The notes beneath the pieces were generated by a model. That model did no database searches. It was not told where the DNA came from and saw only the letters and a program-made list of their open reading frames with translations. The position numbers and the translations under genes are program-made. From Roseicitreum antarcticum (GTDB taxonomy: Bacteria; Pseudomonadota; Alphaproteobacteria; Rhodobacterales; Rhodobacteraceae): a DNA stretch of 64,000 bases. Each line of letters begins with the position of its first letter. The stretch's first letter is position 1. The stretch lies in the NCBI RefSeq assembly GCF_014681765.1, contig NZ_CP061498.1, positions 2,183,501 through 2,247,500 on the forward strand, read 5' to 3'. This document shows positions 1-64,000 of this stretch, piece by piece.

Positions 1-717
1 ATCCTTGATCTGGCCCGGGTCGCGGGCCAGCGCGGCGGTCACCTGTGGGGCCAGCAACGACGGATAGATCTCGGCCAGGACGACCGGCGCGGTGGGGGGC
101 TGAAACGGCCAGACCGCCAGTTGCGGGCCGAACGACTGGCGCAGCCGGTTCAGCGCCGCGATGCCCAACAGCGCCTGTGATCCGACCGACCCGGTGGTGT
201 AGAGCTTCCAGCACGGCTGGGTCGACCGGAGGCGATCCTCGACCACACGCCGCTCTGGCATCAGGTGGTCTTGGCGCAGGCTTCCTTTATGGGGCAGTCC
301 GGGAACGCTCAGCCCCGCCGGGCAGCCCCAGAACGGCCCCAGCCCCGGAAACCGCGCGTTGATCTGACCCGCAAGCTGGAAGCGATTGTTGCGATTGTCA
401 GGCGCATCCACCACATGCGCACCCAGCCAATCCCAGACTGCCAAGGCGCCGGAATCGCCGGTCAGTCGCGCCGCAAACCCCTTGGGGTAGCCAAACGGGA
501 AGTCCGCGCCGATCAGCACCCGCGTGCCAGTGGCCAACGCGTCGGCGCAGATGCGCGACAGGGCGGCCATGACCTCGGCCCGCGTGCGGAAATAGCGCGG
601 CGGGCAACCGTCCTCGCCCAGCCAGATCGCATCGGCCGAAGGTTTGCGCGGCGAGGGTGTTGCCGCAGCGGACCAATCAACAATGATGATCCGGTCGAAG
701 GGGGCGGCATCAGTCAT
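1..717 (-). CDS. Conserved RNase H-like protein next to mobA (partial, C-terminus outside window)
   Basis: The gene enters the window from the left and starts with ATG at 717; 239 codons are visible and no stop is reached. The N-terminus reads IIIVDWSAAATPSPRKPSAD and is followed near residue 70 by LIGADFPFGYPKGF. These Asp-containing strands resemble the RNase H/actin-like fold of DUF429-type proteins. Its ATG overlaps the stop codon of mobA (ATGA), so the two are translationally coupled. From memory, relatives beside mobA in Rhodobacteraceae are often labelled molybdopterin-guanine-dinucleotide synthesis proteins; that label seems to rest on the neighbour. The biochemical role is unknown and the fold assignment is tentative. 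Confidence 0.6.
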   Translation of the reverse strand, partial: MTDAAPFDRIIIVDWSAAATPSPRKPSADAIWLGEDGCPPRYFRTRAEVMAALSRICADALATGTRVLIGADFPFGYPKGFAARLTGDSGALAVWDWLGAHVVDAPDNRNNRFQLAGQINARFPGLGPFWGCPAGLSVPGLPHKGSLRQDHLMPERRVVEDRLRSTQPCWKLYTTGSVGSQALLGIAALNRLRQSFGPQLAVWPFQPPTAPVVLAEIYPSLLAPQVTAALARDPGQIKD

Positions 718-1382
718 GGCGCCCCCCCTGGCGCGGGCATGTCATCAGCCTGACCAAGCAGGGCCCGCGCGCGCTTCAGATCGTCCGGCGTGTTGATGTT
801 GAAGAATGGGTCAACACTGCTTGCCGCGTCATCCACCGCAAACAGGGCCAGCGCAGCCCCGTGCCGCGTGGTCCAATGTGTCACCTTGCGCTGCCCGTCC
901 AGAAGGGTTGCACGCAGATCGCCGCGCAGCGCCACAGGCCAGAGGCCACAGACGGGATGCACCCGCACGGTTCCGTCCCGGTCCCGCGTGGCGGCAACCG
1001 CCAGCCCGCAGGCACGCGGTGCAGCAGCGGCCTGCAACCGCACCACCAGATCGCGCGGCAAGAAAGGGGTATCGGCAGGGACGGTGACGACGGACGCCGC
1101 CCCCTGCCCCGCCGCCCAGTCCATCGCGGCCAGAATCCCGGCCAGCGGCCCGGGATGATCCGGCAAGCCATCTTGCAACACCGGCAACCCGAAACCGGCA
1201 AGACGCGCGGGGTCGCCGTTGGCATTCAGCGCCATCGCACCAACCTGCGGCGCCAGTCGCGCGATCACATGGTCCAGCAGCCGACCTTGCGCCGCATCGG
1301 GGATCAACATCAGCAACCCCTTGTCCCCACCGCCGATCCGCGTCGCACGCCCCCCTGCCAGGATGACCGCAGGCAGCGTCAT
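714..1382 (-). CDS. mobA: Molybdenum cofactor guanylyltransferase MobA
   Basis: This enzyme joins GMP to molybdopterin to make the MGD cofactor in the cytoplasm. The 222-residue product has the nucleotidyltransferase signature LAGGRATRIGGGDKG near residues 8-22, with one extra Gly compared with the usual form. The metal-binding loop VPADTPFLP lies at 101-109 and a conserved HPGPLAGI segment at 76-83. The start at 1382 was chosen because the P-loop-like signature then begins at residue 8, as in the family; a longer frame upstream shows no homology. The stop overlaps the start of the next gene. moaD and moaE lie about 17 kb away, so Mo-cofactor genes are scattered in this genome. Confidence 0.93.
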   Translation of the reverse strand: MTLPAVILAGGRATRIGGGDKGLLMLIPDAAQGRLLDHVIARLAPQVGAMALNANGDPARLAGFGLPVLQDGLPDHPGPLAGILAAMDWAAGQGAASVVTVPADTPFLPRDLVVRLQAAAAPRACGLAVAATRDRDGTVRVHPVCGLWPVALRGDLRATLLDGQRKVTHWTTRHGAALALFAVDDAASSVDPFFNINTPDDLKRARALLGQADDMPAPGGAP

Positions 1383-1608
1383 GCGGGGCACGCAGCATGC
1401 CGCGCCCGGACAATAGGCAAGGGCGCAAAGGTGACCGGGAAGGTGGATGAAACTTTTGCCATGAATACCGCCCTCGGCCCCGATATGCCGGGGCAAACCT
1501 ATGCCCCTTCTGGCGCCCAGCTTGCAGCGCAGCGATCCGGCTGTCCAGCGACCCTTTGGCGCAGTTTGCGGCTTCCCCGGAGCGTCCCTTTGCACTACCT
1601 TGTTTATC

Positions 1609-2544
1609 ATGAGCACCGCATTAATTTCGCATCCCGACTGCGACACACATGTCACCCCTCCCGGCCATCCCGAACAGGTCGCCAGGCTGATCCATCTCAG
1701 ACAGGCGCTGAGCGTGTCAGAGTTCCAGGCGCTGCGCCGTGTCGAGGCCCCGCTGGGCGATGAAGCCGACATCTTGCGATGTCATCCCCCCGAATATCTG
1801 GAGCGGATCCGCATGGCGATCCCGCCCGCCGGAATCTACCCGCTGGACGCGGATACCCACGTTTCGCCCGGGTCGCTGAATGCAGCCCTGCGCGGGGTCG
1901 GGGCGGCCTGTCACGCCGTGGATATGGTGCTGGAAGGCACGGTGCAAAACGCCTTTGCCGCGACCCGCCCGCCCGGCCACCATGCCGAACGCGCCACGCC
2001 GATGGGGTTTTGCCTGTTCGGCAACGTGGCGATTGCCGCGAAACACGCGCTGGAGGTACATGGCCTGTCGCGCGTGGCGGTCGTCGATTTCGACGTGCAC
2101 CACGGCAATGGCACACAGGACCTGCTGTGGGACGAACCGCGCGCGCTGTTCGTGTCCAGCCACCAGACGCCGCTCTGGCCCGGGACGGGCGCGGAAACCG
2201 AACGTGGCGCGCATGACAATGTGCTGAACGTGCCATTGGCAGCGGGATCGGACGGGACGGCCATGCGCGCGGCCTACCAGCAACAGGTCTTGCCGCGGCT
2301 GGCGGATTTCGCACCCGAACTGATCTTGGTTTCGGCCGGGTTTGACGCGCATCGTGCCGACCCGCTGGCGCAGCTGAACTGGTCGGGCGACGATTTTATC
2401 TGGATCACCCGCGCCCTGTGTGACATTGCTCGGACCCATGCAGGCGGACGGGTCGTATCGGTGCTGGAAGGCGGATATGACCTTGACGCGCTGGCGGCCG
2501 CAGCTGCCGGGCATGTCGCGGTTTTGATGGATGAGGGCGCATGA
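1609..2544 (+). CDS. Histone deacetylase family protein (class II HDAC/acetylpolyamine amidohydrolase-like)
   Basis: This is a zinc-dependent deacetylase fold of 311 residues. The active-site pieces are all present: [10 protein letters not shown] (120-129) with the His pair, DFDVHHGNG (160-168) giving Zn ligands Asp162 and His164, SAGFDAH (242-248) giving Asp246, and EGGYDL (287-292) with the catalytic Tyr290. The true substrate in bacteria is generally unknown; acetylated polyamines or acetylated proteins are possible. The start at 1609 (MSTALISHP) matches the family N-terminus. The gene heads the row HDAC-xseB-ispA-dxs and its last codons overlap xseB (ATGA), so it is very likely co-transcribed with them. 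Confidence 0.9.
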
Positions 2545-2786
2545 GCACGGAAACACCTATCGCTGAGCTGAGCTTTGAACAGGCGCTCAAGGAACTGGAA
2601 CAGGTTGTCGGCAAGCTGGAACAGGGCGAAGTCGCGCTGGACCAGTCCATTGACCTTTATGAGCGCGGCGCCGCGCTGAAGAAACACTGCGAGGCCCGCC
2701 TGAAAGCCGCTGAGGCACGGGTGGAGCAGATCCGCCTGTCGGAAAACGGCACGCCGCAGGGCACCCAGCCGTTCGACGCCGGCTAA
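2541..2786 (+). CDS. xseB: Exodeoxyribonuclease VII small subunit
   Basis: The 81-residue XseB subunit binds the large XseA subunit to form the single-strand-specific exonuclease VII. The central helical hairpin [20 protein letters not shown] (about 11-30), followed by a segment with [16 protein letters not shown], is typical of the family, and the length is normal. It starts inside the stop codon of the deacetylase gene (ATGA overlap) and ends 6 bp before ispA. xseA is not in this window. Confidence 0.95.
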
Positions 2787-2792
2787 ACCCAG

Positions 2793-3659
2793 ATGCGCGA
2801 CGCCCTGACCCTTGCGGCCAGCCTGATCGGTGCGCGACTGGATGCAGCGATTGCCGACCTGCCCCCCAGCACGGTGCGCGACGCCATGGCCTATGCCAGC
2901 GCGGGCGGCAAACGGTTGCGCGGGTTTCTGGTGTTGGAAAGCGCGCGGCTGCACGGGATCGGCCCGGATATGGCCGTGCAGGCCGCCGCCGCGATCGAGG
3001 CGCTGCACGCCTATTCGCTGATCCATGATGACCTGCCCGCGATGGACAATGACGACCTGCGGCGCGGCCTGCCCACGGTGCATGTCAAATGGGATGAGGC
3101 GACAGCGATCCTGGCGGGCGACGCGCTGCAGACGCTGGCGTTTGAACTGCTGGCCCGCGATGACGCCGCCCCCACCATCGCCGCGCGGCTGGATCTGGTG
3201 TCCAGCCTTGCCATCGCAGCAGGCGGGCGTGGCATGGTTTTGGGGCAGGCACTCGACATTGCGGCGGAAACTGCGTCAGCGCCCCTGACCCTCGACCAGA
3301 TCACCGCGTTACAGGCGGGCAAGACCGGCGCGCTTATTGGTTGGTCGGCCTGTGCTGGCGCGCGAATGGCCAGCGCCGACACCGGCCCATTGCACGATTA
3401 TGCCGCGGCACTGGGCCTTGCGTTCCAGATCGCCGATGACATCTTGGATGTAGAGGGCGACGCCGCCAAGGCGGGCAAGCGATTGCAGAAGGACGCGGCG
3501 GCAGGCAAGGCGACGTTTGTGTCGCTCCTTGGCCTCGACGCGGCGCGCGCCCGGGCGCGCGCCCTGTGCGACACCGCCTGCGCCGCGTTGGCCCCTTATG
3601 GCCCTGAGGCCGGAACCTTGCGGGAAACGGCACGTTTCGTTATCTCGCGCGATATGTAG
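2793..3659 (+). CDS. ispA: Farnesyl diphosphate synthase (polyprenyl synthetase)
   Basis: This trans-prenyltransferase condenses IPP with DMAPP and GPP to give farnesyl diphosphate. The 288-residue protein has the first Asp-rich motif DDLPAMDND (79-87), the second one DDILD (215-219), and the substrate-binding GGKRLRG segment (38-44). Tyr74, five residues before the first motif, is the aromatic chain-length gate of bacterial FPP synthases, which argues against a longer-chain product. It is followed directly by dxs, so the first step of the MEP pathway and a downstream prenyl condensation share a transcription unit. Products would feed ubiquinone (see ubiA) and possibly carotenoids. Confidence 0.93.
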
Positions 3660-3681
3660 CCGCCCCGAAAGGCAAGCCCCG

Positions 3682-5625
3682 ATGACCATGCCCCCCTCTG
3701 CCGACCGCCCGAATACCCCGTTGCTGGACACCATCGCCTCGCCTGCCGATCTGAAGGGCCTGTCGAACCGCCAGTTGCGCCAAATCGCGGATGAACTGCG
3801 GCAGGAAACCATTTCCGCCGTATCGGAAACCGGCGGTCACCTGGGTGCGGGCCTGGGCGTGGTGGAACTGACCGTGGCGCTGCATGCCGTCTTCGACACG
3901 CCGCGCGACCGGCTGATCTGGGACGTGTCGCACCAATCCTATCCGCACAAGATTCTGACCGGGCGGCGCGACCGCATTCGCACGCTACGCATGAAGGACG
4001 GGCTGTCAGGGTTCACCAAACGGTCGGAATCCGCCTATGACCCGTTTGGGGCAGCGCATAGCTCTACCTCGATCTCGGCGGCGCTGGGCTTCACCATGGC
4101 GCGCGATCTGGGCGGCGCACCGGACCCGGCGCTGGGCGATGCCATCGCGGTGATCGGCGACGGCTCCATGAGCGCTGGCATGGCGTTTGAGGCAATGAAC
4201 AACGCAGGCCATCTGAAGAAGCGGATGTTCGTGATCCTCAACGACAATGAGATGTCCATTGCGCCGCCCACGGGCGCGCTGTCGTCTTACCTGTCGCGGC
4301 TGTATACCGAAGCACCGTTTCACGACCTGAAGGCCGCAGCGAAATCTGCCGTGGGCTTCCTGCCGCCGCCGTTCCAGGAAGGCGCGAAACGCGCCAAGCA
4401 CATGCTGAAACACATGGCCATGGGCGGCACCTTGTTCGAGGAATTGGGCTTCAGCTACCTCGGCCCCATCGACGGGCATGACATGGAGGCGCTGATGTCG
4501 GTGCTGCGCACCGTGCATGCGCGCGCCACCGGGCCGATGCTGATCCACGTGATTACGAAGAAGGGCAAAGGCTATGCCCCGGCCGAAGGTGCCGCAGACC
4601 GGGGCCATGCCACGGCAAAATTCGACATGGTGACGGGCAAACAAGCCAAGGCACCGTCGAACGCGCCAAGCTATACGAAGGTTTTTGCAAACGCCTTGAT
4701 TGACGAAGGGCTGCGCGACGACAAGATCGTGGCCGTAACCGCCGCGATGCCCGACGGCACCGGGCTGAACCTGTTTGCCGAACGGTTCCCCAAGCGCTGT
4801 TTCGATGTGGGCATTGCCGAACAGCATGGCGTGACCTTTTGCGCCGGGCTGGCCGCAGGCGGGATGAAGCCGTTCTGCACCCTGTATTCGACCTTCCTGC
4901 AACGCGGCTACGATCAGGTGGTGCATGACGTGGCGATCCAGCGGCTGCCGGTGCGCTTTGCCATTGACCGCGCGGGGCTGGTGGGGGCCGACGGCGCCAC
5001 CCATGCGGGCAGTTTCGACGTGGCCTTCCTGGCGAACCTGCCCGGTTTCGTGGTCATGGCCGCCGCAGATGAGGCAGAGCTGGTGCATATGGTCGCCACC
5101 GCCGCCGCGCATGATGACGGCCCCATCGCCTTCCGCTTTCCGCGCGGCGAGGGCGTGGGCGTCGACATGCCCGAACGTGGCACACCGCTGGAAATCGGCA
5201 AGGGCCGGATGATACAGACCGGTGCGCGCGTGGCGATCCTGTCCTTTGGCACCCGGCTGGCCGAGGTCATGGAAGCCTCCGAGGCGCTGACCGCGCGCGG
5301 AATTACCCCTACCGTGGCCGATGCGCGGTTTGCCAAGCCGCTGGACCGCGACCTGATCTTGCAACTGGCGCGCGACCATGAGGCGTTGATTACCATCGAG
5401 GAAGGCGCGATAGGCGGCTTCGGTAGCCATGTCGCGCAATTGCTGGCGGATGAGGGCGTGTTTGACCATGGGCTGAAATTCCGCTCCATGGTGCTGCCCG
5501 ATGTGTTCATCGACCAGTCGAGCCCTGCCGACATGTACGCCACCGCCGGGATGAATGCTGCCGACATTGAACACAAGGTACTGTCCACGCTGGGCGTGGC
5601 CCAGATGGGCGCAAAGCGCGCCTGA
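3682..5625 (+). CDS. dxs: 1-deoxy-D-xylulose-5-phosphate synthase
   Basis: Dxs is a thiamine-diphosphate enzyme that condenses pyruvate and glyceraldehyde-3-phosphate, the entry step of the MEP isoprenoid pathway. With the ATG at 3682 the product has 647 residues, close to the family size. Visible motifs are [12 protein letters not shown] (48-59), the ThDP-binding GDGSMSAG (159-166) with NDNEMSI (187-193), and the catalytic Glu region in [11 protein letters not shown] longer frame opens upstream inside ispA but shows no homology there. A second in-frame ATG lies six bases downstream and cannot be excluded. The gene begins 22 bp after ispA and ends the unit. Confidence 0.95.
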
Positions 5626-5673
5626 GAGGCAGGCCCTTGTCGGCGGGCGGCGGTCGTCAGACCTGGAGTGGTG

Positions 5674-6573
5674 TCACACCTGTGGCGGCGGGGGCGGCTT
5701 CGCCTTCGACAGCTGCACCGCCAGAATGCCCAGCATGACGATCCCGACGCCGATCACGTCATAGATCCCCAACCCCTCGCGCAGCAGCACGGCAGCCACG
5801 GCGACGCCGAAGAACGGCGTAAGGAAGTGGTAGGTCGCCGCGCGCACCGCGCCGATCCGCCCGACGAGCAGGAACCAGACCCAGGTGGCCGCCAGCCCCG
5901 GCACCAGCGTGGTATAGAGGAACGCCAGCCCCAGTTGCAGGGTCCAGTTGACGGTGAATTCCTCCAGCATCAACGCCGGGCCGGCCAGCAGGACTGCGCC
6001 CACCATCATCTGCAAGCCCACGATCATCAGCAGGTTGGCGCCGCCCGCCGAAGCCCCCCGCACAGACAGGGTTGCCAGCGTCAGCGCGCCGACGCCCAGC
6101 ACGCAAAGGATCAGGCCAAAGGGATCGACCCCGCCCGCACCCAGCCGCGCTCCCATGATGACACTGACCCCGACAAAGCCGGTCAACAGGCCCGCGATGG
6201 CCAGCGGACGCAGCCGATGCCGCAAGATCAGCCAGCCGACAGCTGCTACCAAGAGCGGCATGGTCGATGCGATGATCGACGCCAACGACGCCTCTACCGT
6301 CTGCATGGCAACGAAGTTCAGCCCCAGATAGAGCGCATTCTGACACAGGCCAAAGATGATCGTGGCGCGCCATTGCGTGGGCGTCAGCCGCCAGCTTTGC
6401 CCCAGCGCGCGGGCAATGCCGATGCCAATCAGGCCCGACACCAGGAAACGCAGCGCCAGCGCGCTGAGCGGCGGCGCATCTTGCACGATCATCCGCGCCG
6501 AGGTGAAGGCCGAGGCCCACATCAGCGCAAACGCCAGCCCCATGAATACCGACCGCAGATCCATCGCGTTCAT
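5674..6573 (-). CDS. EamA/DMT-superfamily transporter
   Basis: This is a 299-residue inner-membrane protein with about ten hydrophobic segments in two repeated EamA halves, the usual drug/metabolite transporter layout. The first half contains LALRFLVSGLIGIG and the second contains TTLVPGLAATWVWFLLVGRI. The C-terminus ends in a run of five prolines (KPPPPPQV). The substrate cannot be told from sequence. It converges on dxs, with only 48 bp between the two stops. The start codon could be the ATG at 6573 or the one three codons later. Confidence 0.85.
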   Translation of the reverse strand: MNAMDLRSVFMGLAFALMWASAFTSARMIVQDAPPLSALALRFLVSGLIGIGIARALGQSWRLTPTQWRATIIFGLCQNALYLGLNFVAMQTVEASLASIIASTMPLLVAAVGWLILRHRLRPLAIAGLLTGFVGVSVIMGARLGAGGVDPFGLILCVLGVGALTLATLSVRGASAGGANLLMIVGLQMMVGAVLLAGPALMLEEFTVNWTLQLGLAFLYTTLVPGLAATWVWFLLVGRIGAVRAATYHFLTPFFGVAVAAVLLREGLGIYDVIGVGIVMLGILAVQLSKAKPPPPPQV

Positions 6574-6722
6574 GTCCTTTCAGATCAGCCACGCCCGTCA
6601 GCGCAGGTTGGTGCCCAGCGTCGACAAGACAGGCGCCCACACCAACCCTGTTCGCATTGATGCAAGGCGTGGCGTCGCCCAACGCGCCAACACGGCCCCG
6701 GCCAAAGCAGGCAGGTCAAACG

Positions 6723-6747
6723 AAAAGGGCCGCCCATGGGCGACCCT
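6723..6747 (-). terminator. Rho-independent terminator of the HU gene
   Basis: Read on the minus strand this is AGGG-T-CGCCC-AT-GGGCG-G-CCCT followed by TTTT. The stem is 10 bp with one T-G wobble and the U-run follows immediately. It lies about 95 bp beyond the HU stop codon and upstream of the DMT transporter gene, so it separates the two minus-strand units. Confidence 0.8.
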
Positions 6748-6841
6748 AAGGATTTGATTCACAGGTGCAAGAGCATATCCGCCACCTGCACCGTTGCGCG
6801 GGCTGGACGCACAACCCAGACGGGTGCGCTGCCGACACGCA

Positions 6842-7132
6842 TCAGCCGTTGACGCTGTCTTTCAGGGCCTTGGCAATGGTCATTTTCACGGCTTTGTCGG
6901 CCGGTTTGATCATCGTCTCGCCCGTGGCAGGGTTGCGCACCTGACGTTCGGGACGGGCGCGGCAAGCGATCTTGCCGATGCCGGGCAGAGTCACGGCACC
7001 GCCGCCGCCGACTTCGCGGGTGATCAGCGTCGTGATCGCGTCCAGCGCGGTCGTCGCGGTTTTCTTGTCGCTGCCCATTTCTTCGGCCAGTGCAGCCACC
7101 AGTTGCGTCTTGGTCATTGGTTTCGTTGTCAT
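6842..7132 (-). CDS. HU-family DNA-binding protein
   Basis: This is a small nucleoid-associated protein of 96 residues. The helical N-terminus MTKTQLVAALAEEMG is followed by the beta-arm sequence RNPATGETMIKPADK (66-80), whose Pro intercalates at DNA bends. The start at 7132 has a good ribosome binding site (AGGAGA) and gives the family length; an ATG six residues in would also fit. A longer reading adds 23 unrelated residues. It is monocistronic, with a terminator downstream. Whether it is the HU alpha- or beta-like copy cannot be told. Confidence 0.93.
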   Translation of the reverse strand: MTTKPMTKTQLVAALAEEMGSDKKTATTALDAITTLITREVGGGGAVTLPGIGKIACRARPERQVRNPATGETMIKPADKAVKMTIAKALKDSVNG

Positions 7133-7278
7133 GCTCGTCTCCTGACAATCTTCATTTTCTTCGCCGCTGCACCCTTCTGGCCCATGCGTTGCGCCGATCA
7201 TGTAGACGCAACTTCACGACGGTGACAATCCATCTGCGCGGCGAAACACCAGAAATAGGCGGAAAATCACGCAAAAAC

Positions 7279-8760
7279 TTACAAAAAGGCAGTTTCATCG
7301 AAGCTGCGCAGCTTCCTGCTGTGGATTCGCTCCAACGGCATTTCACGCAGACGCTCCATCGCGCGGATGCCAATGGCCAGGTGGCGGGCCACCTGTGTCT
7401 TGTAAAACGCACTGGCCATGCCAGGCAATTTCAGCTCTCCGTGCAGGGGTTTGTCGCTGACACACAGCAGCGTCCCGTAAGGCACGCGGAAGCGGAAACC
7501 ATTGGCGGCAATGGTGGCGCTTTCCATGTCCAGTGCGATGGCGCGCGATTGCGACAGGCGCTGCACCGGGCCGGAATGGTCGCGCAACTCCCAGTTGCGG
7601 TTGTCGATGGTGGCGACAGTGCCGGTGCGCATGATCTTCTTCAGCTCGAACCCTTCGAGCTGGGTGATATCAGCCACGGCTTCCTGCAAGGCGATCTGGA
7701 TCTCGGCCAGCGCGGGGATGGGCACCCAGACCGGCAGATCGGCATCCAGCACGTTGTCTTCGCGCAGATAGGCATGGGCAAGCACGAAATCGCCCAAGGA
7801 CTGCGAATTGCGCAGCCCCGCGCAATGCCCCACCATCAACCAGGCATGCGGACGCAGCACGGCAATATGATCGGTGGCGGTCTTCGCATTCGACGGTCCG
7901 ACGCCGATGTTCACCAGCGTAATGCCCGCCCCATGCTTGCGCTTCAGGTGATAGGTCGGCATCTGGGGCAGGCGCGGGATCGCGGGGAGGGGCGCGTCGG
8001 CCGTGGTGATCTCGGCGTTGCCCGGCCCGACAAAGGCGGTATAGCCGCTGTCTGGATCGGCAAGGGCGGTGCGGGCAAAAGCCTCGAACTCATCGACATA
8101 GAACTGGTAGTTGGTGAACAGCACGTGGTTCTGAAAATGCTCGGGCGTGGTGGCGGTGTAATGCGCCAGACGCGCAAGCGAGTAATCTACCCGCTGCGCC
8201 GTGAAGCCCGACAGCGGGCGCGAGCCATCGGCGTTTTTCGCGCCGCTGCCATTGACGATGTCATCATTGGTGCTGGAAAGGTCGGGCACATCGAACACAT
8301 CGCGCAGCGACAGTGCAAGTTCGCCATTGTCTGGCAGCACCACGTCGCCGCGCCCGGCCATGGCAAAATGCACCGGAATGGGTGTGTCGGACAGGCCGAT
8401 GCTGATCGGCACCGAATGGTTGCGCATCAGCAGGCCGATCTGCTGTTCCAGATAATAGCGGAACAGATCCGGCCGGGTGATGGTGCTGGCATAGGTACCG
8501 GGTTCGGCCACGTGGCCAAAGCTGAGGCGGCTGTCGATCCGGTCGAACCGCATCGTGGTCATGCGGATTTCGGGATAGAACGCCCGGTAGCGCGCATCGG
8601 GGGTCTTACCCGCAGTCAGGTCGTTGAACCTGTCCACCAGAAACTGCGTTGCCTCGGCGTAAAGGGTCTGAAGCCGGTCCACCGCCTGTTTCGGGTCAGA
8701 GAAGGTTTCGTGCTGTGTGATTTCGGGCGTGTGGATCGAAAGACTGTCGAACGAGGTCAT
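7279..8760 (-). CDS. amn: AMP nucleosidase
   Basis: Amn hydrolyses AMP to adenine and ribose-5-phosphate in purine salvage and control of the adenylate pool. The 493-residue product has the Amn-specific N-terminal domain (to about residue 180) and a C-terminal phosphorylase-like domain with GHCAGLRNSQSLGDFVLA and LDMESATIAANGFRFRVPYG, the latter carrying the nucleoside-binding Met-Glu-Ser. The start at 8760 follows an AAGG motif; an upstream extension of 46 residues has no homology. The gene stands alone between HU and the PCC-domain gene, both on the same strand. Confidence 0.92.
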   Translation of the reverse strand: MTSFDSLSIHTPEITQHETFSDPKQAVDRLQTLYAEATQFLVDRFNDLTAGKTPDARYRAFYPEIRMTTMRFDRIDSRLSFGHVAEPGTYASTITRPDLFRYYLEQQIGLLMRNHSVPISIGLSDTPIPVHFAMAGRGDVVLPDNGELALSLRDVFDVPDLSSTNDDIVNGSGAKNADGSRPLSGFTAQRVDYSLARLAHYTATTPEHFQNHVLFTNYQFYVDEFEAFARTALADPDSGYTAFVGPGNAEITTADAPLPAIPRLPQMPTYHLKRKHGAGITLVNIGVGPSNAKTATDHIAVLRPHAWLMVGHCAGLRNSQSLGDFVLAHAYLREDNVLDADLPVWVPIPALAEIQIALQEAVADITQLEGFELKKIMRTGTVATIDNRNWELRDHSGPVQRLSQSRAIALDMESATIAANGFRFRVPYGTLLCVSDKPLHGELKLPGMASAFYKTQVARHLAIGIRAMERLREMPLERIHSRKLRSFDETAFL

Positions 8761-8938
8761 GAGGGCTACCTTAATGGGCTCAAGCGGGATTTCAGGGGCC
8801 GGAATGTCAGGGCCAGTGCGTGAGGCCTTCCTGCCCAGAGCCGCGCGAAAACGAAATACGATGGGCATGACAATGGCATCTGCCCGAAAAGACCACAAGC
8901 GGGTTGCAGATAAGTGACATCATCTGGGGCAGGACCGG

Positions 8939-9814
8939 TCAGCGCGGGGGCGCGATCAGCAGCAGCTCACAGGTGACGCAGACGGCGCAGGCCCCGCGCG
9001 CCAAGGCGCCGTGCTGATGCGTGCCGTCCAGCCCGACAACCAGCGCGGACAGGTGACTTTCGCCGTCGCGGATCTGCCCCGCGGTCAGCAGGATTTCCGT
9101 GGCAAAGCTGTCAACCCCGCCGCCCGTCGCGAAACGCGGGCCAATCAGGCTGCCCAGCCCCAGCACCTGCGCATCAGGCATGTCATGGGTCAGCGCGATC
9201 TGGTCCAGCATGGCAGAGATATCGCCGTTTGGCCGCAGGGTAACCAACACGGCATCCTGCGGGGGTGCGGCCTCGCTGCTGCTGCACGTTGGTGCGACAT
9301 GCGCCAAGCCGGGTAGGGGCTGCGGCTGGAACAGGGAAAACCCCGTCTCGGGGTCCGGCGCGACCACAAGCCGCGCGGCGCGCAGGCCCCAGCCGTGTGC
9401 CGTGATGTCATGGGTCAGCACGGTATCGAAGGGCAGGATATGGCCGACGCGATCACCCTGCCCGGCGATACTCCACAGCCCGTGGCCGTGCAGAAATGAC
9501 GCGCCATCGCGCAGACCCAGCCACAGCCCCAACTGCCGGATCACGCCCGGCCCACCGTGATGCGGCCCATTATACCACGCGGCATGTGCGCCCGAGGGGT
9601 CCAGCCCCGGGATCAGGTAGGTCAGCGCGTCGCAGGGCGCATCGCGCAGGTCCAGCCAACCCGCATCGAAACCCGCCGCCGCGAAACCTTCGGCCACCGC
9701 CTGCATCAGCGGCACCCCGCCGCGCAGGGACACGGTGACCGGCGTTGCCGCGCAGCGCAATGCGGTGAAGCGGTCGTGGGCCGCAGGACCGGGGTGGATG
9801 ATCTGCGACAGCAT
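8939..9814 (-). CDS. PCC (DUF296) domain protein, tandem-like
   Basis: The 291-residue product looks like two PCC/DUF296-type units. The first half has HAAWYNGPHHGGPGVI, a HGHGLWS metal-site-like stretch and GHILPFDTVL. The second half has RPNGDISAMLDQIAL, GLGSLIGPRF and the family ending CVTCELLLI. PCC domains form trimers and in other proteins bind AT-rich DNA or small ligands; no reaction is established for this type. The start MLSQIIHPGP at 9814 fits relatives. It lies about 100 bp beyond the acyl-CoA ligase gene on the same strand and may belong with the thiolase/ligase pair. The family call rests on remembered patterns. Confidence 0.65.
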   Translation of the reverse strand: MLSQIIHPGPAAHDRFTALRCAATPVTVSLRGGVPLMQAVAEGFAAAGFDAGWLDLRDAPCDALTYLIPGLDPSGAHAAWYNGPHHGGPGVIRQLGLWLGLRDGASFLHGHGLWSIAGQGDRVGHILPFDTVLTHDITAHGWGLRAARLVVAPDPETGFSLFQPQPLPGLAHVAPTCSSSEAAPPQDAVLVTLRPNGDISAMLDQIALTHDMPDAQVLGLGSLIGPRFATGGGVDSFATEILLTAGQIRDGESHLSALVVGLDGTHQHGALARGACAVCVTCELLLIAPPR

Positions 9815-9914
9815 CAGGTGCCGGATACCCGTGCGGTAGCGCGCCCTGCGCCCAGCGACGGGCAAAGGGACAGGTGCCTCCCCTTGACGGGGCGTATTCC
9901 CCGACCCGGGAGCA

Positions 9915-11465
9915 TCAGCCCTGCCCCGGCAATTCGCCGCGCCGCACCAATTCCTCGTGGATCAGCTTCTTGGTGATCTTGCCATAGCCTGATTTCGGCA
10001 GCGCCTCCCAGAAGACCACGACCTTCGGCAACTTGTATTTCGCCACCTGCCCGGACAGCCAGCCAACCACGTCGATCTGCGCCGCATCGGCCCCAGGCAC
10101 CGGCACCACAACGGCAAGACCAACCTCCCCCCACAGGGGATCAGGCACGCCAAGGATGGCGCATTCCGACACCTGCGGATGAAGCAAAAGCTTCTCCTCG
10201 ATCTCGCGCGGGTAGATGTTGGAGCCGCCACTGATATACATGTCCGATGCGCGCCCGGTCAGGTAGACATAGCCGTCGGCGTCCATATGCCCCAGATCGC
10301 CGGTCAGGAACCAGCCGTTGCGAAAGGCCTTCGCATTGGCATCGGGGTTGTTGAAATAACCGGCAAAGACCGCCGGACCGATCACGCAGATCTCGCCGGT
10401 TCCGCCCAGCGCGACCTCGGCCCCAGCGGCGTCCTGGATCTGCACCTGCATTCCGGTACGGGCGAAACCGCAGGTGCCGATGCGCATACGTTCGTCGGTG
10501 AAATGTTGCGCGGGGGGCAGCACGGTGATGTTGCCCGTCACCTCACCCAGTCCAAAGTATTGGGCCAGAACGGGCCCCAGCTTCTGCAGCGCCGTGATCT
10601 GATCGGCGCGGTACATCGGCGCGCCCGCGTAGATGACATATCGCAGGCTGGAATGGTCATGCAGATCGACAGCCGGGTGCTCTACCAGCATCTTGACGAT
10701 GGTAGGCACGGTGAAGGCATTGGTGACGCGCCATTTCTCTACCAGGGCCCAGATGGTGGCAGGATCGAAACGCTCGCCCGGCGGCAGGATGGTTTTCACA
10801 CCCTTCGCCACCTGCGCCAATTGGTGAACGCCCGCGCCATGCGACAGGGGGGCAACCACGATCGAGGCATCATCCGGCCCGCTGTCCGGCATCAGGTCGC
10901 ACATGTGGTTGGTGGCAACGAAAGCCATCTGCCCATGGGTCAGCACGGCGGCCTTCGGCTTTCCGGTGGTACCCGAGGTAAAGAAGAACCAGCACGGGTC
11001 ATCCCGCTGGACATCAACAGGGGAAGGGGCGCTGCCCATGTGGCGGTCAGTCAGCGCGTCGTAATCAGAGCCAAAGTCAGCGGCGCCGATGCTGATGGTG
11101 AAATCCACCTGATCCGCGCAGGCCCGGGCATGATCGGCGAATGCCGCGCCGCAGATCAGACCGCGCGCCTGCGACGAGCCTGCCAGCCACGCGACCTCAT
11201 CCGGGGATTGCCGGTAATTGGCCGGCACCCAGATGGCACCGACGCGCCAGCAGGCAAACATCGCCTCGAACATCTGGTTGCAATTGGCGGATTGCACCAG
11301 AATGCGGTCGCCCTTCTGCACCCCAAAGTCGGCCACCAGCGCGGCGGCGATGGCGGCGGAACGGGCCTCGACCTGCGCCCATGTCCAGGTGGTATCGCCC
11401 CAGACAAGGCCGGTGTCATCGCCCAGCCGCCGCGCGGCCTGCGTCAAAAACTGTGACAGGTTCAT
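9915..11465 (-). CDS. AMP-binding acyl-CoA synthetase
   Basis: This is a 516-residue ANL-superfamily ligase that activates a carboxylate as its AMP ester and then makes the CoA thioester. The P-loop-like motif FFTSGTTGKPKAAVLTHG is clear. It is followed by YFGLGEVTGNI (adenine site), the hinge region LTGDLGHMDADGYVYLTGR, and the C-terminal lysine motif KSGYGKITKK. The start at 11465 (MNLSQFL) matches family N-termini; a 22-residue upstream extension is possible. A thiolase gene lies just upstream on the same strand, so the pair probably acts on one acid pathway. The acyl substrate is unknown. Confidence 0.88.
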   Translation of the reverse strand: MNLSQFLTQAARRLGDDTGLVWGDTTWTWAQVEARSAAIAAALVADFGVQKGDRILVQSANCNQMFEAMFACWRVGAIWVPANYRQSPDEVAWLAGSSQARGLICGAAFADHARACADQVDFTISIGAADFGSDYDALTDRHMGSAPSPVDVQRDDPCWFFFTSGTTGKPKAAVLTHGQMAFVATNHMCDLMPDSGPDDASIVVAPLSHGAGVHQLAQVAKGVKTILPPGERFDPATIWALVEKWRVTNAFTVPTIVKMLVEHPAVDLHDHSSLRYVIYAGAPMYRADQITALQKLGPVLAQYFGLGEVTGNITVLPPAQHFTDERMRIGTCGFARTGMQVQIQDAAGAEVALGGTGEICVIGPAVFAGYFNNPDANAKAFRNGWFLTGDLGHMDADGYVYLTGRASDMYISGGSNIYPREIEEKLLLHPQVSECAILGVPDPLWGEVGLAVVVPVPGADAAQIDVVGWLSGQVAKYKLPKVVVFWEALPKSGYGKITKKLIHEELVRRGELPGQG

Positions 11466-11537
11466 CACGCGGGTAGTGGCGGGGGTGATCCCGCCCGACA
11501 GGTCGATCCGCCCCGAAACATCTGTCCGCATGGCGCG

Positions 11538-12707
11538 TTACTTCACCCGCTCAAGGATCGAGCAGTAGTTGGCCACCGCCACGCCCCCCATGTTGAACAC
11601 GCCCGCCGTGGTCGCCCCCGGCACCTGCATGTCGCCCGCATCGCCCGCCACCTGCATCGCGGCCATGATGTGCATCGACACGCCGGTGGCCCCGATGGGA
11701 TGCCCCTTGGATTTCAGGCCCCCCGAGACATTGACCGGCAGCTTGCCGCCCTTTTGCGTCACGCCCTCGCGGATGACGCGGTGGCCCTGACCGGGTTCGG
11801 CCAGTCCCATCGCCTCATACTCGATCATCTCGGCGATGGTGAAACAATCGTGGGTTTCCACCAGTGACAGGTCGTCCAGCGTCATGCCAGCCGCCTCCAG
11901 GGCGCCGGACCATGCGCGGCGCGCGCCCGCAAATTCCAGCACATCGCGACGCGACATGGCCAGAATGTCATTGGCCTGTACCCGGGCGCGAAAGGCGATG
12001 GCGCGGCTCATCTGCGCGGCGGTATCTTCATCAGCCAGCACCAGCACGGCGGCACCGTCTGACACCAGCGAGCAATCGGTGCGCTTCAGCGGACCTGCGA
12101 CATAGGGGTTCTTCTCGGACGGGTTCAGGCAGAACTCATACCCGAAATCTTTGCGCATATGCGCAAAGGGATTGGCCATGCCATTGGCATGGTTCTTCGC
12201 AGCAATCATGGCCAGCGCATCGGACTGGTCGCCATAGCGTTGAAAATAGCTCGACGCGATATTGCCAAACAGCCCCGCGAAACCGGCGTCAACCGCGTCT
12301 TCCTCGGCCCGGTAGGACGCACTGAGCAAGATGTCCCCTACCTGCGCTGTAGGGGTCGCGGTCATCTTTTCCGCGCCGACCACCACGGCAATGCGGCCGC
12401 GCCCGGCCTCGATGAAATCCATCGCACCATAAAGGGCGGCAGACCCGGTGGCGCAGGCATTTTCAAACCGGGTGGCAGGGGTGTAGCGAAAGCGGTCATC
12501 GCCCATCGCCACCAATGCAGCCTGGAAATCCTGCTTGGAGAATTCCTTGTTGAACACCCCGACAAAGATGCCATCGACCGATGCGGCCTCTACGCCCGCA
12601 TGATCAAGCGCGGTGGCCAATGCCTCGGCCATCAGCGATTCAGTGTCGGGCTTTTCGGATTTGCCGAAGGGCGTATGCCCCCAGCCGATGATCTGCGCGC
12701 GGGCCAT
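11538..12707 (-). CDS. Thiolase-family acetyl-CoA acetyltransferase (SCP2-thiolase-like)
   Basis: The 389-residue protein (start at 12707, MARAQIIGWGHT) has the thiolase nucleophile region ENACATGSAA near residue 85 and the His motif SKGHPIGATG near 335. It lacks the classical C-terminal CxG motif: near the end it reads GVFNMGGVAVANY instead of a Cys-Gly-Gly. That pattern is typical of SCP2-type thiolases and thiolase-like lipid-transfer proteins. The first Cys is present, so it may cleave or condense acyl-CoA, but activity is not certain. It lies directly upstream of the acyl-CoA ligase and divergently from dnaE2. Confidence 0.85.
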   Translation of the reverse strand: MARAQIIGWGHTPFGKSEKPDTESLMAEALATALDHAGVEAASVDGIFVGVFNKEFSKQDFQAALVAMGDDRFRYTPATRFENACATGSAALYGAMDFIEAGRGRIAVVVGAEKMTATPTAQVGDILLSASYRAEEDAVDAGFAGLFGNIASSYFQRYGDQSDALAMIAAKNHANGMANPFAHMRKDFGYEFCLNPSEKNPYVAGPLKRTDCSLVSDGAAVLVLADEDTAAQMSRAIAFRARVQANDILAMSRRDVLEFAGARRAWSGALEAAGMTLDDLSLVETHDCFTIAEMIEYEAMGLAEPGQGHRVIREGVTQKGGKLPVNVSGGLKSKGHPIGATGVSMHIMAAMQVAGDAGDMQVPGATTAGVFNMGGVAVANYCSILERVK

Positions 12708-12876
12708 GGCTCCCCCCATTCATGCTGCGTATTGCCAGACTGCACCATATTTTGCCCTGCATGGCCAGTGTGCTGTGGCAGGCGTGACGTAACGTGGTTT
12801 TGTGCAGCAGGGTGTTAGGGGGGCTGCGCAGCGGCATTGACAGCGCGGCTGAGTCGCGGGCACAACGGCGCAAAGT

Positions 12877-12891
12877 GAACATAAGGGGAAC
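12877..12891 (+). promoter_or_regulatory. LexA (SOS) box of dnaE2
   Basis: The sequence GAAC-ATAAGGG-GAAC is a perfect alphaproteobacterial LexA site (direct repeat GAAC-N7-GAAC, or GTTC-N7-GTTC on the other strand). It ends one base before the ATG of dnaE2, a gene that is SOS-induced in many bacteria. The site covers the purine-rich ribosome binding region, so LexA would probably block early transcription of dnaE2. Confidence 0.85.
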
Positions 12892-15800
12892 ATGTGCCTG
12901 ATGACCGACTATGCCGAACTCTGCGTCACGTCGAATTTCACCTTCCTCACCGGGGCCTCGCACCCGGAAGAGCTGGTGACGCGTGCCGCAGGCCTGGGTC
13001 TGACGGCGGTGGCAATCACGGATCGCAACAGCCTTGCCGGGGTGGTGCGGGCGCATGTGGCGCTGCGCGAACTGGCCCGTGCGCGGGAGGAAGCAAGCGA
13101 GGAGGGAATCACGGTACGGTCGCAGACGCGGGTGGACACCTCCAGCCGCCAGATCACCACGGGGGCCGGGCTGCACATTTACGGAGCGGGGCAGACGCAG
13201 GGGTCGCACGGCGACAGCGGCAGGCAAAACCACGCACCGCGCAAGGGCCACGGAGGCGGGCGCGCGAAGGATGCGCGCCCAGATAACGGCGATACGCAGC
13301 ACAGCGGGCCGCAGGAAACGCGGCAAGGGTCTGGTGGGGCTCGCCACGATGCAACGCAGGCGGGCGGGTATCAAGCGGATGGACATCAAGCGAATGGACA
13401 GCCCGCCCCCCCGGCACAGGGCGACAGGCAACAGGCGGACGGGACCGAAGGGGACGCCGACGGCCGCGCCCTCCCCCCCCTGCCCCGGCTGGTGATCGGC
13501 GCGCGGCTGGTGCTGACCGACAGCGCGGTGGAATGGATCGCCTTACCCACCGACCGCGCCGCCTATGCACGCCTGTCGCGGATGCTCTCACTCGGCAAAC
13601 GCCGGGCGCAGAAGGGGGAATGCCACCTGACCACCGTCGATCTGCTGGAATGGGGTGCCGGGATGGTGCTGATCGCCCTGCCCCCCGACCCGTTTGCACA
13701 TGCAGGTACGGGGGCGGGCGCGGGGGGTGTGCCATCCGCGAAACCCCATCGCCGCGCGCGCCGGGCCGCGCCACTTGCCGATCCTGATCCGGCGCAAGGC
13801 GCCGTTGACGCGCCAAACCGCATGCTCCTGCCAGCCCCCGGCGCGCCGCGCGCAGACCGGACAACGGTTGCGGCTACGGGCAGCACAGCCAAGGCGGCGG
13901 CGGGAACGGCTGCCCATGCCGCAACAGCCACGGCGGCCCCCACAGCACATGTGACAGGGGTCACCGCGAAAGATGCCATGCCCGACGGGGCAGCGGAGCG
14001 GGCGGCAACAGACCATACGGCGAAGGCTGCGGCGCAAGGGCCCGCGGATAACGTGGCTGAAGGGGCAGCCGCCGCAACCACCCCCACCCTGATAACCGAT
14101 ACCGCATCCGTGCTGCGTCGCATGGCGCGGCAGTTCCCCGGCGCGTGCTTTCTGGGTGCCGCCCCGCGCTACGACGGACGCGACAGCGCGCGGCTGGATG
14201 CCTGCGCCCGGCTGGCGCAGCGCACCGGCATGCCCATGGTGGCGGTGGGCGATGTGCTTATGCACCACGCCCGCCGCCGCCGTCTGGCCGATGTGCTGAC
14301 CTGCCTGCGCCACGGGCTGACCATCGACCGGATCGGCACGCATGCCCTGCCCAATGCCGAACGGCGGCTGAAACCCCCCGCCGACATGGCGCGGCTTTTT
14401 CACGCCCATCCCGCCGCCCTGCGCCGCACGCTGGAGATCACCGCGCGCTGCACCTTCTCGCTGGCCGAACTGTCCTACGAATACCCCGATGAGATCACCA
14501 ACGGCGAAGATCCCCAGACCCGGCTGACCCGGCTGACGCAGGCAGGGCTGTGGTGGCGGTTTCCCGGCGGCATTCCGGCGGATACCGCCGAGAAGGTGGC
14601 CAAGGAACTGCGCATCATCAAGGCGCTGGGTTTTGCCGCCTATTTCCTGACAGTGCATGACATCGTGGCTTTCGCCCGGTCGCGCGACATCTTGTGTCAG
14701 GGGCGCGGCTCGGCGGCCAATTCGGTGATCTGCTACGCCCTGGGCATCACCGAGGTCGCGCCGGACGTGATCTCCATGGTGTTTGAGCGCTTCATGTCCG
14801 AGGCACGCGGCGAGCCGCCCGATATCGACGTGGATTTTGAACACGAGCGCCGCGAAGAGGTCATTCAGCACATCTATGAAACCTATGGCCGCGACCGCGC
14901 CGGGCTGACTGCCACGGTCATCCACTTCCGCACCCGCGCCGCGATCCGCGAGGTCGGCAAGGTCATGGGCCTGTCGGGCGATCTGCTGGCGGCGCTGTCG
15001 GGCAGCAACTGGGGCTGGCGGGCCGCGCCGCCGGATGCGGACCAACTGCGCGGGCTGGGCCTCGACCCCGGCGACCGGCGGCTGCGCCAGACCATGGCGC
15101 TGATCGACGAGATCATCGGCTTTCCCCGCCACCTGTCGCAGCATGTCGGCGGCTTTGTCATCACCAAGGGCCGTCTGGATGAGCTGTGCCCGATTGAAAA
15201 CGCCGCCATGGACGGGCGCACCGTGATCGAATGGGATAAGGATGACATCGACGCGCTGGGCATCTTGAAGGTCGATGTCCTCAGCCTCGGCATGCTGACC
15301 TGCATCCGCAAGGCGTTTCACCTGATCGCCGCGCATGGCGGGCCGGGGTACAGCCTTGAAAACCTGCCGCGCGAAGACCCCGCCACCTATGACATGCTGT
15401 GCCGCGCCGATGCGATTGGCGTGTTTCAGGTGGAAAGCCGGGCGCAGATGAACTTCCTGCCCCGGATGCGCCCGCGCTGTTTCTACGATCTGGTGATCGA
15501 GGTCGCCATCGTCCGGCCCGGCCCGATACAGGGCGGCATGGTGCATCCCTACATAAACCGCCGTCAGGGGCGCGAGGCGGTGGAACTGCCCTCAACCGAC
15601 CTGCGCGCGGTGCTGGAGCGCACGCTGGGCGTGCCGCTGTTTCAGGAACAGGCGATGCAGATCGCCGTTGTCGCCGCCGGGTTCACCCCGGACGAGGCCG
15701 ACCGCCTGCGCCGGTCGCTGGCGACGTTCAAACGCATGGGCACCATCGGCACCTTCCGCGACCGTTTCATCAATGGCATGCTGGACCGTGGGTATGAGCC

Positions 15801-16932
15801 CGATTTCGCCGACCGCTGTTTCGCGCAAATCGAAGGCTTTGGCGAATACGGATTTCCCGAAAGCCATGCCGCCAGTTTCGCGCTGCTGGTCTATGCCTCG
15901 GCCTGGCTGAAACGGCACCACCCGGCGGCCTTTGGCTGTGCGCTGCTGAACAGCCAGCCGATGGGGTTCTATGCCCCCGCCCAGATCGTGCGCGACATGC
16001 GCGACCACCGGATCGAGGTGCGGGGCGTCTGCGTCAATGCCTCGGCCTGGGACAATACGCTGGAACGCCGCGCCGACGGGTCTTTCGCGCTGCGGCTGGG
16101 GTTTCGGCAAGTGAAGGGCCTGCGCGAAGGCGATGCCGAATGGATCGTCGCCGCCCGCGCCAACGGCTACCCAGACCCCGAAAGCCTGTGGCGCCGCGCC
16201 GGGGTGCCGCCTGCCGCGCTGGAACGGCTGGCCGAGGGCGATGCCTTTGCCGGGATGCATCTGACACGGCGCGATGCGCTGTGGGCCGTACGCGCCCTGC
16301 GCGCGCCCCGCCCGCTGCCACTGTTCGATGGTGCCGCGATGGACGGTGAAGGGATCGTGGAACCCACGGTCAACCTGCCGCAAATGACGCTGGGCGAGGC
16401 GGTGATCGAGGATTACCTGTCGCTGCGTTTGTCGTTGCGCGCCCACCCGATGGAATTGCTGCGCCCGCGCCTGACCGGGCTGACCGCCCACGCCGATCTG
16501 CCCACGGTATCGGCGGGGAACCTGCGCCCGCGCGTGGCGGTCTGCGGGCTGGTCATCACCCGGCAGCGCCCCGGCACGGCATCCGGCGTGATCTTCATCA
16601 CGCTGGAGGATGAGACCGGCGTGTGCAACGTGGTGGTCTGGCCAAAGATCTACACCCGGTTCCGCCGCGCGGTCATCGGCGGGCGGCTGTTGCGGGTGGC
16701 GGGACGGTTGCAGCGCGAGGGCGCAGTAATCCACCTGATCGCCGATGAGATCACCGATCTGTCCGGCGAACTGGCGCATCTGGGCCATGTCAGCGGCACC
16801 GCGATTGACCCCACCGGCGGACGCGGGGATGAGGCGCGCCGCCCCGTTATCACCCGTGGGGCACAGCCCCGCCGCGCCTGGCATCCGCGCGATCAGGCGA
16901 AACAGTTGTTTCCCAGCCGGGATTTTCACTGA
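12892..16932 (+). CDS. dnaE2: Error-prone DNA polymerase III alpha-type, DnaE2/ImuC, with two low-complexity insertions
   Basis: This is an SOS-inducible C-family polymerase used in translesion synthesis. The N-terminal PHP-type domain (YAELCVTSNFTFLTGASHPE, ITDRNSLAGVVRAH) is followed by the palm with CQGRGSAANS (602-611) and PPDIDVDFE (642-650) carrying catalytic aspartates. A C-terminal OB domain (GVIFITLEDETGVCNVVVWP) and a short tail follow. At 1346 residues it is about 265 longer than usual. Residues about 66-195 (Gly/Gln/Asp/His-rich) and about 268-402 (Ala/Thr/Gly-rich) interrupt the PHP domain and have no counterpart in relatives I know. ATGs at 12892 and 12901 are both possible starts. 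No imuA or imuB lies next to it. A perfect LexA box precedes it. Confidence 0.92.
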   Translation: MCLMTDYAELCVTSNFTFLTGASHPEELVTRAAGLGLTAVAITDRNSLAGVVRAHVALRELARAREEASEEGITVRSQTRVDTSSRQITTGAGLHIYGAGQTQGSHGDSGRQNHAPRKGHGGGRAKDARPDNGDTQHSGPQETRQGSGGARHDATQAGGYQADGHQANGQPAPPAQGDRQQADGTEGDADGRALPPLPRLVIGARLVLTDSAVEWIALPTDRAAYARLSRMLSLGKRRAQKGECHLTTVDLLEWGAGMVLIALPPDPFAHAGTGAGAGGVPSAKPHRRARRAAPLADPDPAQGAVDAPNRMLLPAPGAPRADRTTVAATGSTAKAAAGTAAHAATATAAPTAHVTGVTAKDAMPDGAAERAATDHTAKAAAQGPADNVAEGAAAATTPTLITDTASVLRRMARQFPGACFLGAAPRYDGRDSARLDACARLAQRTGMPMVAVGDVLMHHARRRRLADVLTCLRHGLTIDRIGTHALPNAERRLKPPADMARLFHAHPAALRRTLEITARCTFSLAELSYEYPDEITNGEDPQTRLTRLTQAGLWWRFPGGIPADTAEKVAKELRIIKALGFAAYFLTVHDIVAFARSRDILCQGRGSAANSVICYALGITEVAPDVISMVFERFMSEARGEPPDIDVDFEHERREEVIQHIYETYGRDRAGLTATVIHFRTRAAIREVGKVMGLSGDLLAALSGSNWGWRAAPPDADQLRGLGLDPGDRRLRQTMALIDEIIGFPRHLSQHVGGFVITKGRLDELCPIENAAMDGRTVIEWDKDDIDALGILKVDVLSLGMLTCIRKAFHLIAAHGGPGYSLENLPREDPATYDMLCRADAIGVFQVESRAQMNFLPRMRPRCFYDLVIEVAIVRPGPIQGGMVHPYINRRQGREAVELPSTDLRAVLERTLGVPLFQEQAMQIAVVAAGFTPDEADRLRRSLATFKRMGTIGTFRDRFINGMLDRGYEPDFADRCFAQIEGFGEYGFPESHAASFALLVYASAWLKRHHPAAFGCALLNSQPMGFYAPAQIVRDMRDHRIEVRGVCVNASAWDNTLERRADGSFALRLGFRQVKGLREGDAEWIVAARANGYPDPESLWRRAGVPPAALERLAEGDAFAGMHLTRRDALWAVRALRAPRPLPLFDGAAMDGEGIVEPTVNLPQMTLGEAVIEDYLSLRLSLRAHPMELLRPRLTGLTAHADLPTVSAGNLRPRVAVCGLVITRQRPGTASGVIFITLEDETGVCNVVVWPKIYTRFRRAVIGGRLLRVAGRLQREGAVIHLIADEITDLSGELAHLGHVSGTAIDPTGGRGDEARRPVITRGAQPRRAWHPRDQAKQLFPSRDFH

Positions 16933-17077
16933 AGGGGGCCGGGCGTGGCCAGATCAGGACATACCCCCGCGGCAGGGTGCTGGCCCCCCGCCCCGCCACA
17001 AATCTTTCCGCGCAGCCCTTGTAACCCGTGGCAATTTGTCGCCAGATAGGGGCAAGCAGAATATCCGGACCCCTGAA

Positions 17078-17995
17078 ATGCGCCCCCTTGTCGGAATTTC
17101 CCTGAAGATTGCCTCGGTCATGGTGTTCATCGTCATGGCCTCGCTCATCAAGGCGGTGTCAGACACGGTGCCCCCCGGGCAGGCGGTATTCTTCCGGTCA
17201 TTCTTTGCCATTCCGGTGATCGTGGTCTGGCTGATCTACCGCCACGAACTGGCGCGGGGGCTGCGCACCGCAAATCCCATCGGGCATTTCTGGCGCGGCG
17301 TGGTCGGCACCACGGCGATGGGGCTGACCTTTGCCGGTCTGGGCTTCCTGCCCCTGCCCGAGGTGACGGCCATCGGCTATGCCGCGCCGCTGCTGACCGT
17401 GATCTTTGCCGCGATGTTCCTCGGCGAACAGGTCCGCGCCTTCCGCATCACCGCCGTGGGCCTGGGCATCGTCGGCGTGATGATCGTGCTGTCACCACGC
17501 CTGACCGTGGGCACCGAGATGAACCATTCCGAGGCTTTGGGCGCACTTCTGGTGCTGGGCGGCGCGGTCTTCGCTGCGCTGGCGCAGGTCTTCGTGCGCA
17601 AGCTGGTGCACACGGAAGGTACCGCATCCATCGTGTTCTGGTTCTCGTCCACCGCATCGCTGCTGGCGCTGCTGACCCTGCCCTACGGCTGGGTCTTCCC
17701 CGACACGCTCACACTGGCGCTCCTGATCCTTGCAGGGCTTCTGGGCGGTGTGGGGCAGATCCTGCTGACATCAAGCTATCGCGAGGCCGATGCATCCGTG
17801 GTCGCACCATTCGACTATATCTCGATCCTGTTTGCGCTGCTCATCGGCTACACCGTGTTTGACGAGGTGCCGACCCTCACTATGCTGGCGGGTGCCGCGC
17901 TGGTCGTGGTGGCCGGCGTCCTGATCATCTGGCGCGAGCGTAAGTTGGGCCTCGAACGCGCGCGCCAGCGCAAGGCGATGACCCCGCAGGGATAA
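17078..17995 (+). CDS. EamA/DMT-superfamily transporter
   Basis: The 305-residue membrane protein has ten predicted segments in two EamA repeats. Typical sequences are FFRSFFAIPVIVVWLIY in helix 2, LPLPEVTAIGYAAPLLTVIF in helix 4, and SSYREADASVVAPFDYISIL in the second half. The start at 17078 (MRPLVGISLKIAS) places helix 1 at the N-terminus; the open frame runs further upstream but overlaps dnaE2 and is not protein-like there. The substrate is unknown. The C-terminal tail KLGLERARQRKAM is basic and probably cytoplasmic. Confidence 0.85.
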   Translation: MRPLVGISLKIASVMVFIVMASLIKAVSDTVPPGQAVFFRSFFAIPVIVVWLIYRHELARGLRTANPIGHFWRGVVGTTAMGLTFAGLGFLPLPEVTAIGYAAPLLTVIFAAMFLGEQVRAFRITAVGLGIVGVMIVLSPRLTVGTEMNHSEALGALLVLGGAVFAALAQVFVRKLVHTEGTASIVFWFSSTASLLALLTLPYGWVFPDTLTLALLILAGLLGGVGQILLTSSYREADASVVAPFDYISILFALLIGYTVFDEVPTLTMLAGAALVVVAGVLIIWRERKLGLERARQRKAMTPQG

Positions 17996-18074
17996 TCCGC
18001 CACCCCTTGTCCTGCACCCGCACGCGCCTTTAAAACCGCTTTCCCTTGGGACAGATTTTGCACTAGATACACGT

Positions 18075-18743
18075 ATGCGTTGGAACCTGCCAAATATCCT
18101 GACCGTCCTGAGATTGCTGGCCGCCCCTGGCGTCGCGATACTGTTTTTGTATTTCTCGCGCCCTTTCGCGGATTGGTTCGCGCTGGCGCTGTTCGGTCTG
18201 GCCGCGCTGACGGATTTCTTCGACGGCTATCTCGCGCGGCTGTGGCATCAGGAAAGCAAACTGGGCGCAATGCTGGATCCGATTGCCGACAAGGTCATGG
18301 TGGTGATCGCCCTTCTGGTCATCACCGGCTATTCCGGCATGGACCCCTGGCTGATCCTGCCCGCCACGGCCATCTTGTTCCGCGAAGTCTTTGTTTCGGG
18401 CCTGCGCGAGTTTCTGGGCACAAGCTCCGGTCTGCTGAAGGTGACGCAGCTGGCCAAATGGAAAACCACAGCGCAGATGGTGGCGATTGCCACGCTGTTC
18501 CTCGCCATGGGGTTGGAATATGTGCGCGAAGCCGCGTTTTTGCGCCACGAACCCGCGCTGATCGACGCGCTGACCGACATGGGCACCTCGGAACTGAACG
18601 TTGTGGTCGTGGCGAATTACAGCGGCAACATCATCTGGATCGTCGGGCTGGCGCTGATCTGGGTGGCCGCCGCGCTGACGGTGATCACGGGATGGGACTA
18701 TTTCCGCAAGGCGCTGCCATTTCTGAAGGATGACGCCCAATGA
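18075..18743 (+). CDS. pgsA: CDP-diacylglycerol-glycerol-3-phosphate 3-phosphatidyltransferase
   Basis: PgsA makes phosphatidylglycerophosphate, the precursor of phosphatidylglycerol and cardiolipin, in the inner membrane. The 222-residue protein has the CDP-alcohol phosphotransferase signature with Asp47, Asp50-Gly51, Ala54-Arg55, Gly64, Asp68 and Asp72 (DFFDGYLAR ... LGAMLDPIADK), and about six membrane segments. A 40-residue insertion-like segment between the last two helices (around 150-185) makes it slightly longer than E. coli PgsA. It is followed by moaD three bases after its stop, so the three genes pgsA-moaD-moaE form a tight unit. Confidence 0.93.
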   Translation: MRWNLPNILTVLRLLAAPGVAILFLYFSRPFADWFALALFGLAALTDFFDGYLARLWHQESKLGAMLDPIADKVMVVIALLVITGYSGMDPWLILPATAILFREVFVSGLREFLGTSSGLLKVTQLAKWKTTAQMVAIATLFLAMGLEYVREAAFLRHEPALIDALTDMGTSELNVVVVANYSGNIIWIVGLALIWVAAALTVITGWDYFRKALPFLKDDAQ

Positions 18744-18746
18744 CGC

Positions 18747-19007
18747 ATGACATCCATGCCTCTTGAAGTCGTATATTTTGCGTGGGTCCGCGAGCGTATC
18801 GGCCTGCCGCGCGAGACGCTGGAAACGCGGGCACCAACCGTGGCCGATCTGGTGGCGGAACTGCGCAAGCGCGGCGAACGGTATGCGCTGGCTTTTTCCG
18901 ACCTGTCTGCGCTGCGGGTCGCGGTTGACCAGACGTTGGCCGATTTCGACGCCCCGCTGTCAGGCGCGCAAGAAGTGGCCTTTTTCCCACCCATGACCGG
19001 CGGCTGA
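18747..19007 (+). CDS. moaD: Molybdopterin synthase sulfur-carrier subunit MoaD
   Basis: MoaD is a ubiquitin-like protein whose C-terminal Gly-Gly carries a thiocarboxylate used to make the dithiolene of molybdopterin. The 86-residue product ends in FFPPMTGG, the expected tail. The start may be the ATG at 18747 or the one nine bases later (MPLEVVYFAWVRE), which fits relatives slightly better. It lies between pgsA and moaE with 3-bp gaps on both sides, so synthesis of the two synthase subunits is linked. Confidence 0.94.
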   Translation: MTSMPLEVVYFAWVRERIGLPRETLETRAPTVADLVAELRKRGERYALAFSDLSALRVAVDQTLADFDAPLSGAQEVAFFPPMTGG

Positions 19008-19010
19008 GGC

Positions 19011-19454
19011 ATGGGCGTCCGCGTCGAGCCCGGGCCTTTTGACTTCGGTGCCGAATGCGCCGCGTTTGCGAAGCAATGCCGCGGCGCGGGGGCAATCGTC
19101 ACTTTTTGCGGACTGGTGCGGGACCTGCCTGATGCCACATTGATCGCGCTAGAGATCGAGCATTACCCCGCCATGACCGGCCCCGCGATTGATGCGATGC
19201 GTGACAGCGCGATGCGCCGCTGGTCACTGTCGGACGCGCTGATCGTCCACAGATTCGGCAAGATGCCGGTGGGCGCTGCGATCATGATGGTCGCCACCGC
19301 AGCCCCCCACCGCGCCGATGCCTTTGCTGCGGCGGAATTCCTGATGGATTACCTGAAATCGCGCGCGCCCTTCTGGAAAAAGGAAATCACGACCGAGGGG
19401 GCGCGTTGGGTCACCGCGACGCAGGCGGATGAGGATGCGCTGCGCCGCTGGTAG
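19011..19454 (+). CDS. moaE: Molybdopterin synthase catalytic subunit MoaE
   Basis: MoaE converts precursor Z (cPMP) to molybdopterin together with MoaD. The 147-residue protein has the core GAIVTFCGLVRD (27-38), LEIEHYPAMT (47-56), HRFGKMPVGA (80-89) and the lysine-rich active site DYLKSRAPFWKKE (113-125). Length is normal. It is the last gene of pgsA-moaD-moaE and converges on a small membrane protein gene. Confidence 0.95.
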   Translation: MGVRVEPGPFDFGAECAAFAKQCRGAGAIVTFCGLVRDLPDATLIALEIEHYPAMTGPAIDAMRDSAMRRWSLSDALIVHRFGKMPVGAAIMMVATAAPHRADAFAAAEFLMDYLKSRAPFWKKEITTEGARWVTATQADEDALRRW

Positions 19455-19541
19455 AAGGCAGCCCGCCGCTGGATGACCAGTCGTCGGATGGCCCTGCGCC
19501 CGGCCAACACCTTGCGCACCATGCTCTTGCCGCGCCAACGC

Positions 19542-19566
19542 AAAAGCCCGCCAAGGCGGCGCGGGC
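19542..19566 (-). terminator. Rho-independent terminator of the small membrane protein gene
   Basis: On the minus strand the sequence reads GCCCGC, nine loop bases, GCGGGC, then TTTT. It lies 8 bp beyond the stop of the minus-strand gene at 19574-19900. The six-base stem is perfect, and an alternative inner pairing (CCGCC with GGCGG) is also possible. Confidence 0.7.
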
Positions 19567-19573
19567 AGATCCG

Positions 19574-19900
19574 TCACGCCTTCTGATTTTCCTCGATATA
19601 GTTGCGCAGCTGATCGGCGTCGTACCGGGCGTCGCGCAGCCCGTCCATCGCCGCGCGCAGCTCTGCCTCGGTCTGCGCCAGCCGGTTGACCAGTTCGCCT
19701 TCGCGCGCATGCACATATTCGATCGCCTGGTCGCGCTGCATCTCGGCGTCATGCAGGGCCTGCGCCATGCGGTCCAGTTCGCCAATATCAGCCTGCGACA
19801 CACGGGTGAAGCGGTGCAACAGCCAGTACGAAAACCAGCCCAGACCGAAGACCACGAACAGGATCAGGGAAGTCACGAGAATGAATTCGATACGGTTCAT
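19574..19900 (-). CDS. Small membrane protein with coiled coil, unknown function
   Basis: The 108-residue product has one N-terminal membrane helix (about residues 6-28, LVTSLILFVVFGLGWFSYWL). A charged alpha-helical region rich in Ala, Glu, Asp and Arg follows (38-100) and looks like a coiled coil (for example LVNRLAQTEAELRAAMDGLR). The helix would be anchored in the inner membrane with the coiled coil in the cytoplasm. I do not recognise a named family. It sits downstream of the OmpA-family gene on the same strand, 126 bp away, and has its own terminator. Confidence 0.7.
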   Translation of the reverse strand: MNRIEFILVTSLILFVVFGLGWFSYWLLHRFTRVSQADIGELDRMAQALHDAEMQRDQAIEYVHAREGELVNRLAQTEAELRAAMDGLRDARYDADQLRNYIEENQKA

Positions 19901-20026
19901 GAAAGCTCTGCCTTGAAGGGATCGTTTGCGGATGGCCTGGAAATCGACGTTTCAGCCGGGGCTGTCAATGCGGTGCATCGCGCGAGAAGCGCCCTGCCTG
20001 CCACGGCGCGAAGGGTCCGGGCGACC

Positions 20027-21976
20027 TTATTCATCTTCATCGCGCGCGGGACGAGCGCGCGGGCGGATCGTATCTTCGCCCGGCGTGCTGACGGTGATTT
20101 CCAGCCCGGCCTCCAGTTCGGGGTCACGCTCGGCCTCGGCGGGGACTTCTTCGGCCGGGTCCACGACGCGGCGAAATTCGATCCGGCGGTTGGCCTCGCG
20201 CCCCTCGGCGGTGGCATTGTCGGCAATCGGGTCTTCCTGGCCAAAGCCCACCGGCAGCAGCCCCGAGACCAGCACCCGACGGGTCATCAAGCTGTTGACC
20301 ACCGCCTCGGCCCGGCGCTGCGACAGGGCAAGGTTGGTTTCCGCGCGGCCTTGGCTGTCGGTATAACCCGCAACTTCCATCTCGATCTCGCCGCATTCGC
20401 GCAAAATATCCGCGATCCGGTCCAGCACCTCGCCGGTATCAGCGTCGATCGAGGCTGAACCGGGGTCAAAGGTGATCTGGCGATCTGCCAGAACGGCGGC
20501 GATGTCAGCTTCGCAACTGGCAGGCGTCGGGGCACCAAAGGCAGGGTCGAGGGTTTCATCATAGCGCACGTCGATGCGCAGATCGGTGCCCTGACCCAGC
20601 TTTTCCGACAGGACGCGCGAAATCACATCGCTGGAATCGGTATTGCCCGACACGCCGCGCACCTCGATCCGGTCAGGGCGGACATGGGCCAGACCATTGT
20701 GCAGTTCGGCCAGTGCCTCCAGCGCGGCAAGGGCGCGCAGCGGCCAGCCCTCGGGCAGATCGGGGTCCAGCCGCGCCGACATCTGCACCGCCTGCATGCC
20801 AAACCGGGCACGGGCATAGCCATTGACGGCGCTGCGAATGCGCTCATCCGTCAGGCGGCCACGCAACAGAACCTGCCCCTCGGGCGACAGGGTGGCGATG
20901 AATTCGATGGCATCAGCGGGGCTGACGGCCTGGGTATCGGGCGCGGGCAGCCGCACCGATTCGAGCGAGAAGACATCGGGCAGCGACCCTTCCAGCGCGC
21001 CGACCGACTGATCGAACGCCTGCTGGGCCACGGTATGCGGCACCACCAGCGACATATCGGTATCCGACATAGTAACCGACCCCGCACCCAGCGCGCCGAC
21101 TTCGGCAATGGCGCTGGCGGCTGCCTGCGCCCAACGGGGCGTCGGCGTGCCCAGGCCCAGGGTACACGTGGGCCGCCCGCGCAACCCGGCATCTTGCGCG
21201 GCAGCAAGGATCTGGTCGCGCGCCTCTGTCGTATCGGCAGAGCAGGCATCGAACCGCGCCGCGCCTTCCTCAACAGTGAAGCGCAGGGTAAAGGGCGTGA
21301 TGACCGGCAGCGGTGCGGTGATTTCCAGCGTTACCTGCAAGCCATCGGGGACCATCTCACCGATCTGGGTTTCCAGATCGGTGCGGTGGTCGGTGCTGTC
21401 AGCCAGTGCGTTGATATGCACGCCATCCGCCGCGATCGAGATCTTTGCCGCGTTCAGCAACTCCAGCGCATCCAGCGCGAAGCCAACCGCGCGGTCCCAA
21501 TCCGGGGGCGTAGGGTAATCGGCAACCTCCAGCATGTCTGCCACGGCCATGTCGGGCGCCAGGTCGGTGATGCTATCGATCACCGCATCATTTCCGAACG
21601 CGGCCGGGACCAGACCGATGATCGAGACATCGAAACTGTTGCGCAGCAATTCCATCTGGAAACGCGGCCCTTCGATCCCAGCCGTATCAGCCACGGTCAT
21701 CAGGTCGATCACGCGGGTGGCATCTACCACGGCGTTGGCAAGCGTCAGGGCGTGGAAGCGGTCGGCCTCGGTCGGGCTGGTGCCGGACAGGCTGACCAGC
21801 AGCCCATCGGTGCGCACCCGCGCCCAATCCATGTCATCCGCTTCCAGCGCACCCTCGATCGAGCCTTTTGTGACCCGCTCGACGCCGCGCACTGACAGAT
21901 AGCCCAAGACCAGCGACATGAAGGCAGCCACAACAAAAACGCCCGCCCCGATCATCGTGGTTCTGGAAACCTTCAT
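20027..21976 (-). CDS. OmpA-family envelope protein with BON-like repeats
   Basis: The 649-residue protein (start at 21976, MKVSRTT) has one N-terminal membrane segment (9-28, GAGVFVVAAFMSLVLGYLSV). A long Asp-rich middle region follows, with two halves that resemble BON-like modules (LEADDMDWARVRTDGLLVSL; ADAIEFIATLSPEGQVLLRG). The C-terminal OmpA/MotB peptidoglycan-binding domain spans about 490-602, with GYTDSQGRAETNLALSQRRA and ANRRIEFRRV. A 45-residue acidic/Pro tail ends in DEDE. It likely spans the periplasm from the inner membrane to the cell wall. It lies 66 bp beyond ubiA on the same strand. Confidence 0.85.
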   Translation of the reverse strand: MKVSRTTMIGAGVFVVAAFMSLVLGYLSVRGVERVTKGSIEGALEADDMDWARVRTDGLLVSLSGTSPTEADRFHALTLANAVVDATRVIDLMTVADTAGIEGPRFQMELLRNSFDVSIIGLVPAAFGNDAVIDSITDLAPDMAVADMLEVADYPTPPDWDRAVGFALDALELLNAAKISIAADGVHINALADSTDHRTDLETQIGEMVPDGLQVTLEITAPLPVITPFTLRFTVEEGAARFDACSADTTEARDQILAAAQDAGLRGRPTCTLGLGTPTPRWAQAAASAIAEVGALGAGSVTMSDTDMSLVVPHTVAQQAFDQSVGALEGSLPDVFSLESVRLPAPDTQAVSPADAIEFIATLSPEGQVLLRGRLTDERIRSAVNGYARARFGMQAVQMSARLDPDLPEGWPLRALAALEALAELHNGLAHVRPDRIEVRGVSGNTDSSDVISRVLSEKLGQGTDLRIDVRYDETLDPAFGAPTPASCEADIAAVLADRQITFDPGSASIDADTGEVLDRIADILRECGEIEMEVAGYTDSQGRAETNLALSQRRAEAVVNSLMTRRVLVSGLLPVGFGQEDPIADNATAEGREANRRIEFRRVVDPAEEVPAEAERDPELEAGLEITVSTPGEDTIRPRARPARDEDE

Positions 21977-22042
21977 CCGTGAAGCCTTTGCAAAATGCCA
22001 TCCATCCGCATGGTGCCTAAACGCTGCGCGGCGCGGGCGCAA

Positions 22043-23245
22043 TCAAACCAAAAGTGATATGGCAAGAAACAGCGCAACGATCAGCCCCGCATCCCGGTTC
22101 GACCGGAACAACCGCAGGCAGGTCTCGGTGTCGTCATTGTCCAGCTTTCCCAGTTGCCAGTTCATATGCGCCCCAAAGGCCCAGGCCGCGCAAAGTCCGA
22201 TGGACATTTTCAGCGGATCGGCCAGCGGGGCCAGCGCATAGATCACCGCCAGCGACATCAGCACCACCGTGCCCACCAGAAAGCCGCGCAGCCAGGTCAG
22301 GGTGTTGTCACCAAACAGCAGCGCCGTTGATTTCACGCCGATCAGCGCATCGTCTTCCTTGTCTTGATGCGCATAGATCGTGTCATAGAAGATCGTCCAG
22401 CAGATGCCCGCAAGGTACAAAAACACCGCCGGCAGCGCGATCGACCCGGTCTGCGCTGTCCAGGCCAGCAGCGCGCCCCAGTTGAACGCCAATCCCAGGA
22501 AAACCTGCGGCCACCAGGTAAAGCGCTTGGCAAAGGGATAGATCGCCACCAGCCCCAGCGACAGAATGCCCAGCAAAATCGCATTCAGGTTGAAGGTCAG
22601 CAAGATCGCAAGCGCGACTACCGATTGCACCGACATCCAGATCAACGCGCCCCGCACCGTGACTTGCCCCGAAGGGATCGGGCGCGACCGGGTGCGCGCC
22701 ACCTTGTCGTCGATATCGCGGTCCGTAATGTCGTTCCAGGTACAGCCCGCGCCGCGCATCAAGAACGCCCCCAACCCGCAGCCCACGATGATCCAGACCG
22801 TCAGCCAGCCCGCGGTTTCCGGCACCGCCGAGGCCCCCAGCAGCGCCCCCCACCAGCAGGGCAGCAACAAAAGCCAGGTGCCGATGGGCCGGTCCGCGCG
22901 GCTGAGGCGCAGGAACGGGCGGGCTTCGGGCGGGGCGTAACTGTCCACCCAATTGTCAGCGGGCGCATCGGCCACCTGCCCCTGCGCACCGGCAGGCTGC
23001 GCAGACCCGGCCTGCGACGGCCCTGACTGGGCATCTGCGGGGTTTGCCGCAGGCCGCCCGGCAGGCACACCCTGTCCAGCATCCTGCCCGGCAACATCAA
23101 GATCCGGGCCCGCAGCCGCCGCTTGCGCGTCCGCGTTCTGCCGCGCGCCTGCGTCAGGTCCGCTTCGGTCTGGCCCATTTCCTTCAGGCCCGTTTTCTTC
23201 ATGGCCGGGCGGCTCGCCCTCTGGCAATCGGGTCGGGTCGGTCAT
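22043..23245 (-). CDS. ubiA: 4-hydroxybenzoate octaprenyltransferase UbiA with long N-terminal low-complexity extension
   Basis: UbiA attaches the polyprenyl tail to 4-hydroxybenzoate in ubiquinone synthesis. The first Asp motif NDITDRDIDDKVARTRSRP lies at 171-189 and the second, DTIYAHQDKEDD, at 288-299. About eight membrane helices are present. Residues about 5-92 are a Gly/Pro/Ala/Gln/Asp-rich stretch with no homology; the usual start (MTDP...) and the usual sequence after it (QVADAPADNWVDSYAPPEAR) are both kept. It therefore looks like an insertion of about 85 residues just after the start. The gene is divergent from rsmE, with only 12 bp between the start codons. Confidence 0.93.
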   Translation of the reverse strand: MTDPTRLPEGEPPGHEENGPEGNGPDRSGPDAGARQNADAQAAAAGPDLDVAGQDAGQGVPAGRPAANPADAQSGPSQAGSAQPAGAQGQVADAPADNWVDSYAPPEARPFLRLSRADRPIGTWLLLLPCWWGALLGASAVPETAGWLTVWIIVGCGLGAFLMRGAGCTWNDITDRDIDDKVARTRSRPIPSGQVTVRGALIWMSVQSVVALAILLTFNLNAILLGILSLGLVAIYPFAKRFTWWPQVFLGLAFNWGALLAWTAQTGSIALPAVFLYLAGICWTIFYDTIYAHQDKEDDALIGVKSTALLFGDNTLTWLRGFLVGTVVLMSLAVIYALAPLADPLKMSIGLCAAWAFGAHMNWQLGKLDNDDTETCLRLFRSNRDAGLIVALFLAISLLV

Positions 23246-23257
23246 ACTGTCGGTCCC

Positions 23258-23995
23258 ATGTCGTATTCCGGATCACGCGCAAAAGTCAGGTTGTTTGTAG
23301 ATCAGCCGATGGGGCCGGGGCAACCTGTTGCCCTTAGCGGCGATCATGCACACTATCTGTTTAATGTCATGCGCCTTCAGGCGGGCGCTTTCGTCTCGGT
23401 GTTCAACGGGTCCGACGGCGAATGGCAGGCCGAAATCGCCGAAACGGGCAAGCGCGGCGGGGTGGCGATCTGCCGTGACCAATCCGCCCCGCAGCAAAAC
23501 CCGCCCGATGTCTGGCTCATGTTCGCACCGATCAAGAAGGCGCGCACCGATTTCATCGTCGAAAAGGCGGCAGAGATGGGGGCCGCGCGCATCCTGCCGG
23601 TGCAGACGCAGTTCACCAATTCCGAACGCCTGCGCCAGGACCGGCTGCAAGCCCATGCCCTTGAGGCTGCAGAGCAATGCGGCGGCACCTTCGTGCCCCC
23701 GGTGGATGACCTGCAACCCCTGTCCCGCGTCCTCGACAGCTGGGACCATGCGCGGCGCATCTTGTGGGCCGACGAATCGTTGGTGGGTGCGGCATCGACC
23801 CTTGCCGCCGCCGCACCCGGCCCCTGGGCAATCCTGACCGGCCCCGAAGGTGGCTTTTCCCCGGCCGAGCGTGAGCGCCTGCGCGCCCTGCCCTTTGTTA
23901 CCCCCGTCAGCCTCGGCCCGCGCATCCTGCGCGCCGATACGGCTGCCGTGGCAGCGCTTACCCTGTGGCAGGCGCATCTGGGGGATTGGCTGTGA
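23258..23995 (+). CDS. rsmE: 16S rRNA (uracil-1498-N3)-methyltransferase RsmE
   Basis: This SPOUT-fold methyltransferase acts on U1498 of 16S rRNA. The 245-residue product shows the N-terminal PUA-like part (DHAHYLFNVMRLQAGAFVSV, 29-48), and the C-terminal knot with LTGPEGGFS (193-201) and LGPRILRADTAA (219-230) that binds SAM. The start at 23258 gives the family length; upstream codons overlap the divergent ubiA. Its stop overlaps the next start (TGATG), so the following membrane protein is translationally coupled. Confidence 0.93.
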   Translation: MSYSGSRAKVRLFVDQPMGPGQPVALSGDHAHYLFNVMRLQAGAFVSVFNGSDGEWQAEIAETGKRGGVAICRDQSAPQQNPPDVWLMFAPIKKARTDFIVEKAAEMGAARILPVQTQFTNSERLRQDRLQAHALEAAEQCGGTFVPPVDDLQPLSRVLDSWDHARRILWADESLVGAASTLAAAAPGPWAILTGPEGGFSPAERERLRALPFVTPVSLGPRILRADTAAVAALTLWQAHLGDWL

Positions 23996-24501
23996 TGGTC
24001 CGGGCCGAGATCGCGGCGCGCCTGCACCGCTGGCGCGAGGTTCTGGCAGGGGGCGCCATCGTGCTGGCCGGGCTGTGGCTGGGCAGCCTGGGCGGGGTGC
24101 TCATGGTGGCCATCGGGCTGGCCGTGGGGCTGGCAGGCGTGGCCGCCGCGATCACCGGCCTGCGCCGCATGCGGTTTCAGCGCGCCGATACCGGCCCCGG
24201 CATCGTGCAGGTGGTCGAAGGGCAGATCTCGTACTTTGGGCCGGAAACCGGCGGCTTTGTCGCCCTCAGCGATCTGACGGCGTTGCACCTGTGCGACGCG
24301 GGCCGCACATGGCTCTTGACCGCGCCGCCCGGCGCGGCCCTGACCATCCCGGCGGGCGCGCAGGGCGCAGATCAATTGTTCGACCTGTTTGCCAGCTTGC
24401 CCGGCCTCGACATGTCGGCCCTTCTGCGCGCGGTCAATCATGCCGACCCGGCGGGGGACCAACTGATATGGCAGCGGCGTCATCTGACAGCTCTGAATTG
24501 A
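23995..24501 (+). CDS. Conserved membrane protein of unknown function
   Basis: The 168-residue product starts inside the stop codon of rsmE (TGATG). Two adjacent membrane segments (about 17-55, VLAGGAIVLAGLWLGSLGG and LMVAIGLAVGLAGVAAAITG) are followed by a soluble C-terminal domain with TGPGIVQVVEGQISYFGPE, which resembles a PH-like or small beta fold. I do not recognise a named family; the rsmE linkage is also seen in related bacteria as I remember. An ATG ten codons upstream is in frame, but the coupled start is preferred. Confidence 0.75.
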   Translation: MVRAEIAARLHRWREVLAGGAIVLAGLWLGSLGGVLMVAIGLAVGLAGVAAAITGLRRMRFQRADTGPGIVQVVEGQISYFGPETGGFVALSDLTALHLCDAGRTWLLTAPPGAALTIPAGAQGADQLFDLFASLPGLDMSALLRAVNHADPAGDQLIWQRRHLTALN

Positions 24502-24586
24502 AGAGCCTCACTCCACGGGCTTGACTTGACGACGCGTTGGAACCAAGTCACGCATCACGCATAACACGGAAGATCGGAGCAGCCCC

Positions 24587-25957
24587 ATGTCCATACCTCA
24601 AACCGGCGGCGGGCCGATCGAGTCGAAATCGCAACTGGTCGAATACCTCGCATCGGGCTGCAAACCGAAGGCCGACTGGCGCATCGGCACCGAGCATGAG
24701 AAATTCGGCTATTGCAAAGACACGCTGAACCCCCTGCCCTATGACGGCCCCCGGTCGATCCGCGCCATGCTGGAAGGGCTGCGCGACCGCTTCGGCTGGG
24801 CCGCAGTTCAGGAAGGCGGTCATATCATCGGGTTGGAAAAAGACGGTGCGAATGTCAGTCTGGAACCCGGCGGGCAGCTTGAATTGTCGGGCGCACCGCT
24901 GGAAACCATCCACCAGACCTGCGACGAGGTGAACCAGCACCTGCGCGAAGTGCAGGCCGTGGCCGAGACCATCGGCGTGGGCTTCATCGGGCTGGGTGCC
25001 GCCCCGATCTGGAGCCATGAGCAGATGCCGGTCATGCCAAAGGGCCGCTACCGGCTGATGACCGATTACATGGGCCGCGTCGGCACCCATGGCACCCAGA
25101 TGATGTATCGGACCTGCACCGTTCAGGTAAACCTTGACTTCGGGTCCGAGGCCGACATGGTGCAGAAGCTGCGGGTCGCACTGGCGCTGCAACCCGTCGC
25201 CACGGCTCTTTTTGCGAATTCACCTTTCTTTGACGGCAAGCCCAACGGGCACAAATCCTGGCGCGCGCGCATCTGGCGCGATCTGGACGGGGCGCGCACC
25301 GGCATGTTGCCGTTCGTCTTCGATGAAGGCTTCGGGTTCGAACAATGGGTGGATTACGCGCTGGATGTGCCGATGTATTTTGTCTACCGCGACGGCAAAT
25401 ACATTGACGCGCTGGGGCAATCCTTCCGCGACTTCATGCGCGGCGCGCTGCCCGCGCTGCCCGGTGAAATCCCCACCCTGTCGGATTTCGCCGATCACCT
25501 GACCACGATCTTTCCCGAGGCGCGGCTGAAAAAGTTCATCGAGATGCGCGGTGCCGATGGCGGCCCCTGGCGGCGCCTCTGCGCGCTGCCCGCCTTCTGG
25601 GTCGGGCTGACCTATGATCAGGGCGCGCTCGATGCCGCATCTGATCTGGTGAAGGGCTGGGATTCTGAGGCGCGCGAGGCACTGCGCGTCGCCGCATCCG
25701 TCGACGGGCTTCAGGCCGAAACCCATGGCATCCGCATGCACGATCTGGCGCGCGAGGTTGTCGCGATCGCCGAAGCCGGGTTGAAATCCCGCGCCATGCC
25801 GGGGGCGGGTGGCATGTTGCCCGATGAGACGCATTTCCTGAATGCTCTGCAAGAGACGCTGGAATCCGGCCAGACCCCTGCGGATGAGCTGCTGGCGCGC
25901 TATAACGGCGACTGGAACGGCGATCTGACGCGGATCTACGCTGACTACAGCTACTGA
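24587..25957 (+). CDS. gshA: Glutamate-cysteine ligase, plant/alphaproteobacterial type
   Basis: GshA makes gamma-glutamylcysteine, the first step of glutathione synthesis. The 456-residue protein shows the GCS2-type core: WRIGTEHEKFGY (30-41), LEPGGQLELSG (91-101), GTQMMYRTCTVQVNLDF (about 166-182) and ANSPFFDGKPNGHKSWRARI (about 207-226). This branch is closer to plant enzymes than to the E. coli type. A GGAG ribosome binding site lies ahead of the ATG. It is a single gene; gshB is not in the window. Confidence 0.92.
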   Translation: MSIPQTGGGPIESKSQLVEYLASGCKPKADWRIGTEHEKFGYCKDTLNPLPYDGPRSIRAMLEGLRDRFGWAAVQEGGHIIGLEKDGANVSLEPGGQLELSGAPLETIHQTCDEVNQHLREVQAVAETIGVGFIGLGAAPIWSHEQMPVMPKGRYRLMTDYMGRVGTHGTQMMYRTCTVQVNLDFGSEADMVQKLRVALALQPVATALFANSPFFDGKPNGHKSWRARIWRDLDGARTGMLPFVFDEGFGFEQWVDYALDVPMYFVYRDGKYIDALGQSFRDFMRGALPALPGEIPTLSDFADHLTTIFPEARLKKFIEMRGADGGPWRRLCALPAFWVGLTYDQGALDAASDLVKGWDSEAREALRVAASVDGLQAETHGIRMHDLAREVVAIAEAGLKSRAMPGAGGMLPDETHFLNALQETLESGQTPADELLARYNGDWNGDLTRIYADYSY

Positions 25958-26092
25958 AGCGCTGCCGCCCCTTGCGCCATAAGCCGGGGGCGGTCGAACC
26001 AGGTGACGCTACATCAAGACGCGTGCCGCAGCCGTGTCACTGCCAACGCGCAGATACCTGTCAGATGCCAGATGCCGCCAGATCAATCCGAC

Positions 26093-28165
26093 CTACCGCC
26101 GCCCCTCGCGCAGCCAGGCACCCAGCGCCAGCCCGGCCGCCAACAGCAGCCACAGCCACACCGGCAGCAGCGCCGCAATCCGCACATCGGTCGTGATATA
26201 GGCATCGCGCTGCGTGACGCCCAGCCAACCGCGCCCCGATGCCTCTCGCCCCTCGCCGACCAGCCGCAGGTCGGGCAGACCATCCTCGATCCGCGCGACA
26301 CCGCCCCGTGTTTCGGCGATCAGTGGCCCCAGCCGGTCCGGGGTGGCGATGGTATCCTCGAACTCACGCGGGGCAGAGGGGCCCAGCGCCACCACCGCAT
26401 CAAACGTGCCATCGCTCAGCCGGTAAAGGCCCAGATCAGCCGCCTCATATTCCGCGCTGAACAGACCGGCCGTGGTTTCAGTCAGGCCCAGCGTCACCGT
26501 ACCGCCATCCGGCGCGGTCAGCGTCACGTCGGGGGCAGTGTCGGACAGGGTGCGGCGCGCGATGGTGATGCGGTTGCCTTCGGCGGTCGCGGTCAGCGAT
26601 TCTTCTTCCAGTTCGGGCTCGGCCATCATCCAATGGGCCAGACGGCGCAGCAATTCCAGCTGCGGCCCGCCGCCCTCGAAACCCCGGTCCCACAGCCATG
26701 CCTGATCGGACGCCAGAAGCGCCACGCGCCCCTCGGCCACCCGGTCCAGCACCAGGAGCGGGCGGTCGCCGACGCCTTGCATCACCACCTGCCCCTGCTC
26801 AGGGATCACTTCGATCTGGCGCAGCCAGCGGCCCCAGCCGGGGCCTTCGCCTTCCGCGCCCGCAGGGGCGAATTGTTCCAACCCTTCAGTGACGGGGTGG
26901 CGCTGGCCCAGATCGCTGATGCGTGGGGTGAACCCCTCATTCAGGACGCGCGCGGTGGGATAGGCGGGGAACACCTCGCCCAGGGCAGAGCGCCAGATAC
27001 TGTCGACCCCGGCAAATTCCGGTCCGCCCACGACCAGCAGCGCACCACCGTTTTCCACATACTGGCGGATGTTGTCGAAATAGGCATTCGGCAAGATACC
27101 CCGGCGGCGATAACGGTCGAAGATGATGAGATCGAATTCCTCGATCTTGTCGACAAACAATTCCCGCGTGGGAAAGGCGATCAGCGACAGCTCGTTCACC
27201 GGCACCCCGTCCTGCCGGTCGGGCGGGCGCAGAATGGTAAAATGCACCAGATCGACCGAGGCATCGGATTTCAGCAGATTGCGCCATGTGCGTTGCCCGG
27301 CGTTGGGTTCCCCTGATACCAGCAGCACCGACAGCCGGTCGCGCACCCCGTTGATCTGAATCACCGCGGCATTGTTGCGCGTCGTCAGCTCACCCGGTGT
27401 ATCGGCCAGCTCGAATTGCAAGACGTTCATGCCGCCCTGTTCCAGCGTCACCTGAAGTTGCAGATCCTGCCCGATGGGCGCCGTGACCACACGCGGAGTG
27501 TCCCCGTTGAGCGACAGTGCAAGCTCGGCGCTGCCCGCGACCGAGGGCGGCACCGCGCCCTGATCCTCAACCCGAAGGGTGATCGTGACAGGCTCGCCCA
27601 GAATGGCGAACCCCGGCGCGTTCTGCACGATCAGGCGGCGATCCCAGTCATCGGCCTCACCAGTCTGGAGCAGATGCAGCGGCGTGGGCAGGTCCGGCGG
27701 GCTGTCGGCATCATGCACCTGTCCGTCGCCCACCACGAAGACACCGGCCAGCCGGTCGCGCGGGATGTCGGTCAACGCCTGCGCAATCGCGCCATTGACC
27801 AGCGACCCGGTATTGTCGGGGTCGTCCTGTACCCGGATTACCCGCTGGTCGATCCCCTCCAGCGCCGACAGGCGGCTGGTCAGGTGGTCCAGCGCGCGGT
27901 CGGTCTGATCGGGGCGGGTGCTGATACGGTTCGACGCGGTTTCATCCACGACGACCAGCGCGATGCTGCTCAAGGGGTCGCGGTCCTCGGACTGAACCGA
28001 GGGGTTGGCCAGCGCTGCCACCAGCGCCAGCGCCGTCAACCCGCGCAGCCACCAGCCCGCCATACCGCGCCACAGCGACACCCCGGTCAGGGCCACGGCC
28101 AGCACCAGCGCCAGCACCAACACCTCGGGCCATACCAGCGGCGCAAAGACGATCTGCCCCATCAT
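26093..28165 (-). CDS. Membrane protein with glutamine-amidotransferase-like domain (last gene of moxR operon)
   Basis: The 690-residue protein has two N-terminal membrane helices (about 13-33 and 38-57) and one near the C-terminus (665-684). Between them is a VWA-like stretch (SSIALVVVDETASNR), a beta-rich region, and a class-I glutamine-amidotransferase-like domain around residues 290-480 (YVENGGALLVVGGPEFAGVD). I see no clear catalytic Cys nucleophile in that domain, so it is probably non-enzymatic. The start overlaps the end of the DUF4159 gene (ATGA). It is the distal gene of moxR-DUF58-DUF4159-GATase and converges on gshA. Confidence 0.85.
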   Translation of the reverse strand: MMGQIVFAPLVWPEVLVLALVLAVALTGVSLWRGMAGWWLRGLTALALVAALANPSVQSEDRDPLSSIALVVVDETASNRISTRPDQTDRALDHLTSRLSALEGIDQRVIRVQDDPDNTGSLVNGAIAQALTDIPRDRLAGVFVVGDGQVHDADSPPDLPTPLHLLQTGEADDWDRRLIVQNAPGFAILGEPVTITLRVEDQGAVPPSVAGSAELALSLNGDTPRVVTAPIGQDLQLQVTLEQGGMNVLQFELADTPGELTTRNNAAVIQINGVRDRLSVLLVSGEPNAGQRTWRNLLKSDASVDLVHFTILRPPDRQDGVPVNELSLIAFPTRELFVDKIEEFDLIIFDRYRRRGILPNAYFDNIRQYVENGGALLVVGGPEFAGVDSIWRSALGEVFPAYPTARVLNEGFTPRISDLGQRHPVTEGLEQFAPAGAEGEGPGWGRWLRQIEVIPEQGQVVMQGVGDRPLLVLDRVAEGRVALLASDQAWLWDRGFEGGGPQLELLRRLAHWMMAEPELEEESLTATAEGNRITIARRTLSDTAPDVTLTAPDGGTVTLGLTETTAGLFSAEYEAADLGLYRLSDGTFDAVVALGPSAPREFEDTIATPDRLGPLIAETRGGVARIEDGLPDLRLVGEGREASGRGWLGVTQRDAYITTDVRIAALLPVWLWLLLAAGLALGAWLREGRR

Positions 28166-30927
28166 TGTCCCAGCCTTTCCAACAGCGCGGGCACATGCAC
28201 CTGGTCAGATTTGTAGTTGCCGGTCAGCACATGCATGATCAGGTTGACGCCAAAGCGCAGGGCGATTTCGCGCTGCCGCTCCCCGGCAAGGCCGCGCCCC
28301 ACGGGCAGCAGCGGCGCGCCACGCTCATCGACCGCCCATGCGGCCGCCCAGTCATGCGCGCCGATGATGACCGGCGTCACCCCGTCGTTGAGGTTGCGAA
28401 ACGGCGTGCCATCAACCTGCGTCGCATCAGCGGGCGCGGCTTCGACCCAGACATCGGCGCCGGTGAAACGGCCCGGAAAATCCTGCAACAGGTAGAACGT
28501 GCGGGTCAGCACATGATCCTCGGGGATGGGTTCCAGCGGCGGAATATCCAGCGGGCGGGCCAGCGCCTGCAACCGCCGCGCAGCGGGCGTGGTGCGCGAC
28601 AGCCGCGCCAGTTCAGCGTCGCGCGTGTCGAACATGATCATGCCGCCACCGCGCAAATAGCGGTTCAGCTTCGCATAAGCAGCATCCGATGGGATCGGGG
28701 TGCTTTCCGTGACGGGCCAGTAGAGGAACGGGAAGAATGTCAGCTCATCACGCTCCAGATCCACGCCAATCGGGTCAACAGGCTCGACCGAGGTGCGGCG
28801 AAACAGCGTCTGCGACAGCCCGGCCAACCCGGCCTGCGCCACGTCATCGACACGCGGATCGCCGGTGACGATATGCGCCAGCGCCACGGCATCGGTGGCT
28901 TGCAGCGCCAGCCGATCGTCGATTTCCGCCTGTGCACCCTGCGGCATCGACAGCGCCAGCATCAGCGCGACCGCCACCGCCGAGGCCCGGCCAAACCGCC
29001 TGGACGCGCCCCCACCAGACAGACCCAGCGTTGCCAGAATGTCGATGAAAAGCGCCCCCAGCGCCAGCATCAGCACAACCCCCTTCAGATCGGTTTCGCG
29101 CGTCACACTGCCGCGTTCCAGCGGGATGTCGGCGGGCCATGCCGTTGATTGCAATCGTGTCTCTGGCGTTGTGACATTCAACGCGAAACGCCCGGCAGGC
29201 CCCGCATAGACGCCCGGCGGCACATCGGCGCTGACGCCACCGGACAGCGCCTCGCCTTGCACCGCGACCATGTTACCCGCGTCCTGCACCACGCCAAACC
29301 CGTCCAGCACCCGTTCGGGCACCCAGCTTGTGCCCACCAGATCCTCGGCCCCGGGCGCTGCGGGGCGGGTGGAAACCGCCAACCGTTCCAGCATGTCCAC
29401 AAACAGCCCCGACAGCGGCAGGGTCGACCATTCGGCATTCGCCGTCACATGGAACAGCACCACCTGCCCGTCGCCCAGATACTTGCGCGTGACCAGCGGC
29501 GTCCCGTCGGCAAGCGACGCTATCGTGCGGTCCGCCAGCCCCGGATCAGGCTGCGCCATCACCTGGCTGGCGACGGTAACATCGTCGGGGATCGTCAGCC
29601 CGGCGAACGGCCCATCCTCGGCAAAGGGGCGCAGGGTGCGCGGCTCCCCCCAACTCATGGCGCCGCCCACGGTGCGGCCCCCGATGCGCAGGCGCACGGG
29701 CATCAGCGGGTCCTCGCTGTCGCGGCTGAGGTCGCTTGCCGCCAACCGTGGCCCGGCAAAACGCAGCAGCATGCCGCCGCCGTCGATCCAGGCCTGAACC
29801 TGCGCGGTCTCAACTTCGGAAATCAGCGCATGGTCGGCCAGAACGATCACATCAGGGGCCGACAGCAGCAGGTCATCCAGCGACGGGCTTTCGATCAGGT
29901 CGGCCACAGGGTCCAGCGCCTGCCGCAGGAAATACAGCGGGGAAAGCAGCTCCAACCCCTCACGCCCGTCGCGGCCCGACAGCATCGCCACCTTGCGGCG
30001 TTGCAGCGCGTCATCGGTCAGGCTGACTGCCCCTGCGCCGCGTTCGCCCGCGATCTGAAACCGGGTGATGCGGTTGCGCAATTCGGGCTGCAAGGACAGC
30101 TCGGCGCTGGCAGCGGTATCGCCCGCGCTAAATTCCAGAGTCACACGTGCCAGTTCACGCTCCACCCCTGCGGGGTCACGCCCCATGGCACTGACGACCA
30201 TATCAGTCGCCACGGCATCGGACAGCCGCCGGGCGGTGACGGTCAGCAGGCCATCGGCATAGGTCACGGGCGGCAGGGCCACGACCGGGCGCGTCGTCTC
30301 GAACACCGCGACGGGGCCACGCTGTTCCAACGCTGCCAGCAAAGTGTCGCGGGACGGGCGGGCCAGGCCGTCCGACAGCCAATAGGTTTCCACCGCCTCG
30401 GGCAGAGTGTCGAGCCACGCGGTATCTGGCACCGGCTCCCACGGTTGCGGGGTGACGGATGGCAGGTTTTCGACAGCGGCATCGGCAGCGCGGAACACGA
30501 CACCACCCTGCGGCGGCGCGGTCAAGGCCACGACGGCGACAGTGCGCCCTGCGCGCCCGGCCTCATCCAACACCTCGGCCATACGGTCCTGACGGCGCGG
30601 CCAGTCACGGGCGCTCGCCCATGTGGCATCGGTGACCACCAGCAACGGCCCGCTACCGGTCCGGTCCACCTGCGGGTTCAGCACGGGGCCGGCAAAGGCG
30701 ACGATCAGCGCCGCTACCGCCAATGCGCGCAAAAGCAACAGCCACCAGGGCGTCTTGTCGGCCTCTTGCGTCGTATCGCGCAGACCCAGCAGCAGGGAAA
30801 CACCGGGAAACCGCCGCACCACCGGGGCGGGCGGCACCGCACGCAACAGCCACCACAGCAGCGGCAGCGCTACCAGCGCCAGCAACAGGCCAGGGGCGGC
30901 AAAGCCAAGGGGGCCCAGCGTCAGCAT
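28162..30927 (-). CDS. BatA/DUF4159 membrane protein (moxR operon)
   Basis: This is a 921-residue inner-membrane protein. The N-terminal aerotolerance-type (BatA N-terminal) region has two helices (about 8-27 and 60-80). A VWA-like domain follows (PLLVVTDATWASARDWP), then a long region with GATase-like pieces, a further membrane helix pair near residue 630-680, and the C-terminal DUF4159 domain (FFPFLYWPVTE; YLRGGGMIMFDTRDAE). The start at 30927 overlaps the stop of the DUF58 gene by one base. Its chaperone partner is probably the MoxR ATPase encoded upstream. Stress or envelope roles are suggested for such operons but none is proven for this type. Confidence 0.87.
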   Translation of the reverse strand: MLTLGPLGFAAPGLLLALVALPLLWWLLRAVPPAPVVRRFPGVSLLLGLRDTTQEADKTPWWLLLLRALAVAALIVAFAGPVLNPQVDRTGSGPLLVVTDATWASARDWPRRQDRMAEVLDEAGRAGRTVAVVALTAPPQGGVVFRAADAAVENLPSVTPQPWEPVPDTAWLDTLPEAVETYWLSDGLARPSRDTLLAALEQRGPVAVFETTRPVVALPPVTYADGLLTVTARRLSDAVATDMVVSAMGRDPAGVERELARVTLEFSAGDTAASAELSLQPELRNRITRFQIAGERGAGAVSLTDDALQRRKVAMLSGRDGREGLELLSPLYFLRQALDPVADLIESPSLDDLLLSAPDVIVLADHALISEVETAQVQAWIDGGGMLLRFAGPRLAASDLSRDSEDPLMPVRLRIGGRTVGGAMSWGEPRTLRPFAEDGPFAGLTIPDDVTVASQVMAQPDPGLADRTIASLADGTPLVTRKYLGDGQVVLFHVTANAEWSTLPLSGLFVDMLERLAVSTRPAAPGAEDLVGTSWVPERVLDGFGVVQDAGNMVAVQGEALSGGVSADVPPGVYAGPAGRFALNVTTPETRLQSTAWPADIPLERGSVTRETDLKGVVLMLALGALFIDILATLGLSGGGASRRFGRASAVAVALMLALSMPQGAQAEIDDRLALQATDAVALAHIVTGDPRVDDVAQAGLAGLSQTLFRRTSVEPVDPIGVDLERDELTFFPFLYWPVTESTPIPSDAAYAKLNRYLRGGGMIMFDTRDAELARLSRTTPAARRLQALARPLDIPPLEPIPEDHVLTRTFYLLQDFPGRFTGADVWVEAAPADATQVDGTPFRNLNDGVTPVIIGAHDWAAAWAVDERGAPLLPVGRGLAGERQREIALRFGVNLIMHVLTGNYKSDQVHVPALLERLGQ

Positions 30928-31811
30928 CAGCGCGCCCCTGAAAGGGCGTGGTAGATCCACATCAGCGCCACCGTGGCGGACGTGTCGGTATGGTGCGTGG
31001 TGAATTGCCAGCCCGTCAGCCGCGCCAGCGCCGCCAGCCTGTCCTTCCGCTCGGCCAGGCGGGCCAGATAGCGGGCGCGCAGATCACCGGCCTTCAGCGT
31101 CTCATGCCGCAGGCCACCGCCCATCGAGGTGAAGATCGACCGCCCGTCAAACGGAAAATCCTCTTCCACCGGGTCGAGGATCTGCACGATGGCCCCATGC
31201 ACGCCCCGGTCGGTCGCGCGGGTCAGCGCATCGGTGATCCCGTCCAGATCGCCCAGATAGTCCGACACAAACAGCGCGCGGCCGTGGGCGGGCAACGTGG
31301 TCAGCGCGGGCGCGCCGTATTCCTGCGCGGCATCGGTGGGAAACAGCCCCGCGCCCAGCCGCAGCAACTGCCCCTGCCCCGCGCGCGGCGGCAGATCGGC
31401 GGCGTCGTTCAACAGGCCCACGCGCTCGCCCCCGCGCACCAGCAGCACGGCCGAGGCCAGCGCCAGCAATCGCGCGCGCTCCAGTTTGCTCGCACGCTTT
31501 TCCGCGCCGGAAAACCGCATGGACTGCGCCTGATCCACCCACAACATCACCGACTGCGCCGCCTGCCATTCGGTTTCGCGCACGAAATGCACATCCGACC
31601 GGGCAGAACGCCGCCAGTCAATCCGCGACGCGCTGTCGGATGCTGTGGCGGGGCGATATTGCCAGAACTCATCGCCGTGCCCCGCACGCCTGCGGCCATG
31701 CGCGCCCGGCAGGACCGACGCCGCCAGTTGCTGCGCATCGGCCAGCAGCGCAGGCAATGTCGCGGCCAGCCCTTCGGCCCCTTCGCGTAGATGAACGGGG
31801 GTAGCGATCAA
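30927..31811 (-). CDS. DUF58 domain protein (moxR operon)
   Basis: The 294-residue protein belongs to the DUF58 family, a VWA-like group almost always encoded beside MoxR ATPases. The family hallmark IDWRRSARSDVHFVRE lies at about 64-79, followed by MLWVDQAQSM, a degenerate metal-site-like DxxxSM. It overlaps the moxR stop by 4 bp (ATGA) and the DUF4159 start by 1 bp. It probably serves as adaptor between MoxR and the membrane proteins encoded downstream. Confidence 0.9.
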   Translation of the reverse strand: MIATPVHLREGAEGLAATLPALLADAQQLAASVLPGAHGRRRAGHGDEFWQYRPATASDSASRIDWRRSARSDVHFVRETEWQAAQSVMLWVDQAQSMRFSGAEKRASKLERARLLALASAVLLVRGGERVGLLNDAADLPPRAGQGQLLRLGAGLFPTDAAQEYGAPALTTLPAHGRALFVSDYLGDLDGITDALTRATDRGVHGAIVQILDPVEEDFPFDGRSIFTSMGGGLRHETLKAGDLRARYLARLAERKDRLAALARLTGWQFTTHHTDTSATVALMWIYHALSGAR

Positions 31812-32815
31812 GCCGCAGCCTCCAGCCCGGTAACCGAGGCCGCAACCGTGTCAATGACCGACCCCAGAACTTCGCCGCGCGCCCGCGCCGCAAAGCTCAG
31901 CGCCATGCGGTGCGTCAGCACGGGCCGTGCCATGGCGCGGACATCATCGACCGTCGGCACCAGACGGCCATCCAGCAGCGCCCGCGCCCGCACCGTCAGC
32001 ATCAGCGCCTGTGCCGCACGCGGCCCCGGCCCCCAGCTTACACTGCCTTTTACAGCATCATGCGCGTCGGCTTCCATCGGGCGGCAGGCGCGCACCAGAT
32101 CCAGGATCGTGTCCACCACCCCATCTCCCACTGGCATCCGGCGCAGCACGGTCTGGGCGGCAATCAACTCTGCCGCAGTGAACACGGCAAACGCTTTGCC
32201 GTCCTCCACCCCGGTCGTGGCGATCAAGATGTCGCGTTCGGTCGCGCGGTCGGGATATTCCACGTCGATCTGCACCAGAAAACGGTCCAGCTGTGCCTCG
32301 GGCAGGGGATAGGTGCCCTCTTGCTCGATGGGATTCTGCGTTGCCAGCACATGGAAGGGCGCGGCCAGCTTGCGATGCGCGCCGGCAATCGTGACCTCAC
32401 GCTCTTGCATGGCCTGCAATAGGGCGGCCTGCGTGCGCGGGCTGGCACGGTTGATCTCATCGGCCATCAGCAACTGGCAAAACACCGGCCCCTCGACAAA
32501 GCGGAAGGCACGGGTGCCGTCGGCGGCGGTTTCCAGCACCTCGGACCCCAGAATATCGGCAGGCATCAGGTCGGGCGTGAACTGGATGCGGTTGCCATGC
32601 AGCCCCATGACCGTGGACAGCGTGTCCACCAGCCGGGTCTTGCCCAGCCCCGGCAGCCCGATCAACAGGCCGTGCCCCCCGCACAACATGGCGGTCAGTG
32701 TCAGGTCCACCACCCGCTTTTGTCCGATAAACCGCGTGTTGATACTGTCGCGCGCCTGCGCCAGCTTGCCGCCAAGGGCTTCGATCTGCGCAATCAGGTC
32801 GGTGTCATCAGTCAT
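31808..32815 (-). CDS. MoxR-family AAA+ ATPase
   Basis: MoxR ATPases are chaperone-like AAA+ enzymes that mature or remodel partner proteins. With the start at 32815 the product has 335 residues. Walker A is GLPGLGKT (53-60), Walker B is LLMADE (115-120), and sensor-1 lies in LATQNPIEQEGTYPLPEAQ (157-175). ATGs further upstream (up to 32878) would add a stretch with no homology. It is the first gene of the four-gene overlapping operon and is divergent from the DUF1285 gene, with about 105 bp between starts. Confidence 0.93.
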   Translation of the reverse strand: MTDDTDLIAQIEALGGKLAQARDSINTRFIGQKRVVDLTLTAMLCGGHGLLIGLPGLGKTRLVDTLSTVMGLHGNRIQFTPDLMPADILGSEVLETAADGTRAFRFVEGPVFCQLLMADEINRASPRTQAALLQAMQEREVTIAGAHRKLAAPFHVLATQNPIEQEGTYPLPEAQLDRFLVQIDVEYPDRATERDILIATTGVEDGKAFAVFTAAELIAAQTVLRRMPVGDGVVDTILDLVRACRPMEADAHDAVKGSVSWGPGPRAAQALMLTVRARALLDGRLVPTVDDVRAMARPVLTHRMALSFAARARGEVLGSVIDTVAASVTGLEAAA

Positions 32816-32920
32816 CGCGGCAGGCTCCATCATCTGGGGGTCGGTTCTTGCAGGGACAGTTATATGCCATATGTTCATATCTCATTCCGTCTTGCATCAC
32901 ACATATCCCGCAGCGGACAG

Positions 32921-33535
32921 ATGGCAAAACACACCAACGGACAAAACATCGTGACACCTTCGGCACAAAGCATAGCAGCATCGGTCAGCGCGGCAACGAA
33001 CGGGGCCGCCGAAAACGGCAAATTGCCGCCGGTGCACCTGTGGAACCCGCCATTCTGCGGCGACATCGACATCCGCATCGCGCGCGACGGGACCTGGTAT
33101 CATGAAGGCAGCCCGATCACGCGCCCGGCCATGGTGCGCCTGTTCTCGACCATCCTGCGGCGCGAGGGAGAGGCATATTTCCTTGTCACCCCGGTCGAGA
33201 AACTGGGAATTCAGGTCGAAGATGCGCCCTTCGTCGCCATAGACTTCGAACAGGCAGGCACCGACGATACGCCCAGCCTGACCTTCGTGACCAATGTCGG
33301 CGACCGGGTGCACCTTGGCGCCGACCACCCGCTGCGGGTAGCGATCGACCCCGGGACGGATGCGCCGTCGCCCTATATCATGGTGCGCGACGGGCTGGAG
33401 GCGCTGATCGACCGCAAAAGCTTTTACCGGCTGGTCGATCTGGGCACCGATCATGAAGTGAACGGCATCAGCTGGTTCGGAATATGGTCCGGTGAACAGT
33501 TCTTCGCATTGGCACCGTCGGACGCACTGGACTGA
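32921..33535 (+). CDS. DUF1285 domain protein
   Basis: The 204-residue product matches the DUF1285 family, with LPPVHLWNPPFCGDIDIRIA (35-54), DGTWYHEGSPITRPAMVRLF (56-75) and a C-terminal EVNGISWFGIWSGEQFFALA. No catalytic function is known for the family. The N-terminal 34 residues are Ala/Ser/Asn-rich and variable. The start at 32921 is preferred because the conserved part then follows a short linker. It is divergent from moxR, and a strong terminator follows. Confidence 0.88.
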   Translation: MAKHTNGQNIVTPSAQSIAASVSAATNGAAENGKLPPVHLWNPPFCGDIDIRIARDGTWYHEGSPITRPAMVRLFSTILRREGEAYFLVTPVEKLGIQVEDAPFVAIDFEQAGTDDTPSLTFVTNVGDRVHLGADHPLRVAIDPGTDAPSPYIMVRDGLEALIDRKSFYRLVDLGTDHEVNGISWFGIWSGEQFFALAPSDALD

Positions 33536-33575
33536 CCGCAACCCGCATTTAATGGCCGCCTGCATTCAAACGCAA

Positions 33576-33600
33576 AAAGCCCGGGCATTGCCCGGGCTTT
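33576..33600. terminator. Bidirectional Rho-independent terminator between DUF1285 gene and amtB
   Basis: The perfect 11-bp stem AAAGCCCGGGC-ATT-GCCCGGGCTTT has A and T runs on both sides. It can stop transcription from the DUF1285 gene (plus) and from amtB (minus), which converge here. Confidence 0.9.
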
Positions 33601-33621
33601 CGCATTTTCAGTCAACCGATA

Positions 33622-34965
33622 TCACTTCCCGAATTCAGGATAGGCTTCCATGCCCAGTTCGGTGGTGTCCAGCCCGGCGATTTCGGATTCCGCATCGACA
33701 CGGATACCCACGACAGCTTTCAGAATGAACCACACGATAGCCGAAGCGACGAACATGAACACACCGATCCCGACGATCCCGGTGATCTGACCGCCCAGCG
33801 TCGCGTCGCCGTTGCTCAGAACCACCGCCAGCGTGCCCCAGATCCCTGCGAACAGGTGGACCGGAATGGCGCCAACAACATCATCGATCTTCAACTTGTC
33901 CAGCATCGGCACGGTCAGCACCACAATCACGCCACCGATCGCACCGATCAGCGTCGCCAGGCCAATGCCCGGGGCCAGAGGTTCAGCGGTGATCGACACC
34001 AGACCGGCCAGCGCGCCGTTCAGCACCATGGTCAGGTCGGCCTTCTTGAACAGCAGCTGCGACAGGATCAGCGCGGCAATCGAACCACCGGCAGCGGCCG
34101 CGTTGGTGTTTGCAAAGATCCGGCTGACATCAGCCACGTCGCCGACAGTGCCCATCGCCAGCTGCGAGCCACCGTTGAAGCCAAACCAGCCGAACCACAG
34201 GATGAACATGCCCAGCGTCGCCAGCGGCAGGTTGGACCCAGGCATCGGGATGACACGGCCATCTTTGTATTTGCCCAGACGCGGACCAAGGATCAGCGCA
34301 CCGGCAAGGGCAGCCCAGCCACCGGCACCATGCACGATGGACGAACCCGCAAAGTCCGAGAAGCCCGCTTCCGACAGCCAGCCGCCACCCCAGGACCAGG
34401 AAGCCTGGATCGGGTAGATGATGCCGGTCAGAACGATTACGAAGAACAGGAAGGGCCACAGCTTGATACGCTCGGCCAGCGCACCCGAAACAATGGACGC
34501 GGTTGCCGCACAGAACATCAACTGGAAGATGAAGTCGGAACCGACCGACGCATAAGACACATCGACAAGATCAGCCATGCCAACACCGACAGGCTCCAGC
34601 ACGGTGGGGGAGAAACCGCCCATCCAGCCCTGGAACATCCAGGCGTCGCCCGGGTACATCAGGTTGAAACCAACCAGATAATAGAAGATCGACGCCAACG
34701 AGAACAGCGCGACGTTCTTGGTCAGCTGCATCGTGGTGTTCTTGGTGCGGACCAGACCGGCCTCCAGCATACAGAAGCCTGCAGCCATGAAGAACACCAG
34801 CACGCCGCCGATGAGGAACAGCAGCGAGTTGAAGATGAACACCATCTCCATGTTCAGCGTCGCTGTCGCGTCCACGGCTTCTGCGGCCTCCGTGACCTCC
34901 TGGGCGAACCCGAGCGTCGGCATCACCGCCAACGCTGCAAGTGGAAGTAGTTTCAACAGTTTCAT
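33622..34965 (-). CDS. amtB: Ammonium transporter AmtB
   Basis: This trimeric inner-membrane channel conducts ammonium. The 447-residue product starts at 34965 with a cleavable signal peptide (about 1-21, LLPLAALAVMPTLGFAQ), then eleven helices. The twin pore histidines lie in SSIVHGAGGWAAL and PVHLFAGIWG, and the Amt hallmark DFAGSSIVH is present. It is downstream of glnK on the same strand, 49 bp away, so PII and its channel target are made together. An upstream in-frame extension overlapping glnK is not protein-like. Confidence 0.95.
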   Translation of the reverse strand: MKLLKLLPLAALAVMPTLGFAQEVTEAAEAVDATATLNMEMVFIFNSLLFLIGGVLVFFMAAGFCMLEAGLVRTKNTTMQLTKNVALFSLASIFYYLVGFNLMYPGDAWMFQGWMGGFSPTVLEPVGVGMADLVDVSYASVGSDFIFQLMFCAATASIVSGALAERIKLWPFLFFVIVLTGIIYPIQASWSWGGGWLSEAGFSDFAGSSIVHGAGGWAALAGALILGPRLGKYKDGRVIPMPGSNLPLATLGMFILWFGWFGFNGGSQLAMGTVGDVADVSRIFANTNAAAAGGSIAALILSQLLFKKADLTMVLNGALAGLVSITAEPLAPGIGLATLIGAIGGVIVVLTVPMLDKLKIDDVVGAIPVHLFAGIWGTLAVVLSNGDATLGGQITGIVGIGVFMFVASAIVWFILKAVVGIRVDAESEIAGLDTTELGMEAYPEFGK

Positions 34966-35014
34966 CTTGTTTGTCCTTGTCTGATAATCTGGGGGCTGAT
35001 GATCCGGCGATGCT

Positions 35015-35353
35015 TCAAAGCGCGTCGTCGTTGGTCTCGCCGGTCCGGACGCGCACCGCCTGCGCCAGATCCAGAACGAAGATCTTACCGTCGCCGATCT
35101 TGTCGGTACGCGCCGTCGTCTGAAGCGTCTCGACCACTTGGTCGGCCATCGCATCCGAAACCGCGATTTCCAGCTTGACCTTGGGCACGAAGTTCACGGC
35201 ATATTCCGCGCCGCGATAAATCTCCGTATGCCCGGACTGAGAGCCGAAGCCCTTGATCTCTGTGACCATCATCCCGCGCACGCCGATGGATGTCAGCGCC
35301 TCGCGGACTTCCTCCAGCTTGAACGGTTTGATCGTTGCTATGATGAATTTCAC
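35015..35353 (-). CDS. glnK: Nitrogen regulatory protein P-II (GlnK type)
   Basis: PII is a trimeric signal protein that senses 2-oxoglutarate and ATP/ADP and blocks AmtB when ammonium is plentiful. The 112-residue protein begins MKFIIATIKPFKLEEVREAL. The T-loop carries Tyr51 (IYRGAEYAV), the uridylylation site, and the B-loop is TDKIGDGKIFV. The position next to amtB is why GlnK is chosen over GlnB. An AT-rich leader precedes it. Confidence 0.94.
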   Translation of the reverse strand: MKFIIATIKPFKLEEVREALTSIGVRGMMVTEIKGFGSQSGHTEIYRGAEYAVNFVPKVKLEIAVSDAMADQVVETLQTTARTDKIGDGKIFVLDLAQAVRVRTGETNDDAL

Positions 35354-35619
35354 GTTATTACCTTTCGAAAGATCAGAGACATCGAGTGACCGTGAATTGC
35401 ATCAAGTCGGGAACGCTGCCGGTTCTCAACGAATCTGGCGGAAAATGTCGCGAAGGACTCGGAATGATGCCTAAATTTGCATCTAATTTGTTAATTCGCA
35501 CAGAAATTAATCAATATGTGAATCTCGAATCAGTCCTGTGGTGCCCTCCACAAGCCGCAGCGAATAGTTTATGTAGGTTGGCATAAAAGCAGGTAGAAAC
35601 CGGGCAGGCAGGCAGCAGC
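35354..35619. promoter_or_regulatory. AT-rich divergent promoter region between glnK and the PBP gene
   Basis: This 266-bp stretch lies between divergently transcribed glnK (minus) and the penicillin-binding protein gene (plus). Positions about 35465-35530 are strikingly AT-rich against the GC-rich background (for example TTGTTAATTCGCACAG and AATTAATCAATATG). Promoters for both genes are expected here. I could not identify a sigma-54 element (GG-N10-GC) or a convincing NtrC site. Confidence 0.5.
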
Positions 35620-37764
35620 ATGAATACTCCAGGCAAACGGCGGTCTCCGCTGGTCGCTGAACGGCGGCAATCACAGGGTGCAGCGCCGTCAGGCCCGCGC
35701 AAGCGCCCCGCAAAGCCCCGCAAGGCCGCACCGCGCGGCGGGCCGATCCGGCGCTTTTTCGGGGGAATCTTCCGCTGGATCTGGCGGCTGGTCTGGGGCG
35801 TCACCTGGCGCATCTCCGCTGTTGTGGCCGTAATCGTGGGGCTGGCCACCTTCTATTTCTGGTCCACCATGCCCGATGTGACCGAAATGCTGGACGGGCG
35901 CGCCCGCGGGTCCGTCACGCTGATGGATGACGCGGGCGAGGTGTTCGCCTGGCGCGGCGAATCCTTCGGCGGCACGATCACGGCGGAAACCGTGTCACCC
36001 CACCTGCGCAACGCCATCGTCGCGACCGAAGACCGGCGATTCTACCAGCATCTGGGCGTCAGTCCGCGCGGGATCATCGGCGCAATGCGCGTCAACCTGT
36101 CCGAAGGGCGCGGGGCGCTTTCCGGGCATGGCGGTTCCACCATCACGCAGCAGGTCGCGAAGCTTCTGTGCCTTGGCGTGCCGTTTGACCCCAACGAATG
36201 GCAGTCCGAGGCCGATTACGAGGCCGAATGTCGGCGCGGCAGCGTGTGGCGCAAGCTGAAGGAAGTCCCCTATGCCTTCGCGCTGGAGTGGAAGTATACC
36301 AAGAACGAAATCCTGACGATCTACATGAACCGCGCGTTTCTGGGCGCAGGCTCACGTGGGTTCGAGGCCGCAGCACAACGCTATTTCGGACGCTCGGCCA
36401 ACCAGGTCACCCCGCCCGAGGCGGCGATGCTGGCGGGCCTGCTGGTCGCACCGTCCTACTACGCCCCCACGCGCAACCTTCAACGCGCACAGGACCGCGC
36501 GGCGGTGGTCATCGGCCTGATGGCCGAACAGGATTATCTGACCGAAACCGAACTGGCTGAGGCACGCGCTTATCCCGCGACGCTGTCATCGGCGGCCGAA
36601 CAGGAATCAGGCGGGTATTTCGCCGATTGGATCATGGCGACGGGCCCCTCCTACCTGACCCGCGAAACCACCGAAGATGTGCTGATCGAAACCACGCTGG
36701 ACCCGCGCATTCAGAAAGCCGCCGAGGATGCGATGCAAACCGTGTTCGAGAACCAGGTGCGCGAAGGCTCCAACGCCGAGGCCGCGATCGTCATCATGTC
36801 GGCCGATGGTGCGGTGCGCGGCATGGTGGGCGGGCGCGAAAACGTCGTGGGCGGCTTCAACCGCGCGACGCAGGCGATGCGCCAGGCCGGATCGGCCTTT
36901 AAGCCCTTCCTGTTCGCCGCAGCGCTTGAAAACGGGTTTGAGCCTTTCGACATCGTCGAAGACGCGCCGCTGACGATCGACATCCCCGGCTCTGGCCCAT
37001 GGACCCCGCGCAACTACACCAATGATTTCATCGGCATGATCACCCTGACCGAGGCGCTGGCGCAGTCGCGCAACATCCCGGCCGTGAAGGTGTCCGAGGC
37101 GATGGGCCGCGAGGAAGTGCGCCGCGTGGCCAATGAATTCGGCATCCGGTCCGAACTGGCCGAAGGCCCGGCACTGGCGTTGGGCAGTTCCGAATCCAGC
37201 CTGCTGGACATGACCGCAGCCTATGCGGGCATCCTCAACGGCGGCAGCGCGGTGCGCCCCTACGGCCTGCGGTCGCTGCGGCTGATCGGCAGCGATGCGC
37301 CGCTGATGGGGCGCGCGGGTGGGATCGGCGAACGGGTGATATCAGAGGATTCGGCGCAGAAACTGATCTGGATGATGACGCAGGTGGTTGAAAACGGCAC
37401 GGGCCGCCGCGCGCGAATGCCCGGCTGGGAAGTGGCGGGCAAGACCGGCACCACCCAGGCCTCGCGCGATGCGTGGTTCCTGGGCTTCACCGCCGATTAT
37501 GTGGCAGGCGTCTGGATGGGCTATGACGACAACTCGCCCCTGACCGGCGTGACCGGCGGCGGCCTGCCCGCCGAGATCTGGCGCGAGGCGATGACCCGCG
37601 TCGTCGAAGGCCGCAGCCCGCAGCCCCTGCCGATGATCGAACCCCAACGCCCCCGGCTGGACCCGCCGGCACTCAGCGGCCCCGTCGCATCGCAATCAGG
37701 CGGCGAGAATGCCATCGAGCGCGCGGTGCGCGATGTGCTGGGCGGGATCTTCGGCGGGAACTAG
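35620..37764 (+). CDS. Class A penicillin-binding protein (PBP1A family), bifunctional
   Basis: This 714-residue enzyme polymerises and cross-links peptidoglycan. A basic cytoplasmic tail (1-60, rich in Arg/Lys/Pro) precedes one membrane helix (65-80). The glycosyltransferase (GT51) domain has ATEDRRFYQH (135-144) with catalytic Glu137 and GGSTITQQVAK (171-181). The transpeptidase domain has the nucleophile motif Ser425-Ala-Phe-Lys428, Ser483-Arg-Asn485 and Lys608-Thr-Gly610. The insertion LLCLGVPFDPNEWQSEADYE between glycosyltransferase motifs is longer than in E. coli. It is a single gene after the AT-rich promoter region. Confidence 0.93.
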   Translation: MNTPGKRRSPLVAERRQSQGAAPSGPRKRPAKPRKAAPRGGPIRRFFGGIFRWIWRLVWGVTWRISAVVAVIVGLATFYFWSTMPDVTEMLDGRARGSVTLMDDAGEVFAWRGESFGGTITAETVSPHLRNAIVATEDRRFYQHLGVSPRGIIGAMRVNLSEGRGALSGHGGSTITQQVAKLLCLGVPFDPNEWQSEADYEAECRRGSVWRKLKEVPYAFALEWKYTKNEILTIYMNRAFLGAGSRGFEAAAQRYFGRSANQVTPPEAAMLAGLLVAPSYYAPTRNLQRAQDRAAVVIGLMAEQDYLTETELAEARAYPATLSSAAEQESGGYFADWIMATGPSYLTRETTEDVLIETTLDPRIQKAAEDAMQTVFENQVREGSNAEAAIVIMSADGAVRGMVGGRENVVGGFNRATQAMRQAGSAFKPFLFAAALENGFEPFDIVEDAPLTIDIPGSGPWTPRNYTNDFIGMITLTEALAQSRNIPAVKVSEAMGREEVRRVANEFGIRSELAEGPALALGSSESSLLDMTAAYAGILNGGSAVRPYGLRSLRLIGSDAPLMGRAGGIGERVISEDSAQKLIWMMTQVVENGTGRRARMPGWEVAGKTGTTQASRDAWFLGFTADYVAGVWMGYDDNSPLTGVTGGGLPAEIWREAMTRVVEGRSPQPLPMIEPQRPRLDPPALSGPVASQSGGENAIERAVRDVLGGIFGGN

Positions 37765-38166
37765 GGCGGACAGGCCGGGGCAACACCTCCCCACGGCGGC
37801 CCCGGCACGCCAGACCCCATCACCACGCCGACCACCACGCAGGCTTTGCCGGACGCTTTTTCAGCGACGGACCCAGGCGGGGGTGTCCGATTGGAGCCAG
37901 CCCGTTGTTCACGCTCGGATCGCCCCGACACTGCATGTCGAACACCTGCAATGCGGGCGGAAAGCGCACCTGCGCCGCCACAGCGATATCTCTCTTGGGC
38001 GGCAGAAAAAGCAGACGCTTGATCAGATTTTCACCTTGTCAGCGGCAGCACTGACAGGAATGGCACAGGCTCTGTCAAATGCGCTGGAAGCGAGAAACCT
38101 CAGCACTTCTCACCACCAGCGCGAAGACGCGAACTGCGCCAACAGCGAACTTTTTGACCTCAGGCT
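37765..38166. other. Intergenic region without a recognisable gene
   Basis: Convergent stops of the PBP gene and the flotillin gene leave 402 bp. An open frame in the plus direction across most of it has an Arg/Pro/His-rich composition with no homology and is rejected. A GCCGGGG/CCCCGGC inverted repeat (about 37775-37807) just after the PBP stop could be a weak terminator, but it has no T-run. A TGTCAG-N8-CTGACA repeat lies near 38038-38060. Confidence 0.5.
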
Positions 38167-39729
38167 CTAGCGATTGTCCTTTGGCCTTGGCTGCGCTTTT
38201 GCCAAGGTCGTATCAAGGTTGACGCCGATGCTCTCTCCCAATTTCTGCAAGGCGGGCAATGACACGGCCATATCCATGATCGCATCGACCGTCTGGTTGA
38301 TGGGCGAAGTGGATGCAGCACCGGAGGCACGGTCCAGACCGCTCATCTGGTTGATCGAAATCCCGGTAATCTTTTCTGCGGGCCTGACCATTTCGGCCAG
38401 GATCTTTGGCAACGCGGTCAGGCGGGCCAGTTCCAGTTCCATCGCGACTTGGGCCTCGGAACGCGCGTTCTCTGCGTTGATCTGGGCAAGGCTTGCCTCT
38501 GTCTCGGCCAGTTTCATCGCCTTCATCGCCTCGGCTTCCTCGCGTTTTGCAGCCGTCTTGTCGGCAGCCGTCGCCTTCTCGCTGGCAGCCAAGATCTGGG
38601 CGCGGGCCGCCATGGCTTCGGCCTGTTCCTGCGCGGCGATCAGCGCCAACGCCTTGCGCCGCTCTGCCTCTGCCATCAGCCGCGCGGTCAGAAGCGCCTC
38701 TGCCGCCTTCACCGCGCCGATCCGGGCGGTGTCCGCATCGGCATGCGCACGGCTTTCCTCTTGCGACTTGGCGGCAAAGGCAATGGCGCGATCCTGTTCG
38801 GCCCCTTCCAGTGCAAGCGCCTGCGCAATTTCAGCCTGCCGCAACGCCTGTTCCTTGGCGATGTCGGCCGAGGCAATGTCCTGTTCCATCTGAATGCGCG
38901 CATGGGCCGCTCTGCGTTCGCTGTCTGCCTTGCGGGCCGCGATTTCGGACAGTTGAGCGGCGATCAGCGTTTCGATCTCTTGGGTTTGCGCAATCTCGGC
39001 GCGGCGTTGATCGAGGTTTATCTCCAGCTTGCGCCGCTCGGATTCCATTGCGGCACGGGCCACGCTGACCTGGCTGTCCCCTTCGATTTCCGCGCGTTCC
39101 TTTTTGGATTTCGCGATGACCTCGGCCAGCTTGCGCATGCCCACGGCGTTGAAGGCATTGTTTTCATCCAGTGCTGCAAAAGGCGTTTGGTCCAGCGCCG
39201 TCAGCGACACGGAATCCAGTTGCAGCCCATAGTTCGCCAGCGTGTCGGTCAACGCCTCGCGTACCTGTTTGACGAAGCTGGCGCGGTTTTCGTGCAGCTC
39301 GTCCATGGTCATCTGGGCTGCCACGGACCGCAGCGCGTCGATCATCATGCCGTCGATCAACCCCTTGAGCTGGTCAGGCTGGAACACCCGCTTGCCCAGG
39401 GTCTGGGCGGCACGGGTCACCGCATCGTCGTTGGGTGTGACGCTGGCGTAGAATTCAGCGCCGACATCGACCCGCAGCCGGTCCTTGGTGATCAGCGAGG
39501 ATTCACCGGAACGGGCGACGTCCATGCGCAGGGTCTGCATGTTCACGCGGTTGATTTCGTGGAAATACGGGATCGCCAGCGTACCGCCGTCGATCACCAC
39601 GCGCCGCCCGCCGAGGCCCGTGCGCACAAGCGCCACCTCGTTCGTGGCCCGCTGGTAGAAGGACGCTGCCAGCGCGACAATGATCGCCGCAACAATGAGG
39701 ATGATGATGATCCAAGCCAGTGCAGACAT
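38167..39729 (-). CDS. Flotillin/SPFH-domain membrane scaffold protein
   Basis: The 520-residue protein has an N-terminal membrane helix (3-25, ALAWIIIILIVAAIIVALAA) and a Band-7/SPFH domain (about 28-200, with EVALVRTGLGGRRVVIDGG and VREALTDTLANYGLQLDSVS). A long Ala/Glu/Arg-rich coiled coil (about 205-440) and a short C-terminal domain follow. Such flotillins form oligomers that organise membrane microdomains. The gene starts 13 bp after the stop of the SDR gene on the same strand, so it may be part of the catabolic transcript. NfeD-type partners are not seen nearby. Confidence 0.9.
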   Translation of the reverse strand: MSALAWIIIILIVAAIIVALAASFYQRATNEVALVRTGLGGRRVVIDGGTLAIPYFHEINRVNMQTLRMDVARSGESSLITKDRLRVDVGAEFYASVTPNDDAVTRAAQTLGKRVFQPDQLKGLIDGMMIDALRSVAAQMTMDELHENRASFVKQVREALTDTLANYGLQLDSVSLTALDQTPFAALDENNAFNAVGMRKLAEVIAKSKKERAEIEGDSQVSVARAAMESERRKLEINLDQRRAEIAQTQEIETLIAAQLSEIAARKADSERRAAHARIQMEQDIASADIAKEQALRQAEIAQALALEGAEQDRAIAFAAKSQEESRAHADADTARIGAVKAAEALLTARLMAEAERRKALALIAAQEQAEAMAARAQILAASEKATAADKTAAKREEAEAMKAMKLAETEASLAQINAENARSEAQVAMELELARLTALPKILAEMVRPAEKITGISINQMSGLDRASGAASTSPINQTVDAIMDMAVSLPALQKLGESIGVNLDTTLAKAQPRPKDNR

Positions 39730-39742
39730 GATGTGCCCTCCC

Positions 39743-40549
39743 TTATGATGACAGCCCGTGCATGTCGCACAGGATATTTGACGACATGCCGCCGTCGGCG
39801 GGAATGTTGGTGCCGCGGATCCATGTGGTCATGTCCGACAGCAGAAATGCGATGATGGGGCCCAGGTCCGCAGGTGTGCCCGGACGGTCCATGATGCGCG
39901 CGTCCTCTTCGGCGCGCGCGCCCAGCGTTTCCAGAAAATCCCCCAGGATCGGGGTGTCCACTGGGCCGGGGCTGACGGTGTTCATGCGGATACCCCGGTC
40001 GCGCCATGTCCAGCGGTTCTGCATGGTCCAGGCGATCAGCGCCTCCTTGGAGAAAAAGTAGCTGCGCCCCCCGGCATTGGTGATCTGATGCTCCGCCGCG
40101 AACCGGGCGGCATCATCGACATGCACGCCTTCGCTTGCACGGATCGCCGGGATCGCGTCGGCCCAGCCGAACCCCGCCAGAGACGCAAGGTTCACGATGC
40201 TGGCCCCGTCGTTCAGTTTCGGCAGCAGCCCCAGCGTCAGGTGTTTCAGGCCAAAAAGGTTCACGGCCAGTACCTTGTCCGCAGGGGCGGTCGGCGGCAG
40301 GCCTGCGATATTGGCTATGCCGTCGATCCCCGTGGGCAGGGCGTCGATCAGCGCATCGATGGTCGCCCCGTCCGACAGGTCAGCGCGGTAGAATTCCTCG
40401 ACGTGGTCGAACCGTTTGGTCAGGTCGATGCCCAGCACGGTCGCCCCCATCGCGGTGCAGACCCGCGCTGTTTCCAGCCCGATGCCAGAGGCTGAACCCG
40501 TGACGATGATGGTTTTGCCCTTCAACAAGGGTGCGCGTTCCCATCCCAT
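39743..40549 (-). CDS. Coniferyl-alcohol dehydrogenase-like SDR
   Basis: This NAD(P)-dependent short-chain dehydrogenase has 268 residues (start at 40549, MGWERAPLL). The cofactor motif is TGSASGIG (17-24), followed by NIAG (80-83), catalytic Ser123 (NLASLAG) and Tyr164/Lys168 (YFFSK). The pattern ADLSDGATIDALIDALPTGI, the FFSKEALIAW helix and the ending IRGTNIPADGG strongly resemble Pseudomonas coniferyl-alcohol dehydrogenase and 3-alpha-hydroxysteroid dehydrogenase. It begins one base after the stop of the aldehyde dehydrogenase gene (TGAGATG), so alcohol and aldehyde oxidation are coupled. Aromatic allylic alcohols are a plausible substrate class. Confidence 0.87.
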   Translation of the reverse strand: MGWERAPLLKGKTIIVTGSASGIGLETARVCTAMGATVLGIDLTKRFDHVEEFYRADLSDGATIDALIDALPTGIDGIANIAGLPPTAPADKVLAVNLFGLKHLTLGLLPKLNDGASIVNLASLAGFGWADAIPAIRASEGVHVDDAARFAAEHQITNAGGRSYFFSKEALIAWTMQNRWTWRDRGIRMNTVSPGPVDTPILGDFLETLGARAEEDARIMDRPGTPADLGPIIAFLLSDMTTWIRGTNIPADGGMSSNILCDMHGLSS

Positions 40550-40550
40550 C

Positions 40551-42017
40551 TCAAAACACCGGCGGGAATGGGCGCCCACCACGATCAAGCGTGATCCAGC
40601 GCGTTTCGGTAAAGGTCTCCATCGACCATTTGCCCCCGTGCCTGCCAACGCCAGAGGCCTTGCTGCCGCCAAACGGGACATGCGGTTCGTCATTCACGGA
40701 ACTGCAATTCACATGGCACATCCCGGTTTCCAGCTTGCGCGACATCGCAAGCGCGCGGTTCTCATCTGCGGTGATAATGCCTGAACTTAGCCCATATTCG
40801 GTATCGTTGTTCAACGCGATAGCCTCCGCGTCAGACCGGAACGGCACGACGACTGCCACAGGGCCAAAGGTTTCGTCCTGCCAGACGGCCATGTCGGGGG
40901 TGACGTTGGTCAGGATCGTGGGTTCCACGAATCGGCCCCAGACGCGACCGCCCAAAACCGCCTTGGCCCCCTTGGCCAGCGCGTCCTCGATCTGGAATTT
41001 CACCCGCTCGACCTGACGGTCATTGATCAACGGGCCGATCACATTCCCCTTGTCAGCCGTGTCGCCGGTTTTCAGCTTGGCGGCGCGGGCAACGAACTGG
41101 CGCAGGAAATCGGCGTAGATGCTTTCATGGACCAGCACCTTTTCCACTGACATGCAGATTTGGCCCTGATGCATGAAGCTGCCGAAACTCGCGGCCGAGG
41201 TGGCCCTTTCCATATCGGCGTCTTCCAGCACGATCAGGCTGTCCTTGCCGCCCAGTTCCACGCAGGCCTTTTTCAGATGCGCGCCGGCCTTGGCCGCGAT
41301 CTGGCGCCCCACGGGGGTGGACCCGGTAAACGAAATCCCCTTGACCACCGGGTTTTCGACCAGCTCGTCGCCCATTTCGGCCACGCGCTCACGTGAACAG
41401 GTCACGACGTTGAACACCCCCTTCGGGATGCCGGCCGCTTCCATCACTTCGGCAAAGAAAAGCCCCCCGGCGTAGGGCGTATCCTCTGACGGTTTCAGCA
41501 CGATGGTGTTGCCCGCCGCCAGCGGAAAGGCAAAGCCGCGCGCGGTCAGGATGCCTGGCATGTTCCATGGGCTGATGACGCTGATAACGCCCATGGGGAC
41601 GCGTTCGACCATCGACACCTTGCCGTGTTGCGACGGCAGCATTTCACCCACCGCGTTGTAGCACATGGCGGCTGCCGCCCGGAACACCTCGGGCACATAG
41701 CCTGCCTCGAACATGCCCTTGCCAAACCAGCCGCCGCCTTCGGCTTGTGCGGCAGCGACGTAGTCCATCTTACGCGCCTCCCACACATCGGCGGCGCGCA
41801 AAAGAATGCGGGCGCGTTCCTGAAAATGCAGACCCGCCCAGGCCGGAAAGGCCGCCTGCGCGGCGGCGATAGCATCGCGCGCCTCAGCGCGTCCGCCATC
41901 AGGCACCTGCGCCCAGATCGCCCCGGTGGACGGATTGATGTCGTCAAACGTGGTGCCAGAGGACACCCAGTTTCCGCCGACGAACATGCCTTTGATCTGC
42001 GTATGAGAGTCGAGCAT
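40551..42017 (-). CDS. Aldehyde dehydrogenase (vanillin/benzaldehyde-dehydrogenase-like)
   Basis: The 488-residue NAD(P)-dependent aldehyde dehydrogenase has the cofactor motif FTGSTPVG (230-237), general base Glu254 (VELGGKD) and nucleophile Cys288 (MHQGQICMS). The start at 42017 has an AAAGGAAA ribosome binding site. The QGQICMS form and the segment GGSKASGVGRHGGKWSMETF are typical of aromatic-aldehyde enzymes such as vanillin and salicylaldehyde dehydrogenase. The start is one base after the livF stop. The transporter, this enzyme and the SDR therefore form one coupled unit. Confidence 0.92.
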   Translation of the reverse strand: MLDSHTQIKGMFVGGNWVSSGTTFDDINPSTGAIWAQVPDGGRAEARDAIAAAQAAFPAWAGLHFQERARILLRAADVWEARKMDYVAAAQAEGGGWFGKGMFEAGYVPEVFRAAAAMCYNAVGEMLPSQHGKVSMVERVPMGVISVISPWNMPGILTARGFAFPLAAGNTIVLKPSEDTPYAGGLFFAEVMEAAGIPKGVFNVVTCSRERVAEMGDELVENPVVKGISFTGSTPVGRQIAAKAGAHLKKACVELGGKDSLIVLEDADMERATSAASFGSFMHQGQICMSVEKVLVHESIYADFLRQFVARAAKLKTGDTADKGNVIGPLINDRQVERVKFQIEDALAKGAKAVLGGRVWGRFVEPTILTNVTPDMAVWQDETFGPVAVVVPFRSDAEAIALNNDTEYGLSSGIITADENRALAMSRKLETGMCHVNCSSVNDEPHVPFGGSKASGVGRHGGKWSMETFTETRWITLDRGGRPFPPVF

Positions 42018-42018
42018 C

Positions 42019-43179
42019 CTATTTCCTTTCATATCCACTGCCGTCGGGCTGGCGGCGGTACACTTCAACGCGCGGGGCGCGGTAAACCTCGATCACCGGG
42101 CGCGGTTTACCCTCGGCTGGTCGGTCCGTCGGGGCCGTCACGGGGCGACGATCCGGCGTTGGGGTGGGTTTCGGTTTCGGGCGGTTGCGGGCTGCCTTGG
42201 CGCTTCGCTCGATCTCGGCGAGGGCCGCGGCCAGACGATCCGTCGGAATTTCTGCGCGTGCCGCACGACCGGGATCGGGCCGCTTTTGCGCAGCAGCCGC
42301 GACGCTCTGACGGCCTGCCGCTGCGACCATATCATCGACCGACCGGCCCAGGATCGTATCCGCCGACAGGGTTTTCTGGCTGCGAGGCCGGACCACGAAT
42401 GCCTCTGCGAAGGTTTCAGGCATGGCTTTCTCGGGCGCTGTATCCGGTGCGGTGCCATCATCGCCGCTGCCGACACCCAGATAGGCGGCCTGCACCGCCG
42501 GGTCCCTCATCAGGTTCGCGGCGCTGTCTTGATGCACCACATGCGCGTTTTCGATCAGATACCCGCGATCCGCGATGGCCAGCGATTGTTTAGCGTTCTG
42601 TTCGACCATCAGCACCCCGATACCAAGCGCGCGGACACGCGCGAGGTTCTGGAACAGTTCCTTGGACAGCAGGGGCGACAGGCCAAGTGAGGGTTCGTCC
42701 AACGTCAGGATCGTCGGGTTCGACATCATCGCCCGCCCGATGGCGACCATCTGCTGCTCGCCCCCCGACATGGTGCCGACGATCTGCTTGCCGCGCTCGG
42801 CCAGTTTCGGAAACAGGCTGTAGACCCGGTCCAGCGTCATTTTTTCATTGTCACGGGCCCGCGAAGCGTACGCCCCCAGCGTCAGGTTTTCGCGCACCGT
42901 CAGGTCAGGGAAGACGCCGCGCCCCTCTGGAACCAGCGCCAGACCTGCATCGACAATCCTGTTGGCAGCCAGCCCTGTCAGAGTGGTGCCGTCAAGGCGG
43001 ATATCACCGGTGACCACGCCCTCGCAGATCCCGCTGGCGGCCTTGAGCAGGGTCGACTTTCCCGCACCATTGGCCCCGAGGATGACGACGATCTCGCCCT
43101 TGCCGACGTTGACAGAGGCGTTTTCCAAGGCGCGGTGCTGGCCGTAGCGCACCGTGACGTTTGACAGTTCAAGCATCAT
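42019..43179 (-). CDS. livF: Branched-chain-type ABC transporter ATPase LivF with long C-terminal extension
   Basis: This is an ATPase subunit of a HAAT-family importer. Walker A is GANGAGKST (35-43), the signature is MSGGEQQM (137-144), and Walker B is TILTLDEP (156-163) with the LSPLLSKELF stretch after it. At 386 residues it is about 148 longer than ordinary LivF (about 235). Residues about 239-386 are Ala/Pro/Arg/Lys-rich, with PKPKPTPTPDRRP and a duplicated IEVYRAPRVEVYRRQ near the end. The start overlaps the livG stop by about 11 bp; the second of two adjacent ATGs (43176) is equally possible. Confidence 0.9.
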   Translation of the reverse strand: MMLELSNVTVRYGQHRALENASVNVGKGEIVVILGANGAGKSTLLKAASGICEGVVTGDIRLDGTTLTGLAANRIVDAGLALVPEGRGVFPDLTVRENLTLGAYASRARDNEKMTLDRVYSLFPKLAERGKQIVGTMSGGEQQMVAIGRAMMSNPTILTLDEPSLGLSPLLSKELFQNLARVRALGIGVLMVEQNAKQSLAIADRGYLIENAHVVHQDSAANLMRDPAVQAAYLGVGSGDDGTAPDTAPEKAMPETFAEAFVVRPRSQKTLSADTILGRSVDDMVAAAGRQSVAAAAQKRPDPGRAARAEIPTDRLAAALAEIERSAKAARNRPKPKPTPTPDRRPVTAPTDRPAEGKPRPVIEVYRAPRVEVYRRQPDGSGYERK

Positions 43180-43900
43180 CGTCCCCCAGATACGCGCGGA
43201 TCACCTCTTTGTCGGACAGGACCTGCGTCGGCGTGCCCTCTGCGATCTTGGTGCCTGCCGCCATGACGACACAGCGGTCACACAACGATCGGATTGCATC
43301 CATGACGTGTTCGACCAGAATGATCGTGCGGCCTTCGTCGCGCAGCGATTTGATCAGGGTAATCCCGATTTGCAGCTCGGTCGGGTTCAGCCCCGCCAGC
43401 CATTCGTCCAGCAACAGCACCTTGGGGTCGCTGGCCAGCGTACGGGCCAGTTCCACACGCTTGGTGTCGATATATGTCAGCTGCCCCAGCGCCATGTCGC
43501 CCTTGCCACCCAGACCAACCTTGTCCAGCAATTGGTCCGCGTGATCAAAGGCTGCCTGCCCCCAACGGCGGCGATGGCCGAATACGGCCCCCGCAACGAC
43601 GTTTTCGCGCACATTCATCGAGGGCAGCAGCCGCACCAGCTGGAATGTCCGGCTGACGCCCTTGCGTGCGATCGTCTGCGCGGGCAACCCGGAAATGCGA
43701 TTCCCCCAGAGCGATACATTGCCAGAAGTCAGGGGAAGGGCACCCGAAATCAGGTTCAGCGTGGTGGATTTGCCAGACCCGTTCGGCCCCAGCAGACCCA
43801 CGACCTCGCGCTCTGCTACGTCGAAATCCATGGCGTTGACTGCGACAAGGCCGCCAAAGCGTTTCGTCACACCGCGCAGGGACAGAACCGAATGTGTCAT
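43169..43900 (-). CDS. livG: Branched-chain-type ABC transporter ATPase LivG
   Basis: This is the second ATPase of the importer, 243 residues from ATG 43900. Walker A is GPNGSGKST (38-46). The ABC signature normally reads LSYGEQ or LSGGQ, but here it is LTYIDTKR (141-148), and Walker B reads VLLLDEWLAGLNP with Trp where Pro is usual. I recall similar sequences in other Liv-type clusters, so this is probably a subfamily trait. The stop overlaps the livF start and the start is one base before the livM stop. Confidence 0.9.
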   Translation of the reverse strand: MTHSVLSLRGVTKRFGGLVAVNAMDFDVAEREVVGLLGPNGSGKSTTLNLISGALPLTSGNVSLWGNRISGLPAQTIARKGVSRTFQLVRLLPSMNVRENVVAGAVFGHRRRWGQAAFDHADQLLDKVGLGGKGDMALGQLTYIDTKRVELARTLASDPKVLLLDEWLAGLNPTELQIGITLIKSLRDEGRTIILVEHVMDAIRSLCDRCVVMAAGTKIAEGTPTQVLSDKEVIRAYLGDDDA

Positions 43901-43901
43901 G

Positions 43902-44837
43902 TCACAATGCCCCACGCGCGGTGATCCGGCGCTTGATCCGGTCCAGCAACCCGACAAATCCCCCCGGCAGCAGATAGACGATCACGAGGAAGGCAACGCC
44001 GATGACCAGCGTTGTCTGGTTCGGGAAATTGGACGACACAGCCTCTAGCAGGAAGGTGAAGGGAATGACACCCAACACCGGGCCCCAGAGCCGCGACGCC
44101 CCGCCCAGCAGCGCCATGATCACCACCTGAAACGACAGGATCGGCGCAAATGCGAGCGACGGTTCGATATAGACATAGCGTGGTGCAAGGATCGCGCCGG
44201 TCATCGCGGCAACGGCGCCCGGCACCATGAACAACAAAACCTTGGCGCGGGCGGTGTTGATGCCGGAATGGGCCGCGACGGTTTCATCGTCACCGATGAT
44301 CCGGAGGGCAAAGCCAAGCCGCGACCGCCCGATCAGCCACCCGGCCAGAAACACGACCGCGGCGAGACCCAGCAGCCACCAATAGATACCCGCCTCGTCC
44401 AGATCGGTCAGCACATACAGGCCCTTTTGCCCGGAATTGTTCTGCACCCAGGTGATGACCTGCCGCACCAGCTCGGCCAGTCCCAACGTGAAGATCACGA
44501 AATAGACCCCCGACAGCCGCAGGGTTGCCAGGCCCACAAGGGCAGCGAGGACAGCCCCGGTCACACCGGCGATGCCTACCAGCGACCAGAACGGCAGCGT
44601 GTCGATGCCCAGTCCCGTCACATAGGTCCCCAGCCCGAAAAACGCCGCCGTCGCGAGGCTGATGTAATGTGTCGGCCCCGAAAACAGCGCCCATGATGTG
44701 GCCAACGCCGTGAACATGGCGATCGTCACACCCAGACCCAGCCAGTAGCCATCGTCGCCAAATGGCAAGAGTGCGCAAATCGCAAATGCCAGCGCTGCCA
44801 GGCAAAGGTTGCGGATATCTGGTCCGGTCAGGCTCAT
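43902..44837 (-). CDS. livM: Branched-chain-type ABC transporter permease LivM
   Basis: This is a permease subunit with 311 residues and about nine to ten membrane helices. The conserved C-terminal half has RSRLGFALRIIGDDETVAAHSG-type sequence around 185-205 and the LGGASRLWGPVLG stretch (about 250-262). It overlaps the livH stop by four bases (ATGA) and is followed by livG. With LivH it forms the translocation path. Confidence 0.92.
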   Translation of the reverse strand: MSLTGPDIRNLCLAALAFAICALLPFGDDGYWLGLGVTIAMFTALATSWALFSGPTHYISLATAAFFGLGTYVTGLGIDTLPFWSLVGIAGVTGAVLAALVGLATLRLSGVYFVIFTLGLAELVRQVITWVQNNSGQKGLYVLTDLDEAGIYWWLLGLAAVVFLAGWLIGRSRLGFALRIIGDDETVAAHSGINTARAKVLLFMVPGAVAAMTGAILAPRYVYIEPSLAFAPILSFQVVIMALLGGASRLWGPVLGVIPFTFLLEAVSSNFPNQTTLVIGVAFLVIVYLLPGGFVGLLDRIKRRITARGAL

Positions 44838-45700
44838 GTCGGTTTCTTTCCGAACAGGCCCTGTGGGCGGAACAACAAGATGCCCAGAAACATGACATAG
44901 GCGGCGGCAAGCGTCAGACCGGGATCCAGAAGGCTGGCGACCACGGTTTCCAGGATGCCAAGCAACAGCGCGGCCACGATGGTGCCCCGCACATCACCGA
45001 CACCGCCCATGATGACGATGATCAGCGCCTTGAGCGTGAAGACGACGCCCGTCGAGGCATCCAGCGTCAGGTAGGTCGAAATCAGCGCACCGCCTACGGC
45101 CGTCACAGCACCGCCAAGCGCGAAGGCGAGTGCCGACAGGTGTTTGACATCGATGCCGACCAGACGGGCAGAAGCCGGGGCCGTCGCGATCGCGCGGATC
45201 GACAGGCCCGGCCGCGACTGGTTGAGCCAAAGGTAGAGCGCGCCGCAGATCAGCACCGCCATGACGAAGGACAGAACGCGGTTGGCGCCATAGGTGCTGC
45301 CCAGCAATTCAACGGGAACAGCCAGGAAACTGTAGGAAAAATAATCACCGCCAAAGAAACTGAGCATCAGACCCACGCCGATGAACGACAGACCAAAGGT
45401 TGCAAGAATGCTGTCGGTTTCCAACTGTCCGCGGTTCTTGGCCCGGTTCACAAGGGGTTGCAGCATCAGCCGGTAGATCAGCCAGTTCAGCGCAAAGGCG
45501 AGCGGTGCCACCAGAAAGATCGTCAGGATGGGGCTCAGTTGCGTGGCCGTGTAGGCGATGAAGGCAAAATAACCGCCGGCCACCAGCATCTCACCGTTGG
45601 CCAGGTTCATGATCCGCGCGACGCCGTATTGCAGGTTCAGGCCCATCGCGATGAGCGCGTAGGTGCCGCCGAGCAGTATCCCTGTGATCAGAATGTCCAA
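44834..45700 (-). CDS. livH: Branched-chain-type ABC transporter permease LivH
   Basis: The 288-residue permease has the family motifs NLANGEMLVAGGYFAF (about 32-47) and ALKALIIVIMGGVGDVRGTI-like sequence near residue 240. The start codon appears to be TTG at 45700, preceded by AAAAGGAC at a usable distance; no ATG fits the conserved N-terminus MDILITGILLGG. It lies downstream of the binding-protein gene after a stable hairpin, and its end overlaps livM. Confidence 0.9.
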   Translation of the reverse strand: MDILITGILLGGTYALIAMGLNLQYGVARIMNLANGEMLVAGGYFAFIAYTATQLSPILTIFLVAPLAFALNWLIYRLMLQPLVNRAKNRGQLETDSILATFGLSFIGVGLMLSFFGGDYFSYSFLAVPVELLGSTYGANRVLSFVMAVLICGALYLWLNQSRPGLSIRAIATAPASARLVGIDVKHLSALAFALGGAVTAVGGALISTYLTLDASTGVVFTLKALIIVIMGGVGDVRGTIVAALLLGILETVVASLLDPGLTLAAAYVMFLGILLFRPQGLFGKKPT

Positions 45701-45728
45701 AGTGATGTGTCCTTTTCCCTTCAGGGGA

Positions 45729-45750
45729 GGGGCGGCGCGAACGCCGCCCC
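45729..45750. promoter_or_regulatory. Stable intercistronic hairpin between binding-protein and permease genes
   Basis: A 9-bp perfect GC stem (GGGGCGGCG / CGCCGCCCC) with a CGAA or TTCG tetraloop lies between the binding-protein stop and livH. There is no T-run on the minus strand, so it is not a standard terminator. Such hairpins often protect the upstream mRNA from 3'-5' decay, so more binding protein than permease would be made. Confidence 0.7.
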
Positions 45751-45760
45751 GTTTGGGGGA

Positions 45761-46960
45761 TTACTCCCAGCCGTCTTTCAGGATGACGGGCACCGCCCCG
45801 TCACGCCCACGAGATGCGACACCCTTGAACACGCCGCCCTGCCACTGACCAACGGTCCAGAAATCAGGGTTGGAGTTGTTCTCGTCAAAGCTGATCGGAC
45901 CAAGGATGGTCTCGTAAGTGCTCTCGCGCAGGTGCTGGGTCACGGCGGCACGGTCCAGACCGACGGCCTCGATCGCCTGTGCGAGGATCTCCAGCGACGC
46001 ATAGGTCGTGGCAGAGGCCCAGTAATCGGGCTTTTCGCCGGTGACTGCCTCATGCGCGGCAGCATATTCCATGAACGCCGGGCTTTCGGTGTTCACCCCA
46101 CCGGCGCCCAGAACGCCCTCGGCTGCAGCACCGAAACGGGCACCGTACCCCGGGAACGGGGTGGCCACGGCGGTGTAGAACGCCTTGACGTCAAGGTTTT
46201 CGATCATCGCCTGCTCGGTCAGGCCGAACGTGTCGGGCGGGTAGGACCACGCCACAAAGGCATCGGGTTCAGCCGCTGCCGCCCCTTTGATGACAGGCGA
46301 CAGATCCTGCGTGCCCAGCGGGTAGGAGGTTTCGTAAACGATGTTGAAACCGGCCTCCTCAAACAATGGCCTGGCGGCGGTGGCCAGTTCGATCCCAAAG
46401 GCATCGGCAACGTTGACCATGGCGACGTTGTCGCCCAACTGCCCTGCGTCACGCATGTCGCTGAGCACCTTGACCACGTCAGCGGCCAGCGCTGTGGTTG
46501 TCCCGAGTGTAAAGAACATGTTGGGGAACTGCGCCGACAGCTCTGGCTGCTGGTCGGTGATGGCGGACACCGCGATCTGGGGATAGCCGTAGCGGTCGAA
46601 CAGCGGTGCGGCAGCCAGATTCAGGCCAGTGCCATACGGGGCGATGATGAAATGCGCGTCGTCCTGTGTCGCCAGACGCTGCACGGCCTTGATCGTCTCG
46701 CCGGGGTTGGTCTGGTCATCGTATTCGATCAGTTCGATCATCATCTGTTCGCCGTCGACCGTCAGGCCGCCTGCGGCGTTGACCTGATCAACCCACAGAT
46801 AGATCGACGGCCATTGCGTGACGGTCGCACCACCGGCCAGCGGCCCGGTTTTCGGGGCCACGGCACCGATGCGGATGGTTTCGGCAGTAGTGGCTGTCGC
46901 GGCAAGTGCGCTTGCAATCGTCAGCGCGCTGACGAGCTTTAGAAAGGGTCTCCGGTTCAT
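45761..46960 (-). CDS. Periplasmic substrate-binding protein of branched-chain-type ABC transporter
   Basis: The 399-residue protein starts at 46960 with a signal peptide (MNRRPFLKLVSALTIASALA, cleavage near 27). The mature type-I binding fold begins ETIRIGAVAPKTGPLAGG. The later part has ASATTYASLEILAQAIEAVG and NSNPDFWTVGQWQGG. Such HAAT binding proteins take amino acids, urea, or aromatic acids and alcohols; the neighbouring dehydrogenases favour an aromatic ligand. It is encoded between the first aldehyde dehydrogenase and livH on the minus strand. Confidence 0.9.
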   Translation of the reverse strand: MNRRPFLKLVSALTIASALAATATTAETIRIGAVAPKTGPLAGGATVTQWPSIYLWVDQVNAAGGLTVDGEQMMIELIEYDDQTNPGETIKAVQRLATQDDAHFIIAPYGTGLNLAAAPLFDRYGYPQIAVSAITDQQPELSAQFPNMFFTLGTTTALAADVVKVLSDMRDAGQLGDNVAMVNVADAFGIELATAARPLFEEAGFNIVYETSYPLGTQDLSPVIKGAAAAEPDAFVAWSYPPDTFGLTEQAMIENLDVKAFYTAVATPFPGYGARFGAAAEGVLGAGGVNTESPAFMEYAAAHEAVTGEKPDYWASATTYASLEILAQAIEAVGLDRAAVTQHLRESTYETILGPISFDENNSNPDFWTVGQWQGGVFKGVASRGRDGAVPVILKDGWE

Positions 46961-47010
46961 TGCATATCCTCCATTTGCAATTGATCGTCTGGGCAGGTGC
47001 CCGTTGTGTC

Positions 47011-48432
47011 TCAGAGTGTGGGTGTCTGGCCGTCCTGGTGCGTGGCGATCCATCGCATTTCGGTGAATTCGCTGATGGCCTGCTCACCGCCAAAACGCCC
47101 GTGGCCGCTTTGCTTCATCCCGCCGAATGGCATCGACGGGTCGTCATGCACGGTCGGTCCGTTGATCTGGACCACGCCGTATTCCAGCCGGTCGGCTATG
47201 GTGCGTGCACCAGCGAGATCGCGGGTGAAGATGGCGGCGTTCAGGCCGAAATCTGAATCGTTGGCGATAGACACCGCCTCTTCGGCGTCATGGACCCGCA
47301 TGATGCTGGCCAGCGGGCCGAACGTTTCCTCGCGGTAGATCCGCATGTTCGCGGCGATCCCATCCAGCAGCGCGGGCTGCATCACGCAGCCGTCGATCTG
47401 ACCGCCCGTCAGCAGGCGCGCGCCTTTGGATACGGCATCCTCGATCAAGCCTTTGACGCGCTGGGCAGCATCTGCGGAAATCAAGCGGCCCAGCGCTGCG
47501 GTTTCCTTGACCGGATCGGCGGCCCTGATTTGTGCAGTCCGCGCCTGCAGTTTTGCGACAAAGGCGTCGGCGACCGATTTCACCACGATGATCCAATCGG
47601 TCGACATGCAAATTTGGCCTTGGTTAAAGAAGGCCCCGAAACAGGCGGCTTCTACAGCCGCGTCCAGATCGGCATCGTCCAAAACGATCAATGGTGCCTT
47701 GCCTGACAATTCAAGCAAAACGGGTTTCAGGTGGCGCGCAGCTTCCATGGCCACATCCCGGCCTACGCGGGTTGAGCCCGTGAAATTGACCCGGCGGATG
47801 CAAGGATGCGCAATCAGTTGGGCCATCGTCTTATGGGCATCTTCAGGCAGACTGACGACACAGCTAAGAACACCTTGGGGCAGACCTGCACCGTTCAGGA
47901 CATCAACCAGATGTTGGTGGGTTTCGGGGCAATGTTCCGAACCCTTCATCACAACCGTATTTCCGCACATCAAAGCGCTGGCGATGGCGCGCACGCCCAG
48001 CGTGATCGGCGCGTTCCAGGGCACCATCCCCAGCACCACACCAGCAGGCTGACGGCGTATGATCGAGTGTTTGCCGGTCTGCGGGTCCAGCACTTCACGA
48101 TCTTCGAGCGCAGGCCCGAGGCTTGCGACATGCGCAAGCATGCCAATCGCGAGGTCGATGTTGAACGATGTCCATGAATGCGACGCGCCGACCTCTTTCG
48201 CGGCAAGCGCATAAAATTCTTCACGATGGGCATCCAGCGCATCCATCATCTTTTGCAAGATTGCAGCGCGGCCCGATGCAGGCATGCGTGACCATGCCGG
48301 AAATGCGGATGCCGCAGCACTCACCGCAGCGCCCACCGCGAGGGTCGCGTCATCCGATCCCGATATCAGACCAAACTTGGTTGCTTGCCGCTGCAATGAA
48401 TTCCCCCTCTTCCCGCGTTGACGAACCTCCAT
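47011..48432 (-). CDS. Aldehyde dehydrogenase (salicylaldehyde-dehydrogenase-like), atypical N-terminus
   Basis: This NAD(P)-dependent aldehyde dehydrogenase has VPWNAPITLG (137-146), NFTGSTRVG (216-224), general base Glu241 (LLELSGKAP) and nucleophile Cys275 (NQGQICMST). The C-terminal PFGGMKQSGHGRFGGE is typical of aromatic-aldehyde enzymes. The first 30 residues from the best ATG (MEVRQRGKRGNSLQRQATKF) do not look like the family's N-terminal strands, and no ribosome binding site precedes that ATG. The start, or an indel there, is therefore uncertain. It is divergent from the AraC gene and lies upstream of the transporter. Confidence 0.85.
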   Translation of the reverse strand: MEVRQRGKRGNSLQRQATKFGLISGSDDATLAVGAAVSAAASAFPAWSRMPASGRAAILQKMMDALDAHREEFYALAAKEVGASHSWTSFNIDLAIGMLAHVASLGPALEDREVLDPQTGKHSIIRRQPAGVVLGMVPWNAPITLGVRAIASALMCGNTVVMKGSEHCPETHQHLVDVLNGAGLPQGVLSCVVSLPEDAHKTMAQLIAHPCIRRVNFTGSTRVGRDVAMEAARHLKPVLLELSGKAPLIVLDDADLDAAVEAACFGAFFNQGQICMSTDWIIVVKSVADAFVAKLQARTAQIRAADPVKETAALGRLISADAAQRVKGLIEDAVSKGARLLTGGQIDGCVMQPALLDGIAANMRIYREETFGPLASIMRVHDAEEAVSIANDSDFGLNAAIFTRDLAGARTIADRLEYGVVQINGPTVHDDPSMPFGGMKQSGHGRFGGEQAISEFTEMRWIATHQDGQTPTL

Positions 48433-48505
48433 AAGTCAACGCAGTCAGCCCGATACCGAGCTTCATCTGGCAGCCTAGCCGAAAGAAACCATCAAAAAAA
48501 ATGTT

Positions 48506-48535
48506 GATATCTGGTCTTTTAGTGTCAATATCTGG
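48506..48535 (+). promoter_or_regulatory. Direct-repeat operator of the AraC regulator
   Basis: Two copies of ATATCTGG (48507-48514 and 48528-48535) lie 21 bp apart, i.e. two helical turns on the same face. Both are preceded by a similar TTGAT or TCAAT context. This arrangement is typical of AraC-family dimer sites. The second copy ends three bases before the araC-type start codon, so binding should repress the regulator and could activate the divergent dehydrogenase-transporter operon. Confidence 0.65.
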
Positions 48536-48538
48536 AAT

Positions 48539-49459
48539 ATGAGAAACATACCCACCGGATTTGCACCCCTGACAGCGCATCAAACCTCGGTACATGCCGA
48601 TGTCTTTCGCAGCGGCTTGGATGATCGGTTTCTGGGCGGGTTGGTCGATTTTCCAGGGCAAACGTGGCAGTGCATCATGGTGTTGTCAGGCAGCGCTGTC
48701 CGGCTGAAACGGGACAGCGAAGAGACGATCACGGGCCCTGCCATCAACTGGGGGGCCAAAAAGTCGGACACGCGCATCAGGGCAAAGGCTGGCAGCAACG
48801 GCGTGATCATGACCCTTGGCGAGGCGACCTTGAGCAATGCAATCGGGCACAAGCCCGAGGCGGCAGCACTCCGTTTGATGTCCGCGCGCGAATTCACCCT
48901 CAGCCTGACCACGAAACCGAAAATCGCACAAACACTCTCGATGTGTTTTGATGCGATCTTTCGGGAATTGGACGCAGGGCAGACGGGCATGGAAACAGTG
49001 ATCGAAGCGCAAATCCGCATCATGCTTGTGTCGCTTTGGCGGGCTGGCGTGAATGAAATGATCGAAGACCAAAGCTACAAAGCCACAAATCTTACCCTTG
49101 AAAGGTTCCGCCATCTGGTCGAGGCCCATCTGCGCGAACGATGGCCCGTACATCGGTTCGCGGCCGAATTGGGCATATCTTCAGACCGCTTGCATGACAT
49201 TTGCACGCGAACGTTGGGCAAGCCACCACAACGACTTATTCGCGATCGCCTGACCTTCGAAGCGCAGGCCTTGCTCCAACGCTCGCATCAGGCACTTGAC
49301 CAGATCGCTGACCATCTGGGATTTCGCAGCACAGCGCAATTCAGCGCGTTTTTCAAATCTGAAGTCGGCGTGCCACCTGGTGCGTTTCGCAAAGCGATCA
49401 CGCAACAGGTGGATAATAAGACGTCAGTGAAAATTGGGAAATATGCCGATTGGCCGTGA
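48539..49459 (+). CDS. AraC-family transcriptional regulator
   Basis: The 306-residue regulator has an N-terminal AraC_binding_2-like domain (about 20-180) and a C-terminal double helix-turn-helix: FAAELGISSDRLHDICTRTL (first HTH, about 208-227) and IADHLGFRSTAQFSAFFKSE (second HTH, about 258-277), followed by GVPPGAF. It is divergent from the aldehyde dehydrogenase and Liv-type transporter operon and most likely controls it. No effector can be read from sequence; an aromatic acid or alcohol is my inference. Confidence 0.9.
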   Translation: MRNIPTGFAPLTAHQTSVHADVFRSGLDDRFLGGLVDFPGQTWQCIMVLSGSAVRLKRDSEETITGPAINWGAKKSDTRIRAKAGSNGVIMTLGEATLSNAIGHKPEAAALRLMSAREFTLSLTTKPKIAQTLSMCFDAIFRELDAGQTGMETVIEAQIRIMLVSLWRAGVNEMIEDQSYKATNLTLERFRHLVEAHLRERWPVHRFAAELGISSDRLHDICTRTLGKPPQRLIRDRLTFEAQALLQRSHQALDQIADHLGFRSTAQFSAFFKSEVGVPPGAFRKAITQQVDNKTSVKIGKYADWP

Positions 49460-49794
49460 GGCGCTGAATCGAAAATGACTGCGGCTCCGCATTTGAAAAC
49501 ATCCATCCAGGATCGGACAAAAGCAGTGCGGCAGAAGGTCTGCCAACTGCGGGAAAACTGCGCGTTGTGCGGATTTTCGGGTGCTTCACTCCAGCTCAGA
49601 CACAATCATCCAGACGCTTGGCCGCGCTCACCAGCGTTGAATGCGATGATGCATCACATGGAGATCGCCACAGATCGCATCGATGAAGCCATGTTATGGC
49701 TGACGTTCATGATGCACGGCGGGCGCGCACCAGGCCCCACCGCTCACCTCATGTCCCACTTGGTGCCAGTCTTGCCACTCTGCGCGGGCGGGCC
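49460..49794. other. Intergenic region without a recognisable gene
   Basis: Between the stops of the AraC gene and the DUF1489 gene (convergent) lie 335 bp. Open frames on both strands have unusual composition and no homology that I recognise. The stretch could be a decayed insertion or a dispersed repeat. A small TGCGG-CT-CCGCA hairpin at about 49481-49492 has no strong T-run. Confidence 0.4.
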
Positions 49795-50226
49795 TCAGCG
49801 CAGGCCGATATCGGCCAGTGCTGCGCTCAGTTCCGGTGGCAGGGAATCATCGCCCTTGCGCTGTTTTGGCAGGTCGCGCGGGGCGTCGGCGGGCGTGAGG
49901 TAGCGCCAGCCTTGAAACGGGCGCCGCAGCGCGCTGGTCGTCAGCGCCAATTCGGGGTCCAGAACGATGGCGCAGCGGCGGATGCCGTCATCGCCGATCC
50001 GCTCTTCCAGTGCACGCACGCGCTGCCGCGCCAGAATCGCCCCCTTGAACACCCAATACAGCGATCCACCGGCCAGCAGCTCAGCCTCGCGCTTCGGCCA
50101 CATTCTTGTGACATGCACCGGGCAGCCGTCTTCGCGCAGCGCGCGGCGGCTTTCCTGCCAGGCGATCAGGTCTTCAACCTGTTCTGCCCCAACGCAAAGT
50201 TTCACCAGATGTATGGTGCCAGTCAT
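49795..50226 (-). CDS. DUF1489 family protein
   Basis: The 143-residue product matches the alphaproteobacterial DUF1489 family: IHLVKLCVGAEQVEDLIAWQ (5-24), VHVTRMWPKREAELLAGGSL (38-57), YWVFKGAILARQRV and the C-terminal PFQGWRYLTPADAP. Nothing is known about its function. It is divergent from nrdJ, 130 bp away, an arrangement that I recall as common in Rhodobacteraceae. Confidence 0.9.
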   Translation of the reverse strand: MTGTIHLVKLCVGAEQVEDLIAWQESRRALREDGCPVHVTRMWPKREAELLAGGSLYWVFKGAILARQRVRALEERIGDDGIRRCAIVLDPELALTTSALRRPFQGWRYLTPADAPRDLPKQRKGDDSLPPELSAALADIGLR

Positions 50227-50355
50227 GCCTACCCCTCAAGCTATGGTTCATACATAACCAAACGGGCCGATAGTTCAAGTTGACCATTCGGGGCACAACG
50301 CCTATCCTTGTCGTCTCCCGGACACACCCCCCCAGATACCCCGAAGGAACCTGCC

Positions 50356-52617
50356 ATGTCGCGTTTTGCCGCCCCCATTGCCGAAGCAATCTGGGACATG
50401 AAATACCGGTTCAAGGCGGCTGACGGCACGCCCATCGACACCACGGTGGAAGATACCTGGCGCCGCATCGCCCGGGCGCTGGCCAGCGTCGAGGATGATC
50501 CCGCCGCGTGGGAGCCGCGATTCTATGCCGCGCTGGAAGATTTCAAATACCTGCCCGCAGGCCGGATCACTGCGGGCGCGGGCACCGAACGGTCGGTCAC
50601 GCTGTTCAACTGCTTTGTCATGGGCACCGTGCCCGACAGCATGGGCGGCATCTTCGACATGTTGAAAGAAGCCGCGCTGACCATGCAGCAGGGCGGCGGG
50701 ATCGGGTACGATTTCAGCACCATCCGTCCGCGCGGGTCCGAGGTCAAAGGCGTAGCCGCCGATGCGTCCGGTCCCTTGTCCTTCATGGATGTCTGGGACG
50801 CAATGTGCCGCACCATCATGTCGGCAGGCTCGCGCCGCGGGGCCATGATGGCCACCATGCGCTGCGACCACCCCGATGTGGGCGATTTCATCACCGCCAA
50901 ACAAGATGCCGCGCGGCTGCGCATGTTCAACCTGTCGGTCCTGATTACCGACCCGTTCATGGAGGCGGTGAAGGCCGACGGCTCGTGGGATCTGGTGTTT
51001 GACGGCAAGGTCTACCAAACCGTTCCCGCGCGCGACCTGTGGAACCAGATCATGCGCGCCACCTATGACTTTGCCGAACCCGGTGTGATCTTCATTGACC
51101 GGATCAACAAGGCCAACAACCTGAACTACGCGGAAACCATCGCCGCTACCAACCCCTGCGGCGAACAGCCCCTGCCGCCTTATGGCGCCTGCCTGCTGGG
51201 CTCGCTCAACCTCTCACGGCTGGTGACCGACCCGTTCGGCCCCGATGCCCGGCTGGATCCGCAGGCGCTGGACGATCTGGTGCGCATGGCGGTGCGGATG
51301 ATGGATAACGTGGTGGATGCCAGCCGCTTCCCGCTGCCTCAGCAACAGGCCGAGGCGCAGGCGAAACGCCGCATCGGGTTGGGCGTCACCGGGCTGGCCG
51401 ATGCGCTGTTGATGCTGGGCCTGCGCTACGGCGCGCCCGAGGCTGCGGCGCAAACCGACGCATGGATGCGCGCCATCGCCCGCGCCAGCTACCTGGCATC
51501 GGTGGATCTGGCGCGCGAAAAAGGCGCCTTTCCGCTGTTTGACGCCGAGAAATACCTGGCATCCGGCAACATGCAGGTGATGGACGACGACGTGCGCGAT
51601 GCCATCCGCACCCATGGCATCCGCAACGCGCTCCTGACTTCGATCGCGCCGACCGGCACGATCAGCCTTTACGCGGGCAATGTGTCCAGCGGGATCGAGC
51701 CCGTTTTCGCCTACGCCTACACCCGCAAGGTGCTGCAAAAAGATGGCAGCAAGACCGAGGAAGAAGTCGTCGATTACGCCGTGCAGATGTGGCGCGACAA
51801 GATGGGCGACGCCCCCCTGCCCGAGTATTTCGTGAACGCCCAGACGCTGGCGCCGCTGGACCATGTGCGCATGCAGGCGGCGGCGCAGAAATGGGTGGAC
51901 AGCAGCATCTCCAAAACCATCAACTGCCCCGAAGACATCGGCTTTGACGATTTCAAGGATGTCTACATGGCTGCCTGGGATCAGGGCTGCAAAGGCTGCA
52001 CCACCTACCGGCCCAATGCGGTGACGGGTTCGGTGCTGTCGGTGTCTGAAACCACCGACGCCACGCCGCAGGCCGACAGCGGCGCCGATGTCGTCTACCT
52101 CGCCGATCCCTTCGACCGTCCCGAGGCGCTGGAAGGCCAGACCTACAAGATCAAATGGCCCGGGTCCGAACACGCGATCTACATCACGATCAACGACATC
52201 ATCATCGCCGGCCACCGCCGCCCGTTCGAAGTGTTCATCAACTCCAAGAACATGGAGCACTTCGCCTGGACCGTCGCGCTGACGCGCATGATCTCTGCCG
52301 TTTTCCGGCGCGGCGGTGACGTGTCGTTTGTGGTTGAGGAACTGAAAGCCGTGTTCGACCCGCGCGGCGGCGCCTGGATGGAGGGGAAATACATCCCCTC
52401 TATCCTTGCTGCGATTGGTGGCGTGATCGAGGAACACCTGATCCGCATCGGCTTCATCGACGGCCACGGCATGGGCCTCAAATCCGACCCCGAGGCCGCA
52501 AAAATGGCCGTCGGCTACCCCACCACCCCCGCCTGCCCGTCGTGCGGCGCGTTCGAGATGCAGATGTCCGAAGGCTGCATGACCTGCCGCGCCTGCGGCC
52601 ACTCCAAATGCGGCTAG
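50356..52617 (+). CDS. nrdJ: Adenosylcobalamin-dependent ribonucleoside-diphosphate reductase (class II)
   Basis: This enzyme reduces ribonucleotides to deoxyribonucleotides using coenzyme B12 and works with or without oxygen. The 753-residue protein has Cys86 (LFNCFVMG), the substrate motif NPCGEQPLPPYGAC (266-279) with Asn266, Cys268 and Glu270, and the phosphate-binding APTGTISLYAGN. A C-terminal Cys cluster (CPSCG ... CMTCRACGHSKCG, 727-753) serves thiol re-reduction or zinc binding. The start at 50356 has a GAAGGAA ribosome binding site. No other ribonucleotide reductase gene is in the window. Confidence 0.95.
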   Translation: MSRFAAPIAEAIWDMKYRFKAADGTPIDTTVEDTWRRIARALASVEDDPAAWEPRFYAALEDFKYLPAGRITAGAGTERSVTLFNCFVMGTVPDSMGGIFDMLKEAALTMQQGGGIGYDFSTIRPRGSEVKGVAADASGPLSFMDVWDAMCRTIMSAGSRRGAMMATMRCDHPDVGDFITAKQDAARLRMFNLSVLITDPFMEAVKADGSWDLVFDGKVYQTVPARDLWNQIMRATYDFAEPGVIFIDRINKANNLNYAETIAATNPCGEQPLPPYGACLLGSLNLSRLVTDPFGPDARLDPQALDDLVRMAVRMMDNVVDASRFPLPQQQAEAQAKRRIGLGVTGLADALLMLGLRYGAPEAAAQTDAWMRAIARASYLASVDLAREKGAFPLFDAEKYLASGNMQVMDDDVRDAIRTHGIRNALLTSIAPTGTISLYAGNVSSGIEPVFAYAYTRKVLQKDGSKTEEEVVDYAVQMWRDKMGDAPLPEYFVNAQTLAPLDHVRMQAAAQKWVDSSISKTINCPEDIGFDDFKDVYMAAWDQGCKGCTTYRPNAVTGSVLSVSETTDATPQADSGADVVYLADPFDRPEALEGQTYKIKWPGSEHAIYITINDIIIAGHRRPFEVFINSKNMEHFAWTVALTRMISAVFRRGGDVSFVVEELKAVFDPRGGAWMEGKYIPSILAAIGGVIEEHLIRIGFIDGHGMGLKSDPEAAKMAVGYPTTPACPSCGAFEMQMSEGCMTCRACGHSKCG

Positions 52618-52746
52618 GTGGAAGCACAGCTAGAGTCAGAGAAAGCAGATGAATGCGCAAACGGAAGCATAAGTCTGCGCAAAGGGTGTCAAGAGGCAAA
52701 TGGTTCGACTTACGCGCTTGGGCTGATCTCTGACAGACGGTGATTG

Positions 52747-52777
52747 AGGCGCCGGGGCGGATGCTCCGGCGCCTTTT
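52747..52777 (+). terminator. Rho-independent terminator
   Basis: A 9-bp stem AGGCGCCGG / CCGGCGCCT encloses a 10-base loop and is followed by TTTT on the plus strand. It lies 130 bp beyond the nrdJ stop. It is probably the end of the nrdJ transcript; a small RNA starting between 52618 and 52747 is another option. Confidence 0.8.
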
Positions 52778-53158
52778 GCATATGGAGGGAGTGGGCGGTT
52801 CGTGGCGTGGAACGATAAACCCCCAGCAAGGCAATGGTTCGATGTCCCTATGTGAGCCACTGCATAGCGCCACTGGCGGGCATCAGGTCACAGGGCTGCA
52901 GAGGGTGCGGTGAAAATTTTGACGAAGACCGTGAGGCGGCCGAAAACTGTCACGGCGATCTTGAGGCGATATCAGCGTTGGAGAGGGTGTTTGATGCCTA
53001 TCACCGTGACCGACGTCTATGGCGACATCATTGCTCGCTTAAGTGGGGAAGACTCGACCTCATCGAGAGAGGCCTTGCCCATTTCAAACGCCATGAGCTG
53101 ATTTCCGGCTGAAAAATGGACGGACTTCTTGCCCGCCACCAGCGAGAAGTGACGCTGA
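52778..53158. other. Intergenic stretch at the start of the accessory region
   Basis: No gene can be supported here. Short frames exist on both strands, but none matches a family I know. The stretch leads straight into a MATE transporter that lacks its N-terminal half, so it is probably a rearranged or decayed segment. It marks the boundary between the conserved nrdJ region and the variable part of the window. Confidence 0.4.
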
Positions 53159-53689
53159 GCGACGCCTTCATGGGCTAGCGGGCTCAGTACGGTTGCCCGG
53201 GAGTATCTGCTGATCCTGATCCTGGGTGCGCCTGTGCAGTTCGGTCTGGGCCTGCACGCCGATGCTTTGCGTAACGAAGGGCGATCAGGACTCATCGCGA
53301 TACTGTCGGTGCTTGTGAACCTGCTGAACGTGGCAGCAAATTACATTGCGATCGTGATCCTCGATCTCGGAATCGCAGGATCAGCGATCGGGACGGTGGC
53401 GGCGCAGACACTGGGTCTGGCGCTGCTTCTGTTGGCTCGGAAACGCGATCCCGCTCTTTTGCCCCTCAGCGCGATCCGCGACGCAAGCTGGCTGACAGGA
53501 TGGCGGCAGATCCTCTCCTTGGGGCTGCCATTGTGCCTGAGCTTCATCGGAATGGCGCTTGTGGCCGGCACCGTCCTGCTTGCCATCGGCAACACCGCAG
53601 CGGATCACGACGCTTATGTCGCGGCCTACGGGGTGGTGACGCGCGTCCTTGGTCTGGCCTTCCTGCCGCAGATGGCGCACCGCATCTGA
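53159..53689 (+). pseudogene. MATE-family efflux transporter fragment
   Basis: The frame opens after a stop at 53156-53158 and encodes about 176 residues: VAREYLLILILGAPVQFGLG, ADALRNEGRSGLIAILSVLV, AGSAIGTVAAQTLGLALLLL and YGVVTRVLGLAFLPQ. This is a middle part of a MATE (multidrug/toxin extrusion) protein. The first four helices are missing, and the end stops after QMAHRI, at a point where intact proteins continue for another 150 or more residues. No start codon with a ribosome binding site is present. It is truncated at both ends, so it is a remnant. Confidence 0.75.
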
Positions 53690-53918
53690 TCGTGGAAAAG
53701 GGACCGCCCTGATTTCGGGGGGAGGGCGGAGGTGCAATCACTGGCCAACGCCGCAGGCGGCAGCAATGTCCCGCGAACCGGTTCTTGGCGCAACGCGCGG
53801 CGATGGTGTGGTTCGAGCCCTTGGCCGCCAGTTCTTTCGGTGTCGCCATAGACTGTGTTGCCATTTTGTTCTCAAGAGGCCATGCTGGTCCTTAGGATAA
53901 CTGTGATTGGAGGGGACA

Positions 53919-54647
53919 ATGGTATTTTTGCAGGTAGCGTTAAATGGAGACCGTCATCACGTCGCGGCTCCCAGAAGTCCTGAAGCGATAGGTAGAGATG
54001 CATTGGCTGTCGCCGAGGCCGGTGCCCATTCTGTTCATGTTCATGCCTATGATGACACCAGACGAGAGACATTGGGCGCAGTTGCATGCGCCGCCGCTTT
54101 GCGAGCAATTCGTGCCCACTCTCCAGGCACACCCGTCTCTTTGACGACCTCTGCCGATATCGTTGCGGACCCTACCGCGCGAATGAAAGCAGTGCAGGGA
54201 TGGACCGATCTGCCCGACTTTGTAACGGCAAATCAGGGGGAGGACGGCATAACCGAACTCTGTGAATACCTGTTGTCTCGCGGCGTCGGAATCGAAGCGG
54301 GATTGCTGTCGCCTGACGATGCACGGCGTTTCGTCAAATCGCCGCTACGCGACCAATTCCACCGGATCATGATCGAACCGCTCAGCCCCGAGCCTGAAAT
54401 CGCCTTGAGGGACGCCGCCGCGATGGAGGCAATCCTCACCGACGCAGACATTACAATTCCACAGGCTCATCATGGCTATGACGGTTCATGCTGGGCGGTC
54501 AATGAGCGAGCGCTGATGCGAGGACACGGTATGAGGACGGGGCTGGAAGACGCTATTCTGCTACCTGATGGACGACCAGCAAATAGCAACGGCGAGATGG
54601 CGGAAGCTGCAAAGCAGCTGATCGCGGATGTAGCTTCTCGTCGCTAA
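53919..54647 (+). CDS. BKACE (DUF849) family beta-keto acid cleavage enzyme
   Basis: BKACE enzymes cleave beta-keto acids with acetyl-CoA, using Zn. The 242-residue product has the strand QVALNGDRHH (5-14), the metal ligands HVHAYDD (40-46), DIVADPTARMKAVQGW, and GLEDAILLPDGRPANSNGEM (208-227) with the catalytic Glu/Asp segment. It is somewhat shorter than typical members (about 270-310). The start at 53919 has a strong GGAGGGG ribosome binding site. The substrate cannot be predicted. It lies alone between a MATE remnant and the DUF1801 gene. Confidence 0.87.
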   Translation: MVFLQVALNGDRHHVAAPRSPEAIGRDALAVAEAGAHSVHVHAYDDTRRETLGAVACAAALRAIRAHSPGTPVSLTTSADIVADPTARMKAVQGWTDLPDFVTANQGEDGITELCEYLLSRGVGIEAGLLSPDDARRFVKSPLRDQFHRIMIEPLSPEPEIALRDAAAMEAILTDADITIPQAHHGYDGSCWAVNERALMRGHGMRTGLEDAILLPDGRPANSNGEMAEAAKQLIADVASRR

Positions 54648-54874
54648 TCGGGTAATTGGGAGAGGCGACTCTATCTCGCACTGCTGACCTTAGTACATGC
54701 TGCGGCGAAAGCCTCTTCCGAGCCCATGTTGACAGATGCACATGCGCACCAATTTGCAGTAATGGTAACCGAAGGTGCGGTCCCATGCCCGTCGCGTGGC
54801 TCCGGCGTTATGCGCAGGCGCGGTTTCCCCATTCGGGCCAAAAATGCTTGCCGCAGCCTTTTTTCTTTTGACAA

Positions 54875-55309
54875 TCAACTGTCGGCACGTTGCTTTCGAC
54901 ACTCTCCCAAGTGGTAGGTCAGTGCCCAGCAAAGACAGAACTTCACTGCGTTTTCGGGCAGAGCCCGCCTATGGGGGATGATGACAGCACGATTTTTCTC
55001 AAACAGAAATTCATCTGCAAACTGTATGCGAAATTCCTCTACCAGTGATGTCTGGCAATTGAAGAAGATGGCGGCATCCTTTGGCGCTGATCTTGATCGA
55101 CCCAGACGAATGGTCGTGCCACTTTTGGTGATCTGCGTCAGATAGGCGGGTTCTCCCCATCTGAGAGCCTCGGTAACCGGGCCGACTGTTCCCATCCTTT
55201 CAGAGAATTCGAAAATCAAGCGTCGGATATCGAGGAGGCGTGCCCTTACCGAGCGAGGAACCTGCGCAAACGCTGCGGCGACAGTGTGCGGCATGTCGGG
55301 CAGGTTCAT
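54875..55309 (-). CDS. DUF1801 domain protein
   Basis: The 144-residue protein resembles the DUF1801/YdhG-like family: VRARLLDIRRLIFEFSERMG, EALRWGEPAYLTQ and DAAIFFNCQTSLVEEFR are the conserved pieces. Function is unknown; some members are iron-chaperone-like. It overlaps the end of the AraC/GyrI regulator by 4 bp (ATGA), so the two are made together. Confidence 0.82.
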   Translation of the reverse strand: MNLPDMPHTVAAAFAQVPRSVRARLLDIRRLIFEFSERMGTVGPVTEALRWGEPAYLTQITKSGTTIRLGRSRSAPKDAAIFFNCQTSLVEEFRIQFADEFLFEKNRAVIIPHRRALPENAVKFCLCWALTYHLGECRKQRADS

Positions 55310-56166
55310 GCCGGGATATGCAGCGGCAGATAGATATCGGTGCGCAATTCGTTCTGGGGAACCTGGCTCGGGTCATTGAGATACGCCTCGAAAATCGGCG
55401 CATCGCCGGGCTCATGTCCCGAAGCGGGGAGCCATGTGCCAAGCAGCCACCGGTAGGCATCACGCATCGCGGCATAGGGGCCGGTATAGTTCAGCCTGGC
55501 ATAATGCCCGCCCTTCAGCGTTGCCTCTGCCAGCGGCTCGTCAATGACAACATCGTTGCCAACAGGCATGCAGGCCCGTGACCGCAGCACCGCTTCCTCA
55601 CCCATGTCCGGGTCGTCGAAGAACACGCCGATCATTGACGGAGCCTCCGGCAAGTCGCCTTGTTTTGAAAGCTGCGCAAACAATCTGCCCATCGCATGGT
55701 CTATCTGCATATACGAGCCGACATGATCGATGCTGGCACAGCGTTGTTCGGGCAATGTCACGACTGAAACCGGGAAGCCCTGAGCGTCGCAGTTGCTGAC
55801 CGCTTGCTTGAAGGCGGCGTGCTTCCCGACCGCCCGAAACTGTGCCGGGGTGTTTCCAAACACATCACGAAAGGCGCGCCCGAATGTATCCGTGGAACCG
55901 TATCCCGCCAACTCCGAAATTCTGTCCAGTGCAATATCGGTGTTTGCCAGACGGTCTGCCGCACGTTGTAGTCTTAATCTACGGATTCTCACGGCGACAG
56001 TTTCCCCACGCATCGCGGCGTAGATTCGGCTCCAATGATATGGCGAGAGGCATGCCACCTCGGCCAATCCCTCAAACGAAAGATCATCTTCGAGATGGGC
56101 GTGGATATAGTCGTCGACACGGTTTAAGCGATCAAGATAGCGCTGGCGGGTGGTATGTTTAGGCAC
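55306..56166 (-). CDS. AraC-family regulator with GyrI-like effector domain
   Basis: The 286-residue regulator has the N-terminal AraC HTH pair (EGLAEVACLSPYHWSRIYAA, about 32-51; ISELAGYGSTDTFGRAFRDV, about 83-102) and a C-terminal GyrI-like ligand-binding domain (about 130-284) with EQRCASIDHVGSYMQI and the YLNDPSQVPQNELRTDIYLP ending. This architecture is that of Rob/BmrR-like multidrug sensors. The start codon appears to be GTG at 56166. It is coupled to the DUF1801 gene. Confidence 0.88.
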   Translation of the reverse strand: MPKHTTRQRYLDRLNRVDDYIHAHLEDDLSFEGLAEVACLSPYHWSRIYAAMRGETVAVRIRRLRLQRAADRLANTDIALDRISELAGYGSTDTFGRAFRDVFGNTPAQFRAVGKHAAFKQAVSNCDAQGFPVSVVTLPEQRCASIDHVGSYMQIDHAMGRLFAQLSKQGDLPEAPSMIGVFFDDPDMGEEAVLRSRACMPVGNDVVIDEPLAEATLKGGHYARLNYTGPYAAMRDAYRWLLGTWLPASGHEPGDAPIFEAYLNDPSQVPQNELRTDIYLPLHIPA

Positions 56167-56515
56167 GAGTTCACTTTCATCAGTAAGGTTGCTCTGTCAA
56201 ACTCGCACAAACCGAACCGATAAATCCTGCGGATTTGTCTGAAAGACCGCCGCCCCCCACCTGTCCATCCAGATCTTTCGCAGGCGTCGCATAGATTGTA
56301 CATCTGCAGCGAACGGCAACAAAGTCCCGCCGCTTACCAGTTCAGGCGAGGCGCAGCGAACTGCAAGGTTTCCTAGACCAGCCGCACATTGACCAATCGG
56401 CTAACGCCGGGTGAGCATCCTTCGCGATCAGGATAAATGGCCGTTAGGGGGTTCCTCTTGGAAATGTTGGCGCATATTCAGGTGTCTGAAAGTCGTATGC
56501 AAAGGACAAAGTGAC
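56167..56515. other. Intergenic region with a short palindrome
   Basis: This 349-bp stretch separates the divergent AraC/GyrI and GNAT genes and must hold their promoters. At 56401-56447 outer arms CTAACG and CGTTAG enclose an inner ATCCT/AGGAT repeat. The form recalls an integron attC site but is too short and lacks full core boxes. I see no coding sequence. Confidence 0.4.
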
Positions 56516-56977
56516 GTGGAAAACGAAATCCATGTTCGAGATGTCATCGAATCCGATTTTAGCCAATGGCGGCTACTGTGGGAGCAGTACAACGCGTTCT
56601 ACGGAAGGACCGGCGCAACGGCGCTCTCCGATGAGATTGTGATGACAGCGTGGCGTCGGCTCTTGGACCCACGTGAGCCGGTGCATTGTTTGATCGCCGA
56701 GTATGAAGATCAGCTGGTTGGGCTGGCGCATTTCATTTTCCATCGCAACATGATCACGATCGAGAACACCTGCTATCTTCAGGACTTGTTTTCGATTGCA
56801 TCCATGCGCGGCAAAGGTATTGGGCGTCGACTGATTGCAGAATCATATGAGCGATCAAAGACCTCTGGCGCAAATGGAGTCTATTGGCACACTCATTCTT
56901 CGAACCAGACCGCAATGAGGCTGTATGACACGGTTGCAACGAACACCGAGTTTGTTGTCTACAGAAAGTCGCTTTGA
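56516..56977 (+). CDS. GNAT-family N-acetyltransferase
   Basis: The 153-residue protein is a GNAT acetyltransferase, probably acting on a small amine or peptide. It has VRDVIESDFSQWRLLWEQYN at the N-terminus and the acetyl-CoA site SIASMRGKGIGRRLIAESYE near residues 92-111 (R-G-K-G-I-G). GVYWHTHSSNQTAMRLYD then carries a conserved aromatic. The start is taken as GTG at 56516, which has AAGGA nine bases ahead; the upstream extension to 56411 has no homology. Codon use looks less GC-rich than in the core genes. Confidence 0.83.
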   Translation: MENEIHVRDVIESDFSQWRLLWEQYNAFYGRTGATALSDEIVMTAWRRLLDPREPVHCLIAEYEDQLVGLAHFIFHRNMITIENTCYLQDLFSIASMRGKGIGRRLIAESYERSKTSGANGVYWHTHSSNQTAMRLYDTVATNTEFVVYRKSL

Positions 56978-57079
56978 CCGCGTTGAGCGATAGCGGCCCT
57001 TCTTGGAGAACGCGGCGAAATTCCGGTTTGAGCCCACAATCACGGATGCTGCGATATGTATGAACGTCGGCTTTTGGGT

Positions 57080-57538
57080 TCAGGCTCTCGCCACCATACC
57101 AACTCCTAAAACGACCAACGCCAGCCCAAATGCCTTGGTCAAAGAAAATGGTCGTTCCGTCAGCCCCATTGCTCCAACATGATCGTAAAGCGCCGCACCG
57201 ACGAGATTTCCGGTAACGACGATAACAAGAAAGAGTGTGACTCCAAGCACAGGTATGCTTTGCATCGAGATCACCACGTGGATGGCACCGAACATGCCAC
57301 CAAGCCAGACCCAAATTGGTAAGCCGCCCAGTGTCGACGCGCTAAGGCCACGGAAACTTCCGGTAACCAAAGCTATGATTCCTGTTACAAGCGCCGCGGT
57401 TGCAAAGGCGAGAAAGACGGCGAGAAGATAGTTTCGGCCCAGCCCTTCCGCCAACCGCGCATAGATCGGCCCTTGGGCCGCAACGAGCATGCCTCCCAGA
57501 AATGCCAACATACCGAAGATCAGAACCATCACCTGCAT
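57080..57538 (-). CDS. DMT-family membrane protein, YdcZ/DUF606 type
   Basis: The 152-residue protein has five membrane segments and matches the short YdcZ/DUF606 branch of the DMT superfamily. Conserved parts are GGMLVAAQGPIYARLAEGLG (15-34), LPIWVWLGGMFGAIHVV and VVTGNLVGAALYDHVGAMGL. Such proteins often pair as dimers; the substrate is unknown. It lies 3 bp downstream of a GNAT gene on the same strand, forming XRE-GNAT-DMT. Confidence 0.85.
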   Translation of the reverse strand: MQVMVLIFGMLAFLGGMLVAAQGPIYARLAEGLGRNYLLAVFLAFATAALVTGIIALVTGSFRGLSASTLGGLPIWVWLGGMFGAIHVVISMQSIPVLGVTLFLVIVVTGNLVGAALYDHVGAMGLTERPFSLTKAFGLALVVLGVGMVARA

Positions 57539-57541
57539 AGA

Positions 57542-58075
57542 TCAGAGGTATCGATACATGTAGGTCGTCGCATGCTTCGCCGCGCCGTCTGGATCATAAG
57601 CGAAGTCTGGAACAACACCGGCCTCTTTGAAACCGACGCCTCGATAGAGGGGTTCCGCCGCATCACCCGTGCGCGTATCGAGCGTCACAAGCGTTTTACC
57701 CACCCGCTTGGCGACGGTCAGCGCCTCGTTCATGAGCGCTTTCCCCAATCCACGGCGGCGACCATCCGGATGAACGATCATTTTCGAGATCTCGGCGCGG
57801 TGCGGTTGATTGGGCGGCATGCCGAGGACCAACTGGACTGTGCCCAACAGTCGTTGATCGACAAAGGCGCCAAACAAACGCCGGCTTCCGCCTTCCACAG
57901 TAGTGGCGACATCCTGCAACCAAAAGCGTTCGGCATCCCCTTTAGGAACAGGTGTCATAAAGCTGATGGCGGCCCCGTCTGCAACGCTGTCCATCAGCAC
58001 ACGGCAGAGATCGTCCACATGTTTCGCAATGTCAGCCGCGTCGAGTTCGGCGATGTGGTGGGGAAGGTTGGTCAT
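57542..58075 (-). CDS. GNAT-family N-acetyltransferase
   Basis: The 177-residue protein (start at 58075) has the GNAT acetyl-CoA motif KMIVHPDGRRRGLGKALMNE near residues 88-107 and LDTRTGDAAEPLYRGVGFKE near 125-144. The YRGVGF element is typical of small-molecule acetyltransferases. It overlaps the stop of the XRE/cupin gene (ATGA) and is thus co-regulated with it. The substrate is unknown. Confidence 0.86.
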   Translation of the reverse strand: MTNLPHHIAELDAADIAKHVDDLCRVLMDSVADGAAISFMTPVPKGDAERFWLQDVATTVEGGSRRLFGAFVDQRLLGTVQLVLGMPPNQPHRAEISKMIVHPDGRRRGLGKALMNEALTVAKRVGKTLVTLDTRTGDAAEPLYRGVGFKEAGVVPDFAYDPDGAAKHATTYMYRYL

Positions 58076-58632
58076 GAGAGCGCAATCACATATCTGCACG
58101 AGGCATCTGAGGTTTTGAAAATCGTCTCGCCGAAAAGGATGTATCTGAGGCAGTCTCCTTGCCTCAAATCATGGGCGTTGCCTTCAACCGTAATTTGCAT
58201 CTGCCCCGAGAGGACGTAGACGTGATGCTCCTGACCGGGGATCGCGGGAGTGGCATAGGTGATCAGTTGTTCAGGGCCAAGCTCGCCCTCGATCAATTCG
58301 ACTGAGAGCTGGCCATTTGAGGGCGACACGCTTCGGCGCACAAATTTGTGGCTTGGGTCGCGCCATACGCTTTGTTCGCCCTGCCTAAGAACCGGTTGAA
58401 ACCCTTGCTCGAGCGGTGACAAGAGTTGAGATATGGGAAGCGCATAAACTGCTGCAAGCTGCCCAAGCGTCTCAGCGGTAGGGCTCACATCGGCGTTCTC
58501 TATACGGGACAGTGTTGCCCTGCTCAAACCGCTGCGCTCTGCGAGAACCGCCAGCGTCATATCATGTGTTTCACGCAAGTTACGCAGGTGTTTGGCCAGC
58601 TTCGAGCTATCTGATGTATGCTTAAGTCCCAT
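58072..58632 (-). CDS. XRE-family regulator with cupin domain
   Basis: The 186-residue protein (start at 58632, MGLKHTSDSSK) has an N-terminal helix-turn-helix (MTLAVLAERSGLSRATLSRI, about 25-44) and a C-terminal cupin (about 110-185; VYVLSGQMQITVEGNAHDLR). In this family the cupin binds a small ligand that lifts repression. Its start codon lies inside a palindrome, so autoregulation is likely. The GNAT and DMT-type genes downstream are probably its targets. Confidence 0.88.
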   Translation of the reverse strand: MGLKHTSDSSKLAKHLRNLRETHDMTLAVLAERSGLSRATLSRIENADVSPTAETLGQLAAVYALPISQLLSPLEQGFQPVLRQGEQSVWRDPSHKFVRRSVSPSNGQLSVELIEGELGPEQLITYATPAIPGQEHHVYVLSGQMQITVEGNAHDLRQGDCLRYILFGETIFKTSDASCRYVIALS

Positions 58633-58648
58633 ATACGGGATATATCCC
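58628..58648. promoter_or_regulatory. Overlapping palindromes: likely operator of the XRE/cupin regulator
   Basis: A perfect 12-bp palindrome GGGATATATCCC (58637-58648) shares its GGG with a near-perfect one, CCCATATACGGG (58628-58639). The regulator's start codon (58630-58632) lies within the second. Two abutting dimer sites at the start of an XRE gene are the usual look of an autorepressed operator. Confidence 0.7.
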
Positions 58649-58818
58649 AGATTAGAAAGCGGAGTCAATCTGTGAAAAGCGGTCGTTCATGCTAAGACAG
58701 CCAAGGTCCGTTTCGTCCCGCAGTGCCGTCATTCACCATCTGAAAATGCTGCGCTATGCACTAATGGCCTTTCTAGTGATCGCGGATTTGGTTTTGCCCG
58801 AGGCTCGGCGTCCTGCCG

Positions 58819-58832
58819 CGTTTACGTAAACG
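58819..58832. repeat. Perfect 14-bp palindrome
   Basis: CGTTTACGTAAACG reads identically on both strands. It lies in a 280-bp non-coding stretch between the XRE/cupin gene and the truncated MarR gene. It may be an operator for a regulator whose gene is no longer here. Confidence 0.5.
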
Positions 58833-58914
58833 ATGTGTGGGGAAATCAGAAACTGTTCCCGGGCAGGCGGGTTGTGCCCTGGCACCGGGTCGGCTCCACA
58901 GAAAAGGCTTGATT

Positions 58915-58943
58915 GTGCTATACACAACAGTTGTATATAGCAC
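58915..58943. promoter_or_regulatory. Inverted-repeat operator in front of the truncated MarR gene
   Basis: GTGCTATACACAA-CAG-TTGTATATAGCAC is an inverted repeat with 13-bp arms (one mismatch) and a 3-bp centre. It ends 5 bp before the MarR start codon. Size and position are typical of a MarR dimer site. Confidence 0.7.
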
Positions 58944-58948
58944 TTATT

Positions 58949-59147
58949 ATGGATCACGAAGAAATTCCGCTGCATTGGATCAACCGCCTTGGCTTTCTGG
59001 TGCGGCGCGCGCTGGGCGATCAGTTCCGTGCCGCGGGCCACCCCGTCAGCCCCGAGGAATGGGCGATCTTGCTGGTCTTATGGAAATACGGGCCCCGGAC
59101 GCCCGGTGCGCTGGCCGATGTGACGATCAAGGACCGCACCACGATCA
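58949..59147 (+). pseudogene. MarR-family regulator, C-terminally truncated at an IS3 fragment
   Basis: The start MDHEEIPLHWINRLGFLVRR is followed by AAGHPVSPEEWAILLVLWKY and LADVTIKDRTTI, which is the first part of the MarR winged-helix domain. Homology stops after about 66 residues, in the recognition helix, where IS3-transposase sequence begins in another frame. The wing and dimerisation helices are lost, so the product should be inactive. Its palindromic operator is still intact. Confidence 0.75.
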
Positions 59148-59154
59148 TCTGTCA

Positions 59155-59403
59155 CGATCGGGAAAGGCGACCACCGCTGCCAGCGCACTGGAGCATGCGC
59201 TGATCAGCCGGTTCGGCACGCTCGGCAAAGTGCCACACGAGTTCCTTCTCAGGTCCGACAACGGGCTGGTCTTTACAAGTCGGAAATACACTGCGCTGGT
59301 CCGCAGCTATGGCCTGAAACAGGAGTTCATCACGCCACATTGCCCGCAACAGAATGGCATGGTCGAGCGCGTGATCAGGACACTGAAGGAGCAGTGTGTT
59401 CAT
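59155..59403 (+). mobile_element. IS3-family transposase (integrase core) fragment
   Basis: This frame encodes SGKATTAASALEHALISRFG, LLRSDNGLVFTSRKYTALVR and ITPHCPQQNGMVERVIRTLK, the second Asp and the Glu of the DDE core of an IS3-type OrfB. The first part of the transposase and the conserved end after EQCVH are missing. It sits exactly where the MarR gene breaks off, so it is a remnant of the insertion or of a later deletion. No inverted repeats could be placed. Confidence 0.8.
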
Positions 59404-59621
59404 CCGAAAGGTCCGCATCTTACCAGTTCGTACACGATGCAGCGAACAGCAGGTGTACGGATATGGTGGGACTTCTGAGAATTTCATTGTAGCAGCCATC
59501 TGGCAAACCAATGTCGCCTATTTCACTCAACTCAAGGGTGACAAAAGATTGTAAAACTAACGCCCCCCTTACGGACAGCCCTAGCGTAGGATTCTACCCC
59601 CCATCCAGCATTCGAGCCCAC

Positions 59622-60140
59622 TTACCGATCAGGCACCGCTTCAAGGGAAGCTTCGAACCGCTTGTCCGCTGCCGCAGCTTCTTTCAAGAGCGCGTCGAAA
59701 TTGTCAGGTGGGTTGCCATTGTCCAACATCCCTTTGAAGGTCGCATAGGCATCCGTCTTGCTGCCGTAAGCGCGCAGGGTCTTGTCGTCGTTCACCCAGG
59801 CCACCACGATGACCTTCGCATCGCTGTTGAACCGGTAGAACAACCGATACTGTTGAAAGAACTTTGCCCGGAACCAGTGCTTGCGGTGATCGCCGAGTGT
59901 GCCGCCTTGCCGGAAGGCCGCGGCACCCGGATCCGCCGGTATGGCCTCCGTCACCAGCTTGAAGATGGCGGCCAGCCGCTTCGTGCAGTTTTTCTTGCGC
60001 CAGCTCTTGGGATCACGCGCTTTGCGCGCCTCAACCTCTTCGATCAGGCCTTCGAGCTGGTCCAGAAAGAGCGGATGCGCATAAATCGACCATCCGTTAA
60101 CGACAAGGGGCGCTTGGGCGGGCACACTATCGCCGCTCAT
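59622..60140 (-). CDS. yhaV: Toxin YhaV of the PrlF-YhaV toxin-antitoxin module
   Basis: YhaV is a RelE-fold RNase toxin. The 172-residue protein shows LVVNGWSIYAHPLFLDQLEG (12-31), NCTKRLAAIFKLVTEAIPAD, LGDHRKHWFRAKFFQQYRLF (about 82-101) and VVAWVNDDKTLRAYGSKTDA, all characteristic of the family. It starts inside the stop codon of the antitoxin gene (ATGA), the usual antitoxin-first order. Confidence 0.93.
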   Translation of the reverse strand: MSGDSVPAQAPLVVNGWSIYAHPLFLDQLEGLIEEVEARKARDPKSWRKKNCTKRLAAIFKLVTEAIPADPGAAAFRQGGTLGDHRKHWFRAKFFQQYRLFYRFNSDAKVIVVAWVNDDKTLRAYGSKTDAYATFKGMLDNGNPPDNFDALLKEAAAADKRFEASLEAVPDR

Positions 60141-60463
60141 TCATCCTCGAGCGATAGCGGCGCATCGAGATCGACGTCAACGTCTCCGACCAGTGCTGCA
60201 AGACGGTCATGCAAAGCCCCATCGAACGCCCGAATGCGGTCCGGATGCGCCTTGATATCGGCTTCGACAAAATCGAGAAAGGCTCCGAGAACAGGATCTT
60301 CCTCTTCGGCGCGCACGGGCTCGATATAGACCCTGCCACTCGGTTCGGTGCAGTAGCGAATCTGGTCGCCCTTGCCCAGCTTGAGCTGCTTGCGCACACC
60401 GGCCGGAACGGTCGTCTGATACCGATCAGTGAGTTTCGATACATCTTGTGCGAGCGCTGTCAT
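60137..60463 (-). CDS. prlF: Antitoxin PrlF (SohA) of the PrlF-YhaV module
   Basis: PrlF is an AbrB-type swapped-hairpin DNA-binding antitoxin. The 108-residue product has SKLTDRYQTTVPAGVRKQLK (9-28) and LGKGDQIRYCTE, the AbrB fold, and an acidic C-terminus (DVDVDLDAPLSLEDE) that should bind and neutralise YhaV. It has an AGGAGA ribosome binding site and a clear promoter with an operator between its boxes, so the pair represses itself. Confidence 0.92.
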   Translation of the reverse strand: MTALAQDVSKLTDRYQTTVPAGVRKQLKLGKGDQIRYCTEPSGRVYIEPVRAEEEDPVLGAFLDFVEADIKAHPDRIRAFDGALHDRLAALVGDVDVDLDAPLSLEDE

Positions 60464-60501
60464 GGCAGTCTCCTGAAAAAAAGGTGCTTTGCTGCACGCG
60501 A

Positions 60502-60530
60502 TAGGTAATGCATTTGCATTGCCTTGTCAA
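60502..60530 (-). promoter_or_regulatory. prlF-yhaV promoter with operator palindrome
   Basis: Read on the minus strand, TTGACA (60530-60525) and TACCTA (60507-60502) are separated by exactly 17 bp. The spacer and -10 box hold an inverted repeat of 9-bp arms, GGTAATGCA-TT-TGCATTGCC (60504-60523), with one mismatch. A repressor bound there would occlude the polymerase. PrlF is the obvious candidate. Confidence 0.8.
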
Positions 60531-60656
60531 GATAAGTCGCAGGATCTGCCGTCGCCGGGCAGGTCTTACGGTGATCTGGCGAAGGCGGTGAAGCAGACGG
60601 AGCCGAAATCCAAGGCGCTGCGCTGCGGTGTTTGTCAAAGTAGTTGTCCGCCGATT

Positions 60657-61091
60657 TCATGCGGCGTCTCTGATTTCAGGGGCGCTGATTTCGGTTTCTG
60701 GGTTGAGCCAGACGGCTCCGGCAGGTTGCCAGTTGCGGGTTTTGCCTGACCAGCGTTCTGGGTTTTGTGACCGAGCATTTGCATAGAGACTGGCACGATT
60801 GGCGAGCGTTGCACGATCATGGCCAGCGTGGCGCGCGGCCGGGGTGACGAAGTGGATGGCGCTGTGTAGGTGCTCTTCGTTATACCAACCGGTGAAGGAT
60901 TTCACCCAAGCTTGAGCGTCATCTTTGGTGGCAAAACCCTTGGTCGGCCAGTCCGGGCGATATTTGCAGGTTCGAAACAGCGCCTCCGAGAACGGGTTGT
61001 CATTGCTGACGCGCGGCCGGCTGTAGGACGCGATGATGCCGAGTTTTTCCATAGTGGTCTTCATCGTGGCGCCCTTCATGGGGCTGTCCAG
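60657..61091 (-). mobile_element. IS3-family transposase C-terminal fragment
   Basis: The minus-strand frame begins at SPMKGATMKTTMEKLGIIAS and continues SYSRPRVSNDNPFSEALFRT and GWYNEEHLHSAIHFVTPAAR, the last third of an IS3 OrfB with its catalytic Glu. The preceding DNG motif and everything before it are lost near 61091. The sequence differs from the IS3 fragment at 59155-59403, so two different IS elements left remnants here. Confidence 0.82.
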
Positions 61092-61212
61092 ACTGTCCAA
61101 TGCGGCCCCATTCCCGCATAAGAGACCAATCTCCAAACAGCCCCGGCACTATCTCCATCCGGTAAAACCGGCACGCATTGCTGAGACGGTCTATCCGCTT
61201 CAGGTCCATCCT

Positions 61213-61818
61213 CTACCCCCACATCCTTGCTGCGATATCCTGCTCTTCCTTACCGACTGCGTCAGCGTAGATTGCGGTGGTGCTCAGCTGCGCGTGGCCT
61301 AGCCAACGCTGCAGCATGTGCAGGGGCACGCCTTGGACAGTCGCATGGACGCCAAACCCATGCCTGAGACCTTTCGGCGAACGGTGTGGTGCATCCGGGA
61401 TGCCGGCCTCGATCATGACCCGTTTGACGATCTGCCAGATCCGGACGCGGCTCAGGTCCCAGATGGGGACCGCGGTCTTCCGGCGCGACGTTTGGGCCTC
61501 ACGGATTCCGTGAGCGGTGTTCAAGGTATCGAGAAACTCGGCTGGAACCGGGGCTGACCGGAACATGATCTTTGTGCTGCCTGACGCATCCTTGCGTTTT
61601 TTCAAGGACCGGATCGCGATGGTGCCACCGGAGAGGTCTATCCGGGCCGGGGTAATCTCGAGAAGTTCGGATGGCCGGCAGCCGGTCCAGTGCAAGGTCT
61701 CGCATAGCGTTCGGTTTCGGGCGGGCTGGCGCTGGGCAGCAACAAGGAAGGCCGCACGTTCCTCGGCGTTGAGATAAAGCCGGTTTCCGGCGGGGTCATG
61801 GAGGCGCATTTCGGACAT
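61213..61818 (-). CDS. Small tyrosine recombinase (phage-integrase catalytic domain only)
   Basis: The 201-residue product consists almost only of the catalytic domain. The Arg I motif is TGCRPSELLEI (Arg48), the beta-hairpin lysine region is SLKKRKDASG (71-80), box II is PKGLRHGFGVHA with Arg152 (the usual His two before is replaced by Lys-Gly), and LGHAQLSTTAIYAD carries His175 and the nucleophile Tyr184. No N-terminal SAM-like core-binding domain is present. The ATG at 61818 abuts a dif-like repeat (61820-61847) and a second, inverted copy lies 60 bp further. It may recombine those sites or be controlled by them. Confidence 0.88.
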   Translation of the reverse strand: MSEMRLHDPAGNRLYLNAEERAAFLVAAQRQPARNRTLCETLHWTGCRPSELLEITPARIDLSGGTIAIRSLKKRKDASGSTKIMFRSAPVPAEFLDTLNTAHGIREAQTSRRKTAVPIWDLSRVRIWQIVKRVMIEAGIPDAPHRSPKGLRHGFGVHATVQGVPLHMLQRWLGHAQLSTTAIYADAVGKEEQDIAARMWG

Positions 61819-61819
61819 A

Positions 61820-61847
61820 GTGAACAGTTTACCCGAATAGTGTTAAA
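61820..61847 (+). repeat. Dif-like recombination site candidate, copy 1
   Basis: Arms GTGAACAGTTT (61820-61830, degenerate) and ATAGTGTTAAA (61837-61847) enclose a 6-bp core ACCCGA. The left arm borders the recombinase start codon. The right arm is identical to that of copy 2. The 11-6-11 layout is that of XerC/D-type sites. Confidence 0.55.
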
Positions 61848-61905
61848 CCGCAAAGCCCAAACGGACCCCCTACCCTGCCATTCTGCTGGTCTCAGTGTTC
61901 AATCG

Positions 61906-61932
61906 TTTAACACTATGGGTAATAGTGTTAAA
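61906..61932 (-). repeat. Dif-like recombination site candidate, copy 2 (perfect inverted repeat)
   Basis: TTTAACACTAT-GGGTA-ATAGTGTTAAA has two perfect 11-bp arms around a 5-bp core. Read on the minus strand, its core (TACCC) and right arm match copy 1, so the two sites are in inverted orientation about 58 bp apart. An alternative reading is a repressor operator. Confidence 0.6.
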
Positions 61933-62193
61933 TTCCTCTCCCTCGAACGCCACACTTTGACATATCCACAGAGTGTTCCGGTCGACAAGAAGCCACACGC
62001 TCCAGTGAGGCGCTCCCGCATTCAAGGGATTTTTGGCTCTCCAGAATTTAGGGATGGCTCTGATGCGATGTGGCCAAGCCGCGGGGTCCGGCTACAATTG
62101 AGGCAAAAAACGAGAACTGTTAAATAACGTATTTACTTCTCTGCCAAAAGGCGTGTATCAACAATCAAGAACCAACAAGGAGTGAGTTTTGCC
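61933..62193. other. Intergenic leader of the unknown cassette
   Basis: This AT-richer stretch lies between the repeat pair and the small gene at 62194. It contains ATATCCACAG at about 61969, one base off a DnaA box, and an A-rich segment (GGCAAAAAACGAGAAC). I see no coding sequence. It should contain the promoter of the three-gene cassette. Confidence 0.4.
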
Positions 62194-62382
62194 ATGAAGA
62201 GGATCATCCGGGACTACCAGAAGCTTTGCGCCGCCGAGAGTTTCGACCTGCTCGATATGGCGCCGAGGGGTGGCCACTACGCGCTGCAGTTCGAGCGCGG
62301 CACGATCTTCTGCCCCTCCACGCCCTCTGACCGCCGCAACATGCGCAACCTCCGCGCCTCCATCCGCCGCCTGCACGCCTGA
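62194..62382 (+). CDS. Small protein of unknown function
   Basis: The 62-residue product starts with MKRIIRDYQKLCAAESFDLL and contains GGHYALQFERGTIFCPSTPS, ending in RNMRNLRASIRRLHA. The pattern (basic helix, GGHY strand, PSTPSD loop, basic helix) recalls the HicA-like double-stranded RNA-binding fold, but I cannot assign the family. It has an AAGGAG ribosome binding site 11 bases ahead. It is 12 bp upstream of the 317-residue gene, so it is probably the first gene of an operon. Confidence 0.65.
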   Translation: MKRIIRDYQKLCAAESFDLLDMAPRGGHYALQFERGTIFCPSTPSDRRNMRNLRASIRRLHA

Positions 62383-62394
62383 AGGACACTGACC

Positions 62395-63348
62395 ATGACG
62401 ACCACGCTTCCCGAAAACATGACCGCCGCCGACCGCCGCCAGGCCTGGTTCGAAAACGAGCTCACCGGCTATGCCCGCTCCGGCACCTCCGAGGCCCCGA
62501 TGTCCTGGGACTACGGCGACGAGATCATCGAAATCCTCACGGGCCATTTCCTTGCCCTCGAGAAGATCCTCGGCGCCGAGGAAATCGCCGGTCCGCTCTT
62601 CACCCTGCTGCACGGCCCCGACGTCGAGGGCGAGACCTGGCGCGAGACATTCGAGACCTACCAGCCGACGCTAACCCAAGAATGGACCGGCACCCTGCTG
62701 ATCGATAACGCCGGGATCTACGGTCTCTACGGCGTGACACCCGCGGAGATCGCCCATTCTGATCGCGCGTCTTGGGTCGAGGACCTGGCACGGCGCTTGG
62801 CCGCCTTCCGTGCCGATGTGCATCCGGTGCCGGGTGGCGTGATCGACCGCATCACGAACCTGGCCTTGGCGCGCCGTGCCATAGACGCCCGCGAGGGGGA
62901 GGTCGATCTTGTCTCCATGGCGCTTTTGGGCGGCGTGACCGAGGGTCGTGTGCGCAACATCCTCTCGGGCAGCGAAAGCCCGCTGGAACGCAGTGCCCAA
63001 GGCGTGACTGCCGTCAGCGCTGCTGATTGGCTGAAGGGCCGGAAAGAGTACTTCGCCTCGATCTGGCAGATGCCCAACGAGGTCACGCCCGAGCCCCCCA
63101 GTGCGGATTTCACCGGTGAGGTGATCTTTGTCCCCGTCGCCGGGGATGGCAGCACCTTTGGTCCCGAGCTTGCCCGCAACGGGCACTATACCGTCGGTGC
63201 CAAAGGGGCCGAGGTGCAGTACACCACCTTCGATGCGGCGCTGGCGGCGTTGCACCGGATGGATACGCCGCGCTGGAGGCGCCCGAACCCGGCGGGCAAC
63301 TGGGGTATCGTCTCCGGCCGCGACTGGAAGCGTATCGAGAAGAAGTGA
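62395..63348 (+). CDS. Uncharacterised protein of a mobile-element cassette
   Basis: The 317-residue protein has no family I recognise. It is soluble, with an acidic helical N-terminal part (PENMTAADRRQAWFENELTG) and a middle segment with SMALLGGVTEGRVRNILSGS (about 183-202), which resembles a helix-turn-helix. The C-terminal part has EVIFVPVAGDGSTFGPELAR and WRRPNPAGNWGIVSGRDW. The HTH-like segment suggests that it binds DNA. Its stop overlaps the next frame, and it lies between the small gene and the GIY-YIG gene. Confidence 0.7.
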   Translation: MTTTLPENMTAADRRQAWFENELTGYARSGTSEAPMSWDYGDEIIEILTGHFLALEKILGAEEIAGPLFTLLHGPDVEGETWRETFETYQPTLTQEWTGTLLIDNAGIYGLYGVTPAEIAHSDRASWVEDLARRLAAFRADVHPVPGGVIDRITNLALARRAIDAREGEVDLVSMALLGGVTEGRVRNILSGSESPLERSAQGVTAVSAADWLKGRKEYFASIWQMPNEVTPEPPSADFTGEVIFVPVAGDGSTFGPELARNGHYTVGAKGAEVQYTTFDAALAALHRMDTPRWRRPNPAGNWGIVSGRDWKRIEKK

Positions 63349-63356
63349 GCGCAGAG

Positions 63357-63935
63357 ATGACCATCCCCACTGCCACCGAAATTCTGGACCTGCTGAAGCA
63401 GGCCAGGCCCCGGCCTACCTCCGAAGCGCCGCGCGATGCGCGTGGCATTTACGGGCTCTTCGATCACACCGGGACTTTCCGCTACATCGGGTCCACCTCG
63501 TCCAGCGCCGAGACCTTCTACAAGCGCATCCACCAGCGGCACCGCACGGGATCCGAGACACACAGCCATTACTTCGCTCACATGTACAACACCGGACGGA
63601 TGTGGGTCGACAGGACCGATCCAGAAACTACGATAGAGATGAAGATCGTCCGCCGCCTGCGGCAGGCCTTCGTCGCCAGCCATTGCGGCTGCACCTGGGT
63701 GCCGCTGCCGGATCACGCCGATATTGCTGCGCTGGAAGCTGAGGTCATCGCCGTGGCCCCGTCCGAGATGGTGGCCTGGAACCGCAGGGGCATGGCGGTC
63801 TACGACGAGCCTGTCGACCTGGTCGATGCGCTGATCGGACAAATGGAGCTGAGCCCCTTCGAGCGCGCGGCTTTGACCCGCCAACTACGACCGTGGCAGC
63901 ATCTGTCAGGTGGGTGTTGCCTGCGTGCGCCATGA
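63357..63935 (+). CDS. GIY-YIG nuclease domain protein
   Basis: The 192-residue product (ATG at 63357; a GTG at 63345 overlapping the upstream stop is an alternative) has the GIY-YIG core ARGIYGLFDHTGTFRYIGST near residues 28-47, with the catalytic Arg in YKRIHQRH and Glu in IAALEAEVIA. GIY-YIG domains cut DNA in homing nucleases, repair enzymes and mobile elements. The last residues (HLSGGCCLRAP) are read in the wrong frame of an exonuclease-like sequence, so the C-terminus is probably an artefact of a deletion. Confidence 0.8.
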   Translation: MTIPTATEILDLLKQARPRPTSEAPRDARGIYGLFDHTGTFRYIGSTSSSAETFYKRIHQRHRTGSETHSHYFAHMYNTGRMWVDRTDPETTIEMKIVRRLRQAFVASHCGCTWVPLPDHADIAALEAEVIAVAPSEMVAWNRRGMAVYDEPVDLVDALIGQMELSPFERAALTRQLRPWQHLSGGCCLRAP

Positions 63936-64000
63936 CAACAGCATCGAGACCTGGGTGACGCTGGTCGATCCGCAGACCTCCCGCTGGATGTTCAGCGGGC
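63877..64000 (+). pseudogene. DEDDh exonuclease (DnaQ/RNase T-like) fragment, partial at window edge
   Basis: In a frame shifted by one base from the GIY-YIG gene, codons from 63880 read ANYDRGSICQVGVACVRHDN and then ETWVTLVDPQ, the start of a DnaQ-like 3'-5' exonuclease just after its catalytic DxE motif. The motif itself and any start codon are missing; an in-frame TGA lies at 63874-63876. It looks like a former fusion partner of the GIY-YIG protein that lost its first strand and frame through a small deletion. The rest lies outside the window. Confidence 0.7.

Follow-up and report, generated by a model that had tools for sequence, protein, structure and literature searches.

Cre, which acts at lox, and ResD of F, which acts at rfsF, are plasmid-encoded tyrosine resolvases. 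Closer to the locus considered here is the TnpI/IRS system of the Tn3-family transposons Tn4430 and Tn5401, in which a single tyrosine recombinase has its recombination region directly upstream of its gene, that region being composed of an inverted-repeat core and accessory motifs (two direct repeats); by binding to this region, which holds promoters, TnpI modulates the expression of tnpI (PMC7157771). XerC and XerD, acting at dif and at the plasmid sites cer and psi (PMC5357621), resolve multimers at sites with 11-bp arms around a short center (11-6-11 in dif), and combine an N-terminal core-binding domain with a catalytic domain. The FimB and FimE invertases are proteins of about 200 residues without a core-binding domain, and a survey of tyrosine recombinases published in 2012 could assign no resolution role to its plasmid families (PMC3414803).

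The locus described here lies in a window of 64,000 nucleotides (the whole stretch of DNA that was analyzed, from Roseicitreum antarcticum), and, as judged from its sequence, is probably a copy, situated on the chromosome, of a self-contained ‘multimer-resolution module’ that plasmids carry. Like TnpI/IRS, it joins a single tyrosine recombinase to an inverted-repeat core and an accessory element directly upstream of the gene (here two phased sites, recognized at 55 loci by their sequence features), and the placement of its candidate promoter would be compatible with the recombinase-modulated promoters inside the TnpI/IRS region. Unlike TnpI/IRS, the module has no transposon ends, and neither in the window nor in the annotated plasmids does a tnpA adjoin the gene; its accessory element is not a set of two direct repeats but a second, imperfect palindrome 58 bp or more away; and its enzyme, which is carried by plasmids and often lies beside a gene for a WGR-domain protein, consists of a catalytic domain only. 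Having no transposase, a different accessory site and no N-terminal domain, the module is not a member of the TnpI/IRS group, in whose manner it would work. We know of no description of such a two-site recombinase module, nor of a comparable phased second site or WGR partner in other plasmid tyrosine resolvases, and a search of the literature on Roseobacter, Paracoccus and Acetobacter plasmids, conducted largely outside subscription papers, found none.

The recombinase and its two sites

The first-pass annotation had placed a catalytic-domain-only recombinase of 201 residues behind two sites, and the reading frame, both sites and the 58-bp spacer were all recovered at those positions (Table 1). 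The protein, a catalytic domain of the phage-integrase family, aligns from about position 120 of the XerD profile and from residue 129 of the XerD structure chain; some 120 N-terminal residues of XerD are missing, and with them the core-binding domain that is part of the Xer layout. Its catalytic set (R48, K73/K74, K149, R152, H175 and Y184) is invariant in 31 aligned relatives, with identities down to 42%. Box II had been said to read Lys-Gly-Leu-Arg, and this is borne out; the lysine (K149), which stands where histidine is usual, is equally invariant, and hence a trait of the family rather than a sign of decay.

XerD and XerA are the nearest profiled families, and the protein scores below the cut-offs (in brackets) of each: 73.4 bits against XerA_Arch (220), 66.3 against XerD (329.6) and 52.7 against XerC (335), as well as 38.6 and 31.3 against FimB/FimE (222 and 221) and 33.8 and 28.7 against IntI (265 and 435). 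The module has in common with XerC/XerD-dif and with cer/psi its 11-bp arms, a short center and a putative role in multimer resolution, yet it relies on one enzyme beside its own site and on a fully palindromic core with a 5-bp center (11-5-11), the 11-6-11 layout of Xer/dif being found in the proximal site only. With Cre/lox, ResD/rfsF and the plasmid families of PMC3414803 it shares a plasmid-borne enzyme adjoining its site and a role in monomerization (for the module, a proposed one), whereas the enzymes of those systems are larger and possess an N-terminal domain.

Table 1. Features of the locus, in window coordinates
Feature	Position	Strand	Remark
Tyrosine recombinase, catalytic domain only, 201 aa	61213-61818	-	ATG start; PF00589, E=5.7e-20
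Proximal site, imperfect 11-6-11 palindrome	61820-61847	-	abuts ATG; proposed accessory site and operator
Spacer, 58 bp	61848-61905	-	length class common to 33 loci
Distal site, perfect 11-5-11 palindrome	61906-61932	-	proposed crossover core
Candidate -10, TAAACT	61826-61831	-	within proximal site, 7 nt before ATG; TANACT conserved in relatives
Candidate -35, CTTTGC	61850-61855	-	putative; GCTTC conserved in relatives
GGGTAGGG (GGGNAGGG, KOPS-like) motif in spacer	61868-61875	-	sense orientation in 29/55 loci
WGR-domain gene, first 42 residues, truncated	61084-61209	-	directly downstream of recombinase in relatives
IS3-family transposase fragment	60657-61136	-	stands in for rest of WGR gene
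Left part of plasmid-type segment (66-aa, 317-aa and broken GIY-YIG/exonuclease genes)	61933-64000	+	

On the + strand the proximal site reads GTGAACAGTTT-ACCCGA-ATAGTGTTAAA and the distal site TTTAACACTAT-GGGTA-ATAGTGTTAAA (the center of the latter being TACCC on the - strand), which agrees with the earlier description of 11-bp arms around a center of 5 to 6 bp. The proximal site is the less symmetric, and its center is one base longer. Read in the direction of the gene, the region runs TTTAACACTAT-TACCC-ATAGTGTTAAA, 58 bp, TTTAACACTAT-TCGGGT-AAACTGTTCAC, T, ATG. Both sites thus open with the same first arm, TTTAACACTAT, and the claim that they stand in inverted order is refuted. The distal site, its arms forming a perfect palindrome, can take a direction only from its central 5 bp.

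With at most one mismatch allowed, the window contains three copies of ATAGTGTTAAA, where shuffles predict 0.05. A search of the 4.25-Mb genome for further arms, as the first-pass annotation had suggested, returned five exact copies of the 11-mer: three in the window, one 2.9 kb off at 2248356 (just beyond the window’s end) and one close to clpA. An isolated TTTAACACTAT arm that precedes a ClpA-like gene (G000:C1:516091-516101; L060 ~10091) is likely to be due to chance.

In relatives, the TANACT element is conserved 7 bases 5' of the ATG, with GCTTC one promoter length further upstream, an arrangement that would suit a leaderless promoter with autorepression at the proximal site: because that site covers the -10 region and the start codon, recombinase bound there would repress its own gene. 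The proposed promoter was not scored by a generic sigma-70 promoter scan, which counts against the resolution reading as a whole. The earlier suggestion that the recombinase is self-regulated is likely to be right, given a proximal site lying over the predicted promoter and start and a pair of sites that is conserved and co-varies.

Conservation and distribution of the site pair

A joint search for both sites found the two-site module kept in 55 relative loci. Sites had at first been chosen by palindromy alone, which gave, for most loci, a distal site of 11-5-11 and a proximal one of 11-6-11, and the difference between the 5-bp and 6-bp centers is kept in nearly every relative. The sequences of the arms vary across lineages, and yet the distal and proximal arms co-vary within each locus: they match at a mean of 6.13 of 7 positions, versus 5.54 when shuffled (with none of 5000 shuffles as high, and 3 of 5000 reaching the observed value when one locus is taken per arm type). 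Thus TTACCCA in Desulfosarcina, TGAATCA in Shewanella, TGAAACA in Sedimenticola and TGTAACA in a metagenome-assembled genome of Rhizobiaceae each occur in both sites of their locus. The pair goes with the recombinase gene even in relatives of only about 43% protein identity, and at loci lacking the WGR gene as well, and the earlier claim that the sites belong to the recombinase is supported accordingly.

The lengths of the spacer fall at 57-58, 67-70, 80-81 and 100-101 bp, with none in between. The ten distinct lengths cluster at a period of 10.3-11 bp with a chance probability of about 5e-5 under an assumption of independence that fails, and of about 0.02 when only the four length classes are considered; such steps of a helical turn suggest that the two sites must share one face of the helix. 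The spacer runs forward in all 33 loci compared. The central 5 bp of the distal site take 27 forms among 57 loci, as would be expected if only copies from the same plasmid recombine with each other.

A genome scan found 52 recombinase loci, almost exclusively in Rhodobacterales, and within the window’s GTDB family the gene is present in 14 of 395 sampled genomes, each from another genus. In a plasmid collection, the plasmids bearing close relatives measure 24 to 300 kb, and more distant relatives (41-54% identity) occur on plasmids of Acetobacteraceae, Desulfosarcina, Aquimarina, Shewanella and Sedimenticola. Complete plasmids with the recombinase also bear replication (rep), partition (par) and toxin-antitoxin genes, and rep or par genes lie within the fetched flank at 20 of the 52 draft loci. 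In all nine complete plasmids examined for this feature, as in multimer-resolution systems as a class, there is one site pair per plasmid, linked to the recombinase gene (upstream of it) and found nowhere else; for one of the nine, Paracoccus p4, the distal site alone passed the threshold of that scan and the proximal site was seen in the joint search. That the contigs of some relatives are large or chromosomal speaks against a role in plasmid resolution. Searches of viral contigs and phage records for a phage origin of the recombinase gave no more than weak matches (~26-31%).

Several single loci deserve mention. Contigs labeled WWE3 (L014) and Thermomicrobiales (L027) hold Rhodobacterales-like recombinases (84% and 79% identity) and are probably misbinned plasmid contigs. 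In plasmid pROLI24 of Roseobacter litoralis the recombinase is divided between two annotated genes (L088 15870-16477), probably by a frameshift. In Salipiger marinus, genes for a transposase and an AAA-ATPase (TniA/TniB-like by eye) stand between the distal and proximal sites, and in Roseibaca DNA related to this insert precedes the proximal site (both under the L018/L021 entry), an arrangement reminiscent of res-hunting transposons.

A proposed route to multimer resolution

In the mechanism that we consider probable, the recombinase would bind both sites before its own gene. The distal, perfect palindrome would be the crossover core, and recombination between the two cores of a plasmid dimer would yield two monomers; a perfect palindrome with a freely varying center suits a crossover core at which copies of one plasmid recombine with each other. 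The proximal 11-6-11 site would act as an accessory site, bound by the same protein on the same helical face and not itself serving as a partner in the crossover, and binding on one face would allow core and accessory site to be wrapped together.

The spacer holds a further conserved element. The GGGNAGGG motif appears there in the sense orientation in 29 of the 55 loci and in antisense in one, whereas 500 dinucleotide shuffles gave 1.4 on average and never more than 7; it occurs in none of 52 equally long outer flanks, and its distance from the proximal site is about 28 bp in most loci, independently of the length of the spacer. GGGNAGGG is the KOPS sequence of FtsK (PMC5357621). At 36 of 68 loci a gene for a WGR-domain protein of 71 residues starts within a few bases of the stop codon of the recombinase, and its presence is associated with that of the motif (23/7 versus 6/19; Fisher p = 1.3e-4, kinship ignored), which makes a dedicated motif-binding accessory protein at least as likely as FtsK loading. 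Against the preferred reading, the recombinase family also occurs without the WGR gene and without the motif. A literature search lying mostly outside the subscription literature found no paper that pairs a WGR protein with a tyrosine recombinase.

Remote sites, alternative readings and the chromosomal copy

In about ten loci similar ‘remote’ sites lie 0.2-6 kb upstream of the module, and practically never downstream; simple resolution does not need them, a point against it. They raise the question of whether the distal core recombines with them, either in addition to dimer resolution or in its place, so that segments are gained, lost or exchanged between plasmid and chromosome. The pdif modules and attI are sites with which such a capture or exchange site may be compared. 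Sites with a perfect outward arm number 10 in sense and 5 in antisense orientation in 527 kb of upstream DNA (three places being entered on both strands), against one in 623 kb downstream. On the outer side of the remote site of an Alloyangia plasmid, 49 bp match at 90% the 49 bp that border the core, again externally, in a Thioclava plasmid without the 5.4-kb segment, the flank being found in none other of 72,556 plasmids; the two resemble occupied and empty versions of a core, and the outward arm of the Alloyangia remote site is the variant of its own plasmid, GTGAACACTAT. (The idea that this 49-bp flank is a Tn3-family terminal repeat was rejected, as it is found in two plasmids only, once each.) A segment is common to the window, Alloyangia and Monaibacterium, with homology that ends at the remote site. 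In the window, in Alloyangia and in Sulfitobacter litoralis, a single arm (AAAAGTGTT or GAAAGTGTT; AAAAGTGTT in the window) lies 25 bp inside the remote site.

Against exchange, the occupied and empty pair is a single case, remote site and core differ in their central 5 bp wherever they were compared, the strict composite form occurs in 1 of 395 genomes, and in S. litoralis and S. dubius the remote site and some 55 bp beyond it are part of the outer flank that the two share rather than of the segment. This last arrangement speaks against simple insertion, so that segment exchange, a rather unlikely reading, is kept as a rival and not as the main function. Searches with the flanks of loci L019 and L046 found no matching plasmid arrangement. 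An orphan composite site was seen on S. dubius plasmid pDSM109990_c (L130 ~6799-6870), with no recombinase of the family annotated within the 12.8 kb fetched around it. A combined scheme, in which resolution would be controlled through GGGNAGGG (by the neighboring WGR protein as a dedicated accessory factor, or by the division translocase FtsK) and the core would also exchange segments with remote sites, is a speculative extension that we hold doubtful; if true, plasmid monomerization and plasmid gene exchange would share one device.

That the gene encodes a mobile element’s integrase, for which the region upstream would be the attachment site, is improbable: a tyrosine recombinase near a site on mobile replicons, and a chromosomal copy in the window, would suit it, whereas complete circular plasmids contain just one site pair and show no integrated form, the core center varies freely rather than matching a fixed target, and, the third site described below excepted, no flanking copies were found within 96.5 kb around the window copy. 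Still less credible is the idea that the palindromes take no part in recombination and are operators to which a separate repressor binds; the proximal site does overlap the start and promoter, and the WGR or another protein could bind it, but tyrosine recombinase sites typically have this very layout of 11-bp arms flanking 5-6 bp, and the pair tracks the recombinase gene as described above. The phase-variable switch first proposed, in which the two related sites beside a FimB-sized recombinase would flip the 58-bp spacer and toggle the recombinase promoter, can be dismissed as most improbable of all, since, unlike those of FimB/FimE, the sites are not arranged for inversion (their left arms point in the same direction and their centers differ in length), the spacer is reversed in none of 33 loci, and so short a flip would demand very tight DNA bending.

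The proposed resolution module is represented in the window by a copy that appears to have left its plasmid setting. It lies on a 3.54-Mb contig with enzyme gene intact and spacer motif present, and its WGR gene is interrupted by an IS3 remnant, giving it the look of a chromosomal relic; with the partner truncated and a location on a 3.5-Mb replicon, its original role has probably been lost. The suggestion of a new self-regulated element is half right: the module is a conserved one of plasmids, and the window copy is chromosomal and partly broken. A second IS3-family fragment lies at 58837-59478, and a PrlF-YhaV toxin-antitoxin pair (59622-60463) adjoins the recombinase beside these fragments. 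No RPA-type plasmid replicon was found in the genome, and no plasmid rep or par genes near the copy except two short weak matches at one place ~35 kb off. A dif-like pattern had no match in the genome, a result that carries no weight.

On the other side of the module, the gene at 63345-63935, continuing to ~64730, is split into two frames and is about 40 residues short of its plasmid relative; on our own reading of the sequence it would be a GIY-YIG/exonuclease gene, and its C-terminal domain recurs in the preceding 317-aa gene. Its DNA is 84-89% identical to the gene upstream of the same recombinase on the Alloyangia plasmid. A third site, GGTATCGGTAT-TACCA-ATAGTGTTAAA, ends this plasmid-type segment just outside the window (64840-64866 in the window’s frame; L058:8340-8366), and beyond it stands a gene present in 170 of 395 family genomes, a further point for exchange. 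Read most simply, a piece of plasmid DNA has come to lie in the chromosome here, and the third site marks its right-hand junction.

Rhodobacterales harbor many small, stably inherited plasmids, and the module is a candidate for their resolution that would combine a minimal enzyme, a defined crossover site, a built-in operator and, often, a candidate accessory protein. Its arms, lineage-specific and co-varying, also offer suitable material for asking how an enzyme reduced to its catalytic domain selects its DNA.
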